Origin: Deltaproteobacteria bacterium CG11_big_fil_rev_8_21_14_0_20_47_16
GTDB taxonomy: Bacteria > UBA10199 > GCA-002796325 > 1-14-0-20-47-16
Assembly (NCBI GenBank): GCA_002796325.1
Contig: PCXA01000002.1
Span: 1-64,000 of the forward strand
Length of the DNA: 64,000 nucleotides
Reading direction: 5' to 3'
The notes beneath the pieces are model-generated. The model was not told where the DNA came from and searched no databases. It was given only the letters and a program-made list of their open reading frames with translations. Position 1 is the stretch's first letter. Each line of letters starts with the position of its first letter. This document shows positions 1-64,000 of the stretch, piece after piece. The position numbers and the translations under genes were made by a program.

Positions 1-273
<273 letters not shown>

Positions 274-278
274 TTTTG

Positions 279-352
279 TGAGCCGCCCCGGACTCGAACC
301 GGGGACCCTCTCCTTAAAAGGGAGATGCTCTAACCAACTGAGCTAGCGGCCC
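279..352 (-). tRNA. tRNA-Lys (anticodon TTT)
   Basis: On the minus strand the gene begins GGGCCGCTAGCTCAG. Its anticodon loop CTTTTAA lies between TCTCC and GGAGA, and the T-arm is CCCGGTTCGAGTCCGGG. The acceptor pairs GGGCCGC with GCGGCTC, the discriminator is A, and CCA is not encoded (CAA follows). It lies 29 bp upstream of tRNA-Glu on the same strand and is probably cotranscribed. Confidence 0.95.
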
Positions 353-394
353 AACCTAATAACAAAAGGGAGTGGGCACCTAACAAATCGACCC

Positions 395-426
395 TTGCGG
401 TGTCAATACTAAGAGTGCAGTATAAT
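395..426 (+). promoter_or_regulatory. Likely promoter of msrB with -10 next to the start codon
   Basis: A perfect TATAAT lies at 421-426. Only a weak TTGCGG (395-400) with a long 20-bp spacer is visible as -35. Transcription expected about 7 nt after the -10 would begin at or near the ATG at 433. No Shine-Dalgarno sequence is seen, so the mRNA may be leaderless. Confidence 0.5.
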
Positions 427-432
427 GTATCT

Positions 433-930
433 ATGCAAATATTCTGGTTTTCACTGCTTCTAATGCTCACCCTAACCCCAGGAGCTGCCATGTCCAAACC
501 TAAGAACTGCGACCTCGAAAAACGCCTTACACCCCTGCAATGCCACGTCACACAAGAAGGTGGCACCGAACAGCCCTTCAATAATGAGTACTGGGACAAC
601 CATCGTGAGGGCATTTACGTCGACATCGTCTCAGGCGAGCCCCTCTTCAGCTCCACCACCAAGTTTGATTCTGGCACCGGCTGGCCGAGCTTTACACAGC
701 CCATTTCCAAAAATGACATTGTCGAAAAAGTGGATGATACCCACGGCATGATTCGCACTGAAGTGCGCAGTAAAAAAGCAGACTCCCATTTGGGTCACGT
801 ATTCCCTGATGGCCCAGGACCGAATGGACTACGTTACTGCATCAACTCTGCATCGCTGCGCTTTATTCCAAAGGAAGATTTGGTCAAGGAAGGCTACGGG
901 CAATATCTGAAATTGTTTGAGAAGAAATAA
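433..930 (+). CDS. msrB: Secreted peptide-methionine (R)-S-oxide reductase
   Basis: Reduces methionine-R-sulfoxide in oxidised proteins. The core carries the MsrB signatures [31 protein letters not shown] and [10 protein letters not shown], plus [11 protein letters not shown] with the catalytic Cys. The CxxC zinc pairs of many MsrBs are absent. A Cys in [10 protein letters not shown] occupies a place usually held by Tyr and could act as resolving residue (inference). The start at 433 gives a short N-terminus with a hydrophobic stretch ([16 protein letters not shown]) typical of a signal peptide, so the enzyme probably works in the periplasm. An earlier start at 400 would lie upstream of the -10 box and is unlikely. 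The gene stands alone, convergent with proA. Confidence 0.9.
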
Positions 931-2175
931 CTAAGTCCGAATCTGGCCGTGGCCTTCGACCACAAAACGTGTAGTCGTCAGTTCTCTGGCCCCCATGGGG
1001 CCATAGGCGTGAATTTTACTGGTGGATATTCCCATCTCAGCACCCAAACCAAGCTCTCCCCCATCATTGAATCGCGTCGATGTATTCACCATGATGCACG
1101 ACGCATCAATCTGAGCGGAAAACGCTTCGATGGCGGCCTTGCTACGTGTCAGTATGGCCTCGGTATGATGCGTGCCATGTTTTTGAATATGCGTAATCGC
1201 TTCATCCAGTGAATCCACGACACGAATACTAATCACCTTGTCCAGATATTCGGTGTCCCAATCTTTGGCCGTTGCCAGCTTCACATCACTCCCACCCAGT
1301 TTACGCGTACGTGTACAGCCCCGAACCTGAACACCTGCTTTGACATAGAGTGGAATCAATCGGGACATGAGCGCCGGTGCTGCAGCCTTGTGAACCAATA
1401 GTGACTCCATCGCATTGCACACACCCGGCCGCTGAACCTTGGCATTCATACAAATATCAACAGCCTGCATCTGATTGGCGTCGGCATGCACATACACATG
1501 GCACAGCCCTTTGTAATGCGCCACCACTGGCATCTTGGCATTATTCACCACAAAACGAATCAAGCCTTCACCACCGCGCGGAATCATGAGATCGATGTAT
1601 TGCGGAAGTGAGAGCATGTCTTGAACTGATTTGCGTGACTTAGAATCCAACACTATGACCGCATCTTTAGGTAAAATGGGTACGATTGCAGATCGCACAA
1701 TGTCACCCAAAATTCTATTGGAGTGCGCCGCCTCTTTTCCACCCTTCAACAAAATGGCGTTTCCAGATTTAATGGCAAGTGCGGAGCAATCCACCACCAC
1801 ATTGGGACGACTTTCAAAAATCATGGCCACTACACCAATTGGCACGCGTTCGCGCCGTACTTGAAGACCATTGGGACGTGTGTAACGTTCAACCACTTCA
1901 CCCACCACATCCGGCTGTTTGGCAATGGCCCGTACCGCATTGGCCATGGCGGTAACCGACTTAGGCGTGAGTTCCAAACGATTGATCATGGCCTCTGTGA
2001 GCCCCATTTTTCTAGCAGCCTTCAGATCCTTTTGATTGGCCGCAACGATTTGTCGGCTGGATTTTTGTAGTTTTGCAGCAATGGTAAGGAGGGCTTTGCG
2101 TCGCTCTGCATTGCTTACCGACATACACTTTTGGCTGGCTTTACGCGCGGACTCAGCAAGTTGCTTGGTTGTCAT
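931..2175 (-). CDS. proA: Gamma-glutamyl phosphate reductase
   Basis: Second step of proline synthesis: NADPH-dependent reduction of glutamyl-5-phosphate to glutamate semialdehyde. At 414 residues it has the usual full length. The family signatures are clear: the ESRPNVVVD region, KGGKEAAHSN, PRGGEGLIRFV, the catalytic Cys in QRPGVCNAMESLLVH, and FNDGGELGLGAEMGIST near the end. The ATG at 2175 overlaps the proB stop by 4 bp (ATGA), so the two are translationally coupled as a proBA operon. Glutamate semialdehyde is also the product of the ornithine aminotransferase encoded at 50632, so the two routes can meet in this cell. Nothing in the sequence looks damaged. Confidence 0.95.
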   Translation of the reverse strand: MTTKQLAESARKASQKCMSVSNAERRKALLTIAAKLQKSSRQIVAANQKDLKAARKMGLTEAMINRLELTPKSVTAMANAVRAIAKQPDVVGEVVERYTRPNGLQVRRERVPIGVVAMIFESRPNVVVDCSALAIKSGNAILLKGGKEAAHSNRILGDIVRSAIVPILPKDAVIVLDSKSRKSVQDMLSLPQYIDLMIPRGGEGLIRFVVNNAKMPVVAHYKGLCHVYVHADANQMQAVDICMNAKVQRPGVCNAMESLLVHKAAAPALMSRLIPLYVKAGVQVRGCTRTRKLGGSDVKLATAKDWDTEYLDKVISIRVVDSLDEAITHIQKHGTHHTEAILTRSKAAIEAFSAQIDASCIMVNTSTRFNDGGELGLGAEMGISTSKIHAYGPMGARELTTTRFVVEGHGQIRT

Positions 2176-2972
2176 TTCTTCTTCCCTTCAAAAAAAGTTC
2201 CCGCATCGCGCGTTAGTGCCTCAAGAACAGGCGACTTATGACGATAGTTGGATAAAATGACCGGGATGCGCATCCCTGTTGTCTTGCGAATGGCCTCTAG
2301 CTTGGTCTTCATGCCACCACGACCCATCGCTGATCGACCACTGACCAGTACTCCTTTTAGCTTTTCACCATGTTTCACACTTGGGATTATTGTGGCGCCC
2401 TTCTTCTTGGGATCGCGATCGCACAAACCATCGGTACCAGTTAGAATGACCAGCACATCTGGCTGTGTCATTTTACAAGTGAGAGCTGCCAATTGGTCAT
2501 TATCACCCACTGTAATTTCAGAATAGCTGACAGTATCGTTTTCATTTAAGACAGGCACAACAAAATTTTCCAATAACCGGTTCAATGTATTACGCGCATT
2601 CTTGTAGCGGAGTGAGCTACGAAAATCCTCATGTGTCAGCAAAATCTGCGCACATTGAAAACCACGCTTGGCAAAAAAATCGTGATAGGCACTCATCAGC
2701 ATTGGCTGACCCACCGCACTCAGCGCCTGCAACATGGAAATTTCATTCTTACGTGTTTTTAAGAAGGCGCGACCTGTATGAATGGCGCCGGAACTGACGA
2801 TTACCACTTGGACACCCTGATTTAAAAGATATGACACGTCTGCTAAAATGTTATGGAGTTTATCAAAATCAACACCGCCACCGTCGCGCGTAACAGCGCT
2901 TGACCCTAATTTAATCACCAGACGCTTTGGCTTTTTCTTAAGCTCGCTGCGCCATTTAATGGAGTTTGTCAT
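2172..2972 (-). CDS. proB: Glutamate 5-kinase lacking the PUA domain
   Basis: Phosphorylates the gamma-carboxyl of glutamate, the committed and normally proline-inhibited step of proline synthesis. The amino acid kinase fold is complete: VIKLGSSAVT, VIVSSGAIHTG, VPVLNENDTVSY, GDNDQLAALTC and VLILTGTDGLCD, followed by GRGGMKTKLEA. The protein has only 266 residues and ends after the kinase domain, whereas the Escherichia coli type (about 367 residues) carries a C-terminal PUA domain. PUA-less ProBs are known, so this is a variant rather than a truncation, and the intact proA overlap supports function. No strong ribosome site is visible before the ATG at 2972. Confidence 0.93.
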   Translation of the reverse strand: MTNSIKWRSELKKKPKRLVIKLGSSAVTRDGGGVDFDKLHNILADVSYLLNQGVQVVIVSSGAIHTGRAFLKTRKNEISMLQALSAVGQPMLMSAYHDFFAKRGFQCAQILLTHEDFRSSLRYKNARNTLNRLLENFVVPVLNENDTVSYSEITVGDNDQLAALTCKMTQPDVLVILTGTDGLCDRDPKKKGATIIPSVKHGEKLKGVLVSGRSAMGRGGMKTKLEAIRKTTGMRIPVILSNYRHKSPVLEALTRDAGTFFEGKKK

Positions 2973-3019
2973 GGGCGCACGGCCTAACGCATCCCAGGGA
3001 ATGTTTCAAATCATTTGAA

Positions 3020-5134
3020 TTATTTAGGACACAGGACCATCCAATGGCAGTAGTCCACATCGCCGCAGCTATGGTTTTCGGGAACATCGGCATCATTGGT
3101 AGTGGATTCATTACGATTCTGGGTTGGCTTCAGCATTTGCTGGTGGAGATTGTCGCAACCTGAGAAATCAAATCCGCCCTCTCTATTGCGATATACGCAT
3201 CGCCCTGCCGGATCGCAACTACCAATGGTGGCCCAGCATTGCAGGTCAGGTGCCGCAACCTGTAGCCTGCATCCATCATCATAACAGACAACGCGTAACG
3301 GGTTGCATGGTGCGGGTGGCTGATCGTGAATACAAGCGCCATCAAAGTAGGCATCAATTGTATAGTCCTTCTTGTCTGCGACCCCACCTGTACTCAAATT
3401 AATCACCTGCACATCTGCTTTATTACCACGAACTGTTAACACATTACCATCAGTCACCATGCGAGCCACATTATCATCACCGTATGGCATAGGCTCGCCC
3501 CCCTCTGTTCCATTCAGCATCACAAGGGCTAACTTAGGATCATCTCCCTTCATCAAATAGACATTAATACAAACGTCATCATTCGTGTTGACTCTATAAA
3601 GGTACTGATCAGATGCCATCGCCTGCACACTTGTCGCGATACTATGATCAATGTCGCTATTACTGATATCGACTGCGTGATAATGTATTGAATTGGGCGT
3701 ATTTGAATTACGAAACGGCATAACACGCTTCATAAAAACTTCGGGCAAATCCTTCCCAAGTGCTGCTTGAATAGCCACATCCAGACGCTTGTTAAAGACC
3801 CCAAGTTCACTCCCGTTGAAGGCCCGAAAGAGTGGCATCAAGTAGGTTAAGTCACCATTGTTGGCATTTGCAAAAAATTCAACTGCATAATAGCTATACG
3901 AATAAGGATTATACTTTGCTAAAGTATGCGCCCAGTTCCGTGGAACGCTATGCAGGTATCTGTTCCGTAGTGCGTTTTCACTCCAACCGCCAGAGGCCAA
4001 CATACCCACCGCTGTTGCTGTACCCTCGCTAAGGGGGCTATTGCGATTCAAATTGACGGCATCATCAATACTTGCACAGTTATTACAAATGGCCGTCTGA
4101 ACTGCATGTGTCAACTCATGGTGGAACACGGTTCCTACGTTGCGTGCATACTCGTTATTAACCTGAGATTCGACAATTTTTAAAATTCCGGTTGCACTGG
4201 TAAAGCTGGATGTCCTTCCCTTTGTTAAATATGCCATGTTGTAGCGTACACTGGGGTCGTGTCTCCTCAAGACTGCGGGATCTGGCAATGTTGAAAGATT
4301 GGTTTGTCCCAAGCTCAATGCCGATAATTGTTGCATAACCAATTCATTCATATTCAGATGTGTCAGCAAATCTCGTGATGCATCTGTCAATCCATTCTGT
4401 ACCTGAGTCACCATTGAATTGGGATTTGCACCATCACAGGTCACTGCACCGTGATCCGATAACGCATCTGTGTCACAAACAACAGCCCATGGGTATTGTC
4501 CCATACCAACAGTATTGACAGCTTTCTGTGCACGACTTGATCTCTTGACCGATTTGGATTGTAAAAATGACTGCGGGTCAATTGTAACTACTTTGAGGCC
4601 TGTTCCCGCAACGCCAACAACATCCACAGCTCCTGCACTTGAATACAGACGAACTGTCAGGATGGCGCTATTCGGATCCAAATCCCCTAAAAGGGATTCC
4701 CACTCGTCATCTTCTGATCCATCTTTGTCATAAGAAATTTGTTCACCTCTCACACGTGCTTTTGCGTAAATTCCTTTACCCTCACTAATCGCTTTTCGCA
4801 TACTTTCAGCATCGAGTTGAATGGCAAGAAGGATTGGGTCAGCACTTTGTACAACACGTGCCTTTGAAAATTCTAAGGTCACAGGATCTGAAACCAGCTG
4901 CACATCACCGATATTCGACGTGTCTGCTTGATTTTCAGAAATTGTCACATCGACGTCTTCAGTAAACGAGCCCGTAGGAATTTGCAAAGAGGACTTGGTG
5001 TCTGTAAGTGTTGCTCCAGCATTTGCACTAACCGTCGACGTACTTCCTCCACCACTACAGGCACTACACAGCACCATAAGCAGCCCAACAAAGTAGAGTT
5101 GCTTCAACAGGAGACCGCTGTTATGTGGATTCAT
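3020..5134 (-). CDS. Large lipoprotein with a zinc-peptidase motif
   Basis: 704 residues. The N-terminus is a lipoprotein-like signal (hydrophobic run, then CSAC with Cys26 as likely lipidated residue, although -3 is an atypical Cys), followed by a Gly/Ser-rich linker. Residues about 38-100 (AGATLTDTKSSLQIPTGSF) resemble a ZU5-like beta domain. A gluzincin-type HExxH occurs as HHELTHAVQ (His339, Glu340, His343), with Glu370 in SPLSEGTATAVG as plausible third zinc ligand. The last 110 residues are rich in Cys and may form disulfides. The likely role is an outer-membrane or surface protease, substrate unknown. It shows no operon link with proB, which starts 47 bp downstream of its stop on the same strand. 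The family was not recognised beyond the motif. Confidence 0.7.
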   Translation of the reverse strand: MNPHNSGLLLKQLYFVGLLMVLCSACSGGGSTSTVSANAGATLTDTKSSLQIPTGSFTEDVDVTISENQADTSNIGDVQLVSDPVTLEFSKARVVQSADPILLAIQLDAESMRKAISEGKGIYAKARVRGEQISYDKDGSEDDEWESLLGDLDPNSAILTVRLYSSAGAVDVVGVAGTGLKVVTIDPQSFLQSKSVKRSSRAQKAVNTVGMGQYPWAVVCDTDALSDHGAVTCDGANPNSMVTQVQNGLTDASRDLLTHLNMNELVMQQLSALSLGQTNLSTLPDPAVLRRHDPSVRYNMAYLTKGRTSSFTSATGILKIVESQVNNEYARNVGTVFHHELTHAVQTAICNNCASIDDAVNLNRNSPLSEGTATAVGMLASGGWSENALRNRYLHSVPRNWAHTLAKYNPYSYSYYAVEFFANANNGDLTYLMPLFRAFNGSELGVFNKRLDVAIQAALGKDLPEVFMKRVMPFRNSNTPNSIHYHAVDISNSDIDHSIATSVQAMASDQYLYRVNTNDDVCINVYLMKGDDPKLALVMLNGTEGGEPMPYGDDNVARMVTDGNVLTVRGNKADVQVINLSTGGVADKKDYTIDAYFDGACIHDQPPAPCNPLRVVCYDDGCRLQVAAPDLQCWATIGSCDPAGRCVYRNREGGFDFSGCDNLHQQMLKPTQNRNESTTNDADVPENHSCGDVDYCHWMVLCPK

Positions 5135-5254
5135 AATCTCAGTATGCTAACATGCAGTCTCTGCGCCTATGAGCCAATAAAATGGCATCGCCAAAAAGGT
5201 TAAAAATAAACGCCGATTTATTTTTAAATAACATGGAGTTATAACAATACCACA

Positions 5255-5758
5255 CTAAACAAGATTAAGTTTTGGGGCACGCGAAATACTCATTTTAGGT
5301 GGTAATTTGGCAGATGCCCAAAGTGGCTGAAAGTAGCGCTGCATATGCTGCGCTAACTGTGGCACATCAAGGCCCATCATACGTGTTGTGTGATGTTGAA
5401 CAATCTCAACATAATGAAGTGCGCGTCTGGAAAGACGTTGGGCTGGTGGGATTTGCTTCAACTCCAACTTCAACAGTGCCGCCGTCAGTTGAATCAAGCC
5501 ATGAAGCAACGTACGCTCTAAATCTTCTTTGGGGAGTTTTAACCAAAGCGATTCCCACGCCTCATGCGCTTCATAGAAATATCCGGCGTGATAGAGATCA
5601 ACACCATATCGAAATGCATTGTGCTCTGTGAGCTGCGGCAAATGACCTTCATCAGGGTGCAAATTTTTTCCAGGAAGATATCGGTATGAAGGAAATTGCA
5701 AATCGCCACAAAAACGTGGCGCATCTTTCCAAATTGGTTCACCTATGACACATGACAT
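5255..5758 (-). CDS. DUF309 family protein
   Basis: The central segment GVDLYHAGYFYEAHEAWESLW followed by LLHGLIQLTAALLKL is the hallmark of the DUF309 helical family, with its conserved His/Glu/Trp (HEAWE..W). Biochemical function is unknown. The ATG at 5758 is preferred over an upstream in-frame TTG because a GGGAG lies upstream of it; spacing is somewhat long (11 nt). The N-terminal 45 residues contain conserved-looking Pro/Tyr and Cys residues outside the domain. It is divergent from the methyltransferase starting at 5812, so the short interval between them must hold both promoters. Confidence 0.8.
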   Translation of the reverse strand: MSCVIGEPIWKDAPRFCGDLQFPSYRYLPGKNLHPDEGHLPQLTEHNAFRYGVDLYHAGYFYEAHEAWESLWLKLPKEDLERTLLHGLIQLTAALLKLELKQIPPAQRLSRRALHYVEIVQHHTTRMMGLDVPQLAQHMQRYFQPLWASAKLPPKMSISRAPKLNLV

Positions 5759-5811
5759 GCTATGGATTGCTCCCACACAACCCAAACACTGTAAATAGGA
5801 ATTGAGACAAC

Positions 5812-6606
5812 ATGATAAAAATCAACAAATATGAACTCTATGAACATTCAGTCCAAGACCCAGATGTTGAAGCGCGCTTTATTAGGTCTCTCTATAAAAG
5901 AACATTTGGAAAACCTCCCCTTTACCTACGCGAAGACTTTTGCGGCACCTTTAAGCTCTGCTGTGAATGGGTCAAGATGGGCAAAGACAATAAAGCGGTT
6001 GGAGTTGATTTAGACAGAGAGCCAATTTCTTATGGTAAAAAGAACCATCTAGAACGCCTGCCCCCCCAGCAGCAATCCCGCATCAAGATTATCCGTGGCA
6101 ATGTGTTACATACACATCGCCCCATCGTGGATGTCGTCGGTGCATTCAATTTTTCTTACTACATATTTAAAACACGCGCAGATCTCGTGGCCTATTTTAA
6201 ATCGGCCTACAAATCAATTGGCAAGAAGGGTATGATCGTCGTGGATGCATTTGGTGGCACGGATGCCATGGACGCCAATGTTGAAAAACGTGTTGTCAAA
6301 GGTAAAGGCTATAAGTTCACCTATATTTGGGAGCAAAAAAATTACAATGTCATCCGCAATGAAGCTGAATTTAATATGCACTTCAAAATGTCAAACGGTC
6401 GCGTTATGCGGAATGCATTTCAGTATGATTGGCGAATGTGGACACTCCCCGAAATCCGAGAGGCAATGCGTGAGGCAGGATTCAAAAAAACTTCTGTTTA
6501 TTGGGAGGGTGTCGACAAACACGGACGTGGTAACGGACATTTTCGTGCCCTTGAATATGATGATGCATGTGAGGTCTGGATCGCTTATATTGTAGGAATC
6601 AAATGA
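5812..6606 (+). CDS. Class I SAM-dependent methyltransferase
   Basis: 264 residues with a Rossmann methyltransferase layout. LREDFCGTFKLCCEW (about 39-53) stands where motif I and the SAM loop are expected, VGVDLDREPISYG (63-75) gives the acidic motif II residue, and the stretch after IIRGNVL continues the fold (FNFSYYIF, GMIVVDAFGG). The substrate is unknown. It is first of three genes joined by 4-bp ATGA overlaps, ahead of a zinc metallopeptidase and an ATP-grasp ligase, so its substrate is probably a peptide, amino acid or other small amide shared with them (inference). A TAAATA at 5792-5797 may be the -10 box, giving a leader of only about 8 nt. No ribosome site is visible. Confidence 0.85.
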   Translation: MIKINKYELYEHSVQDPDVEARFIRSLYKRTFGKPPLYLREDFCGTFKLCCEWVKMGKDNKAVGVDLDREPISYGKKNHLERLPPQQQSRIKIIRGNVLHTHRPIVDVVGAFNFSYYIFKTRADLVAYFKSAYKSIGKKGMIVVDAFGGTDAMDANVEKRVVKGKGYKFTYIWEQKNYNVIRNEAEFNMHFKMSNGRVMRNAFQYDWRMWTLPEIREAMREAGFKKTSVYWEGVDKHGRGNGHFRALEYDDACEVWIAYIVGIK

Positions 6607-7637
6607 GCATCTTGGATAAAACAGATCTGACCGATGAAGAGCTCCTCAAGAAGCGTATCTGTGACTTGGGCATTTCTATTGCTGCACCTGAAATTGAACC
6701 CTGCATTCATGAACTTCATAAAGAGTTAGACGCCCACCAGCTCCTTTTCAAGCCAGAATGCTACCTTGCCGATGAATGGCTTTGCCCAGACCAAGAACCC
6801 GTCATTGGTATTCCCTTTTTCTTGGCTCACCCTCGACTTAAAAAATTGGAAATGAAGATGATGTACGATGTCGAAGGTGGCCATCGCGATCAATTTATGA
6901 AGTTGTTGCGCCATGAGGCGGGACACGCCATCAACTACGCATATGCTTTCTTCAGAAAGCCCAGCTGGAGAGACGTTTTTGGACGCTTTGGCAAGCCCTA
7001 CCCCGACAGCTACACCCATCGCCCCTACAGTCGAAAATATGTCCGACATCTGCAGAATGGCTATGCGCAATATCACCCTGACGAAGATTTTGCCGAGACA
7101 TTTGCCGTGTGGCTTACGCCTAATTCCAATTGGGAAGAGGAATATAAAGGCTGGCCAGCACTCAAAAAGCTGAAATTTGTGGACGATCTGATGAAGTCGG
7201 TTGCAAACTTGCCGGCACGCCATCCTAAGGGGAAAAAGTATTGGGAGGCACTCAAAATGAAGGCAACGCTTGAGCGTTTTTATGCACGAAAACGTAAAGC
7301 ACTCGCCGAAGACTTACCGGGATACTATGAGCCCGATTTAAAACGGATGTTTTCATCAGACGAATCCACTTCCAAGAATGAAAGTGCTGTTCGTTTCTTA
7401 CATCGCAGACGTAAAGATATTACAAGTGCGGTTGCGCGCTGGACTGGGCGACATAAGTACGCCATCAGCAAATTACTTGAACAGCTGATAGATACAGCCC
7501 GCCCTCTCAGCCTACATTTACGCAGTGATGAAGCGTCAGCGCAAATGGAAGTCACAGCATTTATGGTAGCCTGCATCATGAACTACCTCTACACCGGAAA
7601 ATTTAAACCACTCGTTAAAGGAAAACACACCCCATGA
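6603..7637 (+). CDS. Putative zinc-binding metallopeptidase
   Basis: 344 residues. A zinc-protease motif LRHEAGHAINYAYAF (His104, Glu105, His108) is followed about 55 residues later by HPDEDFAETFAVWLTP, where Glu161 or Glu165 can be the third ligand. This combination resembles the 'putative zinc-binding metallopeptidase' families (gluzincin fold). There is no signal peptide, so it should be cytoplasmic. The start overlaps the methyltransferase stop (ATGA), and its own stop overlaps the ATP-grasp start in the same way, which implies coordinated, possibly stoichiometric, synthesis. The C-terminal third is basic and helical. Substrate unknown; in this context it may process a peptide made or capped by the neighbours (inference). 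Confidence 0.75.
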   Translation: MSILDKTDLTDEELLKKRICDLGISIAAPEIEPCIHELHKELDAHQLLFKPECYLADEWLCPDQEPVIGIPFFLAHPRLKKLEMKMMYDVEGGHRDQFMKLLRHEAGHAINYAYAFFRKPSWRDVFGRFGKPYPDSYTHRPYSRKYVRHLQNGYAQYHPDEDFAETFAVWLTPNSNWEEEYKGWPALKKLKFVDDLMKSVANLPARHPKGKKYWEALKMKATLERFYARKRKALAEDLPGYYEPDLKRMFSSDESTSKNESAVRFLHRRRKDITSAVARWTGRHKYAISKLLEQLIDTARPLSLHLRSDEASAQMEVTAFMVACIMNYLYTGKFKPLVKGKHTP

Positions 7638-8647
7638 AGCCACTCAACATCATGGTGCTTTTTGATACGGCCGGCACCCCTCCCGAAAATCAGGATTTTA
7701 CTGAAGAACTCAAGACTGAGGAATGGGCAACTGAGGCCAACGTCATTAATGCACTAAAAAATTTGGGGCATACCGTTTCTATTGTGGGTGCTTACGACGA
7801 TATTAATGTCATTATTCATGGGATCCGCAAATACAAGCCCGACCTAGTGTTTAACCTTATGGAGCACTTTAATGGCCGCAGCGAGTATGACCGTAACATC
7901 CCAGCACTTCTGGAACTAATGGGTGTTCGCTATACAGGTGCTAACCCCACAACATTCATGATGTGCGGCAACAAGAGTTTGGCGAAGCAACTACTTGTGC
8001 ATCATCACGTGCGCACGCCCCACTTTTTTTTGGCCCGATACAAAAAGGCATTTTCGCGTCCCAAGCATCTTCAATTTCCACTCCTGGTAAAGCCGGTTCG
8101 CACAGATGCGTCATATGGTATTTCGCAGGCATCGTTTGTCGAAAACGACGAGGAAATGCAGACACGTATTCAATTTGTTCATGACACATTCAATCAGGGT
8201 GCTTTGGTTGAGGAGTATGCAACTGGACGCGAACTATATGTCAGCATTTTGGGCCAGAAAAAATTACTGGTCATGCCAGTCCGTGAATTATGTTTTGAAG
8301 AAGTCCCTGAAGGCGAACCTAAAATTGCGACGTATCGTGCCAAATGGGATGAGGATTACCGCAAGAAATGGGGTATTAAAAATCGCTTTGCCAATCCGAT
8401 TGCGGCAGAGGCCATGGACAAAATTATCAAGACCTGCAAGCGCGCCTATCAAGTCCTTCAGATTCAAAGTTACGCCCGTATTGACCTACGCTTGACCCCT
8501 GAGAATGAGGTTATCATCCTAGAAGTCAATCCCAATCCCTTTTTGGCGGACGGTGAAGATTTTGCTGAATCGGCAAAGAAGTCTGGAATGAGCTACGAAG
8601 ACCTCATCCAAAAAATTGCCAATATCGGTATGAATATGGAAGTATAA
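7634..8647 (+). CDS. ATP-grasp ligase, D-Ala-D-Ala ligase-like
   Basis: 337 residues with the ATP-grasp arrangement: FPLLVKPVRTDASYGIS (nucleotide-binding Lys153), LVEEYATGRELYVSI (Glu193/Glu194), YARIDLRLTPE and the metal-binding EVNPNPFLADG (about 297-307). The family joins a carboxylate to an amine through an acyl-phosphate. The N-terminal part (NALKNLGHTVSIVGAYDD, DLVFNLMEHFNG) resembles Ddl, but the usual murein cluster genes are absent nearby. It is third in the methyltransferase-peptidase-ligase operon, which argues for a dedicated peptide or amide product rather than cell-wall D-Ala-D-Ala. It ends 6 bp from the stop of the convergent SpeD-like gene. Confidence is high for the fold and low for the substrate. 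Confidence 0.85.
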   Translation: MKPLNIMVLFDTAGTPPENQDFTEELKTEEWATEANVINALKNLGHTVSIVGAYDDINVIIHGIRKYKPDLVFNLMEHFNGRSEYDRNIPALLELMGVRYTGANPTTFMMCGNKSLAKQLLVHHHVRTPHFFLARYKKAFSRPKHLQFPLLVKPVRTDASYGISQASFVENDEEMQTRIQFVHDTFNQGALVEEYATGRELYVSILGQKKLLVMPVRELCFEEVPEGEPKIATYRAKWDEDYRKKWGIKNRFANPIAAEAMDKIIKTCKRAYQVLQIQSYARIDLRLTPENEVIILEVNPNPFLADGEDFAESAKKSGMSYEDLIQKIANIGMNMEV

Positions 8648-8653
8648 CTGCTC

Positions 8654-9106
8654 TTAATAATCTTCGACTTCGATCAATTCTTCGTCTTCGCGCAAGCGAT
8701 AAACCAAGGCTGTTTCAATGTGCTTGGGCTTGAACACTTTTTTCAATTCATCATAAACCAAGTCGACATCAAAATTTTTGCAGCTGTAGCAATCAAATGT
8801 AAAGAATGGTTGGAAGATACGGCGTTGAATACCACGCGGTTTCTTTTTGCCATCCTTCTGACCTTTGGGAAATGTATGGATACTGATATGGCTTGTGGCA
8901 ATGATTGTGACACCAGTAATACCAATATCGGGATGATCTTCGGGGCGCACTTTATAAACAATTGGCAGACCCATTGCCTGCATCCCAATTTTATCAGGAA
9001 GTTTTTTGAGAAATGAATAAATGACGTCGTAAGACATCAACGCTTTTTTGTCGCAGCCAAATCCCGAACACATCAAGTGCGGCCAACCGCGGTAATCATC
9101 ACTCAT
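8654..9106 (-). CDS. SpeD-like pyruvoyl-dependent decarboxylase (AdoMetDC family)
   Basis: 150 residues. GVTIIATSHISIHTFP matches the self-cleavage/active-site region of bacterial S-adenosylmethionine decarboxylases. Ser72 would become the pyruvoyl group, His77 is the processing His, and FDCYSC (Cys106/Cys109) fits the catalytic Cys position. The residue before the pyruvoyl Ser is Thr instead of the common Glu (AESH becomes ATSH), and a basic insertion (KGQKDGKKKPRG) follows. Some SpeD homologues are known to have become ornithine or arginine decarboxylases, so AdoMet is not a safe substrate guess. It is convergent with the ATP-grasp operon; an agmatinase gene is 28 kb away. No speE is in the window. 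Confidence 0.75.
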   Translation of the reverse strand: MSDDYRGWPHLMCSGFGCDKKALMSYDVIYSFLKKLPDKIGMQAMGLPIVYKVRPEDHPDIGITGVTIIATSHISIHTFPKGQKDGKKKPRGIQRRIFQPFFTFDCYSCKNFDVDLVYDELKKVFKPKHIETALVYRLREDEELIEVEDY

Positions 9107-9215
9107 TGAACGACCTCCTGTTGTTACTTCTTGAGAAGCGCTTATTGAGGTTTTTCTTCATAGTTATCAACAAAATTCTTCATTAACTTGCATTTATTTT
9201 GCTACTGATGCACGC

Positions 9216-9686
9216 ATGATGATTATCTCAGGTGGACAAACGGGCGTTGACCGCGCGGCACTGGATGTTGCGATTCAATTGAAAATCCCACATGGCGGCT
9301 TTGCTCCCAAGGGACGCAAGGCAGAAGACGGGATCATTGATCAGCGCTATCATCTGACCGAACTCCCCACCACCAGCTACGAGGACAGAACCAAGGCCAA
9401 TGTCGATTGGGCAGATGCCACACTAATTCTTTACAAAGGTGTACTCGAAGGCGGCACACTCCTAACCTGGAACTATGCCAAGGCACGTCAAAAACCAATA
9501 CTCCATATCGACCTCGACGCACATTCATTCGACACCATCGTACTGCAATGCCAAAAATGGCTTGAGACAACTCAGCCTAAACGCCTTAATATCGCCGGAC
9601 CACGGGAGTCGAAATTCCCTGGAATTTATACAGATTCTTTGCAAATTCTCCTAAAAAGCTTAAAAAAACCCTTTCCTTTTTTATAG
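9216..9686 (+). CDS. Putative molybdenum carrier protein (SLOG-like fold)
   Basis: 156 residues. It opens with MIISGGQTGVDRAALDVA and continues with GFAPKGRKAEDG, ADATLILYKG and GGTLLTWNYAKARQKP. This is the conserved pattern of the 'putative molybdenum carrier' family, a Rossmann-like SLOG/LOG relative that binds nucleotide-type ligands. The biological role is not established. The gene is divergent from the speD-like gene, with 109 bp between them. It is followed by a good terminator (9712-9744), so it is probably monocistronic. No Shine-Dalgarno sequence is evident before the ATG at 9216. Confidence 0.85.
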   Translation: MMIISGGQTGVDRAALDVAIQLKIPHGGFAPKGRKAEDGIIDQRYHLTELPTTSYEDRTKANVDWADATLILYKGVLEGGTLLTWNYAKARQKPILHIDLDAHSFDTIVLQCQKWLETTQPKRLNIAGPRESKFPGIYTDSLQILLKSLKKPFPFL

Positions 9687-9711
9687 GCTATATATAGATA
9701 GCCGCGCATTG

Positions 9712-9744
9712 CCCTCCAGAGGCGTTTGTCATGGAGGGTTTTTT
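9712..9744 (+). terminator. Rho-independent terminator before fusA
   Basis: CCCTCCA (9712-9718) pairs with TGGAGGG (9732-9738) and is followed by six T residues. It ends the 9216-9686 transcript, or could act as an attenuator in the fusA leader if a promoter lies in the AT-rich 9680-9700 stretch. Confidence 0.8.
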
Positions 9745-9780
9745 CTTTAAAATCAACCAGTTACACAACAGGAGTAAAGT

Positions 9781-11889
9781 ATGAGCAGCGATAAAGTCCC
9801 CATGGAGAAAATCCGCAACATCGGTATCTCCGCCCACATTGACTCAGGCAAAACAACGCTCACCGAGCGTATTCTTTTCTATACCGGCAAAATTCACCGA
9901 ATTGAAGAAGTCCGCGGCAAATCAGGCGTCGGTGCCAAAATGGACTCCATGGACCTGGAGCGTGAAAAGGGTATTACCATTCAGTCAGCCGCCACCTTCT
10001 GTATGTGGGGCGACTATAACATCAATATTATTGATACCCCTGGCCACGTGGACTTTACCATTGAAGTGGAACGCGCCCTTCGCGTGTTGGACGGCGCTGT
10101 TTTGGTCCTTTGCGCCGTTGCTGGTGTACAGAGTCAGTCCATTACTGTGGACCGCCAGATGACCCGCTACAACGTACCACGCATCGCCTTCATCAATAAA
10201 ATGGATCGTTCCGGTGCCAACCCATACCGTGTGGCTGCGCAGCTCCGTGAGAAACTGGGCCACAATGCCCACATGATTGCCATGCCCATCGGCGCTGAAG
10301 ATAAATTTGAAGGTGTGATTGATTTGATCAACATGAAGGCCAACTATTATGATGGCGACAATGGTGAAAACATTCGCCTCGAAGAGATCCCTGCTGACTT
10401 GTTGCCCAAGGCCCAGGAATTGCGTCACGAACTGGTTGGTGCAATGGCTGACTTTGACGACGATGTCGCGCACCTCTATCTTGATGATAAGGATGTTTCA
10501 CCAGAAATGCTCATGCAGGCAGTTCGTAAAGCCACTTTGTCACTCAAATTCGTACCTGTCATGATGGGCTCTGCATACAAGAACAAAGGTGTGCAGCTTT
10601 TGTTGGACAACGTTTGCAGCATTTTGCCCAATCCATCTGAAGTTGAAAATATTGCGCTGGATCAAGATAATAACGAAGCCAAAGTCGCCATGGAATCTAC
10701 CCCTGATAAACCCTTTGTGGCATTGGCATTCAAATTGGAAGATGGTCGCTTTGGCCAGCTGACATACATGCGTATCTATCAGGGTAAAGTCAACAAGGGT
10801 GATACCATCATCAACTCAGTGAACCAAAAGAAAGTCAAAGTACCTCGATTGGTACGCATGCACTCTGATGAAATGCATGACATTGAATCATCACGTGCCG
10901 GTGACATTGTGGCTATGTTCGGCGTGGATTGCGCATCGGGTGATACATTCACCGATGGTACCAACCGCCTGACCATGACTTCCATGCACGTTCCCAATGC
11001 CGTTATTTCATTGGCCGTGGCACCAAAAGATAAAACCGGTGCTGCCAACTTCTCCAAGGCCTTAAACCGATTCACCAAAGAAGATCCTACCCTGCGCGTG
11101 CATCGTGACGAAGAAAGTGCCCAGACCATTATTTCGGGCATGGGTGAGTTGCATTTGGAAATTTACATTGAACGCATCAAGCGTGAATATGGTTGTGAAG
11201 TGGTCGCGGGTCAGCCTCAGGTGGCGTATCGTGAAACCATCACCAACCATGTGGACTTTGTATACCAGCACAAGAAGCAAACAGGTGGTTCGGGTCAATA
11301 TGCTAAAATCGGCGGTTACATGGAACCATTGCCTGTGGATGCAGTCGAAACATATGAGTTCGTAGATGACATTGTCGGTGGTTCTATTCCTCGTGAATAC
11401 ATCCCATCCTGTGACAAGGGATTCCAAGAACAATTAAAGACAGGTCAATTAATCGGCGCGCCAGTCGTCGGTGTACGCATGTGCGTTAACGATGGTGCGT
11501 CCCACGCGGTGGACTCCTCTGATATGGCGTTCCGCATCTGCGCCATGACCGCTGTTCGCGAAAACTATGACAAGGCAAAACCAGTTGTGCTGGAACCCAT
11601 CATGAAATTAGAAGTCCAAGCACCAGAAGAATTCCAAGGAACAGTTGTGGGTCAGATCAACCAGCGCCGTGGTGTCATTGCCATGACACAGACAGAAGGC
11701 TCTTACTTCGTGGTTAACGCCGAAGTGCCATTGTCTGAAATGTTTGGTTATTCAACTGACCTACGCAGCGCCACCCAAGGTAAGGGTGAATTCACCATGG
11801 AATTTTTGAAATATGCAGCTGCACCCAGAAACGTGCAAGACGAATTGGTGAAGAAGTACCAAGAAAAACGCGCTGCCCAAAGTAAATAA
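9781..11889 (+). CDS. fusA: Elongation factor G, spdEFG1 / mitochondrial EFG1-like
   Basis: 702 residues with all EF-G domains. The G motifs are [39 protein letters not shown] and NKMDR. The Ile-Thr switch region reads [14 protein letters not shown], and domain IV carries [11 protein letters not shown]. It catalyses ribosomal translocation. Several stretches ([49 protein letters not shown]) look closer to mitochondrial EFG1 and the related bacterial spdEFG1 branch than to Escherichia coli EF-G. An AGGAG lies 6 nt before the ATG. The gene is not in a str operon (no rpsL, rpsG or tuf nearby), consistent with a separately located EF-G paralogue. Whether a canonical EF-G also exists cannot be seen here. 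Confidence 0.93.
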
Positions 11890-11899
11890 CACACTTATC

Positions 11900-11920
11900 C
11901 CCTCTCCCCTGGGGAGAGGG
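11900..11920 (+). repeat. GC-rich intergenic hairpin between fusA and pckA
   Basis: CCCTCTCCCC (11900-11909) and GGGGAGAGGG (11911-11920) form a near-perfect hairpin with a minimal loop. No T-run follows, so it is not a classical terminator. A similar C/G-rich hairpin lies at 39008-39028, which suggests a dispersed intergenic element. Confidence 0.6.
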
Positions 11921-11941
11921 CACCAGGGAGAGAGGCATTTT

Positions 11942-13465
11942 GTGAATCCATCATCTGCATTTTTTATTGAAGAAAGTATCCGTCAGGGAATTGCTGAATT
12001 TAGTGATACGGGTGCCTTGGTAGTCAAGACCGGCAAACACACCGGCCGTGCGGCACAGGACAAGTTTATCGTGCGTGATGCCAATACAGAATCCAAAGTC
12101 AATTGGGGCAAAGTGAACCAGCCCATGGAAGCAGCCTCTTTTGCAGCCATGAAACAAAAGATGGAAGCGCATCTCGCCAAAACCAAACACTACACAATCG
12201 ATGCCTCAGTGGGTGCCAGCAAAGAATATGCAATTCCAGTAAAAGTTAAAACAACCTTAGCTTGGCAGGGTCTATTTTCGCTCAACATGTTCCGCGATGC
12301 CAAAGATGCAGCCAACTCTGGACAAGCCCCGATCACGATTTTACACGCTCCTGAATTTGAAGCCATTCCTGATACCGATCACACCCGCACCAACACCTTT
12401 ATCATGGTGGATTTCACCAACCGCGTGGTTTTGATTGGTGGCACTTACTATGCAGGTGAAGTGAAAAAGAGTGCATTTACCATGGCCAATTATTGCTATC
12501 CCGAAAAGAAGGTTATGCCCATGCACTGCTCCGCCAACGTGGGCAAGTCAGGGGATGTCAGCTTGTTCTTTGGATTATCCGGAACAGGCAAGACCACCCT
12601 TTCCGCTGATCCACAGCGTTTATTGATTGGTGATGATGAGCATGGCTGGGACAATGACGGCGTGTTCAACCTCGAAGGAGGTTGCTATGCTAAGTTAATC
12701 CGCCTATCTGCCACGCAAGAACCCGAAATTTTTGCGGCCAGTAATACGTTTGGTGCTATTCAGGAAAACGTGGTCATCAATCCCGACACACACGTTGTGG
12801 ATTTTGATAGTGATGCGATTACAGAAAACACCCGCAGCTCGTACCCACTGTCGCACCTGCCACGCACGCAACCTGGTTCCAAGGGTGGTCATCCCAATCA
12901 CATTATCTTTTTAACAGCTGATGCCTTTGGTGTGTTGCCCCCTGTTGCGCGCTTAACGCCAGCACAGGCAAGCTATCACTTTATTTCCGGATATACAGCC
13001 AAGGTGGCCGGCACTGAAATGGGCGTCAAAGAGCCCACCGCCGCATTTTCGACCTGCTTTGGTGCGCCATTTATGCCACTGCATCCAACGGTTTATGCCG
13101 AATTATTGGCTGAAAAGATTCGCAAACATCACTGTAGTGTCTGGTTGGTCAACACTGGCTGGATGGGTGGTGCTTACGGTGTCGGTAAACGCATTTCACT
13201 CAAAGCCACACGCGCAATTTTGGATGCCCTGCAATCGGGTGCCTTGGAAAAGGCAGAGTATCGCAAGGATCCAAATTTTGGCTTCGATGTCCCCACCAGT
13301 TGCCCCAATGTGGATAGCGAACTTCTCCATCCTTCCAAACTGTGGAAGAATGAAGCCGACTACAACACTCAGGCCAAGGCATTGGTTGCCAAATTCAATG
13401 AGAACTTCAAGAAATACGCCGACAAGGTAAGCCCCGAAATCGCTGCCGCCGGGCCAATCAGCTAA
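11942..13465 (+). CDS. pckA: Phosphoenolpyruvate carboxykinase (ATP)
   Basis: Interconverts oxaloacetate and phosphoenolpyruvate with ATP, the entry step of gluconeogenesis. 507 residues, near the usual length of about 530. The family motifs are present: TGKHTGRAAQDKFIV, the kinase-1a loop LSGTGKTTLSADP, IGDDEHGW, NLEGGCYAK and the HIIFLTADAFGVLPPVARL region. Translation probably starts at GTG 11942, preceded by AGAGAGG at a suitable spacing; this purine run lies just beyond the hairpin that follows fusA. Only 52 bp separate it from fusA, so cotranscription is possible. It is convergent with the aromatic amino acid operon across the 13473-13767 element. Confidence 0.95.
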   Translation: MNPSSAFFIEESIRQGIAEFSDTGALVVKTGKHTGRAAQDKFIVRDANTESKVNWGKVNQPMEAASFAAMKQKMEAHLAKTKHYTIDASVGASKEYAIPVKVKTTLAWQGLFSLNMFRDAKDAANSGQAPITILHAPEFEAIPDTDHTRTNTFIMVDFTNRVVLIGGTYYAGEVKKSAFTMANYCYPEKKVMPMHCSANVGKSGDVSLFFGLSGTGKTTLSADPQRLLIGDDEHGWDNDGVFNLEGGCYAKLIRLSATQEPEIFAASNTFGAIQENVVINPDTHVVDFDSDAITENTRSSYPLSHLPRTQPGSKGGHPNHIIFLTADAFGVLPPVARLTPAQASYHFISGYTAKVAGTEMGVKEPTAAFSTCFGAPFMPLHPTVYAELLAEKIRKHHCSVWLVNTGWMGGAYGVGKRISLKATRAILDALQSGALEKAEYRKDPNFGFDVPTSCPNVDSELLHPSKLWKNEADYNTQAKALVAKFNENFKKYADKVSPEIAAAGPIS

Positions 13466-13472
13466 AAACTAA

Positions 13473-13767
13473 CTAGGCCGTGTCGCCATTGACCACCCCA
13501 CACCATAATGTCGCTTATGCGAATTTTCCTCATTAGCCGCCTGACTTCGCTGATGTGATCCCTTTGGGCGCCGGCCACAATGTGAAAAGTTGGAACGGCA
13601 TGCTGTGCGAGGCAACAAGGTTCGGTAGGCGTTCCCCCAAGGCGCGTTTAGGAGCGTAGTCGTATGACGAAGGCAAAAAGGCCATTGGCTACCGGCGGTA
13701 GCAGCCGACGAAGGAAGGATCGCTACCGCCGCATAAGCGACATTATGGTATTGGCGACACGGGCTAG
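13473..13767. repeat. 295-bp element with long inverted termini (MITE-like or structured RNA)
   Basis: This element fills the whole gap between pckA and the convergent aroQ. The outer arms 13473-13488 and 13752-13767 match inverted at 15 of 16 positions. The inner arms 13502-13521 and 13730-13749 are a perfect 20-bp inverted pair. Inside, GGCGGTAGC (13694-13702) pairs with GCTACCGCC (13722-13730), and further short inverted segments occur. No reading frame of note is present. It could be a non-autonomous mobile element, a structured RNA, or a large bidirectional terminator. I could not see a clear target duplication; the arms end in CTAG. Confidence 0.75.
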
Positions 13768-13768
13768 T

Positions 13769-14035
13769 CTATTTCTGAACACTTCGAGAATAACGAATAA
13801 TACTGCGAAATAATTGATGAACAAACGTGGGATCCAGGCGATGGCGCTTGGACTGGGTACGGTAGTGTTTCAAAATGGCGCGCTCACGGGCGGGATCTTT
13901 CACAACAATACCCGCCTTGGCTTTCATGCGACCTACTGCGCGTGATAACTTACGCCGTTCTGCCAACAATTTGATAATTGCGGCATCCACACGGTCGATT
14001 TTCTTACGCATGTCTTTAAGCGTCTTTTGGGTCAT
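13769..14035 (-). CDS. aroQ: Chorismate mutase, AroQ class
   Basis: Small all-helical chorismate mutase converting chorismate to prephenate, the first step towards Phe and Tyr. About 88 residues, a normal stand-alone length. Recognisable AroQ positions are MRKKIDRVDAAIIKLLAERRKLSRAVGRMKA and DPARERAILKHY. The ATG at 14035 (MTQKTL) or one four codons upstream at 14047 may be used; both lie inside the end of tyrA, so it is translationally coupled. It is the last gene of the long minus-strand operon. Separate mutase, dehydratase and dehydrogenase genes contrast with the fused P- and T-proteins of enterobacteria. Confidence 0.9.
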   Translation of the reverse strand: MTQKTLKDMRKKIDRVDAAIIKLLAERRKLSRAVGRMKAKAGIVVKDPARERAILKHYRTQSKRHRLDPTFVHQLFRSIIRYSRSVQK

Positions 14036-14771
14036 TTCCCTCTCCAATGCTGCGATCCAGAGCAGTCAGTTGCTGCAAGAGCCCACGGCGAATCTCTTTG
14101 GCATATGGATTAAAGCGATGCATATCCAAAAACAATTGCCACGCATCGTTAACCACCATGGCGTTAATTGAAAGCAGTGATTGAAAATCGGGTGTTGATA
14201 GAAGCTGTTGCTGTAGATGCAGCGCCTCCAAACCTCGGCCAATAAAGTGTACCAAGCCCTGTGAACGCGCCATCTGTCGATCATGCTCTTCGGGGGTGCT
14301 ATCGATCGTAATCAATCCCAACTGCGTAAACAGATCTGTAATTTTCTGCTTCTGCTCAGCGCTTGCATGGATGGGACACAAAACAATGCGATGCCCCCGA
14401 ATCCCATTGGTGCGTTTTGCGGAATCAGGACCAAAAAGTGGATGGGTTGCAATAATCGCCTGCGCCGGTGAGAATGTGTTTTTCATCACAGACGCGGGGT
14501 GCACCTTGACCGAGCAACAATCCAACACGATGGCCTCTGGATTTAAGTCATTCTTGATGGATTCGCATACGGCTTCAAATGTAGAAATGGGAACTGTTAG
14601 AAAAAGAATGTCCGATTTGACAACCTGCTCAAGTGGCGTGAGGGCAAAACCCGACTCCTGGGAAAATCGTTGAGGATTGGGATCATAGACCACAACGTCA
14701 CCAATGGGCTTTAATGATTCTGCCAACAGTTGTCCAAATCGTCCAAAGCCCACAATTCCAATCGTCATCAC
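14016..14771 (-). CDS. tyrA: Prephenate dehydrogenase
   Basis: NAD(P)-dependent oxidation of prephenate to 4-hydroxyphenylpyruvate on the tyrosine branch (arogenate as substrate cannot be excluded). 251 residues: an N-terminal Rossmann fold starting IGIVGFGRFGQLLAESL, the SDILFLTVPIS strand, and THPLFGPDSAKR, the conserved catalytic His/substrate region. The C-terminal dimerisation helices follow (RSQGLVHFIGRGLE). There is no fused chorismate mutase or ACT domain, so no built-in tyrosine sensing is visible. It begins 6 bp after the pheA stop and overlaps aroQ. Confidence 0.9.
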   Translation of the reverse strand: MMTIGIVGFGRFGQLLAESLKPIGDVVVYDPNPQRFSQESGFALTPLEQVVKSDILFLTVPISTFEAVCESIKNDLNPEAIVLDCCSVKVHPASVMKNTFSPAQAIIATHPLFGPDSAKRTNGIRGHRIVLCPIHASAEQKQKITDLFTQLGLITIDSTPEEHDRQMARSQGLVHFIGRGLEALHLQQQLLSTPDFQSLLSINAMVVNDAWQLFLDMHRFNPYAKEIRRGLLQQLTALDRSIGEGNDPKDA

Positions 14772-14777
14772 GCTCTC

Positions 14778-15347
14778 CTATTTCTTTTTTACCACAACAA
14801 ATGCTGTTAAGTTCGGCTTGAGATCCTGAATACCTTCTTCCAACAAATCAAGCCCATATAATTCAGCTGCGCGCTTAGGTGCAATTACTGCACAATCTGC
14901 AGCCAACTTTCCAGATGCCAAGTCTGCAGCCGCTTTGGCCGTATCTTCCCATTCCATTCGCGAGACATTCGGCAGCTTTGTCTCTATAAAGGTGGGACAT
15001 TGTGCCAACGCCTGAGGGTGCGACACAATTTTATGAATCTGTCGCATCGTCACGCCATTTTTAACCATCAAACATTGTTGTACATTCAACCAAAAGTCAT
15101 CAACAGGTGTAAATGGATGGTTGCCCATTGCCTTCAATGCCATCTTGACCAGACCACCCTTTTGATTGGCAACAGGAAAAATTCCCAAATCAATTTTACC
15201 ATCTTCAACCGCTGACAACACACGTTCCATATCCGTTAAAAAAATAATGCGTGCATTTAATCCTGCCGATTGAATGTATTGCATGGCTGCTGCTTCTGAG
15301 AATGAGGCCTCATCACCTGAAACGCCAATATCAATTCTGACACTCAT
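14778..15347 (-). CDS. pheA: Prephenate dehydratase-like protein without ACT domain
   Basis: 189 residues from the ATG at 15347, chosen because it overlaps the aroC stop (ATGA) and has GGAG 9 nt upstream. It fits the catalytic domain of prephenate dehydratase, which makes phenylpyruvate: [12 protein letters not shown] at the start, [13 protein letters not shown], and [12 protein letters not shown] in the middle. Two oddities stand out. There is no C-terminal ACT regulatory domain, and the conserved Thr-Arg-Phe motif near the end of the catalytic domain reads Thr-Ala-Phe (NLTAFVVV, about 179-186). The catalytic Thr181 remains. Position between aroC and tyrA supports the assignment; altered activity is possible. 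Confidence 0.75.
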
Positions 15348-16435
15348 TTTTGATCTCCACATTGCGCGCGATATCGCAGCAGGTGGTCCATCAACACCAG
15401 CGCTGCCATGGCGTCCACGATGGGAACTGCACGTGGAAGCACACAGGGATCATGACGACCAGACGCCTTAAGGCGCGTGGCCTTTCCCGTGGTCGTAACG
15501 GTATTTTGCGTTTTCATGATGGTTGAAACCGGCTTGAATGCGACTCTGAAATAAATATCTTCACCTGTGGAAATACCACCCAAGGTGCCACCGGCATGGT
15601 TACTTGTCGTTCTTGTTTTACCACGCACGTTTGCAAAGGGATCATTATGCTGGCTACCGTGCAACACCACGCCTTCAAATCCAGATCCAATTTCAAACCC
15701 TTTGGCTGCATTGATGCTCATCATGGCCTTGGCCAAGTCCGCAGGAAGTTTATCAAACACAGGCTCACCAAGCCCGGCTGGAGCATTGCGTATAACGGTT
15801 TTGATAACGCCGCCCACCGAGTCTCCTTCACGGCCAAGTTGCTCAATGAGCGCAATCATCTTCTTGGCGACGGCCTTGTCGGGGCATCGCACAATCGTGG
15901 ATTCCACGGCCTTTGCCGTCACCTTGGCCATTGGCATATCAGTAATCAAATTTCCCACCTGCTCCACATAACTTACAATCTCAACCTTAAACTGTTCCTT
16001 TAAGTATTTTTGAGCAATGGCACCCGCCGCTACACGGGCGAGGGTTTCACGTGCACTGGCCCTCCCACTCCCCCTAAAGTCACGCAAGCCATACTTCTTC
16101 ATATAGGTGAAATCCGCATGTGAAGGACGGTAGACTTTTTTAAGTTCTGCATAATCCTGGGGACGCATATCTTTGTTAAAGGCCAAGAGAAGAATTGGCG
16201 TTCCAGTCGTCTTGCCTTCAAACACCCCCGACAGAATTTGAATCGCATCGGCCTCATTGCGTGGTGTGGTAATTTTACTTTGACCCGGACGGCGACGATT
16301 CAATGCGACTTGAATCTCTTCGGCGGTAATGCACAGGCCAGGTGGGCATCCATCCACAATCACACCCACAGCACCACCATGGGATTCACCACAGGTGGTA
16401 ATGCGAAAGAGCTGTCCAAATGAGTTTCCGGGCAT
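15344..16435 (-). CDS. aroC: Chorismate synthase
   Basis: Reduced-FMN-dependent conversion of EPSP to chorismate, the last common step of aromatic synthesis. 363 residues. Hallmarks: the N-terminal [65 protein letters not shown], the [13 protein letters not shown] loop and the terminal [22 protein letters not shown]. It overlaps pheA by 4 bp at its end and begins 2 bp after the aroB stop. It appears intact. Confidence 0.96.
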
Positions 16436-16437
16436 CG

Positions 16438-17553
16438 TTAGGCTCCAATCAAAGTTTTATAGGCACGTCGCACGGTGCCATCAGGAACATAATGCGCAAA
16501 TTGTTTGAGAGATTGATGCACTTTGCCCAAATCGCTCAATAAGACATAATGTACTTTCCCTTGCTTCTTTTTCTTGTCCAACTGGGTAGCCTTCAGCAGA
16601 TGATCGATATTCAGCTGTTTCAAGACGCGCGGTGTAATATCCAACTCAGCCAAAACGTCTCGGATGATTTGGAACCCCTGTTCACTAAGCAATCCCAACA
16701 TCTCGGCAATTTTGGCTTCAAGCAAAATACCCATAGCCACAGCCGCGCCATGCATGACCTTGTAATTCGAGAGATGTTCCACGGCATGCCCAATAGTGTG
16801 ACCAAAGTTGAGCGTCATACGCTCGCCAGATTCTTTTTCATCGCGCTGCACAACAGCCGCTTTAATCGTAACAGCGCGCTGTATGATCGATGCCAAAATG
16901 CGCACATCACAGGCTAATGCTTTATCCAAATTGTGTACGGCGTATGAAAAGGACTTGGCATCATGGGTCATGAACATCTTGAGTGCTTCAACCAAGCCAT
17001 TCACGATATGTGCACTGGGTAAGGTTTTAAGGGCCTTTGTATCTGCAAATACCGCCTTAGGTTGCCAAAATGCGCCGAGAAGATTTTTGCCGTAATCGGT
17101 ATCAATTCCCGTCTTGCCACCCACGCTACTATCAACCATTGCCAAAAGACTGGTCGGGACTTGTATGTAGGGCAATCCGCGCATATACGTTGCTGCCACA
17201 AATCCTGCCAAATCCCCCACCACGCCGCCGCCCATTGCAATGATAATGGTATCGCGACCACAGTGCTCGGCGAACATACGCTTTTCGACGGATTGCATAA
17301 CATCACGTGATTTTGATTTTTCACCAGCTGGGATTTCAATTGTGACTACTTTGAATTTCTTCTGACGGATGGACGACACCACTTTCTTGGCCAGAATACG
17401 CATGACGGTTTTGTCGCTGATGACAACAACCGTATGTTTGGGATAATGCCGCCTTAACCAGAGTGGTAGTTTGTTTAATACACCCGCACCAATCCATATG
17501 GGATATTGCGCGGATTTCTCAGCTGGGATTTTAACGGTAACACAGTGGCTCAT
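16438..17553 (-). CDS. aroB: 3-dehydroquinate synthase
   Basis: NAD- and metal-dependent cyclisation of DAHP to 3-dehydroquinate. 371 residues, standard length. Visible signatures: [14 protein letters not shown], the dinucleotide loop [56 protein letters not shown], and the metal-binding His in [15 protein letters not shown]. It starts within the DAHP synthase stop (4-bp overlap). The gene is in the natural pathway order after aroG. Confidence 0.96.
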
Positions 17554-18593
17554 CTACCCACCCGATCTGCCAGTTCTAGCAGCATATTTTCTGTGGCATC
17601 CCATCCCATACATGGATCTGTAATTGATAATCCACCCAAATCAATGGCTCCGGGATTATTGGGGTCCACTTTCTGATTTCCTTCTTTAATAAAACTCTCC
17701 ACCATAAACCCTTTAACCAGAGGCGCCAAATCAGGACGTTCTTTAAGATTATCTAATACTGTGTGGATCACATTTGGTTGCAGGTGGTGATCTTTTTTGC
17801 CATTCATCAGGCAATTATCGTGACTGGCATCAATGACAACAGCCGGATTTAGCACTTTGTGCAACGCCATGTGCCGTTTTATTTCCTCCAGATGTGCATT
17901 GGAATAATTGGGCTGCCCATCACCACCACGTAACACAAGGTGGGCATGGCGATTGCCATTGGTCTGTACTTCACAGCCATCAAAAACCGCCACATGGGGA
18001 TACTGTGCCGCCACAATGCTATTGACGCCTACCGCTAATGACCCATGTGTGGGATTTTTAAGCCCTACAGGACAATCAATGGCCGACGCAAAAATACGAT
18101 GCTCTTGATCTTCTGCACTACGCGCCCCAATGGCCACCCAGCTTAGCAATTCCAAAAAGCCTTTGGCGTTGTGGGTAAAGAGCGCTTCATCCGCAATGGG
18201 CAATCCCATCTCAATCACATTCACCATTAATTTTCGAGTGTAACGCACACCTTCTTCAATATCGGGATAAGCGAATGGATCGGGTTGATTGACAGGACCC
18301 GTCCAACCGCGTGTGGTACGCGGTTTTTGGATATACACGCGCATCACTACTTTAATATGTTCTTTCACTTTTTGATTTAGCGCAACAAGGCGCTTGGCAT
18401 ACTCCAAAACCGCAGGATTGGGCCACGCCGAACATGGGCCCACAATCATCAGCATCCGTGGATCACGTCCTTCCAAGATCGCGCAGACTTCTTCGCGATC
18501 TTGGGCAATACGTTCATAACCAGCATCGGACAGTGGCATCTCGCGCAAAATATCTTCAACGGGTGGAAGTTTTTTAATAATGGTATAGTTCAC
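17550..18593 (-). CDS. aroG: DAHP synthase, type I (AroF/G/H-like)
   Basis: Condenses phosphoenolpyruvate and erythrose-4-phosphate to DAHP, the first shikimate-pathway step. 347 residues with the type I core: MIVGPCSAWPNPAVLEYA, MRVYIQKPRTTRGWTG, DEALFTHNAKGFLELLSWVAIGARSAEDQEHR, GLKNPTHGS and VIDASHDNCLMNGKKDH. The N-terminal extension corresponding to the feedback region of the enterobacterial enzymes is present (LPPVEDILREMPLS), so inhibition by an aromatic amino acid is plausible, but which one cannot be told. 4-bp overlaps on both sides. Confidence 0.94.
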   Translation of the reverse strand: MNYTIIKKLPPVEDILREMPLSDAGYERIAQDREEVCAILEGRDPRMLMIVGPCSAWPNPAVLEYAKRLVALNQKVKEHIKVVMRVYIQKPRTTRGWTGPVNQPDPFAYPDIEEGVRYTRKLMVNVIEMGLPIADEALFTHNAKGFLELLSWVAIGARSAEDQEHRIFASAIDCPVGLKNPTHGSLAVGVNSIVAAQYPHVAVFDGCEVQTNGNRHAHLVLRGGDGQPNYSNAHLEEIKRHMALHKVLNPAVVIDASHDNCLMNGKKDHHLQPNVIHTVLDNLKERPDLAPLVKGFMVESFIKEGNQKVDPNNPGAIDLGGLSITDPCMGWDATENMLLELADRVGR

Positions 18594-19114
18594 TTCAGGT
18601 GCTCCATAATTTTTTGGACAGCGGTATCAATCAAATCATCGTTCATGATCGTCACCATCGCCAAATGTTCATATACAACTTTGCGATCTTGCCACAATGA
18701 CTGGAATAACGCCCGCGACGGCTTAGCACCAGCAAATATCTGAGGCCATTTCTTCTCTGAAACACGTGCAAAAACAACTTCCTCTGGGGCGCTGATATGT
18801 ACGACGTGGTGCCCTGAAATCATTTTTTGATTCTCAGTTGTCATGGGCGCCCCGCCGCCTAAATCAATGACGCCTTCGGGCGCATGTAAAATGGCTTCCA
18901 GCGCTTGCGTTTCCAACGCACGAAATACCGCTTCCCCTTGGCTGGCGACAATCTCACGGCAGCTCTGTTTTTTTCCTGTACGCTGATGATTCAAATCCTC
19001 AACCCAAGCATCCAATTCATAGAATGGAATGTCTTGTTTATCTGCTAGTGCACGACCAATGGCGGTCTTGCCCACATGTTTAAAACCCACCAATATAATA
19101 TGCCGATCGCTCAT
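18590..19114 (-). CDS. aroK: Shikimate kinase
   Basis: ATP-dependent phosphorylation of shikimate. 174 residues. The Walker A loop reads GFKHVGKTAIGRALA; the usual small residue before the second Gly is replaced (HVGKT), but Gly-Lys-Thr is intact. FYELDAWVEDL supplies the Asp that binds shikimate, EAVFRALETQAL the conserved Phe-Arg-x-x-Glu, and VIDLGGGAP the Gly-rich substrate loop. It overlaps aroA and aroG by 4 bp each. aroE and aroD are not in this window, so two pathway steps are encoded elsewhere. Confidence 0.9.
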   Translation of the reverse strand: MSDRHIILVGFKHVGKTAIGRALADKQDIPFYELDAWVEDLNHQRTGKKQSCREIVASQGEAVFRALETQALEAILHAPEGVIDLGGGAPMTTENQKMISGHHVVHISAPEEVVFARVSEKKWPQIFAGAKPSRALFQSLWQDRKVVYEHLAMVTIMNDDLIDTAVQKIMEHLK

Positions 19115-20406
19115 GATTGCACCTTGAACGCCGCACCCAATCGCTGCATCTCCGTCACAAAATTGGGATAGGTCTTGGATACTGCTTCGGCATCGCTAAT
19201 GCACGTTTCCCCAACGGCAGTGAGGCCAGCAATGGCCAGCGCCATCACAGTACGATGGTCCCCATAGCCATTAACAGATGCGCCATGTAGAGTGGATTGG
19301 TGAACGGTTAAACCATCTTCATGCGCCTCAATTCTTGCGCCCATTTTCTGCAAGCCTTCACACATAGACCGAATCCGATCGGTTTCTTTAATCCGCGCCT
19401 GACGCACATTGCGAATCACTGTTTTGCCTGAGGCCCGCGTGCCCACAACAGCCAATGTAGGCAATAAGTCCGGCACATCATTGGCATCAATCTCAATTCC
19501 TCGCAGTGCCGCACCACCGTGAATTTGGATGCCATCATTTGATGCAACAACATTGGCACCCATTTCCTTCAAAATGGCAATCAGACGCTTATCGCCTTGG
19601 GGATCCGACAAGTTCAATCCCCGAACCGTCACATTGCCATTCAAAATGGCTGCGGCAGCTATAGGATACGATGCTGAAGAGAAATCTCCAGGTATTGCCA
19701 ATTGGAATGCCGTGTAGTGTTGCCTGCCGGGAATTTCAAATCGATCCACACCTGCATGGTGATGATGTGTAAACTGAACCCCCTGCTCACGTAGCCAGTG
19801 CAATGTCATTTCCATGTAGGGACGTTCGTGCAAATTGCTCACTGTAATTTCGCTGTCTTGGGGAGCACATGGCAGCGATAAAAGTAGCGCTGAAATATAC
19901 TGCGACGTTGTACCATCCACCGAAGATTTGCCGCCCTTCAAGGGGCCTGCAATTTTGAGTGGCAGTGCTGCGTTCTTGCCTTCGTATGAAATCGTCATTC
20001 CCAATTCACGCAATGACGCCACGAGTGATTCAATGGGACGTGCACGCATCTGTTCACCACAGTCTAATCGTATGGGTTGCGTGGTATCTGAGCGCAGACC
20101 CAGCATGGGAAGAATAAAGCGTGTTGTAATGCCTGAATTGCGAGTGAATAATTCGGTAGCGTTTGATTTCAGTGGCAGGCCTTGGCCTTGAATCGTCAGT
20201 TGATTATTCTTTTGCTGCGTTTGAATTCCCAGTGCCTGACAAACCGACGTTGCCGCTTGAATATCATCTGAATCCAGCAGATTGGATAGCGTGGAAGCCC
20301 CTTTGGCCATCAGTGCCACCATCAGCGCACGGATGCTATGCGACTTGGAGCCGGGGGGCGTAATATCTCCCTCAAGAGATGGGCTATTTCGGACAAGGAG
20401 TTCCAT
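19111..20406 (-). CDS. aroA: EPSP synthase (3-phosphoshikimate 1-carboxyvinyltransferase)
   Basis: Transfers enolpyruvyl from PEP to shikimate-3-phosphate. 431 residues. Motifs: PPGSKSHSIRALMVA near the N-terminus, RNSGITTRFILPML, the substrate loop SSVDGTTSQYISALLLSLP, GDFSSASYPIAAAAI, and the C-terminal IKETDRIRSMCEGLQKMGA with GYGDHRTVMALAIAGL. It is intact. It is the first aromatic gene of the run and begins 32 bp after the purA stop, so the aro block is probably carried on the hsl-purA transcript, although an internal promoter in that gap is possible. Confidence 0.95.
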   Translation of the reverse strand: MELLVRNSPSLEGDITPPGSKSHSIRALMVALMAKGASTLSNLLDSDDIQAATSVCQALGIQTQQKNNQLTIQGQGLPLKSNATELFTRNSGITTRFILPMLGLRSDTTQPIRLDCGEQMRARPIESLVASLRELGMTISYEGKNAALPLKIAGPLKGGKSSVDGTTSQYISALLLSLPCAPQDSEITVSNLHERPYMEMTLHWLREQGVQFTHHHHAGVDRFEIPGRQHYTAFQLAIPGDFSSASYPIAAAAILNGNVTVRGLNLSDPQGDKRLIAILKEMGANVVASNDGIQIHGGAALRGIEIDANDVPDLLPTLAVVGTRASGKTVIRNVRQARIKETDRIRSMCEGLQKMGARIEAHEDGLTVHQSTLHGASVNGYGDHRTVMALAIAGLTAVGETCISDAEAVSKTYPNFVTEMQRLGAAFKVQS

Positions 20407-20438
20407 GAGGGAATGGGGTATAACCCATTGATAAATAA

Positions 20439-23076
<2,638 letters not shown>

Positions 23077-23077
23077 A

Positions 23078-23629
23078 CTACTTCAACTCCTCGATACTGA
23101 TGTTTTGGTTGGTAAACACACAGACATCCCCTGCAATTTTCATGGCGGCTTCCACAATTTCGCGCGCCGTCATTTTGCTATGGCGATACAACGCTGTTGC
23201 AGCTGCGGATGCATATGGGCCACCCGAACCAATTGCAGCAACTCCCTCATCAGGTTCAATCACATCTCCATTACCTGAAATGATAAAGGTCTGCTGGGTA
23301 TCCGCCACGATCATGAGTGCTTCTAGTTTTCGCAAAATTTTATCACTGCGCCAATCCTTGGCTAACTCGACTGCTGCACGCGCCACACTGTTTTGGTATT
23401 GAGCCAATTTGGCCTCAAATTTTTCAAACAAGGTGAACGCATCGGCAGCTGATCCTGCAAAGCCAGCCAAAACCTTGTCATTCCCCAGTTTGCGCACCTT
23501 GCGTGCGGTATGCTTCATGACAATATTGCCCAGACTGACCTGGCCATCGCCGCCAATGGCTACATCGCTGCCACGGCGCACACATAAAATCGTTGTTGAA
23601 TGAATTTGTTCCATAGTGCGCATATACAT
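23078..23629 (-). CDS. hslV: HslV protease subunit
   Basis: Peptidase ring of HslUV with an N-terminal-nucleophile fold. Core: [60 protein letters not shown] and [20 protein letters not shown]. The start at 23629 is preferred because AAGG sits 6 nt upstream; a GTG further upstream (23656) and an ATG downstream (23614) are alternatives. With either ATG the catalytic Thr lies several residues inside the chain (after MEQIHS), so the protein needs a short propeptide removed, unlike Escherichia coli HslV where only Met is lost. Coupled to hslU. Confidence 0.93.
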
Positions 23630-23674
23630 AGTGCGCCTTCCCAAATTGTCCACCAAATTTACGCAATGCGTTCT

Positions 23675-24577
23675 TTACGCTTTAGGATGGGTTTTATCGT
23701 AGACTGCCATCAATTGGTCGATGGTAACATGTGTGTATCGTTGGGTGGTTGAAAGACTGGAATGGCCCAACAATTCTTGAATGCCACGCAGGTCTGCACC
23801 ATGATTGAGCATGTGCGTTGCAAAGGTGTGGCGCAGCATATGCGGAGTCACACGCTTTTGAATTCCAGATCGCCTGAGTACCTTCTGAACCATGCGCTCG
23901 ACACTGCGCACAGTAATCCGACCACCACTGCGATTGATAAACATGGGTTGCATTGGCGCAGCACTCAATAGCTTATTGCGCTCTAGAAGATAATCCTGGA
24001 TGGCTTGCACTGCCGGGCGTCCCACAGGCACCAGACGCTCTTTGCGGCCTTTACCCAAGACACGCACCATTCCGGTATCCACATCCAATTCACCCATGTT
24101 GACGCCAACCAATTCACTCACACGTAATCCGGATGAATAAAAGAGCTCCAACATCGCCCGATCGCGGCGATCTTGAAAACCGGGTCCAGAAGGCAGCTTC
24201 AAAAACACTTCTGTTTCTTCTTCACTCAAAAATCGGGGAATACGTTTGGGCACTTTGGGAGTAGCAACTGACTTGGCTGGATTTTGAGCCATCTTCTTCT
24301 GACGAATCCAGAATTTAAAAAAGGTGCGCAGTGATGACAATTTGCGTGCGACAGATGCAGGCTGGTGGCCATGAAGCAGGTCCGCAATAAACGCGCGGAT
24401 TACATTGCTATCGATATCACGCAGCCCATCAACACCAGATGCATAAATTTTGGGGTAGCTATGCTGAACAAAAATAAGAAACTGGGCAATATCGACATGG
24501 TAGTTCTTGCGGGTGTGAATAGAGGCATCACGCTCGCGGTCCAGATAATCTAGGAATGGACCGATCACCGCTTGCAT
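23675..24577 (-). CDS. xerC: Tyrosine recombinase XerC/XerD-type
   Basis: About 300 residues with the N-terminal SAM-like core-binding region (FLDYLDRERDASIHTRKNYHVDI) and a C-terminal catalytic domain. The catalytic set is complete: Arg in YSSGLRVSELVG, Lys in GKGRKERLVPVG, HMLRHTFATHML with His and Arg, LLGHSSLSTTQ, and Tyr in RYTHV. Length and the position beside hslVU, as in many bacteria, indicate the chromosomal dimer-resolution enzyme rather than a phage integrase. The ATG at 24577 (MQAVIG) gives the typical N-terminus; an earlier ATG at 24613 would add a basic extension. XerC versus XerD cannot be decided from one protein. Confidence 0.9.
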   Translation of the reverse strand: MQAVIGPFLDYLDRERDASIHTRKNYHVDIAQFLIFVQHSYPKIYASGVDGLRDIDSNVIRAFIADLLHGHQPASVARKLSSLRTFFKFWIRQKKMAQNPAKSVATPKVPKRIPRFLSEEETEVFLKLPSGPGFQDRRDRAMLELFYSSGLRVSELVGVNMGELDVDTGMVRVLGKGRKERLVPVGRPAVQAIQDYLLERNKLLSAAPMQPMFINRSGGRITVRSVERMVQKVLRRSGIQKRVTPHMLRHTFATHMLNHGADLRGIQELLGHSSLSTTQRYTHVTIDQLMAVYDKTHPKA

Positions 24578-24625
24578 GGCGCGGGTTCTACGCCGATCCG
24601 CCCTGTGATGCAACCGGAAAGTGGG

Positions 24626-25696
24626 TTAGGCGGTTTTTCCCTTCATACGGTAGATGACAATCAGGATTTCGGCCACTGCCTGGTACAGATCTTCAGGGAT
24701 CTCGTCCCCGACCTCTAGTTCAATCAGGGACCAGGCCAGCGGGACATTTCTAACGATTGGCACATGGAATTCCTCAGCCACCTCTCGGATCATTTGGGCA
24801 AATAAGCGCTGCCCCTTGGCGGCAATTTGGGGGGCCATCATTCCATCTTCATCATATTTGATGGCAATGGCCAAGTGGGTTGGATTGGTAATCACCACGT
24901 CAGAGGCGCCCACCGACTGACGCACATCGCTCATGGCCAATTCCTGGTGCAAGTGTTTGCGTTGCGCTTTGATGTGCGGATCGCCTTCATCCTGCTTATA
25001 CTCGCGCTTGACCTCTTCCTTGGACATCTTGAGTTGCTTGATATGCTGATGACGTTGCACAAAAAGATCGATCACTGCAATCACCACAAAGAAGGCCAAT
25101 ACACGCACTAGGAATTTGAGAATAATATTGGCTGTGATCGCCATAAAACTAGCCAGATCCAAATTCACTGTTTCCAAAACAAGATTCAAACTCCCTTTTA
25201 CAACCAGATAGGCCAGCAGAAAAATCAGCGCCAGCTTGGCAATGTTTTTGACCAGTTCAATTAATGTGGTCACCTTCATCATGTTCTTGATATTTTCAAC
25301 CATGTTCAGACGCTTCATCTGTGGCGTGAGTGGCTCTGCAGAAAAAACCGATCCCACTTGAAGATAACCCACTGCCAATGCCGCAGCGGTAACAATCGTC
25401 ATGAATGGCCAACTGGCTTTGATGTATTGAAAGAAATTGATGCTGGCGTAATAAACCATGTCCTGCACAGACACATTGTGCTTGGCAGCGACAGTAAATG
25501 ACTCCTGCATGGCCAACTTGAGTTGCTCGGCCATATAACCCGCCGTTACCCAAATCGCCGCCACTGCTGCAATTAAAATAACGACGGTATTCAGATCCTT
25601 ACTTTTGGCGACCTGCCCCTTTTTACGGGCCTCACGCAGTCGCTTCGGCGTCGGTTCTTCGGTTTTTTCCTGGGAGGATCCCCCATCATCAGCCAT
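24626..25696 (-). CDS. Type III export apparatus switch protein (FlhB/SctU family)
   Basis: 356 residues. Polar N-terminus with KTEEPTPKRLREARKKGQVAKSKDL, four hydrophobic segments at about 36-58, 95-120, 150-175 and 188-213, then the cytoplasmic domain with the autocleavage motif NPTH (271-274) in VVITNPTHLAIAIKYD. This inner-membrane protein switches substrate class in flagellar or virulence type III secretion. Flagellar FlhB versus SctU cannot be settled here, since no other export gene is in the window. It heads the minus-strand run that continues into xerC and hslVU. It is divergent from a PEGA-domain kinase at 25774. Confidence 0.9.
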   Translation of the reverse strand: MADDGGSSQEKTEEPTPKRLREARKKGQVAKSKDLNTVVILIAAVAAIWVTAGYMAEQLKLAMQESFTVAAKHNVSVQDMVYYASINFFQYIKASWPFMTIVTAAALAVGYLQVGSVFSAEPLTPQMKRLNMVENIKNMMKVTTLIELVKNIAKLALIFLLAYLVVKGSLNLVLETVNLDLASFMAITANIILKFLVRVLAFFVVIAVIDLFVQRHQHIKQLKMSKEEVKREYKQDEGDPHIKAQRKHLHQELAMSDVRQSVGASDVVITNPTHLAIAIKYDEDGMMAPQIAAKGQRLFAQMIREVAEEFHVPIVRNVPLAWSLIELEVGDEIPEDLYQAVAEILIVIYRMKGKTA

Positions 25697-25736
25697 GCCC
25701 TACCCCCAAATTTCCCCTATTATATAAGATTATCGG

Positions 25737-25765
25737 TTGTGGCGGTAGTGAATGTTGCTTATAAC
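25737..25765 (+). promoter_or_regulatory. Sigma70-type promoter of the PEGA kinase, leaderless layout
   Basis: TTGTGG (25737-25742), a 17-bp spacer and TATAAC (25760-25765). Transcription about 7 nt downstream would start at 25772-25774, exactly at the ATG (25774). No Shine-Dalgarno sequence precedes the start. Confidence 0.6.
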
Positions 25766-25773
25766 TATATAAT

Positions 25774-27621
25774 ATGTCTGAGAAACAGCCCTTACAAACG
25801 CCCGGCGGCCCCATTGGCCAATATTACCTCCTGGATAAAATTGCCCAGGGCGGCATGGCCGAAATCTATAAAGGCCTTGCCTACGATTTGCACGGCATTC
25901 GCCGCACTGTCGTAATTAAAAAGATTTTGCCTCACGTCGCGGCCCACCGCGAATTTATCGACATGCTGGTCACTGAAGCGAAACTCGCTGTTCAATTGAG
26001 TCATGGCAACATCGCCCAGGTTTATGACCTGGGTAAGGTCGGCGACGATTATTTCATGGTCATGGAATATGTAGATGGCAAGTCCGTCAGCCAAATCATG
26101 CGGCGTGCGGCTCAACTGGGTGAAACCATCCCCATTTCGATTGCCATCCATATTGCCGCAGAAGCCGCCGCCGGCCTCCACTACATGCACAGCCGCACCG
26201 ACAACAATGGCGAACCACTCAATATCATCCACCGTGACGTCTCACCCCAAAATTTGATGATTACTGAGGGTGGCACCGTCAAGATCATCGACTTCGGAAT
26301 TGCAAAGGCTGCCTCATCTATTGAAATTACAGATGTCGGTGTTGTGAAAGGAAAGTTTGCCTATATGTCGCCCGAGCAGGCTAGCGGAACGCCTCTCGAT
26401 TCACGCAGTGATATTTTTTCGTTAGGAATTGTGCTCTTTGAAATGCTGACAGGTCGCCGACTCTTTAAAGCCAAAGACAATCAAGAAACATTGCGTAATG
26501 TACGCCGCGCCAATGTGCCGCGCCCATCTCTTTACCGAAGCGAAACTCCCGAAAATTTAGAAACTATTATCTTGAAAGCGTTATCTAAGCAACGCGAAGA
26601 TCGTTATCAAACAGGCGGCGCACTCCGCGATGCATTGGTTCAATGTTTATACACCGTAGACCCAAGTTTCCAAAATGCTGATGTCGAGCGCTATCTGGAT
26701 CATCTCTTCTCTGCAGAGACAACGGATTCATCCGAAGAGGAATCCCAGACACCTCTTTTGATCATCGACCGCACACAATCTGCAATTTTGGCGCCAGCTG
26801 AACAACCCGGTGCGCAGGAGCCACCTCCACCACAGACTGATGACGCCCTGCAATTTAACGATCATTCCGAATGGACACCAGTCATTACTGGTATTCACCT
26901 GAATAAGCGTCGGCAAAGGATCATGATTGCCGTCATCGCTAGTGTCTTTATTGTTGTATTAGCATTGGCATTTGGCATTTGGCGCAACTACAACAGTCGA
27001 CATCAAATAATTGCAATCAAGGCACCAACCCAGCAATTGCCCGGTACAGGAACAGAGACCGTCACACTGCCTGAAACACCAATAATCAAACCACCACCCC
27101 CTCCACCTGCGGAGCCGTTTGGTGATGTGGTTATTGAGTCAACTCCATCGGGTGCAGAAATCTATATGGATGATAAATCTCTCAATGTTACAACACCCTA
27201 TACGTTAAAGCATTTACCAGCAGAGTCGCATCATCGCATTGGCCTTCTGTTAAAGGGATACAAGTTTTGGGATGTGCCAGTCAGTATTCACGCTGGCGGT
27301 GTTGAACGCCTGAATGCATCTCTTGAAATGAACTATGCCAGCCTCGAGATCATTACCCATCCAGCAGGCGCATCGGTTATCATCAATGGTGAACACGTTG
27401 GTGAAACGCCATTTCATGAAGATAAAATTCCTTCGGGAAAAATTTTGGATATTGTGATTCAAAAGCCAGGCTATCTGCCATGGCAGACACGACTAAAGAC
27501 AGAAGAGGGCCATCTCTCGGAGCTGCATCGCAATTTGGAGCACGACCCCAAGGCGCTGGAGCGACCTACTGTCATTGAGCCATCCACCCCTCCACCCACC
27601 GTATTGCCCCATGCCAACTAA
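25774..27621 (+). CDS. Transmembrane Ser/Thr protein kinase with PEGA domains
   Basis: 615 residues. The kinase domain spans about 17-290: Gly-rich loop KIAQGGMAEIYKG, Lys in TVVIKKILP, catalytic loop HRDVSPQN (Asp155), DFGIAKA (173-179) and the activation-segment YMSPEQASG. HRDVSPQN is the variant common in myxobacterial kinases. A Glu/Pro-rich linker follows, then one membrane helix at about 383-403. Outside the membrane lie two tandem PEGA domains (VVIESTPSGAEIYMDD; LEIITHPAGASVIINGEHVGETPF). It is probably a sensor or regulator of an envelope process. It is divergent from the FlhB/SctU gene, overlaps the next gene by 11 bp and is probably translated from a leaderless mRNA. Confidence 0.92.
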   Translation: MSEKQPLQTPGGPIGQYYLLDKIAQGGMAEIYKGLAYDLHGIRRTVVIKKILPHVAAHREFIDMLVTEAKLAVQLSHGNIAQVYDLGKVGDDYFMVMEYVDGKSVSQIMRRAAQLGETIPISIAIHIAAEAAAGLHYMHSRTDNNGEPLNIIHRDVSPQNLMITEGGTVKIIDFGIAKAASSIEITDVGVVKGKFAYMSPEQASGTPLDSRSDIFSLGIVLFEMLTGRRLFKAKDNQETLRNVRRANVPRPSLYRSETPENLETIILKALSKQREDRYQTGGALRDALVQCLYTVDPSFQNADVERYLDHLFSAETTDSSEEESQTPLLIIDRTQSAILAPAEQPGAQEPPPPQTDDALQFNDHSEWTPVITGIHLNKRRQRIMIAVIASVFIVVLALAFGIWRNYNSRHQIIAIKAPTQQLPGTGTETVTLPETPIIKPPPPPPAEPFGDVVIESTPSGAEIYMDDKSLNVTTPYTLKHLPAESHHRIGLLLKGYKFWDVPVSIHAGGVERLNASLEMNYASLEIITHPAGASVIINGEHVGETPFHEDKIPSGKILDIVIQKPGYLPWQTRLKTEEGHLSELHRNLEHDPKALERPTVIEPSTPPPTVLPHAN

Positions 27622-28801
27622 CACTTCTATTGATGCCGTCATTATTGGCGCTGGGGGTGCGGGAATGATGTGTGCCCAAACCGCAGCAAGGCGTGGACGC
27701 AGCGTTGTATTGATTGATCATGCCCACAGCTTTGGTGCCAAGATTCTTATTTCAGGTGGTGGACGATGTAATTTTACGAACACCGGTGCAGGCCCAAAGA
27801 ATTATGTCTCTCACAACCCCCATTTTTGTAAATCGGCGCTCTCGCGATTTACACCAGAAGACTTCATTGCCATGGTCCAGAGGCACAAGATTCCGTACCA
27901 TGAAAAAAAGTTAGGTCAGCTATTTTGTGATGGATCCGCTCAAGCCATCATTGACATGTTGGTAGCTGAATGCCGCGATGCAGGTGTCCATTTTGCATTG
28001 GGGACATGTGTAAACAGCATTCAAAAAGATGGTGATGTATTTCAGGTCGCAACATCTCGCGGCAATTGGACTTGTCAATCTCTCGTTATTGCCACTGGGG
28101 GTCTTTCCATTCCCAAGATTGGTGCCACAGGCTTTGGATATGAAATCGCGCAACAATTTGGCCACCGCATTATTCCAACGGCAGCGGCATTAGATGGTTT
28201 TGTACTACCCGCTGCCTTACTCAAAAGGACCAGCGCCCTGTCTGGCATTTCAATCGACTGCATTGTCACATGTCATGACACCTCATTTCGTGAAAATATT
28301 TTATTCACTCACAAAGGTATCAGTGGCCCCGCAGCACTTCAGGCCTCGCTCTATTGGAAGCCCAACACAACCATTGTCATCAACACCCTTCCAGATACTT
28401 CAGCCAAAGAATGGCTACTGAAGAAGAAAGCAAACGGAAGTGGTGCTGAAATTCACACGGTACTGAAGGAAAAATTCCCAGATCGATTCGCCGTCTTTTT
28501 TGCAGACACCTATGCATCGCAACTGCCACGCGTTGCCCAATGTGCCGATAAGGATCTGATTCAACTTGCAGAAAAACTACAGCATTGGGAAATCGTCCCA
28601 TCCGGTACCGTGGGCTACAGCAAGGCAGAAGTCACCCGCGGTGGCGTGGACACAAATGAGCTATCATCCAAGACAATGGAATCGCGTTTGGTGCACGGCC
28701 TCTATTTTATTGGTGAAGTGATGGATGTCACGGGATGGTTGGGCGGATACAATTTTCAGTGGGCCTGGGCCAGTGGATTTGCAGCCGGAGAATCCGTTTA
28801 A
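27611..28801 (+). CDS. HI0933/YhiN-family flavoprotein
   Basis: 396 residues. N-terminal FAD-binding Rossmann motif VIIGAGGAGMMCAQTAARRG, then the family-specific GAKILISGGGRCNFTN. Later: LGQLFCDGSAQAIIDML, LVIATGGLSIPKIGATGFGYEIA, FTHKGISGPAALQ, and the C-terminal VMDVTGWLGGYNFQWAWASGFAAG. These flavoproteins are widespread, with poorly defined substrates. The ATG at 27611, inside the end of the kinase gene, gives the correct N-terminus. The two genes thus form an operon, perhaps only for expression reasons. Confidence 0.92.
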   Translation: MPTNTSIDAVIIGAGGAGMMCAQTAARRGRSVVLIDHAHSFGAKILISGGGRCNFTNTGAGPKNYVSHNPHFCKSALSRFTPEDFIAMVQRHKIPYHEKKLGQLFCDGSAQAIIDMLVAECRDAGVHFALGTCVNSIQKDGDVFQVATSRGNWTCQSLVIATGGLSIPKIGATGFGYEIAQQFGHRIIPTAAALDGFVLPAALLKRTSALSGISIDCIVTCHDTSFRENILFTHKGISGPAALQASLYWKPNTTIVINTLPDTSAKEWLLKKKANGSGAEIHTVLKEKFPDRFAVFFADTYASQLPRVAQCADKDLIQLAEKLQHWEIVPSGTVGYSKAEVTRGGVDTNELSSKTMESRLVHGLYFIGEVMDVTGWLGGYNFQWAWASGFAAGESV

Positions 28802-28807
28802 AATCAG

Positions 28808-29602
28808 CTATTTAACCCAGTGACCAAAACGGCGCCACCGGATGCTCAACCAATGGCCATCACACGGCAGCATGGGTGATAGGAATTCACGAATCGATTC
28901 GATCGGACCTGTCATCGGCTTTTCTGGTAAGCCACAAGACAGCCATACAAACATTGCACGCCCCTTCACATTTTCCATGGGCATAAATCCCCAGTCACGG
29001 CTGTCAGAGCTGCGATCACGATTGTCACCCATCATCATCAAGGTGCCTTCGGGTACCACATACTCCTGATCTGGATAGGCACGGTACGGTTCATACTGTG
29101 TCAGGTGATGCACATCACCCAAGAGTTCATCCATGTAACTCAAATCCTGCCAATTATTTTCGCGGGGAACCCAAGACCAATTGGTATTATTTGCCACAGT
29201 TAAGCGTGAGTGATCCTCTGGATTAATTGATACATCAAGAGGCGTATGTTCGACTTTTTCACCATTCACAAAGAGATCTGTTCCTTGTGTGCGAATGCGA
29301 TCACCTGGCAGACCCACCACACGCTTGATGTAGTCAACGCTCTCATCCAGTGGATACAGGAAAACAATCACTTCACCACGCTTGGGTTGTCTAAAATCTA
29401 AAAATCGAATTTTGGTAAATGGAATGCGGAGGCCATAGATAAATTTATTCACAAAAATATGATCACCAATCAAAATGCTGGGCACCATGGATGCAGATGG
29501 AATCTTAAATGCTTCTATTGCAAATGATCGAATAAGCATCGCAATCAAGACTGCGGATAAAATGGATTCAATGTACTCTCTTGTCTTGGATTTTTGCTTC
29601 AA
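28808..29602 (-). CDS. lepB: Signal peptidase I
   Basis: Membrane-bound leader peptidase that removes Sec and Tat signal peptides. 264 residues from a TTG at 29602, chosen because a strong purine run (GGGGGGGAG) lies 5 nt upstream and no ATG or GTG is as well placed; an in-frame ATG at 29635 lies inside lepA. One membrane anchor (about 13-30) precedes the catalytic Ser38 in FKIPSASMVPSI. The Lys is in YIKRVVGLPGDRI, and box E is GDNRDRSSDSRDWGFMP. An insertion of about 40 residues (NNTNWSWVPRENNWQDL) separates the boxes, as in large Gram-negative enzymes. It follows lepA by 13 bp, the common lepA-lepB order. Confidence 0.93.
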   Translation of the reverse strand: MKQKSKTREYIESILSAVLIAMLIRSFAIEAFKIPSASMVPSILIGDHIFVNKFIYGLRIPFTKIRFLDFRQPKRGEVIVFLYPLDESVDYIKRVVGLPGDRIRTQGTDLFVNGEKVEHTPLDVSINPEDHSRLTVANNTNWSWVPRENNWQDLSYMDELLGDVHHLTQYEPYRAYPDQEYVVPEGTLMMMGDNRDRSSDSRDWGFMPMENVKGRAMFVWLSCGLPEKPMTGPIESIREFLSPMLPCDGHWLSIRWRRFGHWVK

Positions 29603-29615
29603 TTGGACTCCCCCC

Positions 29616-31412
29616 CTATTTGACGCGTAATACACTCAAAAACGCTTCCTGCGGAATTTCAACGCTACCCACTTGCTTCATGCGTTTTTTACCTTCTTTT
29701 TGCTTCTCTAGAAGTTTGCGCTTACGTGTAATATCACCACCATAACATTTTGCCGTCACGTTTTTGCGTAAGGCACTCACGGTTTCCCGGGCAACAATCT
29801 TGCCACCAATTGCTGCTTGGATTGCAATGATGAACTGCTGGCGCGGCAAAAGGCCCTTGAGTGACTCTGCAATCTCACGACCACGGCCATAGGCTTGATC
29901 ACGGTGCACAATCACAGACAGAGCATCAACCGGATCGCCATTCACCAACATATCCATCTTGACCAAATCACCCGGGCGATAATCACTGACTTCGTAATCG
30001 ATAGACGCATATCCCTTACTGCCGGATTTAAGTTTGTCATGGAAGTCAAAAATCAGCTCAGCCAATGGCATGTCATATTTAATCTGCACGCGCTCTTCAC
30101 CAAAATATTCCATGTGAGTCTGTATGCCGCGCCGTTCCTGGCATAGCTTGATAATATTGCCCAAAAATTCTGTCGGCGTGTGAACCGATACCTTAGCATA
30201 AGGTTCCGTAATTTCTTCAATGCGCCCCACATCTGGAAATTCTGAAGGGTTTGAAATACTCATCACGGAACCATCGGTAAGCAAGATTTGATACACCACC
30301 GTCGGTGCAGTCGTGATCAAATCCAGATCATATTCGCGCTCCAATCGCTCCTGAATAATTTCCATATGAAGCGATCCCAAAAATCCGCAGCGGAACCCAA
30401 AACCCAAGGCCAAAGAGGTTTCAGGTTCAAAGCTAAACGAGGCATCATTTAATTGTAATTTGGCCAGTGCCGTACGCAAGTTTTCATATTGCGTGGCATC
30501 GATAGGAAACACACCTGCAAACACAATCTGCTGCGTCTTTTTAAATCCAGGCAATGGCACATCTGACGGCGCATCGGCGTCTGTAATCGTATCACCAATC
30601 TGCAAATCCTTAAGTTCTTTGACGCCAGCGACCACAACACCCACTTCACCCGCTGTCAATGTCTGCACATTTTCGGTGCGCGGCGTGGAGACATTCAATT
30701 TTAATAATTCATACTCACGACCTGTATGGATCAAGCGAATGCGCATGCCCACTTTCAGCGTCCCTTGCACCACACGCACCAAGCCCACAACCCCTTGATA
30801 GGGATCGAACCAGCTATCAAAGATCAAGGCCTGCAACGGCGCTTTGGCATCGCCCGTTGGTGGCGGCAATTTTGACACGATTGCTTCCAGGACTTGATCC
30901 ACACCAATGCCTGTCTTGGCAGAAACAGGAATCGCATCATCTGGATCAAAACCAAAAGTATCATGCACCAAGAGCGCAACGCGCTCCACATCGGCATTAG
31001 GTAAGTCAATTTTATTAATGATTGGGATAATGGTGAGGTTGGCCTCAATCGCCGCCAATGCATTGGCAAGTGTTTGTGCCTGAATACCCTGTGTGGAATC
31101 CACCACCAACAGCGCTCCTTCGCAGGCAGCCAACGACCGTGAAACTTCGTAGTGGAAATCCACGTGACCCGGCGTATCAATCAAATTGAGTTGATACGTT
31201 TTGCCATCTTTGGCCTTGTAGTTAAGACGTACACTCTGCGCTTTGATGGTAATGCCACGCTCGCGCTCAATATCCATTTTATCCAGAAATTGCTCTTGCT
31301 CCTCACGCTTGGTGAGTGCACCGGTTAGACCCATAAGGCGATCTGCCAGCGTGGATTTGCCGTGGTCAATATGCGCAATGATGCAAAAGTTTCGAATGTT
31401 TTCGGGATTCAC
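29616..31412 (-). CDS. lepA: Elongation factor 4 (LepA)
   Basis: Ribosome-associated GTPase that acts on stalled or mis-translocated ribosomes. 598 residues, typical length. G1 [59 protein letters not shown] and NKIDLPNAD. The LepA-specific C-terminal domain is present with [38 protein letters not shown]. It is upstream of lepB in the same operon and downstream of the SPOR-domain gene (5-bp gap). Confidence 0.96.
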
Positions 31413-31417
31413 AATGA

Positions 31418-32353
<936 letters not shown>

Positions 32354-32377
32354 GAAATAGTCTCCAAAAGTGGCTGA

Positions 32378-32405
32378 TTTATAACATATATTCTGGCATA
32401 TACAA
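32378..32405 (-). promoter_or_regulatory. Probable promoter of the SPOR-lepA-lepB operon
   Basis: On the minus strand TTGTAT (32405-32400), a 16-bp spacer and TATAAA (32383-32378) precede the ATG at 32353. A transcript beginning near 32370 would include the GGAG ribosome site. Confidence 0.5.
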
Positions 32406-32489
32406 CTAAAACTACGCATTAGTTGGCAACTTTTTTGGCCAATAACCGATACCAAGCCATATCAATTAGTATTCTAAAAAGAGATCAAA

Positions 32490-34337
32490 ATGGTAACCAG
32501 ACACAAAATTGGGCTTATTATTAACGGAGACATAGACTCCCGCAAGTGGCAACAGCACGCCCAAAACGCCGAACAAGCCGCCAAAGCCCTAAAACGGCAA
32601 GGCTATGAGGTGTATGCCGTTAATCCCAAACCCTTATCGACTCCTGTTGATCACTATACCCATTCCGACATGCCAGCCATTGAAGGCTTAATCGGCGAAC
32701 TCAAGACACGCCTGACACCCAGCGACGAATTGGTAATCTATGCAACGGGACATGGTGATATTGAAGAACTAGACACGATCACCCCAAATCATGCCAACGC
32801 AGGTATCTGTATCGACAATAACTGTAGTGAAGAGCCGCTTAAGACATGGCTCGACACACTTCCCCACGGACAGCGCGTATTTATTATTGATGCGTGTCAG
32901 GGCGGCAATTGGCAGAGTGTCATGTTGAACGACCCCAATACACTTTTTATCTCTGCGGGATCTATGTTCCAAAATGTATGCTGTGAAGAGTTTGCACCGA
33001 GGTTCTGGACTGATGATTCAAAGAGCTGGCAAGAACGCTTTGCATCTGTGTTATCAAAACCCGTTGAATCTTCTTCACCTGTTATGATGCAAAGTCCTGG
33101 GTACGTTCCAGCAGTAAAGTCACAATTTCCAAAAACTGTCACTGAGGTTGATTCATATGAAGGCCTGCAAGCCCAATTGAGCCGCCTAACACCGGGACAG
33201 TATGCCATTATGACCTTCTCTGCTGAGTGGTGTGCGCCTTGCCAAGAATTTCGCCCGCAATTCGATGAACTTGCCAAAAACTCCAATGGGCAATATCTAT
33301 TTTTGCGCACAGAAAGTGATGCGCTATCAGCACAGTTTTCAGTCCAATCAATTCCAACTGTAATGGCGTTTGATTACCGCGGACTCAGCTACACAGTTCG
33401 TGATCGGTACCACATTTTAGAGGAACTCTCCACTACACAACCCACTGAGAATGCATGGAAGAATATTGACCAGTTGAAGCGGGAATCAAAAGAAGCAGTT
33501 GCAGCTCGCATGCAAGAGCTTGTGACTATGGACCGTAATATTAGAAAAGCAATACTCGATGCAACACCTGTACATGAACTTATTTTGATACATTCACTAC
33601 GTGTTATGATGTCATCCTCTGCTGTCGGATTAGCCTTTATATCATCAGTTGCAACTCAGCTCATTGTTAACAAACTTCTTCCAAGAGCTCTTCTTCGTAT
33701 GCGTTTGCAAAGGCAATTTACTGCCTTCATTGAAGACCTCTGCGCCGAGAAACCTAACACGAGAGCACCTGATCTAGGTAAGGTTGGCTTTGTTGCCTCA
33801 GCCAACTTCCTTTTCACACTTGTATCAGCACAGCAGATATCTGCAGCCTTATACAGTCAATTAAACCCGAGTGGTTTATATTCGCCAATCGACCCAACAG
33901 ATCGCTTCATTTTGGATCTTGCAGAATCTTCTTTGGGAATTTTACTTGGATATAAGTTTTTATCGCCATCACGGAGTGATATTTTAAGCGCTGCGTTCTT
34001 TCTTAATAAAGATAACGCCTCTATACTCGAATCCGCTCGCGAGGCTGCCAATAGGGATGTATTAGATAGAATTAGAAGTGGTCAATTAGAGTGCGATCCA
34101 CAGATCATAGAGGAAATCGAACAGTCAGTAGCAATTTCCAATTCAAGGCCAACAGTTCAATTTAGTGGTTGGGATCAATCCGCCAAAGGATTTGTTGAAA
34201 GTGATGTCGTTGGAAATTCACTAATACTTCTTCCAGCTGGACTTGCGACAGGTGTTGCCGAATGGGGCACAGCCGCACTCAACGATGTGGGCACAGCGCT
34301 CTTTTCAAGTCGCATCATTCCACAATTGGCATTTTAA
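32490..34337 (+). CDS. Caspase-like peptidase fused to a thioredoxin domain
   Basis: 615 residues in three parts. Residues 1-200 look like a caspase/C14-type fold: LVIYATGHGDIEE supplies the His of the dyad (His88), and RVFIIDACQGGNW the Cys (Cys136), at the expected 40-50 residue distance. Residues about 215-320 form a thioredoxin domain with WCAPC (247-251) and the cis-Pro motif QSIPTVM. The last 300 residues are helical with hydrophobic stretches (about 368-400 and 430-455), perhaps membrane-inserting, and match nothing I know. No signal peptide is seen. It is a single gene, ending 4 bp into the convergent M16 peptidase gene. A role in regulated proteolysis or a death response is inference. 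Confidence 0.75.
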   Translation: MVTRHKIGLIINGDIDSRKWQQHAQNAEQAAKALKRQGYEVYAVNPKPLSTPVDHYTHSDMPAIEGLIGELKTRLTPSDELVIYATGHGDIEELDTITPNHANAGICIDNNCSEEPLKTWLDTLPHGQRVFIIDACQGGNWQSVMLNDPNTLFISAGSMFQNVCCEEFAPRFWTDDSKSWQERFASVLSKPVESSSPVMMQSPGYVPAVKSQFPKTVTEVDSYEGLQAQLSRLTPGQYAIMTFSAEWCAPCQEFRPQFDELAKNSNGQYLFLRTESDALSAQFSVQSIPTVMAFDYRGLSYTVRDRYHILEELSTTQPTENAWKNIDQLKRESKEAVAARMQELVTMDRNIRKAILDATPVHELILIHSLRVMMSSSAVGLAFISSVATQLIVNKLLPRALLRMRLQRQFTAFIEDLCAEKPNTRAPDLGKVGFVASANFLFTLVSAQQISAALYSQLNPSGLYSPIDPTDRFILDLAESSLGILLGYKFLSPSRSDILSAAFFLNKDNASILESAREAANRDVLDRIRSGQLECDPQIIEEIEQSVAISNSRPTVQFSGWDQSAKGFVESDVVGNSLILLPAGLATGVAEWGTAALNDVGTALFSSRIIPQLAF

Positions 34338-35755
34338 TGAGACGGCTGAACAACTTGAACCTTGCCAAAGGGCTTTAGCTGCGGCGAAACGGTTTTAGGA
34401 TCCCCCACCACCAAGATGCGCAGTTGATCGGGGTGTAAATAAGTTTTGGCCACGCGCTTCACATCGGCCACCGTGACTTTCATGATATTTTGGCGAAATT
34501 CCTGAATATAATTTCGTGGATAACCAAAGATTGCAAAGGTTGCCTGTTGTGTGGCCGCATCCAGTGGCTGGGCAAACTGAAACAGCGTGGCACTCATAAT
34601 ATTGCGCTTGGCGATGGTAATCGCCTCTTCGGTAATCCCCGCGCCATCGCGTGTGCTGGCAATAATGTCCTTCATTAATCCCACCACTTCACCCGTCTTT
34701 TCGGCACGAGTCATGGCAACTGCCATCACCAGGCCTGGGGCCTGCTTGGGCCCAAAGCTGATCGTGGACCACGCGCTATAGGCCAAGCCGCGTTCCACAC
34801 GGATGCTTTGCACCAGTCGATTGGTAAATGGATTGCCACCCAAAACGCCATTCAGGATGAGTAATGCAAATTTATCGGGGTTATCGCGCGATGTGCCACT
34901 GTGACCCATGATAATCGCCGTTTGCGTGACCTTTTTATTCACAACCCGCACGCCAGGCGTGTTATCTCGTGCCAATGCAGGGAGTGTTTCTATTTTATAT
35001 GGGGGTTGATCCATTGATAGCGCTTTTTGCGCCAGATCGTTGAGCTTGGCGCGTGTCAGATCGCCCGTCACCACCAACCACTTTTCACCATGCTGCACAT
35101 GGTCTTGATAATAGGATTTCAAATCTGAAACCCCAATGTGCGAGATGCTCTTGCTTGTTGGAATGCGACCCCATGGGGTGTCACCATTGAGCCAGATCGA
35201 AAATTCGCGTTGCGCAATGGCGCCGGGATTTTCATTTTGCCGACGGATTCCATCCAATCGGCGCTTTTTGGCGCCATCGAAACGACTGTTATCAAAGCGC
35301 GGGGTGAGGAGTATTTCAAAGAAGTGACGAAACGCTGGATCTGCATAGCGACTTAGCGTGCCCAGTGAAATGCTTGCCGCCTCTTCGCTAATGCCATCCG
35401 AAAGACGCAGCGCCATCATGTCCAAATCTTCATCCAACTGCTGTGGTGGCGTGGCAACGGTACCACCCGTGCGCATGGTGCTCATGAGCAGACCCGCAAC
35501 CCCCTCTTTACCCTTGGGCACAAAGAGATCGCTACTGCGCACCACAACTTTTGCTGAAATCAACGGCAAGGAATGGTCTTCAATGAAAATCACATGCCAA
35601 CCATTTGGCAAATCCCAATATTGAAGCGCAGGCATTTTAAGATCAGGGATATGTCGATTTTCCAGCTGATGGATGTGTGCCGCGCCCTTGGGCGTCAATG
35701 CAAGTGCTGTGACGGCGTGGCTCAAAAGCAAAATAGTGATTAAAACCCGTTTCAT
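34334..35755 (-). CDS. M16 peptidase-family protein lacking the zinc motif
   Basis: 473 residues with a signal peptide (ITILLLSHAVTALA) and two M16-type halves (VIFIEDHSLPLISAKVVV; the late segment around RVERGLAYSAWSTISFGP). Where M16 enzymes have HxxEH, this protein reads GVAGLLMSTMRTGG, so it cannot bind zinc there. In M16B systems such a subunit pairs with an active partner. That partner is the gene immediately upstream (2-bp gap). It contributes RxxxY-type residues (RGLAYSA) to the shared chamber. It is periplasmic and the substrate is unknown. Confidence 0.88.
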   Translation of the reverse strand: MKRVLITILLLSHAVTALALTPKGAAHIHQLENRHIPDLKMPALQYWDLPNGWHVIFIEDHSLPLISAKVVVRSSDLFVPKGKEGVAGLLMSTMRTGGTVATPPQQLDEDLDMMALRLSDGISEEAASISLGTLSRYADPAFRHFFEILLTPRFDNSRFDGAKKRRLDGIRRQNENPGAIAQREFSIWLNGDTPWGRIPTSKSISHIGVSDLKSYYQDHVQHGEKWLVVTGDLTRAKLNDLAQKALSMDQPPYKIETLPALARDNTPGVRVVNKKVTQTAIIMGHSGTSRDNPDKFALLILNGVLGGNPFTNRLVQSIRVERGLAYSAWSTISFGPKQAPGLVMAVAMTRAEKTGEVVGLMKDIIASTRDGAGITEEAITIAKRNIMSATLFQFAQPLDAATQQATFAIFGYPRNYIQEFRQNIMKVTVADVKRVAKTYLHPDQLRILVVGDPKTVSPQLKPFGKVQVVQPSH

Positions 35756-35757
35756 TC

Positions 35758-37215
35758 TTACTCCGCGGTTACAACAGTTAGATTGGTGGGCACAAGGTAG
35801 GTCTGCGCCACTTTTTTAACATCACTGTTCCCAATTGCCTCGATATGAGACGCATGGGTCAACACATAGCGCCAATCCCCAGTAATTGCCTGATAATCGA
35901 CAAGCAGTTCGGCCAAATCGTCGTTGGACTGCATTTCCCACAAAAAGTTAGAGGCCAGATTGTTGCGAGCAATCTTTAATTCTTTATCGGTAATCCCAGT
36001 ATCGCGCAGCGCTTGGAGCTCCGCCATAATGCGCTCTTCCAACTCCTTGGTGCTGTGGCCCTTAATGGGATAGGCCTCTATATAATAGAGGTTATCCAAA
36101 CGATTGCCGGGAATACCACTTGCACACGAGATATTTTGGGCAATCTTTTCATCGGTGACCAATTTCTTCTGAAGCCGTGATGTTGCACCCTGGCACAACG
36201 TGTAATCAATCACATCGAAGACATAGTCCGCATCACTGCCCACACGTGGTTTGTGAAAGGCCATCATGAGGAACGGTGCTGAATTGACATGTACGGTTGC
36301 ACGACGCGTTTCGGTCTGCACAGGTTCTTTGGGAAAATTGTCCTTGGGGCTGCGCGTTCCGGGCATGGATGCAAAGTATTTGTTAATGTACGCCTTGGCT
36401 TGCGCGATGTTCACGTCCCCCACTAGCGCACCATACATGCGATCGGGGTGGTAGAACTTTTGATGAAACGCGGTTGCATCGCCCACACTGAGGCTGCCAA
36501 TTTGTTCAGCGGTACCAATGGTCGTGTAGCGATAGGGGCTGGTTGAATAAGCGGTTAATAGCAGAGTTTCATAGGCCTTGCCTTGCGGACTATTTTCAAC
36601 CCGCATGCGCCGCTCTTCTTGCACCACATTGCGCTCAGAATAAAACTCGCGCAGAATGGGATCGTTCACCATACCCGCATACAGATACAGCCACAGACCC
36701 AGCTGATTGGCAGGCATGACACTGTGATATTGGGTCAAATCCTTGCTGGTAAAGGCATTGATATCGCGCGCACCGCTCCGTGATAGCAGTGTGAAGAGAT
36801 CATTGGAACGTTGGTATTGACTGGCCTGCTTCTGCAAGTCCTGCAGCTGCTTTAATGACTCGGGATTTGCTGTTTTAACCCAATCGTCCCCCACCACCTG
36901 GATCTTTTTGAGCAGTGGTGCTTCTTTATTATAGTCAGTGGTGCCGATTTCATGGGTTCCCTTGAATGCCATGTGCTCAAACATGTGCGCCAGACCGATA
37001 TGGGGTGGCGTTTCTTCGATGCCACCGACCTTGACGGCAATAGCACCTGCGAAAATGTTTGGAGTTGGACGACGCACCAAAAGCCACGTCATGCCATTCG
37101 GGAGCCGATAGACTGTTACATTCTTGGCAATATCCCACTGTGCAGTGGCAGTCGTTGAAATACAAAATATTGAAACGCAGATGAGCACCTTGAGCATCGC
37201 CAGGGATTTGCTCAT
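35758..37215 (-). CDS. Periplasmic M16 zinc protease
   Basis: About 485 residues from the ATG at 37215, which overlaps the agmatinase stop by one base (TAATG) and has AAGGGA 8 nt upstream. Signal peptide MLKVLICVSIFCISTTATA. The inverted zinc motif is HMFEH in GLAHMFEHMAFKGT, with the downstream Glu expected in the helix around REFYSERNVVQEERRMRVEN. It pairs with the zinc-less homologue downstream, a two-subunit arrangement known from M16B proteases. It digests small peptides in the periplasm or processes a specific protein. Association with agmatinase is probably only transcriptional. Confidence 0.9.
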   Translation of the reverse strand: MSKSLAMLKVLICVSIFCISTTATAQWDIAKNVTVYRLPNGMTWLLVRRPTPNIFAGAIAVKVGGIEETPPHIGLAHMFEHMAFKGTHEIGTTDYNKEAPLLKKIQVVGDDWVKTANPESLKQLQDLQKQASQYQRSNDLFTLLSRSGARDINAFTSKDLTQYHSVMPANQLGLWLYLYAGMVNDPILREFYSERNVVQEERRMRVENSPQGKAYETLLLTAYSTSPYRYTTIGTAEQIGSLSVGDATAFHQKFYHPDRMYGALVGDVNIAQAKAYINKYFASMPGTRSPKDNFPKEPVQTETRRATVHVNSAPFLMMAFHKPRVGSDADYVFDVIDYTLCQGATSRLQKKLVTDEKIAQNISCASGIPGNRLDNLYYIEAYPIKGHSTKELEERIMAELQALRDTGITDKELKIARNNLASNFLWEMQSNDDLAELLVDYQAITGDWRYVLTHASHIEAIGNSDVKKVAQTYLVPTNLTVVTAE

Positions 37216-38087
37216 TAAATCAGTCCCTTCGCGCGTGCCCAATACCCAATGGACTTATACACCAAACGCGCAACCGCAAAGTCTGAGGCAGATTGTTCGG
37301 GATTGGGTGCCAGTTCCACAAAGTCCATGCCCACGACATTGCAACGCTCGCATAGCGCTTTGATGAAGTGCGTGGATTGCTGCCATGTGAGTCCACCGGG
37401 TTCCGGTGTGCCGGTTGCGGGAATGAGGCTGGGATCAATGCCATCGACATCGAATGTTAAGAATACGGGGCCTTTGATACCATCGAGTGCGCGGTCAATC
37501 CACTTCTCTTGGGCATCGAGTTCGTGTGCGAAGATGCGTTTGAGTTTCTTTTCGCGGATGAGCACGGCTTCTTCTTCACAGATTGCGCGAATGCCCACAC
37601 CCACTGATGGAATACCCAAGTCATCCACACGCCGCATAATACACGCATGACTCCATGGTGTTTCGTGATAGCTCGTGCGCAGATCACCATGCGCATCGAC
37701 TTGAACAACAGTGAGATCTGGATACGCACGATGTGCAGCCATGATGCAACCCGTGCTTAAGCTGTGCTCGCCACCTAATATAATAGGTAGTTTATTATCG
37801 GCGTAGAACTTGCCCACAGTTGCTGCGATTTGATTGATGGCCTCTTCACCCGTCTTGCCTGCGAAGGCAATGGGGTCCGCACTGAAGATGCCCGCCTTAT
37901 AGGGCTCGGTCCAAAGCTCTTCGTCAAAGTATTCGACTTGACGTGATGCCTCGAGAATGGCTGCAGGGCCATTGGATGTACCCTGGCCATAGCTGGTGGT
38001 GTGCTCATAGGGACACGGCACAATCACCACATTCGCATTGTTGTAGAGAGAGAACTCTTTGGGGATGTCGTAATAGATGTTTGTCAT
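37215..38087 (-). CDS. speB: Agmatinase/arginase-family ureohydrolase
   Basis: 290 residues. Binuclear manganese motifs: LGGEHSLSTG, VVQVDAHGDLRTSYHETPWSHA, and FLTFDVDGIDPSLIPATGTPEPGGLTW. These fit agmatinase better than arginase, giving putrescine plus urea from agmatine, but substrate choice within the family cannot be read from motifs alone. It is first gene of an operon with the two M16 peptidases. A TATAAC (38114-38109, minus strand) lies upstream without a convincing -35. No ribosome site is seen at the ATG. A putrescine source would connect with the SpeD-like gene at 8654. Confidence 0.88.
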   Translation of the reverse strand: MTNIYYDIPKEFSLYNNANVVIVPCPYEHTTSYGQGTSNGPAAILEASRQVEYFDEELWTEPYKAGIFSADPIAFAGKTGEEAINQIAATVGKFYADNKLPIILGGEHSLSTGCIMAAHRAYPDLTVVQVDAHGDLRTSYHETPWSHACIMRRVDDLGIPSVGVGIRAICEEEAVLIREKKLKRIFAHELDAQEKWIDRALDGIKGPVFLTFDVDGIDPSLIPATGTPEPGGLTWQQSTHFIKALCERCNVVGMDFVELAPNPEQSASDFAVARLVYKSIGYWARAKGLI

Positions 38088-38151
38088 GACAGCGCTGCTA
38101 GCATGCGGGTTATAACGGCGACAAGAAAAATCATTGGCTCTAAAACTACGA

Positions 38152-38180
38152 AGCCCGCCGGTTGATCACTCCGGCGGGCT
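38152..38180 (-). terminator. Terminator of the lysine-rich gene
   Basis: AGCCCGCCGG (38152-38161) and CCGGCGGGCT (38171-38180) form a perfect 10-bp GC-rich stem with a 9-nt loop, 25 bp beyond the stop codon at 38205-38207. A short T-rich stretch follows on the minus strand. Confidence 0.85.
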
Positions 38181-38204
38181 CCCAGCTCAGTTACTTTCGA
38201 GAAA

Positions 38205-38285
38205 CTATCTTTTCTTTTTCTTCGCAGCTTTTTTCTTAGCTACTTTCTTTTTCTTCTTTACTGCTTTCTTCTTTTTCTTTGCCAT
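38205..38285 (-). CDS. 26-residue lysine-rich basic protein
   Basis: This short frame encodes 26 residues: Met, Ala, then blocks of five, five, three and four Lys separated by AV, VA and AA, ending in Arg (17 Lys in total). It is like the repeat tail of histone H1-like bacterial proteins. Support for a real gene is strong: AAGGAGG lies 5 nt before the ATG, a perfect-consensus promoter sits about 50-80 bp upstream and a strong terminator follows. It probably binds nucleic acid or another polyanion (inference from charge). It is too short for most gene finders. It is unrelated to the agmatinase gene, whose start lies just beyond the terminator on the same strand. Confidence 0.75.
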   Translation of the reverse strand: MAKKKKKAVKKKKKVAKKKAAKKKKR

Positions 38286-38335
38286 TGTCCCCTCCTTGGT
38301 TGGCATTGTGATGAAACATATTTCAACTGGAGCTA

Positions 38336-38365
38336 ATTATACGAAAAGTGAAACTTCAGTGTCAA
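38336..38365 (-). promoter_or_regulatory. Perfect-consensus sigma70 promoter of the lysine-rich gene
   Basis: On the minus strand TTGACA (38365-38360), an 18-bp spacer and TATAAT (38341-38336). Both hexamers match consensus exactly, the only such pair I found in the window, which implies high constitutive transcription. The expected leader is about 44 nt. Confidence 0.8.
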
Positions 38366-38445
38366 CTTAAATGTGACTTGATTGCACATTTTTTGCACAC
38401 ATCTTTGCGTTTGATTACAAAAAGAAGCTATGTTACTCGCATCGC

Positions 38446-38994
38446 ATGACACACACACACACATCAGTGACAATTTCGAAAACAAAAACACTCACGCATG
38501 ATATTTTTTGGATTTGCTTCGGCGTGATTGCACTCATCGCAGGAAGTGAAATACGAATTCCACTTCCATGGACACCAGTGCCGATCACGTTGCAAACTTT
38601 TGTTGTTGTGTTCCTTGCATTACACTTGCCGCTGCGCCGCGCACTAAGCGCAGTTGCGGTTTATTTATTTTTAGGTGGTGTTGGTGTTCCAATTTTTTCA
38701 GGATGGACAAGTAGTTTGATGCGACCCACTGCAGGTTACTTGATTGGTTTCTTAGTTGCGACGATTGTGCTTGGAATATTGCGTGATCGACTACTCAAAT
38801 TGAGTGCGTTGAAGGGCATTGCCCTCACTTATCTTATTAATGATTGCATTATCTGTGCCATCGGCATGGTATGGCTGCACTTTTGGACTGGGGTATCGAC
38901 TACCCAGCTCATTTTTGCCGGATTTCTTCCCTTCATTCCCGGTGGAATTGTGAAAACATCCGCGGCATGGATGCTTGCTAAGCGACTCAACTGA
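38446..38994 (+). CDS. bioY: Biotin transporter BioY (ECF S component)
   Basis: 182 residues, about six hydrophobic segments. BioY signatures: LPWTPVPITLQTFVVVFLAL, YLFLGGVGVPIFSG, RPTAGYLIGF and the late FLPFIPGGIVKTSAAWML. It captures biotin in the membrane and works with or without the EcfAT energising module; no ecfA or ecfT gene is nearby. TTGCGT (38405-38410), an 18-bp spacer and TATGTT (38429-38434) form a plausible promoter, which would give a leader of about 5 nt; no ribosome site is seen. It ends just before a GC-rich hairpin. Confidence 0.9.
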   Translation: MTHTHTSVTISKTKTLTHDIFWICFGVIALIAGSEIRIPLPWTPVPITLQTFVVVFLALHLPLRRALSAVAVYLFLGGVGVPIFSGWTSSLMRPTAGYLIGFLVATIVLGILRDRLLKLSALKGIALTYLINDCIICAIGMVWLHFWTGVSTTQLIFAGFLPFIPGGIVKTSAAWMLAKRLN

Positions 38995-39007
38995 TTCCCT
39001 CCCCCAG

Positions 39008-39028
39008 CCCCTCCCATCAAGGGAGGGG
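39008..39028. terminator. Bidirectional hairpin between bioY and ettA
   Basis: CCCCTCCC (39008-39015) and GGGAGGGG (39021-39028) form an 8-bp stem between two converging genes. T-runs are short on both sides, so termination strength is uncertain. Similar in composition to the hairpin at 11900. Confidence 0.5.
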
Positions 39029-39041
39029 AGAATATAGGAAG

Positions 39042-40721
39042 TTATCGTGTTAAATTCTTATAACGGATGCGGTGTGGGCGTGATGCATCGTCACCCAAAC
39101 GCTTTTTGCGGTCGTCTTCGTATTCGGTGTAGTTGCCATCAAAGAATGTAACTTTGCTGTCGCCTTCGAACGCCATGATGTGTGTGGCGATGCGATCCAA
39201 GAACCAGCGATCATGGCTTACCACTACCGCGCAACCACCAAAGTTGCTAAGCGCTTCTTCGAGTGCACGAATCGTGTTCACATCTAAATCGTTGGTAGGT
39301 TCATCGAGTAGCAAGACGTTGCCGCCCGATTTTAAAAGTGTGGCCAGATGCACGCGGTTGCGTTCACCACCGGAGAGCACATCCACTTTCTTTTGCTGAT
39401 CTTGGCCGGTGAATTGAAACCGCGCAACGTAGCCGCGCGAATTGACTTCGCGCGTGCCGAGCTTCACCGTTTCGCTGCCGCCTGAGATCACTTCCCAAAT
39501 TGTTTTGCCGGCTTCTAATGTGGCGCGACTTTGATCGACATAACCCAGATGAACCGTCTCCCCCACTTTGAAGGAACCGTTGTCGGCCTTTTCCAATCCC
39601 ATGATCATTTTGAAGAGTGTGGTCTTACCGGCGCCGTTCGGTCCGATGACACCCACGATGCCGCCCTTGGGCAACTTGAAGTTCACATCTTCGAAGAGCA
39701 CCTTGTCACCATAGGCCTTGGTGACGCCATTGGCTTCGATGACCGTGTCGCCCAAACGCGGGCCCGACGGAATAAAGATTTCCAAATCGTCGGCCACGGC
39801 TTCGTGTTTCTGCGACAGCATTTCTTCATAGGCCGCGATGCGCGCCTTGCTCTTGGCATGACGGGCCTTGGGGCTCATGCGAATCCATTCCAACTCGCGT
39901 TGCAGCGTTTTTTGGCGCTTGTTTTCGGTGGACTGCTCTTGGGCCAGACGCTTTTCCTTCTGTTCGAGCCATGAAGAGTAGTTGCCCTTCCACGGAATGC
40001 CTTCGCCGCGGTCGAGTTCCAAAATCCAGCCGGCCACGTTGTCCAAGAAGTAGCGATCGTGGGTGACGGCGATGACGGTGCCTTCGTATTTGTGCAAATG
40101 TTGCTCTAACCACTCCACCGATTCGGCGTCTAAGTGGTTGGTGGGTTCGTCGAGCAGCAAGATGTCGGGCTTTTGCAAGAGCAAGCGGCAGAGCGCGACG
40201 CGGCGCTTTTCACCACCGGAGAGCACGCCCACTTTGGTGTCGCTGGGCGGGCAGCGCAGGGCATCCATGGCGTATTCGAGCTGGCTGTCTAATTCCCACG
40301 CGTTTTTCTGCTCGATTTTTTCCTGCACTTCGGCCTGGCGCGCAATCAACTTGTCCATGTCGTCGGCGGACATTTCTTCGGCAAACTTATTATTGATGCT
40401 TTCAAATTCTTTGAGGAGGTCGACGGTTTCCTGCACGCCTTCTTGCACGATTTCTTTGACGGTCTTTTCGGGATCGAGCTGCGGCTCTTGCGGCAGGTAA
40501 CCGACCGAGTAGCCCTTGGAAAAGCTGATTTCGCCCAGGTAGTCTTTGTCTTCGCCCGCGATGATTTTGAGCAGCGAGGACTTACCAGAGCCGTTTAAAC
40601 CCAGCACGCCGATCTTGGCGCCGTAGAAGAAGGACAGGTAAATATCCTTGAGGACCTGTTTTTTGGGGGGATGGACCTTGCCCACGCCCTTCATGCTAAA
40701 AATGATTTGATTGTCTGCCAT
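39042..40721 (-). CDS. ettA: Energy-dependent translational throttle protein (ABC-F)
   Basis: 559 residues from the ATG at 40721, favoured by GGGAG 5 nt upstream. Two ABC ATPase domains without membrane parts: Walker [15 protein letters not shown] and [14 protein letters not shown], signatures [16 protein letters not shown] and [15 protein letters not shown], Walker [14 protein letters not shown] and [13 protein letters not shown]. The arm/linker region ([22 protein letters not shown]) matches EttA. It binds the ribosomal E-site and gates translation by energy state. The strand and order (tRNA-fMet upstream) could allow readthrough, but a terminator and a repeat lie between. Confidence 0.93.
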
Positions 40722-40740
40722 ATGCGCTCCCATCGTCTAT

Positions 40741-40803
40741 CGTCACCCCGGGCTTGACCCGGGGTCCAGCACTTCTGGATGCCGGATCTCGTCCGGCATG
40801 ACG
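40741..40803. repeat. Cruciform intergenic repeat
   Basis: A 63-bp unit with an outer pair CGTCA/TGACG, a hairpin ACCCCGGG-CTTGA-CCCGGGGT (40745-40765) and a second hairpin ATGCCGGA-TCTCG-TCCGGCAT (40779-40799). It resembles the 'GTCATCCCGG...' palindromic repeats widespread in proteobacterial intergenic DNA. One copy only is seen in this window. Confidence 0.7.
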
Positions 40804-40820
40804 AAGTAGTAAACAAGAAA

Positions 40821-40836
40821 GCCCCCTTGCGGGGGC
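40821..40836 (-). terminator. Terminator downstream of tRNA-fMet
   Basis: GCCCCC (40821-40826) and GGGGGC (40831-40836) form a tight hairpin. On the minus strand it is followed by TTTCTTG. Confidence 0.7.
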
Positions 40837-40848
40837 CTTCTATTATTG

Positions 40849-40922
40849 TTGCGGGGAGAGGATTTGAACCTCTGACCTCCAGGTTATGAGCCTGGCGAGC
40901 TACCGGGCTGCTCCACCCCGCG
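40849..40922 (-). tRNA. Initiator tRNA-fMet (anticodon CAT)
   Basis: On the minus strand it begins CGCGGGGTGGAGCAG. The first base C faces A at position 72 (unpaired, the initiator mark), and three G-C pairs flank the anticodon stem (CCAGG-CTCATAA-CCTGG). T-arm AGAGGTTCAAATCCTCT. CCA is not encoded. It borders the AT-rich accessory region. Confidence 0.95.
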
Positions 40923-41008
40923 ATAGTGGGTGTGCGTATAGGTACTATATATAGATGCGTCAAGGGGAAATTGGGGTAAAAAATCCACACTGCTTTAACA
41001 ACTGGCTG

Positions 41009-41680
41009 TCACGGATAAATATCAATACACGGTTGGAGTAAGTCCAAGCTAATTGGAATTTTAGCATTTCTGTTTTTAACAACCTTCCATTCAAATGTCT
41101 TGGGAATATCAATTTCCCCCCTAAAATACTGTCCACGCTCTAAGTCGGTCATTGCTTTTATAATTTCTGGATAATGCCTATTTCTTTCAGGAATTAAAAC
41201 AGCACTCACATCATTACATTCAAAGAAACCGTCTTTTAGTATCTGTTGTGTAGGACAATATGCCCACTGATCAAAAATGCAGACTAAATAAGGGCAGCCT
41301 TCAAAGGAAGGAAAGTCGAAAGAAAAATCATCGAATTTTTTCTGGGCATTTTCTAGCAATTCATTCAGCTTCCGAATTGGATCATCGTCCGAAAAACAAA
41401 TAGGGCCAGCTGTTTTACGAAAAACAGAAAGAGGAACTCCAGTCTCTTGAGAACCTGTACCTTTAGACCGCCCCGCTGAAATAACTGTCTTAACTTCAAT
41501 AATTAACCTAGAGCCCTGTTTTGTACACAAAAAATCAGGACGCTTCCTCCCATTCTTCTTGTATACACTACTCTTATCTATGGGAGCGACTTTATAGCCT
41601 CGCTTTTCAAACTCCAGTTTAGCTTCATCCTCAGAACCATCACATATTAGTTTAGATTCTCCGGGATCTAATTCACGCAT
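41009..41680 (-). CDS. PD-(D/E)XK nuclease-like protein
   Basis: 223 residues. KRPDFLCTKQGSRLIIEVKTV contains the catalytic pattern Asp49, Glu62, Lys64 of PD-(D/E)XK nucleases, with an upstream acidic helix (EDEAKLEFEKRGYKV) typical of the fold's first alpha helix. The rest has no family I recognise. It is the first gene past tRNA-fMet in a clearly AT-rich block with poor codon match to the flanks, followed on the same strand by HNH and HEPN genes. A role in DNA restriction or defence is suggested by company rather than by direct homology. Confidence 0.65.
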   Translation of the reverse strand: MRELDPGESKLICDGSEDEAKLEFEKRGYKVAPIDKSSVYKKNGRKRPDFLCTKQGSRLIIEVKTVISAGRSKGTGSQETGVPLSVFRKTAGPICFSDDDPIRKLNELLENAQKKFDDFSFDFPSFEGCPYLVCIFDQWAYCPTQQILKDGFFECNDVSAVLIPERNRHYPEIIKAMTDLERGQYFRGEIDIPKTFEWKVVKNRNAKIPISLDLLQPCIDIYP

Positions 41681-41773
41681 GTCGAAAACCCCTCAATCAT
41701 GACAACTCCGAGAACTTTATACTTAATTCATCCATAAACATGTATTGCATCACCCAGATTTTACCAACCAAGA

Positions 41774-42259
41774 TTATTTTACTATTGAGAGCTTTTCAAC
41801 AATATCTCTCCCTATATCAGTGATAGAATAGGTATCAAAAGTTGATATATTCGTTGCAGGTCCTGCTGTAAGAACATTTTTGGTATGAATTATAAGATAT
41901 CCATCCTCTACAAGCTCTATCGCATTAATTGGCGTTGCAGTTACAAGCTTATTCTCATAAGCAAGTTTCAACGTTTTATATGCCTCAGGCCCAAAATGAT
42001 CCCTAAAGAGCTTCTTTTTTACTAATTTAATTCTTCTCAATCGTACGCCATCAGCTTTATGCTTTGTTAGATCTGCATGACAATTCTCACATATTTTTAT
42101 TAAATTCCAATATTCAGATACTGATGGATCATGATTAATGTGATGATTGGTAAAATCATTGCCGGTCTTCTCAAAGGTACCACAAAGAGGACAAATATTT
42201 CCGATTTCCCGCTGAAGCATTGAATTAACATGATCTGAAATTGCACTTCTAGTCACCAT
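41774..42259 (-). CDS. HNH endonuclease-domain protein
   Basis: 161 residues. A zinc-stabilised HNH motif is clear: CPLC (23-26), NHHINHDPS with the catalytic His pair (39-40), Asn52 in EYWNLIKICENCHADLTKH and the second CxxC (57-60). A helical, winged-helix-like C-terminal segment (TYSITDIGRDIVEKL) may bind DNA. AGAGG lies 5 nt before the ATG. It is AT-rich and transcribed with the neighbouring nuclease and HEPN genes, although gaps of about 90-100 bp separate them. It could be a stand-alone restriction-type nuclease. Confidence 0.8.
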   Translation of the reverse strand: MVTRSAISDHVNSMLQREIGNICPLCGTFEKTGNDFTNHHINHDPSVSEYWNLIKICENCHADLTKHKADGVRLRRIKLVKKKLFRDHFGPEAYKTLKLAYENKLVTATPINAIELVEDGYLIIHTKNVLTAGPATNISTFDTYSITDIGRDIVEKLSIVK

Positions 42260-42360
42260 AAAAGCCTCTCATTTAAAACCCCTTGGAACCAACCCCCATC
42301 CCCCACATACCTTGCATCACACAGTGCAATAACAGCTTAACATTATGAAATTAAATTTCT

Positions 42361-43539
42361 TCAAGCCACACCTTTACTCCGTCTGGAGTCTTTTTTCAGC
42401 ATCTCTGCAAAATCCATTGAATGAGATTGCCACATGGCATCCGACACCGCCTTTTGCCAATTCGACTGATTGCTTCTTTCGTTAACAGGTTTACACCAGT
42501 CATTACTGGCGAGGATAAAATCAATCGCCATGCAATCCAGCTTATCCTTATTGCTAAGTGTATAGCGTCCCACATTTTTTAAGAGAATTTTTACAGCTAG
42601 TGGGTAAACAAATGCGCCTATCAAGAGATGTTCAAAAGGATGCCATCCCCATTGCCTTGCAGATAAGTCCGATCCATGAACGACGGAGCTCCTTAAATCA
42701 TAAAGTTCCTGTATCCATTTACGGCCAAGTTGCCATTGTAAATCTCTGCCTTTATTTTCACCTTCTTCGAGTTTAATCCCTGGTCGCTCTTGCAACACAC
42801 CAGAAACGATCTTTGTCTTATAGTCATCAAAACAAGAACGATATTTACAGGTTAAGGAGTACTTATCATCAGCATCAAAAAGAATTTCAAAGGCAGCCGC
42901 CAATAATACTGCCTCGGATTCAAATGACATGTGTGACTGGTCGGTATTGGCTAGCCGTACAAATGAGAGGGAATTTAATATTCGTCTGTAGAGGTTACTT
43001 TGAGATTTCGCAACGGAATCTAGTCCAGCTAAAAATATCTTATCAACCACCAGCCTCAGTGATTTACATTCAAGTGGTCTAGAGAATATTAAATCACCAT
43101 GATTATAGCCGCCATCAAGCAGACTCCCGTACCTCCTCCTCTGTTGAACAGCCTTTCCCCTTGGTGGTATTGTAAGGTTCTGAAAAATTGGCTGAAAAGG
43201 AGATGAGTTGCAATAAGTGGCATGTTGACCACCGTAATCATTTGATGCAAATGCGGCCAGAAAGAATAGAGCTAAATTATGTTCAACCTTTCCCAAGTCG
43301 CCTTCGCTCTCATCAAGTTGCCAGATTGGGCTTTTGTCTTGAACTACTGCAAGTGTACATTGAGTTATCTGGTCCTGGTTGATGTCTCTGTATGATTTGA
43401 GAACCTCGTTTACCGAACATTTAAAATCGTCACCAAAGCCATGCTCTGGAAAAGGTAGGAAGCTGCACTCATTGACATGAAAAGCTTCGTCAAAGTGGAT
43501 CCACGGCAAAAGGCAGATTGTATAATAAGGTACACTCAT
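42361..43539 (-). CDS. HEPN-domain protein (putative ribonuclease)
   Basis: 392 residues. The C-terminal half has the helix FESEAVLLAAAFEILFDADDK and, 60 residues later, LYDLRSSVVHGSD with Arg283 and His288 forming the RX4H motif of HEPN ribonucleases. It resembles the Apea-like HEPN group found in phage-defence proteins. The N-terminal 180 residues look like a beta-rich sensor region and match nothing I know. GAG at a short distance supports the ATG at 43539. The gene is AT-rich; a 17-bp palindrome lies just upstream. An abortive-infection role is inference from the motif and context. Confidence 0.65.
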   Translation of the reverse strand: MSVPYYTICLLPWIHFDEAFHVNECSFLPFPEHGFGDDFKCSVNEVLKSYRDINQDQITQCTLAVVQDKSPIWQLDESEGDLGKVEHNLALFFLAAFASNDYGGQHATYCNSSPFQPIFQNLTIPPRGKAVQQRRRYGSLLDGGYNHGDLIFSRPLECKSLRLVVDKIFLAGLDSVAKSQSNLYRRILNSLSFVRLANTDQSHMSFESEAVLLAAAFEILFDADDKYSLTCKYRSCFDDYKTKIVSGVLQERPGIKLEEGENKGRDLQWQLGRKWIQELYDLRSSVVHGSDLSARQWGWHPFEHLLIGAFVYPLAVKILLKNVGRYTLSNKDKLDCMAIDFILASNDWCKPVNERSNQSNWQKAVSDAMWQSHSMDFAEMLKKDSRRSKGVA

Positions 43540-43568
43540 GCAGCTCTTTTAGTTGGTACTTATTAGTG

Positions 43569-43585
43569 GTCAAGTTGGACTTGAC
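43569..43585. repeat. REP-like palindrome
   Basis: GTCAAGT-TGG-ACTTGAC is a perfect palindrome around a 3-bp centre. The core TCAAGTTGGACTT recurs at 46488-46500. Confidence 0.6.
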
Positions 43586-43607
43586 CCCTTCATTTCTCAG
43601 AACAAAT

Positions 43608-44459
43608 TCAATTACACGTCATGCTATAGGCACCAGATTTAGAAATATAACCAGAACAATTTTTGGCCCGTTGAGGCTGCACTGCCCTCTGCTGATACTG
43701 TATTGACTGTATTGTTGAGTTTATTAATTGTTGTTGAAACTGCTGTGCCGCCAGCACATTTTGCTGCTGTATCATGGATGCCTGCATCAATATATGTTCT
43801 CTTTGTTGCTTCTGATTCAGAAAATTTGACTGCAAAATACAACCCTTACTATTTCCGTGTACGCAAGCAAGCCCTGCCAATTGTATGGCTTCTTCGTAGC
43901 GACCACTCTGATTATAAGCTAAAGCAACGATCATACAGTTTCTACTATTTCCTCCTTCACAACTACTTAACGCTCTTGCCAAGTATCTCTCTTGCTTCTG
44001 ATCAGCGCTGTAACGATTTAGAGCTGTAACAACTTGACAACCTAAATCACTTCCCAAAGAACACGCCCTCTTTGAATACATTAGCTTCAAATCAGCATCA
44101 GATGACCTATAGACAATTTCCAAGCATGCATCCGGATCTCTTTCTTTACATTTATTTTTTATTTCAGAATTGGTGCTTTTTTCAAGTGGACATGTAATCA
44201 ATGCAACGTCAAACCAGACTTCACTGGGCCTTCCTTCAAGCACGACATAGTTAGCACCCTTCTTGCCTGCATAATTTCTGACTGTATTGCTATTTCCTAG
44301 AATTCTTTTCCTTTCCATAATTTTACATGAAGGTGAGATGGTATTTGGCTGTGCAAAGCTAACATTACCACCACTAGTCGACAATGTTGCACAGCCTGAC
44401 ATTATTAGAAAAACGATAATGCCAAACAGGACATAACTGTCATTCCATGAATTGTTCAT
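43608..44459 (-). CDS. Lipoprotein with Sel1-like Cys repeats
   Basis: 283 residues from the ATG at 44459, supported by AAGGAG 9 nt upstream. The lipobox lies in FGIIVFLIMSGCATLS. The central part contains degenerate Sel1/TPR-like helical pairs with Cys at repeat ends (KRACSLGSDLGCQVV, SCEGGNSRNCMIVAL, ACVHGNSKGCILQ). The C-terminus is Gln-rich (QQQNVLAAQQFQQQL) and ends with a Cys pair. Such repeats mediate protein contacts. The upstream region is the REP-like block 44491-44582, so that block may hold or disturb its promoter. Function unknown. Confidence 0.65.
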   Translation of the reverse strand: MNNSWNDSYVLFGIIVFLIMSGCATLSTSGGNVSFAQPNTISPSCKIMERKRILGNSNTVRNYAGKKGANYVVLEGRPSEVWFDVALITCPLEKSTNSEIKNKCKERDPDACLEIVYRSSDADLKLMYSKRACSLGSDLGCQVVTALNRYSADQKQERYLARALSSCEGGNSRNCMIVALAYNQSGRYEEAIQLAGLACVHGNSKGCILQSNFLNQKQQREHILMQASMIQQQNVLAAQQFQQQLINSTIQSIQYQQRAVQPQRAKNCSGYISKSGAYSMTCN

Positions 44460-44490
44460 ATTAGTTAGCTCCTTTATATAAAGCTCCTGT

Positions 44491-44582
44491 AATTCTGGGG
44501 ACACAAAACTTAATTCATCCATGAAAGTTCTGGTGACACCATACTTAAATCATCAATAAATATGCATTGTGTCCCCAGATTT
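44491..44582. repeat. Degenerate REP-like element (direct and inverted repeats)
   Basis: CTGGGGACACAA (44495-44506) is the exact inverse of 44567-44578. Between them the unit TCTGGxGACACxAxACTTAAxTCATC occurs twice in direct orientation. A weaker relative occupies 41700-41762 (ACTTAATTCATCCATAAAxATG.ATTGxxxCxCCCAGATTT). The motif resembles REP sequences linked to Y1 transposases; no transposase gene is present here. Confidence 0.6.
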
Positions 44583-44585
44583 CAC

Positions 44586-44867
44586 TCAATACCCACTACA
44601 CGTACACGATGGACTTGCGGTGCCATCACAACACATAATGGTATCGCCGGAGCAGCCACAAACACCACCGTGATGAGAGCAACACCCGCTTCTTGCGACA
44701 AGGACTCGGTCTAAATCATCATTATGTTTTTTGGAGGACAACGGGCTTTCCGTTTTGGACTGAACAGGGACGGTTCTTTCTTTGGCCTCAGGCTTAGCCG
44801 GAGCAGCACTTGCCAGAGCACTGACAAACAGCATCATCAACACAACACCACATACACTTGCCTTCAT
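44586..44867 (-). CDS. Small secreted Cys-rich protein
   Basis: 93 residues from the ATG at 44867, chosen for GGGAG 6 nt upstream. Signal peptide MKASVCGVVLMMLFVSALASAAPA. The C-terminal 36 residues hold eight Cys in SGCCSHHGGVCGCSGDTIMCC and SCTC, a pattern seen in many small bacterial secreted proteins that may bind metal or form disulfides. The middle is charged and probably disordered. Function unknown. Confidence 0.7.
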   Translation of the reverse strand: MKASVCGVVLMMLFVSALASAAPAKPEAKERTVPVQSKTESPLSSKKHNDDLDRVLVARSGCCSHHGGVCGCSGDTIMCCDGTASPSCTCSGY

Positions 44868-45012
44868 AAGGCACTCCCGTTGTCTGCTTGGCATGGAAGC
44901 AACCCTATAATCCCCAAATTGTATGCTGGCAATGTAGAATTCTAAGGACATTGCAGCGGCAATTCAGACTGCACTGCCCAACTGCTCGCTGAAAGGGAAG
45001 CTGCTGCGATAG

Positions 45013-45570
45013 CTAAGTCGCCTTCTTCAAAAAGCAGGTCTTTAGAAAGATTTGTGCGCCATTCACGCGGCCCGAAATCAGCGCGGGGTCATCGGTCAAA
45101 GAGATGTTCTTAACGAGTGTGCCGCGTTTGGCCGTAAAATTAGCGCCCTTCACATCCAGATCCTTGATCAACGTAACAGAATCACCGTCTAACAACGCAA
45201 CGCCATTGCTATCACGGGTATTGGACGACGCTGACGCGTCACTTGCATCATCCACATGCCCCGCCTGGGCCCATGCCAGCAAATCATCTTCCATGTAGAG
45301 CTGATCAAACAAATCCGTTGCCCAGTGTTCTGACGAAAGTCGCTTTAAAATGCGCCAAGCCAACACTTTGACTGCAGGGTTTTCTGACCAGATGCTGCCA
45401 GCCAGTGGGCGCCAATGGTTTGGGTCAAGGGCCTCTTGGTTTTCAATTTGCTGACGGCAGGTCGCACAAATCTGCACCGCATTTTCAAATGCCACTTGCC
45501 CCACTTTCGGGACTTCGTATGTCGACACATCTGTTTCAGCAGTGCAAAGTTCACAAGGGGTGTTACTCAT
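45013..45570 (-). CDS. PhnA/YjdM-type zinc-ribbon protein
   Basis: 185 residues. The N-terminus has a zinc ribbon (CELC ... CATC), and the C-terminus the PhnA domain: DSNGVALLDGDSVTLIKDLDVKG, then TLVKNISLTDDPALISGRVNG and the terminal CFLKK. Despite the historical name, this family is not shown to act in phosphonate use. AAGGAG 5 nt before the ATG gives a strong start. It stands alone between a Cys-rich secreted protein and a broken acetyltransferase. Confidence 0.88.
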   Translation of the reverse strand: MSNTPCELCTAETDVSTYEVPKVGQVAFENAVQICATCRQQIENQEALDPNHWRPLAGSIWSENPAVKVLAWRILKRLSSEHWATDLFDQLYMEDDLLAWAQAGHVDDASDASASSNTRDSNGVALLDGDSVTLIKDLDVKGANFTAKRGTLVKNISLTDDPALISGRVNGAQIFLKTCFLKKAT

Positions 45571-45593
45571 ATAGACTCCTTAAGTTTGAATGT

Positions 45594-45958
45594 TTATTTT
45601 CCACACTTCCACTCACTCTTCAAAATGGAGTAGCAAATCATATCCATGAACTGTCCATCTTTATAAGCACATGCGCGCATAATGCCTTCGCGCTTCATGC
45701 CTATTTTTTCAATAACACGGGAGCTCGCTAGATTTTCAGTATTGTAACTCCCCAAGGTTCTGGAATTTCAGCTTCATAATTCTTCAAAATATAATCTCTG
45801 ACAAAAGCTTCTGAGTCCGTGATGGTCTGATGCACTTTCCAAGGTACATAGCGGGATACTTTTGGATTTGAAGCATATTCAAAGATGGCGGGAACATCTG
45901 CCAAGATAATTGGTCTCAGAATAAGGCGCTCAGTTTCAATGATTGGTGGTGTCCACAT
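45594..45958 (-). pseudogene. GNAT acetyltransferase broken by an internal deletion
   Basis: The 5' part encodes a typical RimJ/RimL-like GNAT start (ETERLILRPIILADVPAIFEYA, WGVTI) and ends at a stop at 45728. In another frame directly after it comes the family's C-terminus: ENLASSRVIEKIGMKREGIMRA, then AYKDGQFMDMICYSIL, with a stop at 45594-45596. The central acetyl-CoA-binding segment, roughly 60-70 residues in intact relatives, is missing at the junction near 45745-45755, and the reading frame shifts there. A deletion has therefore inactivated the gene. It lies in the accessory region near REP-like repeats. Confidence 0.85.
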
Positions 45959-45965
45959 GTTTATA

Positions 45966-46457
45966 TCACCATTTTATTTTTTTAATAACGTAATAGACAA
46001 TAGCAATAATAGCCGCACATGCCCCCTGAGTAGCTCCCACAAAAAATGGTGTTACCAAAAAACCCAAAGATGTTGTTGAACTGATGTGCCCATGATTGGG
46101 CCGATAGAAGATAGCCACCAAATCCCAAGTCCAGTAAATTTCTGAGCAGATGACAATAAGTAGCCCACCTATTAAAATACGCCAATACCAATGCGGCCTT
46201 AAGAAACTAATGATAATAGAAACAGCAGCTACTGGGAGGTAAGAAGCGGCCCTCAGTGCAAAGAAAAACAGGCTGCTCTCCCAAAATTTATCAAAATCTT
46301 CAAAATTTTGGTGAATCGCCGAAGCCCAATCCATATGTCCCACAATTCTGGCAGCGATTGTACCTGTGACACTTGGATCTAAAATCGCAGCAAGCACAAG
46401 TGGAAGAAGAATTGCCAATATAATACGTCTATTTTTGCGAACAGGATTGGATGTCAT
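45966..46457 (-). CDS. Small membrane protein of unknown family
   Basis: 163 residues with four probable membrane helices ([77 protein letters not shown]) and a basic end (VIKKIKW). I do not recognise a family. It begins downstream of a REP-like core (46488-46500) and ends 7 bp before the broken GNAT gene. It may be accessory and dispensable. Confidence 0.55.
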   Translation of the reverse strand: MTSNPVRKNRRIILAILLPLVLAAILDPSVTGTIAARIVGHMDWASAIHQNFEDFDKFWESSLFFFALRAASYLPVAAVSIIISFLRPHWYWRILIGGLLIVICSEIYWTWDLVAIFYRPNHGHISSTTSLGFLVTPFFVGATQGACAAIIAIVYYVIKKIKW

Positions 46458-46544
46458 ACTCCCCTTCTTATTCCCCCAATTAGGGTATCAAGTTGGACTT
46501 TTCACTTTTAGCCCCTCACACCCTTACCGTGTATTCTCTTGGAC

Positions 46545-46673
46545 TCACTTCAAAAAGTCCTCGTTGCCATCTTCAATTTTAAAGAAGACAACAATGGGCA
46601 CGTCGTCTTTGTGGATCCCTTTTGTTTCTTCTTTTGTTGTGGCACTAATCAATGCCCGAGAATACGTCGTCAT
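46545..46673 (-). CDS. Possible 42-residue protein
   Basis: A short frame beginning MTTYSRALISATTKEE and ending FKIEDGNEDFLK, with reasonable amino acid composition. Only a weak purine stretch (GGGAATAAG) precedes the ATG. It may be a real small gene or the remnant of a longer one. The rest of the 46458-46698 gap holds only the REP-like core. Confidence 0.3.
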   Translation of the reverse strand: MTTYSRALISATTKEETKGIHKDDVPIVVFFKIEDGNEDFLK

Positions 46674-46698
46674 ATCTTATTCCCATACCTTTATTTTA

Positions 46699-47244
46699 TT
46701 AATCCAGCGCGGTTCTAACCTGGCTAATTATCTCAGGGAATGAGTACATAACAACATTGTAACGTTTGGACACAAGCAGCAGCACATCAAAACCAGACTT
46801 CAGATATCGATTATGCATTGATGACCCAAACAATGATTTCAGTTGACCCTGTGCCTCACTCTTACATTGCTGAATATCATTCAAAACAAAGCCTTCCGCC
46901 TCTTTTCCAGACAGCACTTTCATAATTTCATTTTTCGGAATTGATAATACAGGTTTACCAATTTTATTCTTCCAGGAGTGACCATACCAAAACAATACCT
47001 TCTTATTTGTAATCTCAACTGATCCAATCTGTTCTTCTATTGAGAGCTCTGTATATCCCAAATCCTTGGGAGTGCACCCTGGAAGTGCACGAAACAGGAG
47101 ATCGAAGAAGCGAGTTTCATCAGGTCTCAGCTCAATACGTCCAATTGACCTGCCCATTGCGTCTTCAAAGTTCACAGCCTTTGCATGCGCTATGACTGAA
47201 AACCATACTACAAACGTGACTACCAACATGATTCGATAGATCAT
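46699..47244 (-). CDS. Secreted protein of unknown function
   Basis: 181 residues with a signal peptide (IMLVVTFVVWFSVIAHAKA) and a mature part of mixed strands and helices. No known domain was recognised. Two Cys (in PGCTPKD and QQCKSE) could form a disulfide. It follows the next secreted-protein gene by 28 bp on the same strand, so the pair probably forms an operon. The region is accessory in character. Confidence 0.55.
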   Translation of the reverse strand: MIYRIMLVVTFVVWFSVIAHAKAVNFEDAMGRSIGRIELRPDETRFFDLLFRALPGCTPKDLGYTELSIEEQIGSVEITNKKVLFWYGHSWKNKIGKPVLSIPKNEIMKVLSGKEAEGFVLNDIQQCKSEAQGQLKSLFGSSMHNRYLKSGFDVLLLVSKRYNVVMYSFPEIISQVRTALD

Positions 47245-47272
47245 CTATGTCCCTTCAATTTTATTTTGCTTT

Positions 47273-47800
47273 TCACTTTTGTTCCTCTCCACACAACTGG
47301 AACAGACCGTGGATGTCTTGCTCATATGATGCACCACCACTTGGTGGACCTGCAGGATCAAAATAATAATATGGAATCATGAACGGCGTGCCATCTGTTG
47401 TTGCGAGGGAGATGTATGCCAACTTAGAATCAAGGTTAAATACCCAGTCCGTTATATCGTATCGCTTAAATCCATTGTATATCAACTTCTCCCCAGCCGG
47501 AATATTCATGGCAGGCGTATCAGCACCAGAAACATAGTTTCGAATAATATAGGATGTACTCTTATTGTATTTGCTCCAGCCGCCCCTTGGTGGAATAAAC
47601 GCCGCATATTTAAGTGGTGGCATCTTCTCAAGACGCTTCATGGGATACAATTGCAACGGCTGCGTCACAATCACACACGTCCCATCAGGTTTTCCTTTGA
47701 GCAAAGAACGCATGTGATATGGCATTGGGCTATTACCAACCCCTACTGCACACGCTGCTGCAAAAAGGACGGCTAATAATATAAGTTGGTTTTTTCGCAT
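47273..47800 (-). CDS. Secreted or lipid-anchored protein of unknown function
   Basis: 175 residues from the ATG at 47800. The N-terminus MRKNQLILLAVLFAAACAVG can be read as a lipoprotein signal (AAAC) or a plain signal peptide. The mature part has conserved-looking aromatic stretches (FIPPRGGWSKYNKSTSYIIRNYV, MIPYYYFDPAGPPSGG) but no family I recognise. It is upstream of another secreted-protein gene. It is divergent from the CYTH gene at 47858, with a promoter-like TATAAT for the latter at 47832-47837. Confidence 0.55.
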   Translation of the reverse strand: MRKNQLILLAVLFAAACAVGVGNSPMPYHMRSLLKGKPDGTCVIVTQPLQLYPMKRLEKMPPLKYAAFIPPRGGWSKYNKSTSYIIRNYVSGADTPAMNIPAGEKLIYNGFKRYDITDWVFNLDSKLAYISLATTDGTPFMIPYYYFDPAGPPSGGASYEQDIHGLFQLCGEEQK

Positions 47801-47857
47801 CGTATCCCCCAATCTTCCCTTGCTCCCATACTATAATCTCCTCTATTCACCTTGACC

Positions 47858-48367
47858 ATGCCAAATATTGAAATCAAGGCGCATCTGGCCAATCCAGAAA
47901 AAGCCCATGCCGCGGCCAAAGCGGCACACGGTGAATACGTTGGCCAAGATCATCAAATCGACACCTACTTTTGCACGCCGCATGGACGGCTTAAACTCCG
48001 CGAATCGTCATTAAGCGGCGCGCAACTCATTCCCTACATGCGCACCGACCAAAGCGGCCCCAAAAAAAGCACATACGCACTAATTCCAATTGCAGAGCCC
48101 AGCACGTGCAAACAACTTCTCACTGATATTCTGGGAGTTGAAGCAATTGTCGATAAGATGCGGGATATTTACTTGATCGGTAATGTCCGTGTTCACATTG
48201 ACACAGTCGTTGGCCTTGGCAGCTTTTTGGAATTTGAAGCAGTTTACAAAAACCCAGCTGACGAAGCCGCTGAACATGCAAAAGTAGTTGCACTCATGGA
48301 AAAGTTTGGCGTTGAACAATCCCACCTTTTAACTGGCTCGTATCGGGAGATGGTAAATCAGCTATAA
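47858..48367 (+). CDS. CYTH-domain protein (class IV adenylate cyclase-like)
   Basis: 169 residues starting PNIEIKAHL, which carries the ExExK-type strand of CYTH enzymes (here IEIK). It is followed by QIDTYF, GRLKLRES, the Arg/Lys-lined strand RVHIDTVVGLGSFLEFEAVY and a terminal helix. The superfamily hydrolyses or cyclises triphosphate substrates inside a beta tunnel. Adenylate cyclase, thiamine triphosphatase or inorganic triphosphatase activity cannot be separated here. The ATG at 47858 is preferred to a TTG at 47852. TATAAT at 47832-47837 implies a short leader of about 14 nt and no ribosome site is seen. Confidence 0.85.
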   Translation: MPNIEIKAHLANPEKAHAAAKAAHGEYVGQDHQIDTYFCTPHGRLKLRESSLSGAQLIPYMRTDQSGPKKSTYALIPIAEPSTCKQLLTDILGVEAIVDKMRDIYLIGNVRVHIDTVVGLGSFLEFEAVYKNPADEAAEHAKVVALMEKFGVEQSHLLTGSYREMVNQL

Positions 48368-48381
48368 CGCTTATCACTTTC

Positions 48382-48729
48382 TTATTTGCAGCAGCCTGAG
48401 AACACTTCCTCACCCATTGATAGGGTAATGTTATAGGGATAGGTAATATCACTCATACCATCGGTACATTTCTGCTTTTGCACCACCGCATCACCTGACA
48501 TACCTTCTCCAACAAGAGAAAATTTGCGCACATTCCCAGGTTTCAAACCCTTTGCTTCCTTTTGAGCAGAGACGGTCAATTCTGCCTTGAGACCCTCTGC
48601 CATATTTTCATAAATGGCCGTTTTGGATTTGATCACCAGACTCCAGAATGGTTCGGTACCACTGCATTTCAAATCTGCAAATGCAGGAACTGCAAACAGT
48701 GTTATCAATACCACGCTCATTTTTTTCAT
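48382..48729 (-). CDS. Small secreted protein with a GTEPFW motif
   Basis: 115 residues with a signal peptide (MSVVLITLFAVPAFA). The mature part begins LKCSGTEPFWSLVI; the GTEPFW motif occurs in a widespread group of uncharacterised periplasmic proteins (COG3650-like). Four Cys, including the terminal GCC, suggest disulfides. It is convergent with the CYTH gene. Function unknown. Confidence 0.65.
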   Translation of the reverse strand: MKKMSVVLITLFAVPAFADLKCSGTEPFWSLVIKSKTAIYENMAEGLKAELTVSAQKEAKGLKPGNVRKFSLVGEGMSGDAVVQKQKCTDGMSDITYPYNITLSMGEEVFSGCCK

Positions 48730-48783
48730 ATTATCCTATATCCCCCTTCCCACGCCCTATAATATCAGCTACATATAGCCGCA

Positions 48784-49134
48784 ATGCAGAAATCACGTTT
48801 ATTCATCATTCCAGTTTTACTGGGACTCATGTGCCAACCTGGATTGGTATTTGCAAAGTCCAACCCACCCCAACTAATTGAGAATCAAGTTGTTGAAGCA
48901 GCCTGTGGTGAATGCCAGTTTCATTTAAAAGGCAAAGGCTGCAACTTGGCAGTGCGCATTAACGGTAAAGCCTATTTCGTGGATGGCACTGGCATTGACG
49001 AGCACGGTGATGCGCATGCCTCAGATGGCTTCTGTACCACAATTCGAAAAGCCCGCGTCTCCGGGCAAATTGTAAATGGTCGATTTCAAGCGAGTTCTTT
49101 CGAGTTACTGCCATTCTCAGGTGCATCGTATTGA
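48784..49134 (+). CDS. Small secreted protein, possibly DUF6370-like
   Basis: 116 residues with a signal peptide (LFIIPVLLGLMCQPGLVFA). The mature domain has VVEAACGECQFHLKGKGCNLAV, then GKAYFVDGTGIDEHGDAHASDGFC and a C-terminal strand pair. The CxxC pair plus two further Cys suggest metal binding or redox. The family name is from memory and uncertain. TATAAT at 48758-48763 lies upstream. It is divergent from the GTEPFW protein and is the last of the small secreted proteins before core metabolism resumes. Confidence 0.6.
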   Translation: MQKSRLFIIPVLLGLMCQPGLVFAKSNPPQLIENQVVEAACGECQFHLKGKGCNLAVRINGKAYFVDGTGIDEHGDAHASDGFCTTIRKARVSGQIVNGRFQASSFELLPFSGASY

Positions 49135-49162
49135 CCGCTACTTCAATATTCGTTAGTTTACT

Positions 49163-50656
49163 ATGATGCATATCGATATCGCCAAACTTTTAGACGACGC
49201 TTCTGTAAGGCACCCCAATAAGTTGGCATTGGCTGCTGGTGAACAGCAACTCACGTTCTGCGAACTACGCAACATGTCACAACGCCTGGCTGCTACTTTT
49301 ATGAGTGCAGGACTAACAGGTGAACGTGTAGCGACACTTCTACCCAACAGCCCAGAACTCATCGTCTGTTACCTGGCCTGCTGGACAGCGGGAGTAACAA
49401 TGGTCCCGTTTGAATATATTGATGCCCCACCAGAAATCTTAACCGGCATTCAGGATTGCAAACCCAAGTGGCTCATTGTGCATCCGGAGCGTCTTGACGA
49501 GGTTTCAAAAATGGATCTTTCCAAGACATCCATTCAGAAAACTGTTCATGATTTTTCAACACTACTTACTACACCACCACAAACTCTTCCACCTCCCTCA
49601 CCCGATACGCTTGCCTTTATTCTTTACACATCGGGCTCCACAGCACTCCCCAAGGGCGTCACTCATTCGCACACATCTGCTTCAGGAATCATTGCAAGTG
49701 TCCTTTCTGCACTAAATAAAGTAGACAACAAAACGTCAATGGTCATTCACGACTCTGTCAGCCACATGGGGGGATGGATCGAGGCGTTCCCGCTCCTTTA
49801 CTGCGGAGCCACAATTATTTTGGACAGAGATTTTGATGTCGCACATTATTATAAGCAGCTTCGTAAGTGGCGCCCGAGTGTCACAAGTGCACATGTTCAT
49901 CAGCTTTGGGAGATTGTCCAGTTTCCACAAGCTCACCGTGAAGATTTTGCATCAATTAACACCGTTTTTTCGGGTGGTGACGAAATGCCCATTCCATTGC
50001 AGCGCGACTTTATGACGCTTACCGGACTCCCGATACAGACCGGTTGGGGCATGACCGAAGCCATCTGGCTCACCATTGCGCGCGAACCCAATTTGCAGCA
50101 ACGTGGTTTTTTGGGGAAGCCCGTAGATAAGGTGCAACTCCGTATTGTGGACAAGGCTGGTTATGATCTTCCGAAAGGCGAGTCGGGCGAAATTTGGGTC
50201 AAGGGGCCCATGGTAACGCCTGGTTACTGGAATCGCCCTGAAATTAATCGTGCCATTCTTGTCGATGGTTGGCTGCACACCGGAGACACAGGCCTACAGG
50301 ACAATAGTGGAAATTATTGGTTTACCGGTCGTGTAAAGCAGATCATCGAGCGTAGTAGCGAAAATATTACACCTGGTGAAATTGAGCAGGCACTGTGTCG
50401 CCACCCGGCAGTTGCAGAAGCAATTGCATTTGGCATTCCGGATCCCAAAGAAGGACAAGTCCCTATTGCATATATCTGCTTGAAGCCAGGCCAGGCTGTT
50501 TCTGAAGATGACCTAAAATCGTTTCTTGCAACCCAGATTGCAGACTTTAAAATTCCAGTTAAAGTTTTAACTATTGATTCGATGCCATTACTGCCATCTG
50601 GGAAAATTGATCGCAAGACACTTGCGCAAAATTATGACAGGACCGCTTCTAATTGA
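49163..50656 (+). CDS. AMP-dependent acyl-CoA synthetase/ligase
   Basis: 497 residues of the ANL superfamily: activates a carboxylic acid to acyl-AMP and transfers it to CoA or a carrier thiol. The P-loop is [19 protein letters not shown], with [11 protein letters not shown], the hinge [13 protein letters not shown] and the C-terminal Lys in [15 protein letters not shown]. Substrate specificity is not readable; it is of class I, fatty- or aryl-acid size. Its last 25 bp overlap the 3' end of the convergent ornithine aminotransferase gene. Start at 49163 or the next codon (Met-Met). Confidence 0.9.
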
Positions 50657-51828
50657 TCTATCGCAAAATCAATTTCAGGTCTTTCAATCACAAGCGGTGG
50701 TGCCAAACGAATCACATGGGTGTGCGTTTCCTTGCAAAGAACGCCCTTTTCTTTCAACTGTTCACAAAAGCGGCGCGCGCCACCCGCTGATTCTTTAAGC
50801 TCCACACCAATAAACAAGCCGCGGCCACGGACTTCCTGAATGTGAGGACTTTTGAAGTCCTGTAATTTTTCCTTTAGGTAATTGCCCATCTCATGTGAGC
50901 GCTCGCAGAGCTTTTCATCCACAATGACACGCAAGGCTTCACGCGCCACCGCACACGCCAAAGGGTTGCCACCGAACGTGCTACCATGATCACCAGGCTT
51001 GAATACGCCCAGAACATCACGGTCAGACAGAACCGCAGATACTGGATACATACCGCCTGACAAGGCCTTGCCAATAATCACGACATCCGCACGGATAACG
51101 TCCCAATGATGGGCCAAAAGTTTCCCAGAGCGACCCAATCCACTTTGAATTTCATCGGCCATCAATAAAACATTTGATGATTTGCAAATGTCCGCTGCTT
51201 CTTTCAAATAGCCTTCGGGTGGAATGCGCACCCCACTCTCACCTTGAATGGGCTCCACCAAAAACGCAACGGTGTTGGGAGTGATAGCCGCCTTCAGCGC
51301 TGCGACATCCCCATACGGAATGACCTTGAATCCCGGCGTAAAAGGACCGAACCCGTCGCGATACTGGGCCTCGGTGCTCATGCCCACAATGGCAATTGTG
51401 CGACCGTGAAAATTGTCAGCACAGACAATGATCTCTGCTTGATCTTCAGGAACATTCTTAACCGTATAACCCCACTTGCGTGCAGCCTTCAGTGCTGTTT
51501 CCACGGCCTCTGCACCCGAGTTCATGGGCAGCATCATGTCGTAGCCCAACAATTCGCAAAGTTCCTTTTCCAGTAGTGGGAGTTGGGTATTGCGGAATGC
51601 ACGTGATGTAAGCGCAACCTTCTGCGCTTGCTCGGTCATGGCAGCCACAATGCGCGGATGACAATGGCCCTGATTAACAGCAGAATATGCCGCCAGAAAA
51701 TCCAGGTACTTATTGCCCTCGCAGTCATGAACCCACACGCCCTGCGCACGATCAATCACCACATCCAGGGGATGATAGTTGTGGGCACCAAATTCTTCCT
51801 CAAGCGTAATATAGTCCTTCGAATTCAT
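50632..51828 (-). CDS. rocD: Ornithine aminotransferase
   Basis: PLP enzyme converting ornithine and 2-oxoglutarate to glutamate semialdehyde and glutamate. 398 residues. [28 protein letters not shown] at the start, [55 protein letters not shown] and the PLP Lys in [16 protein letters not shown], followed by [15 protein letters not shown]. These match ornithine rather than acetylornithine aminotransferase. It feeds proline synthesis together with the proBA products at 931-2972, or catabolises arginine. It begins 2 bp after the stop of the peptide transporter gene. Confidence 0.93.
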
Positions 51829-51830
51829 AT

Positions 51831-53210
51831 TTAAATTTCCATTTCCTCTGCTTCAGGCGCACGGGCAAGCATGGGATCATCTTCATCCTCTGCACCATGG
51901 GTTAATGCATTCAATTTCTTTAAGAAAATTAATACAAGTAATCCAAATACCGCACAGAAGATGAATAGTCCTGTAAAGGTCTGAAGTTCGCCTGCACCAC
52001 TCACTGCATACTCGCCAATCATGCCAGCCAACTTGTTGCCAAAACCAGAGGCAGCAAAATAGATGCCCATCATGAGCGATGCATATTTAGCTGGTGCTAG
52101 TTTAGTGGTAAAAGACAATGCCACAGGTGATGAGCACAGCTCACCAACGGTATGAAGCAAGTAGGCACCCACCAACCAGATGACCGAGGCTTTACCCACA
52201 CTGTCTGCCTGAAGCGCAGCACCCGACATGAGCAAGAAACCCGCACCCATGATAATGGTTCCAAGCGCCATCTTGAAAAGTGCCGATGATTCATGACCCT
52301 TTTTACGCCACTTGATCCAAAATGACGCAACGGCTGTTCCAAGTAGAATAATGAAAGCAGGATTCAGCATTTGGAAGACGCTGGCGGGCACTTCAACACC
52401 CAGAATAAAGCGATTGATTTTTTCTTTGGTGTACAGGTTCATCAAGCCACCCGCCTGCTCGAATGCACCCCAGAATACGATAACAATCAGGAAGGACAGC
52501 ACCAGAACGACCAAACGGTCTTTTTCAATTTTGCTTAGCGGTGCCTTAGACTTTTCTGAATCAGTGGGATGGCGATGCAATGCCTCCCCAACACCCTTCA
52601 GATATTTTTGGCCCCAAACAAATACCAGCTGGCCAACCACCATCCCAATCCCTGCAAGTGCAAAACCATAATGCCAACCAATCACTTCGCCAACGTATCC
52701 AACAATCAGTGATGCCAACACCGCACCCAGGTTAATGCCTATATAAAAGATTGTAAAACCGGCATCACGGCGAATATCCCCTTCACGGTACAAGCCCCCC
52801 ACCATTGTTGAAATATTGGGTTTCAATGCGCCAACGCCCAAAATGATTAATGCAATACCGGTATAAAATGCTGTCAAACCGTGGATAGCCAAGGTCCCAT
52901 GCCCCAAACAAAGAAGTAGCCCACCAAGCATAACCGTCTTTTTCTGGCCCAAAAATCGATCGGCTAAAATACCACCTGGAATCGACATGACGTAGACCAA
53001 CATGGTGTACCAGCCATAAAGCGCCAGTGCATCCACCTTTGACCAACCCAAGCCGCCGCCGGGGCCATCCATTGTTTGTGCTGTAATATAAAGGACCAAA
53101 ATGGCACGCATGCCATAGTAACTAAAGCGCTCCCACATCTCTGTAAAAAAGAGAACGTAGAGCCCTTTGGGATGACCGAAGACTGTTTGTTCAGATGGTG
53201 ATGCGCCCAT
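51831..53210 (-). CDS. POT/PTR-family proton-coupled peptide transporter
   Basis: 459 residues with about 12-14 membrane helices. N-terminal signature [27 protein letters not shown] (the ExxERFxYYG motif that binds protons and peptide), then [27 protein letters not shown] and [24 protein letters not shown], the PTR2 pattern. It imports di- and tripeptides. It is cotranscribed with ornithine aminotransferase, which suggests growth on peptides with ornithine or arginine entering central metabolism (inference). Confidence 0.93.
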
Positions 53211-53229
53211 GATACCCCCTGTTAGTTAA

Positions 53230-54510
53230 TCAGAGGCACCCTATACCATCATATAAATTTGGCGCAATATCTACCTTGGTGGAAGTGGTTTGATTCATAC
53301 GAAAATCATGAATCCATTTCACATTGGGTAATTCCGGTGACAGGTCTTGTAAGGTAACGGGTCGCTCTTTGCCATCGGGTTCTTTCATTGTGGTGGGGTT
53401 GCTGGCATGTGAGCGACCAACTCGCACAACAGTTGTATCCGCCCATTCCTTGCGACATAGTGCGTTGCCTTTGGGATCATTGTCAAAACAGGCAACCAGC
53501 TCTCCAAATTTTTTAATCTGCGGCACAACCGTTGCCTTGTAATCCACGTCATGCATTTCAAAACGATCCTTCATGAATAGCTGAACGTCTTTGCCATTGG
53601 GCATGGGGAAACCATTACGACGCAAGGATTCTAGCGTGCCCTCTTTCATTCCCCCTTTGGTTTCCGGCTTGTCTCCGGTCAATTGACGACCCGTCAAATA
53701 GACAACAGTGGCACCCGCTTGTTGAAGGGCATGTACATAACGTGCTGCCCCTGGATGCGCTGGATCAACCGCTGCCAAATTTGAAAAGAAGCGACCGAAC
53801 CAATAAGACTTGAATGACTTGAGGAAGGTGGCATCTGCAATACCCAGACGAGATTGAATATCCACGATCAAATCATATGACTGATTTCTGGTATCAAATA
53901 CTTGCAACGCCGCCATTTGACTTGGGCTCAAGACCGATGGGTTTTTCTCGATAAATTCATGTACAATTTGAAGCTGGCGATTTGCTGGTGAAAAAAGCGT
54001 GTCGTCTAAGTCAAAAAGCACAACTGGTGATTTGCCAGCACGTTTCAGGTCAACCACCTTCTGAATCAAGCCACTCAACAATGGTGTCTGCTCCGCTGGA
54101 ATTGGATCGGTATCGCGGGCCTGTACCGCACCAAATTGATCGGTCACAAAGGTTACATAACGATTTACACCCGCCCATAGAGCATGATGAGTCCGAGTTT
54201 CAAGTGCATTGAAGCGGATCAAATTTTGCTGATATTGTTCATAGCGTGCGTGCAATGGGAGAGCTGTATCAACCGCTTCTGCTGCCATCACATAACCGAC
54301 AACCGCCTGCGCTTTTTCGGTATATGTTGAGTTAGGGGCACAAACTTCAGCAGCATGATCGGACACTTCCTTAACTGCCGCAGAAAATACGTTCGGTGCA
54401 ATCACAGACGCAGGAATTTGATGAACCTTCAAAAGAGTATTGGCATAATCAGCATAACGCTTGATGACTTGGGGAGTTAAACCAACGCGATCGCAGCTTG
54501 ATTGTGTCAT
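53230..54510 (-). CDS. HAD-superfamily hydrolase with N-terminal helical extension
   Basis: 426 residues. A HAD domain occupies the C-terminal 270: VVLFDLDDTLFSP (nucleophile Asp167 and Asp169), the Thr/Ser motif in TVVYLTGRQL, Lys in MKEGTLESLRR, and the acidic motif ACFDNDPKG. The first 150 residues are helical and match nothing I know. No signal peptide. It is a phosphatase of unknown substrate, perhaps acid-phosphatase-like. It lies 20 bp upstream of the transporter gene on the same strand. Confidence 0.75.
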   Translation of the reverse strand: MTQSSCDRVGLTPQVIKRYADYANTLLKVHQIPASVIAPNVFSAAVKEVSDHAAEVCAPNSTYTEKAQAVVGYVMAAEAVDTALPLHARYEQYQQNLIRFNALETRTHHALWAGVNRYVTFVTDQFGAVQARDTDPIPAEQTPLLSGLIQKVVDLKRAGKSPVVLFDLDDTLFSPANRQLQIVHEFIEKNPSVLSPSQMAALQVFDTRNQSYDLIVDIQSRLGIADATFLKSFKSYWFGRFFSNLAAVDPAHPGAARYVHALQQAGATVVYLTGRQLTGDKPETKGGMKEGTLESLRRNGFPMPNGKDVQLFMKDRFEMHDVDYKATVVPQIKKFGELVACFDNDPKGNALCRKEWADTTVVRVGRSHASNPTTMKEPDGKERPVTLQDLSPELPNVKWIHDFRMNQTTSTKVDIAPNLYDGIGCL

Positions 54511-54590
54511 AATTATAAATCCTCCACTGTTGGCTCCCCCAGAGCTGACGCGGCTTTAATCAAAGCTTGGGTTGATTGTCAAATTAAGGT

Positions 54591-55184
54591 TTACTCAGCA
54601 GTAACCGTTACAGAATCCATCTTGTCGCCAACGGAAATTTTCTCAACAACATCCATTCCGGAAATAGTCTGTCCGAAAACAGTGTATTGACCGTCCAAAA
54701 ACGGGACGGGTTCCAAAGTGATGTAAAACTGTGAGCCACTAGAACGGCGTTCTGGGTTTACCTGATCACCCGTACGTGCCCAGGCAAGTGCCCCCTTAGT
54801 ATGTTTGAGGCCAATCTCAGCAGGAATTGTGTAGCCTGGGCCACCTGTACCTGTGCCCTGTGGATCGCCACCTTGAATCACAAATCCTGGCTCTACACGG
54901 TGAAAGGTCAAGCCGTTATAAAATCCGGCGTCAGCCAGTTGTTTAAAATTTGTTACCGAAAGCGGCGCATCTTTGGAATTCAGTGCAATCACAATGTCGC
55001 CCTTGGATGTCTTAATGACAGCCGTATATTTTTTTGATGGATCAACTGTGGATACTTTGGGTTCAGTAACTGTTTTTTGGGACATGATAATCTCCTCTGA
55101 CGGTGTTACGTGTTTGGACTTACAAGCAACTACACCTGCTACAGCAACTGCCAATAGAATTGGCAACACATTTATGCTTTTCAT
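54591..55184 (-). CDS. Cyclophilin-type peptidyl-prolyl isomerase lipoprotein
   Basis: 197 residues from the ATG at 55184 (GGAG 5 nt upstream). Lipoprotein signal MKSINVLPILLAVAVAGVVAC. The cyclophilin core follows: YTAVIKTSKGDIVIAL, FYNGLTFHRVEPGFVIQGGDPQGTG, the active-site Arg in FHRV, SSGSQFYITLEP and YTVFGQTISGMDVVE. It assists folding of exported proteins in the periplasm. It is divergent from another lipoprotein gene with 61 bp between them. Confidence 0.92.
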   Translation of the reverse strand: MKSINVLPILLAVAVAGVVACKSKHVTPSEEIIMSQKTVTEPKVSTVDPSKKYTAVIKTSKGDIVIALNSKDAPLSVTNFKQLADAGFYNGLTFHRVEPGFVIQGGDPQGTGTGGPGYTIPAEIGLKHTKGALAWARTGDQVNPERRSSGSQFYITLEPVPFLDGQYTVFGQTISGMDVVEKISVGDKMDSVTVTAE

Positions 55185-55245
55185 ATTCACTCCAATGTGG
55201 TTTTGGAAATTAAGATAAGCGAATCTAAACCAGAATGGAGGCCAT

Positions 55246-55737
55246 ATGAAAAGATCAAAATTAGCTGTCATAGTATTAATTCTGAGCACGAACTTACTTG
55301 CCTGTTCCAAAGGTAATGCCAATTTCAACAAAGACCAAATTGCCAAGGCATCCATGCTTCAAGTTCGCATACAAGGTGACAGCACTGCCGTCACAATCAA
55401 TGTCATAGGCACCCCGGGTGGCTCATTTATTGCGAGCGATGTCAATCAAAGCGGCGTCACCAGCACCCTCCCCGAAACACCTTTGACTACTGATAACTCT
55501 TTAGCACTTTGGGAACCCCTCATGACTGGTGCGCCAAAAGACCTTCCCACCGGAGACACTGTCAAAATTTCAGGTCGTATTAAGGGAAAATCTGTATTTG
55601 AAATTCAAACGTCTGTAGACGGTGCCAAAAACAATGTGGCCATCAACAAAGTCGTTACGGCAGCTCTGGCACAAGCCAAATCCACGTACCCTGAGCTCAC
55701 TGCAAAAGCAGCAGATGTATTCAAGTTGGGATTATAA
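55246..55737 (+). CDS. Lipoprotein of unknown function
   Basis: 163 residues with a clear lipobox (LAVIVLILSTNLLAC) and GGAGG 4 nt before the ATG. The mature part is Ser/Thr/Val-rich, probably beta-structured (LQVRIQGDSTAVTINVIG, GDTVKISGRIKGKSVFEI), and ends with a helix (KSTYPELTAKAADVFKLGL). Not recognised. It is divergent from the cyclophilin lipoprotein, so the two may share regulation. Confidence 0.7.
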   Translation: MKRSKLAVIVLILSTNLLACSKGNANFNKDQIAKASMLQVRIQGDSTAVTINVIGTPGGSFIASDVNQSGVTSTLPETPLTTDNSLALWEPLMTGAPKDLPTGDTVKISGRIKGKSVFEIQTSVDGAKNNVAINKVVTAALAQAKSTYPELTAKAADVFKLGL

Positions 55738-55780
55738 CCTTACGGCGTTAGAAGTCATAGTCGTAATGACTCCCCCCAGC

Positions 55781-58309
55781 TCAAGAAATTTTAATTTTAA
55801 GGTCGTTAAGAATTGTTAGCGCTTCGATTGGTGTCAGCGACTCAGGAGTCATTGCGCGCAACTGGTCAATGACATCCTGTTGCTCAGGTGATGCGTTAGA
55901 CTGCTTAGCTGCCAGACGGGGTTGACCCACATTATTTAATTCACCCTTTTCCAAATTGGCCAAAATTTCCTTCGAGCGTGCAATCACCGCTTCCGGCAAG
56001 CCTGCAAGTTTGGCCACTTGAATACCATAGCTACGACTTGCTCCCCCGCTCACCAATTTGCGCAGAAAGATAATATCGTTATTCCACTCCTTAACGGCCA
56101 TAGTGAAATTGGCAACACCCGACTTGGTCAGCGCCAGGTCAGTGAGTTCATGATAGTGCGTGGCAAAGAGACAGCGCGCCTTGAGCGTATCGTGAATATA
56201 TTCGGCCACTGCCCATGCAATGGAAAGACCATCATATGTTGACGTGCCACGACCAATTTCATCGATAATAATTAAACTCCTGGCAGTTGCTCCTTCTAAA
56301 ATGCGGGCCGTCTCTGTCATTTCGACCATGAATGTTGATTGCCCGCGTGCCAGATTATCGCTCGCACCAACGCGTGTAAAAATACGGTCCACAGCCCCAA
56401 TGCGCGCCTTGGCTGCTGGCACAAAACTCCCCATGTGCGCCATCAGCGCAATGAGCGCCGTTTGCCGCATCACGGTCGATTTACCAGCCATGTTCGGACC
56501 CGTGATAATGGCCATAGGCTTTTGAGACGACAGGGTCACATCGTTTGGCACAAAGCGTTCACTTCGGTTGGCTTGTTCTACAACAGGATGACGACCATCT
56601 GTAATTTCGAGCGACTTGTCATCGCACATTTCAGGACACACGTACTGCTCTTCACGTGCTAAAAGTGCCAATCCCTGAATTGAATCCAGACGACCCAGTG
56701 CATCTGCGGTTGCTTGCAGATTCGCCACATGTGGCAAAATGCCCTGGCGCAATTCTAAAAAGAGTTCGTACTCAAGTGCAAAAATGCGCTCCTGCGCACC
56801 CAAGACTTTTTCTTCATACTGTTTCAGCTCGGGTGTAATGTAGCGCTCGGCATTGGTAAGCGTTTGTTTACGAATATAATCCTGAGGCACTTTGTCACGA
56901 TGCGTGTGCGTGATTTCTAAAAAATAACCAAAGACCTTATTAAAACCCACTTTGAGCGACGTGATACCGGTTCGTTTACGCTCTTGTTCTTCAAGAGATG
57001 CAATAAACTGTTTTCCACCACTGCGAATATCACGCAACTCATCCAACTCTGCGTGAACCTGTGAACGAATCAACCCACCTTCTTTGACTGATGCGGGTGG
57101 TTCATCAACAATGGTGTCTACAATGGTACGTGTCAGTTCAGGAAATGCGTGGAGCCGCTTTAAGACAGAGGCCAACGCTGGGACTTTTTGCAAGCGTTGC
57201 TGAAGTGCAGGAATCTCGGTCAGTGATTGGGCCAGGGCCACCAGATCGCGGGCGTTGGCTATTCCTGTAGAAACACGCCCCACAATGCGTTCCAAATCAG
57301 AAACCGATTCTAATTGAGCACGCAACTGTAAGTGCGTTGTGGTGTCATTCACCAAGGCCGCAATCATGGACTGACGATTGCGAATACCCTCCACATTGCG
57401 CAGCGGGTGCAAAACCCAATGGCGCAATTTCCGCGCACCCATTGCAGTCACCGTACGATCCAAACAATTCAATAGAGTATACTGTGCGCCATCACTCTCA
57501 CGTGCACGCACCAATTCCAAATGACGAATGGTAGATTCATCCAAGCGCACATAATATGCGGCATCGTAATGTTGAATTTTTGTAAAGTGCGACATGGGAC
57601 TACGATTGGTGTAATGCAAATAGGCCCACAAAAGCTGCGCTGCAGCAGCTTCGCCATCACTTAATGTCGCTGCAGGTGGAAGCGCCAAACTTGATGCAGG
57701 GCCAGTAAAATATGTGCAGACCCAGCCAGAATCTTCAATACCTGTGGCAACGGAAGTTCCACGCAGCGCTTCATCGATCAACACCTCTTGGGGATCTTTA
57801 CGGCCCAACTCTTGGCGCAGCTCATGGACATCTGATAACTCGGTCACCATTAATTCGCCAGTTGAGGCGTCCGCACACGCCAGACCAAACACCTTATCCC
57901 GTTGAACGACTGCAACAATATAGCGACTGGATTTGCCAATCGTATTTTCAGTCAGCACAACACCCGGTGTAATAATCTGGGTAATTTCACGATGGACAAC
58001 ACCCTTTGCGGTTTTGGGATCTTCCATCTGCTCGCAAATGGCGACTTTCTTCCCCTGAGAAAGCAGACGGTCTATGTATCCCTGCGCTGCATGGTAAGGC
58101 ACCCCACAAAGCGGCACTGGATTGGCATTGTTTTTATTGCGGGCAGTCAGCGTTATTTCCAATAGGCGGGACGCTTCAAGCGCGTCTTCAAAAAACATTT
58201 CATAAAAGTCGCCCATGCGAAAAAACAGAATGGTGTTGGGATCTGTCAGTGTCGATCGAATTTGAACATATTGCTTTAGCGCTGGCGACAACTCAGCTGT
58301 GTTACTCAT
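55781..58309 (-). CDS. mutS: DNA mismatch repair protein MutS
   Basis: Mismatch-recognition ATPase. 842 residues from the ATG at 58309, which overlaps the era stop by 8 bp. The mismatch-binding Phe-x-Glu lies in FFRMGDFYEMFFEDA; lever and clamp domains follow; the ATPase has Walker A GPNMAGKSTVMRQTALIALMAHMGSFVPA, the MutS signature DNLARGQSTFMVEMTETA and Walker B IIDEIGRGTSTYDGLSIAWA, then ATHYHEL. The short C-terminal tail ends with a tetramerisation-like helix. It is coupled to era, an unusual neighbour. Confidence 0.95.
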   Translation of the reverse strand: MSNTAELSPALKQYVQIRSTLTDPNTILFFRMGDFYEMFFEDALEASRLLEITLTARNKNNANPVPLCGVPYHAAQGYIDRLLSQGKKVAICEQMEDPKTAKGVVHREITQIITPGVVLTENTIGKSSRYIVAVVQRDKVFGLACADASTGELMVTELSDVHELRQELGRKDPQEVLIDEALRGTSVATGIEDSGWVCTYFTGPASSLALPPAATLSDGEAAAAQLLWAYLHYTNRSPMSHFTKIQHYDAAYYVRLDESTIRHLELVRARESDGAQYTLLNCLDRTVTAMGARKLRHWVLHPLRNVEGIRNRQSMIAALVNDTTTHLQLRAQLESVSDLERIVGRVSTGIANARDLVALAQSLTEIPALQQRLQKVPALASVLKRLHAFPELTRTIVDTIVDEPPASVKEGGLIRSQVHAELDELRDIRSGGKQFIASLEEQERKRTGITSLKVGFNKVFGYFLEITHTHRDKVPQDYIRKQTLTNAERYITPELKQYEEKVLGAQERIFALEYELFLELRQGILPHVANLQATADALGRLDSIQGLALLAREEQYVCPEMCDDKSLEITDGRHPVVEQANRSERFVPNDVTLSSQKPMAIITGPNMAGKSTVMRQTALIALMAHMGSFVPAAKARIGAVDRIFTRVGASDNLARGQSTFMVEMTETARILEGATARSLIIIDEIGRGTSTYDGLSIAWAVAEYIHDTLKARCLFATHYHELTDLALTKSGVANFTMAVKEWNNDIIFLRKLVSGGASRSYGIQVAKLAGLPEAVIARSKEILANLEKGELNNVGQPRLAAKQSNASPEQQDVIDQLRAMTPESLTPIEALTILNDLKIKIS

Positions 58310-59144
58310 AGCCCATTTCCCCGACCTTTTTGGGATCCTTGGTCCAATTCTTTTCAACTCTTACAAAGAGTTCCAAAAAGACTTTTCGGTCTAACATTTT
58401 TTCAATGCGTTTCCGGGCTTCCTGTCCCAGAAGTTTAATCATGCTACCACGACTGCCAATGACCATGGCCTTCTGCGAATCCTTTTCCACAACAATGCTG
58501 GCCTTGATCACTGTAATTTCGGGTTTGTCCTTAAACTCTTCAATCAAAACCGCTGCAGAGTATGGCAATTCCTGGTGCATTTCTTCTAACATGACTTCAC
58601 GAATCATCTCTGATGCCAAAAAGCGCTCTGAATGTTCAGTATAAATATCGTCAGGATACAATGGCGGGCTCTCGGGCAGTTCTTTGACCAGTGCATCCAG
58701 TAATGCGTCACAGCCATCGCCTGTCAGGGCAGAAATAGGAAGTGCCCCCTCAATGGAAATGGGCGCCTTGACAGCATCACATTTGTTAACAGCGATGACT
58801 ACGGGCTTTCGTTTTTCTTTGGCATATGCCAGCAGATGCTGATCAATTTCTGACAATGGCGCATCAGGTGCCACTAACAAACAACACACATCCGCATTGG
58901 CAATGGAGTGCTTCACCTGGTCAATCATGTACATATTGAGTGCTTTAGTGGATTCATGAAATCCCGGTGTATCCACAAAGATAATTTGGGCATCAGAGCG
59001 ATTCACAATGCCACGAATGGATTGGCGCGTGGTCTGCGCCTTTGGCGTAACTATCGCAAGATTTTCACCCACCCAGCGATTCAGTAGCGTTGATTTTCCT
59101 GCATTGGGCTCACCAATAATGGCGACAAATCCGGAGTGAAACAT
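58302..59144 (-). CDS. era: GTPase Era
   Basis: 16S rRNA-binding GTPase for small-subunit assembly. 280 residues: G1 GEPNAGKSTLLNRW, the switch region TRQSIRGI, G3 DTPGFHES, NKCD (G4) and a C-terminal KH domain with VIGSRGSMIKLLGQEARKRIEKML and the terminal beta strand (VFLELFVRV). It follows rnc by 13 bp, the widely conserved rnc-era order. The C-terminus is slightly shorter than in Escherichia coli, ending soon after VGEMGYE. Confidence 0.95.
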   Translation of the reverse strand: MFHSGFVAIIGEPNAGKSTLLNRWVGENLAIVTPKAQTTRQSIRGIVNRSDAQIIFVDTPGFHESTKALNMYMIDQVKHSIANADVCCLLVAPDAPLSEIDQHLLAYAKEKRKPVVIAVNKCDAVKAPISIEGALPISALTGDGCDALLDALVKELPESPPLYPDDIYTEHSERFLASEMIREVMLEEMHQELPYSAAVLIEEFKDKPEITVIKASIVVEKDSQKAMVIGSRGSMIKLLGQEARKRIEKMLDRKVFLELFVRVEKNWTKDPKKVGEMGYE

Positions 59145-59157
59145 AGTGGTGTGCCTT

Positions 59158-59883
59158 TCAATTCTTAAGTTTCGTGAGGGCTTCTTTCGCTGCCTCTTGT
59201 TCTGCAGCCTTTTTACTCATACCTGTACCAACGCCATACAACTCCTCACCAATGTAGAGGTTAATCTCAAATACCTTTTGGTGATCAGGTCCCGTCTCTT
59301 TTACCAAGCGATATTTTGGAATCGCATGAAATCGACTTTGGGCTTCTTCTTGCAACTGTGTTTTAAAGTCTTTGATGTAGTCACCTGCAGACACGGCCTC
59401 TAGAACAGGCTTGTAATATCGCGTGACCATTGCAAACGCTTTTTCCCAACCGCGATCCAAATACATGGCACCCAAAATCGCCTCAAACGCATCTGCCAAA
59501 AGGGAGGGCTTATCGCGGCCACCTGTTTGATCCTCGCCTTTACCCAGGTAGAGAAATTGGCCCAGATCAAGACCGCGTGCAATCTCTGCCAACTGGGTTT
59601 CATTCACAATAGAGGCCCTTAATTTTGAAAGTTCACCCTCACTGTGATCTGAAAAGTGTTTCATCAGCAAATGACTAATGGAGAGTTCAAGAACTGCATC
59701 ACCCAGAAATTCATACCGTTCATTATGATCTGTTGGCGCCAACCGATTTTCGTTTGCATAGGAACGGTGGGTTAATGCGCGTTTCAGGTGGAGGCGATCC
59801 GAAAATTTAAAACTCAGCTTCTTTTCCAACTCCTTCAGCTGAGTCTTGTCTTCTTTTGTGAGACCTTCATCTTTAGCGAACAT
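59158..59883 (-). CDS. rnc: Ribonuclease III
   Basis: Double-stranded-RNA endonuclease that processes rRNA. About 241 residues from the ATG at 59883 (MFAKDE), which overlaps mnmA by 11 bp; an upstream ATG at 59928 would lie deep in mnmA. The catalytic signature is NERYEFLGDAVLEL, with the second acidic set in KPSLLADAFEAILGAMYLDRG. A C-terminal dsRBD is present (DFKTQLQEEAQSRFHAIPKY to MSKKAAEQEAAKEAL). It is part of the mnmA-rnc-era-mutS cluster. Confidence 0.95.
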   Translation of the reverse strand: MFAKDEGLTKEDKTQLKELEKKLSFKFSDRLHLKRALTHRSYANENRLAPTDHNERYEFLGDAVLELSISHLLMKHFSDHSEGELSKLRASIVNETQLAEIARGLDLGQFLYLGKGEDQTGGRDKPSLLADAFEAILGAMYLDRGWEKAFAMVTRYYKPVLEAVSAGDYIKDFKTQLQEEAQSRFHAIPKYRLVKETGPDHQKVFEINLYIGEELYGVGTGMSKKAAEQEAAKEALTKLKN

Positions 59884-60964
59884 TATCGATCCATCCCCCA
59901 CCCAGGACTTCCTCGCCTTGATACACAACCACCGCTTGTCCCGGCGTTATGGCACGTTGTGCCTCATCAAATGTAATTTCAAAATCACCTGTCTCTGAGC
60001 GTTTCACAGTACAGGGTGCAGGTGTATGCGCATAACGAATTTTTGCCGTTGCCCGAAAAGTTTCTGGCATTGCCTGAATCCAGTTGGCACGTGATGCGGT
60101 TAGTTGGTTTTTATTCAAATGAGAATCATCACCAATCACAACAGTATTACTCTTGGGGTCAATTTCCGACACATAAACGCGTTCACCCATTGACAGATGT
60201 AATCCACGCCGCTGACCCACGGTGTACGCATGGATGCCACGATGACGGCCAATCTCTTCACCCTTTTGGTTCACAAATTTACCAGGGTCGCCCATCTTTT
60301 CGGGAAAGTAATCTTCGATAAACCCAGCATAATCATTATCGGGTACAAAGCAAATTTCTTGGCTCTCTGCCTTCTGCGCGTTCACCAGATTATATTTCGT
60401 TGCCATTTCGCGAACGACTGACTTGGTGAGATCACCGACTGGAAATAGTGAGCGTGCCAACTGTTCTTGAGTTAGTGAAAAGAGAAAGTAGCTTTGATCT
60501 TTTTTATCATCTTCGCCGCGATACAAGTGCATTGTGCCATCCGCATCACGTGTGAGTTTGGCATAGTGACCCGTTGCCACGTACGCCGCATTAAAGCGTG
60601 TACTGGCCTCTTCCCACATCCGTTGAAATTTAAAGGTGTCATTACACGGAATGCACGGAATGGGTGTGCGACCGTTGGCATACTCATTCACAAAATGATT
60701 AATAACAACGCCCTTAAACTCGGACTGCAAATCCAATTGCGTAAATGGAATCCCAATTTTTTCGCAAACCAAACGCGCGTCCATGACATCCACAGTAGAG
60801 CAGCAGGTTTTGCGGCGTTCACTGCGGTGGCAACTCCAGAGTGACAGCGAAATGCCCATAATGTCATAGCCTTGTTCTTTGAGTAGCGCAGCAACAACAG
60901 AGCTATCCACACCACCACTCATCGCCACGGCAATCTTGCCATTTTTAGGGTAATCAAAAATCAT
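59873..60964 (-). CDS. mnmA: tRNA-specific 2-thiouridylase
   Basis: Thiolates the wobble uridine of Lys, Glu and Gln tRNAs; two of its targets (tRNA-Glu and tRNA-Lys) are encoded at 174-352. 363 residues. PP-loop AVAMSGGVDSSVVAALL, the catalytic Cys pair in PCIPCND and EICFVPDNDYAGFIEDYF with the second Cys, and ATGHYAKL. The C-terminal beta domain has YTVGQRRGLHLS and GQAVVVYQGEEVLGGGWI. Its ATG overlaps the cysE stop by 4 bp. Confidence 0.95.
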   Translation of the reverse strand: MIFDYPKNGKIAVAMSGGVDSSVVAALLKEQGYDIMGISLSLWSCHRSERRKTCCSTVDVMDARLVCEKIGIPFTQLDLQSEFKGVVINHFVNEYANGRTPIPCIPCNDTFKFQRMWEEASTRFNAAYVATGHYAKLTRDADGTMHLYRGEDDKKDQSYFLFSLTQEQLARSLFPVGDLTKSVVREMATKYNLVNAQKAESQEICFVPDNDYAGFIEDYFPEKMGDPGKFVNQKGEEIGRHRGIHAYTVGQRRGLHLSMGERVYVSEIDPKSNTVVIGDDSHLNKNQLTASRANWIQAMPETFRATAKIRYAHTPAPCTVKRSETGDFEITFDEAQRAITPGQAVVVYQGEEVLGGGWIDNVR

Positions 60965-61575
60965 GACATCCTCTTTTCCAATTCCCCCAGGCGCTTCTTG
61001 AGTCCTTCAATCGCATCTGTAAATGGATCTGGGATTGTGCCCAAATCCATATCGTCTGCATTACCCGTCTTCACAATCTTTGCTGGCACACCAACTACGG
61101 TGCAATGTGGTGGCACATTGTGCATTACCAGTGACCCAGATCCGACTTTACAATGGTCTCCCACCGTAATCGGACCCAGTACAGATGCATGTGACCCAAT
61201 CACCACATTATTGCCAATGTTTGGGTGGCGTTTGCCTTTTGCAATACTGGTCCCGCCCAAAGTAACACCCTGGTAAATTAAGACATCATCGCCAACAACT
61301 GTGGTTTCACCAATCACCACACCCATTCCATGATCAATCAAAACACGTTTGCCAATCACAGCACCGGGGTGAATTTCAATACCGGTTAAGAAACGGCCAA
61401 CTGTAGACAACCAACGTGCCGCGAGCTTAAATCCATGGCTCCAAAGCCAATGCGACACACGATGGAGCACCACTGCGTGAATTCCAGAGTAACAGAGCAC
61501 AACCTCAGCCGTACTCTGTGCCGCCGGATCCATCTTAAAGACAAAGGCCAATTTCTGCTGAATTTTTGAGAACAT
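60961..61575 (-). CDS. cysE: Serine O-acetyltransferase
   Basis: Makes O-acetylserine for cysteine synthesis. 204 residues, the short form lacking the long N-terminal helical domain of enterobacterial CysE. Left-handed beta-helix hexapeptides carry the catalytic signatures EIHPGAVIGKRVLIDHGMGVVIGETTVVGD, GVTLGGTS, KRHPNIGNNVVIGSHASVLGPI and AKVGSGS-type turns (CKVGSGSLVMHNVPPHCTVVG). It is first gene of the cysE-mnmA-rnc-era-mutS run. Cysteine supply and tRNA thiolation are functionally linked, since MnmA sulfur comes from cysteine. Confidence 0.92.
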   Translation of the reverse strand: MFSKIQQKLAFVFKMDPAAQSTAEVVLCYSGIHAVVLHRVSHWLWSHGFKLAARWLSTVGRFLTGIEIHPGAVIGKRVLIDHGMGVVIGETTVVGDDVLIYQGVTLGGTSIAKGKRHPNIGNNVVIGSHASVLGPITVGDHCKVGSGSLVMHNVPPHCTVVGVPAKIVKTGNADDMDLGTIPDPFTDAIEGLKKRLGELEKRMS

Positions 61576-61653
61576 AGGGGCGCACCCTTAACATGGTACT
61601 CGAGCTGCAGTCAACAATGGCAAACCCCTTATTTTACAAGCAGTTAGGCAACA

Positions 61654-62067
61654 TCAAATAGCATAACGTTCCAATTGGGACTTGATTAGAGCAGTTAATG
61701 GTACAGGGGATGCCTTAGTATAGTCATAATAAACCTGAACAGATTTACCTTCTGCCACAGTTTGGCCAGATGATTGAAGGCGAATGTTGTAGGCAATATC
61801 AAAACTGGAATTGCCAATGCGAGGGATTTGAATATCAACAAGCAGCGTTTCGTCCATTTCGACAGGCTTCTTAAAATCACAGGAAATATTCGCCAAAATG
61901 AAACTTTTGCCGCTCCGATTTTCGGGTTTTCGAAAATCCAATTCTGGAAACTGGTTGCAAAATTCAACCCGCGCTTGTTCCATGTAAGTAAAATAGACTG
62001 CATTATTGACGTGCCCCATGCAGTCCAAATCACCAAATCGCACTGGGATTACTGTTTCAAATTTCAT
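61654..62067 (-). CDS. 4HBT-type acyl-CoA thioesterase
   Basis: 137 residues, a single hotdog fold. VRFGDLDCMGHVNNAVYFTYMEQARVEF contains the catalytic Asp of the 4-hydroxybenzoyl-CoA thioesterase class; ANISCDFKKPVEMDETLLV and a later Gly/Val-rich strand complete the fold. It probably hydrolyses short or medium acyl-CoA (YbgC/FadM-like). It is divergent from the TSUP permease, with 33 bp between the start codons. Confidence 0.88.
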   Translation of the reverse strand: MKFETVIPVRFGDLDCMGHVNNAVYFTYMEQARVEFCNQFPELDFRKPENRSGKSFILANISCDFKKPVEMDETLLVDIQIPRIGNSSFDIAYNIRLQSSGQTVAEGKSVQVYYDYTKASPVPLTALIKSQLERYAI

Positions 62068-62100
62068 CGCATTCTCCTTCGATTATGGTAATGGCGCCTT

Positions 62101-62889
62101 ATGCCCGAACTACACGTTATCGTCTACCTGCTTCCGATTGTCTTTGTCGCCGGATTCATTGACTCAGTCGCTGGCGGCGGCGGGCTCATTACTGTTCCTG
62201 CTTATTTAATTGCAGGCTTTCCACCCGCCACACTTTTAGGAACCAACAAATGTGTTTCCACCATGGGAACCGTCGTCTCCGCAAGCAAATATATTCACAG
62301 TGGGCGCATCTTATGGCCAGTGGCCATTATTGGAATCCCCTGCTCGCTCATCGGATCTGTCTGGGGTGCCCACACCGTTGCACTCTTGGATGCATCCATT
62401 GTACGCAAAATCATTTTAGTTGCCCTACCACTTGCTGCAGCAATCACATTGATTCCCAAACCCCATGGCCATATCGAGACCGACATCGGGTGGCGTTCGC
62501 TTCGCTTATGGATTTTGATTCCAATTATTAGTTTTGGACTGGGATGGTACGATGGCTTTTTTGGTCCGGGCACAGGTAGCCTACTTATCATGCTGATGTA
62601 TGGCATCGCAGGCATGTCACTGATTCACGCCGCTGCAGTGGGACGACTATTTAATTTAGTTTCTAATGCCAGTGCGCTCTTCACCTTCATGTGGCATGGG
62701 CAGGTTTGGTATAAAGCCGCACTGCCATTGGGAATTGCAGGAATCGCAGGTCACTGGTGTGGATCTCACTTGGCAATTAAGCGGGGTCACGGCATGGTTC
62801 GTGGAATGCTGGTGGTTACTTGTGGACTGCTATTTGCTTACTTGATTTGGCAACAATTTAAGATGCCGATTTCGCCAACCAATCAATAA
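62101..62889 (+). CDS. TSUP/TauE-SafE family permease
   Basis: 262 residues with about eight membrane helices. The family hallmark is the N-terminal [20 protein letters not shown] followed by [13 protein letters not shown], and the second copy [21 protein letters not shown]. It probably exports sulfite or organosulfonates, or moves other small anions. Its last 32 bp overlap the 3' end of the convergent methylmalonyl-CoA mutase B12 subunit gene. The short divergent gap to the thioesterase gene leaves room for only a minimal promoter. Confidence 0.9.
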
Positions 62890-63259
62890 TTTCAGTCGTT
62901 GCAGTACCCGGGGTAAAGATTTGAGAAACACCCACTTTTTTGAGGGCAATAATATCTTCATCAGGAATAATACCACCACCAAACACCAAAATATCGGTGG
63001 CATTTTTCTCTTTAAGCAATTCCATGACCCGCTGAAACAAATGCATGTGCGCACCTGAGAGAATGGACAGTCCAATGGCCTGCACGTCTTCTTGCAAGGC
63101 CGCATTCACAATCATTTCCGGCGTTTGATGCAAGCCCGTGTAGATGACTTCAAATCCCGCATCACGCAGGGCACGCGCCACCACTTTCGCACCGCGGTCA
63201 TGGCCATCAAGGCCGGGCTTACCGATCAATACACGAATTTTTTTGGTTTGTTTTTTCAT
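62858..63259 (-). CDS. Methylmalonyl-CoA mutase cobalamin-binding subunit
   Basis: 133 residues, equal to the isolated B12-binding domain of the mutase. [18 protein letters not shown] contains DxHxxG, whose His ligates cobalt, then [15 protein letters not shown] and the [10 protein letters not shown] loop. It works with the catalytic subunit encoded just upstream to rearrange methylmalonyl-CoA and succinyl-CoA. Stop and start of the two genes overlap by one base (TAATG), giving coupled translation of a split enzyme. Confidence 0.94.
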
Positions 63260-64000
63260 TAGAACATCGCCGGGTCTGTATGCAGCCCAAATTCAGACTG
63301 CATGGTGGAAATCATCTCATTTTCCGTGCAATACGCACGTACACAATCAATCAAACGGGGCATCACATTCTCAGTTCCTGCGCATGCCTTCTTAAGCGCA
63401 GCCAAGGTTGCTTCTACTTTCTTTGGGTCGCGTTCTGATTTTACCTTAGCTACCTTTTTAGACTGCGACACTTGCAACGACTCATCAATACGCAACAACG
63501 GAATCGGTGGATTTTCATCCACCAGAAAATCATTCACACCCACGACAATTTTTTCATTCGATTCCAATTGCTTTTGATAAATGTAGCTGGCGTTGGCAAT
63601 TTCACCCTGAGGGTAGCCTAAGTCAATCGCTGCTAGCATGCCCCCCATGTCATCAATCTTCTTGATGTAATCGTAGGCCTCGGCTTCCAATTCACAGGTC
63701 AACTTTTCAACAAAATACGAGCCACCTAGTGGGTCTACTGTATTTGTAACGCCGGTTTCCTCGGCAATAATCTGTTGCGTACGAAGCGCAATACGCGCGG
63801 TTTCTTCTGTGGGAAGTGCCAGAGTTTCATCCAGTGAATTGGTGTGTAGCGATTGGGTTCCACCCAAAACAGCAGCCATCGCCTGCAATGCCACACGCAC
63901 CACATTGTTGTAGGGTTGTTGTGCAGTCAGTGTGCATCCTGCAGTTTGCGTATGGAAGCGACAAAGCCACGAGCGCGGATTTTTAGCATGGAAGCGTTCC
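63259..64000 (-). CDS. Methylmalonyl-CoA mutase catalytic subunit (partial)
   Basis: C-terminal part of the substrate-binding TIM-barrel subunit; the 5' end lies beyond the window and the frame is open to base 64000. [63 protein letters not shown] and [13 protein letters not shown] are near-invariant stretches of the family. Its tail carries no B12-binding domain, confirming the split form. It serves propionate, odd-chain and branched-chain breakdown or its reversal. Confidence 0.95.

Follow-up and report, generated by a model that had tools for sequence, protein, structure and literature searches.

A conserved gene pair for a zinc peptidase-like protein and a predicted ATP-grasp ligase, located beside a methyltransferase gene and a SpeD homologue in a Deltaproteobacteria genome

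The genes for a zinc peptidase-like protein (PEP) and an ATP-grasp ligase (GRASP) form a pair conserved across phyla, and this pair, not the four-gene cluster in which it occurs here, is the biological unit that best explains the data. In this study, we analysed a window of 64,000 nt (the whole stretch of DNA under analysis) on contig PCXA01000002.1 of assembly GCA_002796325.1, from Deltaproteobacteria bacterium CG11_big_fil_rev_8_21_14_0_20_47_16. An earlier sequence-only reading had proposed that a methyltransferase (MT), PEP, GRASP and a SpeD-like decarboxylase form one pathway. The features concerned are the following.

5812..6606, + strand: MT, class I SAM methyltransferase-like, first gene of the operon, 264 aa, with weak Pfam methyltransferase matches
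6603..6606, + strand: ATGA stop/start overlap of MT and PEP, seen in the sequence
6603..7637, + strand: PEP, zinc-peptidase-like protein, divergent relative of Peptidase_Mx, 344 aa
6912..6926, + strand: zinc-binding HEAGH motif (PEP residues 104-108), from the sequence and an alignment of 71 homologues
7080..7097, + strand: DEDFAE motif (PEP residues 160-165), which probably supplies the third zinc ligand, from the sequence and the same alignment
7634..7637, + strand: ATGA stop/start overlap of PEP and GRASP, seen in the sequence; identical 4-bp overlap in 36 of 81 homologous pairs
7634..8647, + strand: GRASP, predicted ATP-grasp carboxylate-amine ligase with the D-Ala-D-Ala ligase (Ddl) fold, 337 aa
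8654..9106, - strand: SpeD/AdoMetDC homologue, pyruvoyl decarboxylase, predicted arginine decarboxylase, 150 aa
37218..38087, - strand: agmatinase (SpeB), probable enzyme after the SpeD homologue, TIGR01230 227.7 bits against a cut-off of 174.3

The layout described in the sequence-only reading was borne out. MT, PEP and GRASP are fused by the two ATGA overlaps, and the SpeD-like gene ends 6 bp from the operon (gap 8648-8653), with its stop codon convergent to that of GRASP. Since it is convergent, the SpeD gene lies outside the operon. The genes are real by their conservation across phyla, with 41-53% identity over the length of PEP and likewise for GRASP. Matches in a promoter and terminator scan were no commoner than chance. 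No PADLOC defence model was matched by PEP, GRASP or the SpeD homologue, and MT gave one weak partial match (6.9e-5) across the methyltransferase core only.

The earlier reading had asked whether any two of the four families occur together beyond close relatives, and PEP and GRASP do so. A same-strand GRASP gene adjoined PEP in 81 of the 88 PEP loci, spanning at least six named phyla, and most pairs other than those with the exact overlap were no more than 30 bp apart. The pair was found in Omnitrophota, Pseudomonadota, Elusimicrobiota, Kiritimatiellota, Auribacterota and Lentisphaerota as well as in the window's own class, and the genes flanking it varied between loci. As for the PEP loci without the pair, two ran off the end of a contig, and one further genome has its GRASP elsewhere. 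Among 60 genomes, PEP was present in 8, a close GRASP in 9 and both in 6. Fisher's test, kinship being ignored, gave p = 4e-5, and 2e-4 when the window's own genome was left out. The pairwise distances of PEP and GRASP were correlated (r = 0.84 over 67 pairs), to which shared ancestry contributes. GRASP was found without PEP in genomes G006, G012 and G029, and PEP without a close GRASP in G022 and G043, indicating that either protein can function by itself or with a different partner. Long GRASP frames (L009, L052, L074 and others) were considered as PEP-GRASP fusions and rejected, as the extra length is an upstream open frame and no ORF matches both proteins. The whole four-gene set was not recovered in other phyla: MT was absent from the other 87 PEP loci, and so was SpeD in a phmmer and motif search of 807 kb. 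Conservation of the pair extends from candidate phyla to Gammaproteobacteria in culture (Rudaea), and neither of its proteins has a specific family name or function.

GRASP is predicted to be an ATP-grasp carboxylate-amine ligase. It matched Dala_Dala_lig_C (PF07478) at 1.5e-28, and its AlphaFold model (pLDDT 93) matched Ddl structures at E of about 1e-20 to 6e-25. The ATP/Mg ligand residues were retained throughout the family, K114, K153, E193, D284, E297 and N299 being invariant and R282 also conserved. GRASP has in common with Ddl the fold, the ATP-grasp core, the Mg/ATP residues and the Arg of the RxD motif. It differs in its low identity to solved Ddl (about 20%), in a family-specific ATYxAKWD..YR.KWG segment and in the acceptor site, where two acidic residues occupy the place of the Ser-Leu pair that contacts the second D-Ala (D308/E309 in at least 90% of the family; E308/D309 in the window protein). 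We rejected GRASP as a D-alanine-D-alanine ligase, since this Ser-Leu pair is absent, the score against the NCBIfam Ddl model was 130.5 bits (cut-off 243) and lower for other models, and a separate true Ddl with murB-type and ftsQ/ftsA-type neighbours is present in the genome. The same observations bear on a VanA/VanX-type editing of cell-wall precursors, in which GRASP would make an alternative D-Ala-X ending and PEP would destroy the normal dipeptide. A Ddl-like ligase whose NCBIfam matches include D-Ala-D-Ser and D-Lac ligases, next to a zinc hydrolase that recalls VanX, is what such a system would show. However, GRASP fell well short of every Ddl and Van cut-off, the two acidic residues stand in place of Ser-Leu, the genome retains its normal Ddl, and no conserved cell-wall gene adjoins the pair, so we consider this explanation very unlikely.

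PEP is a divergent HExxH gluzincin and a predicted zinc peptidase. In 71 homologues, H104, E105, G107 and H108 of the HEAGH motif and D160, E161, D162, F163 and E165 of the DEDFAE motif were invariant, giving the gluzincin-type arrangement of H104-E105-x-x-H108 with downstream E161/E165. PEP matched Peptidase_Mx (PF15887) at 1.2e-4 with 22 bits, below the gathering cut-off of 27, and all 71 family members matched the same model at E<=0.01 (best 2.2e-9). We therefore treated PEP, on these profile scores, as a divergent relative of Peptidase_Mx and not as a member. The putative zinc metallopeptidases Peptidase_Mx (PF15887) and Peptidase_Mx1 (PF15890) share with PEP the HExxH and a second acidic motif, whereas PEP has its own N-terminal and C-terminal regions and is paired with GRASP. 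The AlphaFold model of PEP (pLDDT 88) had no confident structural neighbour in Foldseek (best E 0.4). The Foldseek matches were set aside as a guide to function, as what matched was just the generic HExxH core that unrelated gluzincins share.

We give about an even chance to the reading that GRASP and PEP work in the cytosol as an amide synthetase and a peptidase, making a small peptide-like compound and then trimming or recycling it, with MT recruited and SpeD separate. Gene order, conservation, catalytic motifs and genome content were observed directly, and from these we infer all reactions and substrates. Judging from its fold and retained ATP-grasp residues, GRASP would activate a carboxylate with ATP to an acyl phosphate and join it to an amine. 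PEP, as a cytosolic zinc hydrolase, would hydrolyse the same compound at an amide or peptide bond; its conserved pairing and intact HExxH...DExxAE site suggest a role in precursor trimming or product recycling. In the window's genome, MT would probably methylate the precursor or the product. The earlier proposal of chemistry on a shared substrate is reasonable for amide ligation and peptide cleavage by the conserved pair, but did not hold for MT and SpeD. The acidic acceptor site makes a cationic amine a possible substrate of GRASP, and a polyamine conjugate is a possible product. A wider reading, which we regard as rather unlikely, is that the pair runs a widespread synthetase/amidase cycle, so far undescribed, whose amides would form a new cytosolic class. 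Such an amide might consist of a cationic amine linked to an amino acid or a short peptide, and individual lineages would modify it further, as by the methylation here.

Ligases and hydrolases that act on the same amide are known from glutathionylspermidine synthetase/amidase and the NAGGN operon. Their hydrolase families are unrelated to PEP, and the likeness is in logic only. Operons combining ATP-grasp and peptidase genes were reportedly predicted by Iyer et al. in 2009. In these, as in the Anbu operon, an amide-forming enzyme accompanies a hydrolase, and peptide synthesis or tagging has been proposed; tagging is the proposal described for the Anbu operon (PMC6376114). Both the Anbu operon and those of Iyer et al. 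use other ATP-grasp and peptidase families, and unlike them the PEP-GRASP loci have no alpha-E, transglutaminase or proteasome-like gene.

The target of PEP could instead be proteins. In such a scheme GRASP would put an amino acid or amine on a protein carboxylate and PEP would take it off, as would suit a ligase and a hydrolase in a single tight pair and the precedent of the Anbu proposal. No conserved small peptide substrate gene adjoins the pair; a housekeeping protein encoded at another locus could therefore be the target. Nevertheless, GRASP is one compact enzyme of the Ddl type, without a visible extra protein-binding domain, and the solved relatives found here all act on small molecules; protein tagging is, in our judgement, an unlikely but not negligible role. 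A graspetide-type RiPP, in which GRASP would crosslink a precursor peptide and PEP would remove the leader, appears hardly probable. An ATP-grasp with a peptidase, and here MT, is typical RiPP gene content, but GRASP is of the Ddl type, and no small ORF was conserved within 700 bp of the pairs in several phyla; the exceptions were fragments of longer genes and an 84-aa protein confined to one clade (5 loci). Whatever its product, the pair is a small, tractable unit: both enzymes are soluble, their chemistry can be predicted, and one host, Rudaea cellulosilytica, is in culture. With that product, a new amide metabolite or tag would enter the physiology of several poorly known phyla.

MT is a local addition recruited to the operon and lies outside the conserved core. 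Only generic methyltransferase domains of Pfam were matched, all under cut-off, and the 3 homologues found (36-44% identity) stand alone, with no PEP or GRASP beside them. MT was also absent from the same-class genomes that carry PEP. Its link to the pair was seen in one genome only, and its proposed membership of a shared pathway was not upheld. We took the MT-GRASP fusions of L132 and L134 as weak support for a methyltransferase link, since the ATP-grasp part of these proteins comes from a sister family (E about 1e-49), and the methyltransferase part is not homologous to the window's MT.

The SpeD homologue matched AdoMet_dc (PF02675) at 2.4e-17 and keeps the processing residues (Ser72, His77 and Cys109, aligned to S63, H68 and C83), which predicts a SpeD-fold pyruvoyl enzyme. 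It is the sole SpeD in the genome. SpeE was not found by a PF01564 search of this 99.75% complete genome, the same search being positive in 11 of 14 controls. The position aligned to the Glu after HTWP, which is E72 of T. maritima AdoMetDC and has a role in ribose binding, is Lys81. Both findings speak against an AdoMetDC proper. The agmatinase in the same window scored above its cut-off, a deoxyhypusine-synthase (DHS) homologue is present with a score under the NCBIfam cut-offs, and the sole PF02784 protein (PLP Orn/Arg-decarboxylase family) is LysA. With a sole SpeD, no SpeE found, and both the agmatinase and the DHS homologue present, SpeD is likelier an arginine decarboxylase than an operon partner. 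Candidates for HSS/CASDH (PF03435) were rejected, the matches being weak and the best ones examined being oxidoreductase-like proteins.

Li et al. (2023) described SpeDA-SpeB-SpeY gene sets, a homospermidine route via arginine decarboxylase (PMC10407285). The window's genome resembles these neofunctionalised SpeD systems (SpeDA arginine and SpeDC ornithine decarboxylases) in having no SpeE, in SpeB with a SpeY-like gene, and in the kept Ser, His and Cys. The homologue differs in an insert of about 17 residues and in having only Thr of the diagnostic SpeDC Gln, Thr, Phe and Tyr (1/4), a set present in L149, L152, L153 and L156; these positions were deduced from the text of Li et al. (PMC10407285) and an alignment. 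It also keeps the Pro reported as not conserved in SpeDA proteins (PMC10407285), if HTFP is that Pro. From genome content, the SpeD homologue is most likely a pyruvoyl arginine decarboxylase of ordinary polyamine metabolism, which would yield agmatine for SpeB and then a DHS-like homospermidine enzyme (SpeY).

This complete alternative use for SpeD bears on the four-gene pathway, in which an amine from SpeD would be conjugated by GRASP to an amino acid or peptide, methylated by MT and trimmed by PEP. The genes are physically close in one genome, the nearly invariant D308/E309 could suit a cationic amine, and a SpeD homologue occurs somewhere in 16 of 20 pair-bearing genomes. Against this, 4 of the 20 show none, SpeD is widespread in any case, with 8 of 14 control genomes carrying it, its gene is convergent, and neither it nor MT lies beside the other 87 loci. 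We thus find the pathway quite improbable, and the claim that the decarboxylase belongs to it gave way to the polyamine role, which fits the genome content better; a chance neighbour gene can suggest a false pathway. We also considered whether SpeD lies near the pair in Rudaea and in a relative, and rejected this, as the sequence around SpeD in G062 and G076 contains neither PEP nor GRASP. Neither PEP nor SpeD was found on plasmids, viral contigs gave no PEP and no confirmed SpeD relative, and phages carried a single distant SpeD.

The sequence-only reading had joined four genes into one candidate pathway that could make and trim a small amide. All four were found as open reading frames:

5812-6606, + strand, MT, methyltransferase-like
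6603-7637, + strand, PEP, zinc-peptidase-like
7634-8647, + strand, GRASP, ATP-grasp ligase
8654-9106, - strand, SpeD homologue, AdoMetDC family

The sequence also bore out the ATGA stop/start overlaps fusing the first three genes, at 6603 (MT-PEP) and 7634 (PEP-GRASP), and the 6 bp between the convergent ends of the GRASP and SpeD genes. Since the SpeD gene points toward the operon, it shares no transcript with MT-PEP-GRASP.

PEP was present in 8 of 60 related genomes and also in 80 loci of named genomes, the latter chosen because they matched six peptide patterns best, not drawn at random. Counted after trimming of start codons, a same-strand GRASP adjoined PEP in 81 of the 88 loci; the overlap was exactly 4 bp in 36 loci, and nearly all remaining pairs were less than 200 bp apart. 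Of the seven loci that had no adjoining GRASP, L036 and L070 end at contig ends, L002 and L010 are from one genome, and in the L007 genome GRASP lies on a different contig from PEP. By NCBI labels, the pair was found in Omnitrophota (52 of 55), Pseudomonadota (10 of 10, including cultured Rudaea), Elusimicrobiota (3), Kiritimatiellota (2), Auribacterota (2), Lentisphaerota (1), one MAG labelled Clostridia, and the window's class. Because many are MAGs, individual labels may be wrong, but the broad phylum spread as a whole holds. A GRASP search of the same 60 genomes gave nine close matches (E below 1e-100), and six of these came from the eight genomes with PEP. Fisher's test, uncorrected for phylogeny, gave p = 4e-5, and 2e-4 when the window's own genome was left out. 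Co-occurrence of the proposed families thus held for PEP and GRASP, at 81 of 88 loci in several phyla, but not for MT and SpeD, at 0 of 87 other loci. The pair may already figure in a 2009 amidoligase survey; our literature comparison covered open papers.

In D-alanine-D-alanine ligase (Ddl), Lys, Glu, Asp and Asn serve ATP and Mg, and a Ser-Leu pair holds the second D-Ala. GRASP falls among the Ddl-type ATP-grasp proteins (PF07478, 1.5e-28), but its score lay far under the cut-off of every Ddl and Van model. Its predicted structure was very good (pLDDT 93) and matched Ddl structures over the full length. It keeps the ATP/Mg positions and the RxD-motif Arg, whereas acidic residues replace the Ser-Leu pair. 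A separate, proper Ddl is encoded in the genome, adjoining murB- and ftsQ/ftsA-type genes (names read from the sequences). We infer that GRASP is a ligase of altered specificity, and the alignment suggests that its acceptor is perhaps cationic. PEP matched Peptidase_Mx below that model's cut-off, and 71 of 71 PEP homologues matched the same model (best 2.2e-9). H104-E105-x-x-H108 and D160-E161-D162-F163-x-E165 were invariant in the 71 sequences. The PEP model was good (pLDDT 88) and had no confident match in the PDB.

Synthetase/amidase systems acting on one amide are known in principle. By analogy, the simplest model is that PEP and GRASP would form a cytosolic ligase/peptidase couple working on one small amide. 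The main rival is that the pair tags proteins. A precursor-peptide product is unlikely because no precursor gene is conserved beside the pair; the flanking genes differ among loci, and the commonest neighbours, a CBM_11 lipoprotein (14 loci), PfkB kinases, Memo/AMMECR1 and SpoU, are clade-specific. In Omnitrophota, the pair often lies between a CBM_11-type lipoprotein (before PEP) and a fused Memo/AMMECR1 protein (after GRASP), and often downstream of NadA, NifS/NifU and MnmA-like genes (L012, L015, L017, L020, L031, L049 and others).

MT gave weak, generic methyltransferase matches only in the family scan. Its membership in a shared gene set was not upheld: phmmer found no MT homologue beside PEP in the 87 other loci, and the homologues in G017, G013 and G051 lie amid unrelated genes. 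MT and PEP occurred together in no other genome of the window's class, and G002, the nearest relative having the pair (same order), had neither MT nor SpeD. An overlap like the one inside the pair links MT to PEP, which makes co-expression likely in this genome; evidence for a role of MT alongside the pair comes from this one genome. A sister ATP-grasp family carries a fused methyltransferase unrelated to MT. These single proteins (L132:4055-5767 and L134:4611-6485; genomes G022 and G013, both of the window's class) have an N-terminal class I methyltransferase and a sister-family Ddl-type ATP-grasp domain, and thus the combination of the two activities recurs. At L133:4784-7006, a 741-aa protein has two tandem Ddl-type ATP-grasp domains; that same-class genome also has a PEP-GRASP pair.

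The SpeD homologue scored above the PF02675 cut-off (63.6 vs 25 bits) and below that of TIGR03330 (44.9 vs 75.65). It is the sole AdoMet_dc protein of the 99.75% complete genome, in which no spermidine synthase was found. In the absence of SpeE, SpeD homologues can act as decarboxylases of arginine (SpeDA) or of ornithine (SpeDC), and speB and speY often accompany SpeDA genes (Li et al. 2023, PMC10407285). The homologue retains Ser, His and Cys, but has Lys in place of Glu72 of T. maritima AdoMetDC; one of four SpeDC residues was present at positions inferred via alignment. LysA is the sole PLP Orn/Arg/DAP decarboxylase-family protein in the genome, a deoxyhypusine synthase homologue is encoded elsewhere in it, and the window holds an agmatinase gene:

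37218-38087, - strand, agmatinase (TIGR01230, 227.7 vs cut-off 174.3 bits)

The agmatinase probably acts together with the SpeD homologue. By genome content, the best reading is a predicted SpeDA in an arginine-agmatine-putrescine-homospermidine route. Phmmer found no SpeD homologue beside the pair in the 87 other loci, and the AdoMetDC motif was absent from the 87 other PEP loci (807 kb searched). Of 20 other genomes with the pair, 16 had a SpeD homologue somewhere, SpeD being common in general, and in the two such genomes inspected it did not adjoin the pair. The convergent orientation, the absence from other loci and the polyamine gene set argue against SpeD as a partner in the four-gene pathway.

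The agmatinase gene overlaps an M16 zinc peptidase gene (35761-37242, -). Four Omnitrophota SpeD homologues (L150, L151, L154, L155) have an unusual ESSIVIHTLTPKNF...CCK(C/A)FD signature, distinct from the SpeDC-type L149, L152, L153 and L156, and are possibly another neofunctionalised SpeD group. Adjoining the SpeD homologue and divergent from it is a circularly permuted YpsA SLOG-family protein (9216-9683, +; PF12694, 4.1e-52). On the other side, a DUF309 protein (5258-5785, -) is divergent from the operon, with the two start codons near each other. A predicted 704-aa lipoprotein (3020-5134, -) that contains an HHELTHAVQ motif and belongs to no Pfam family is a possible further zinc metallopeptidase.
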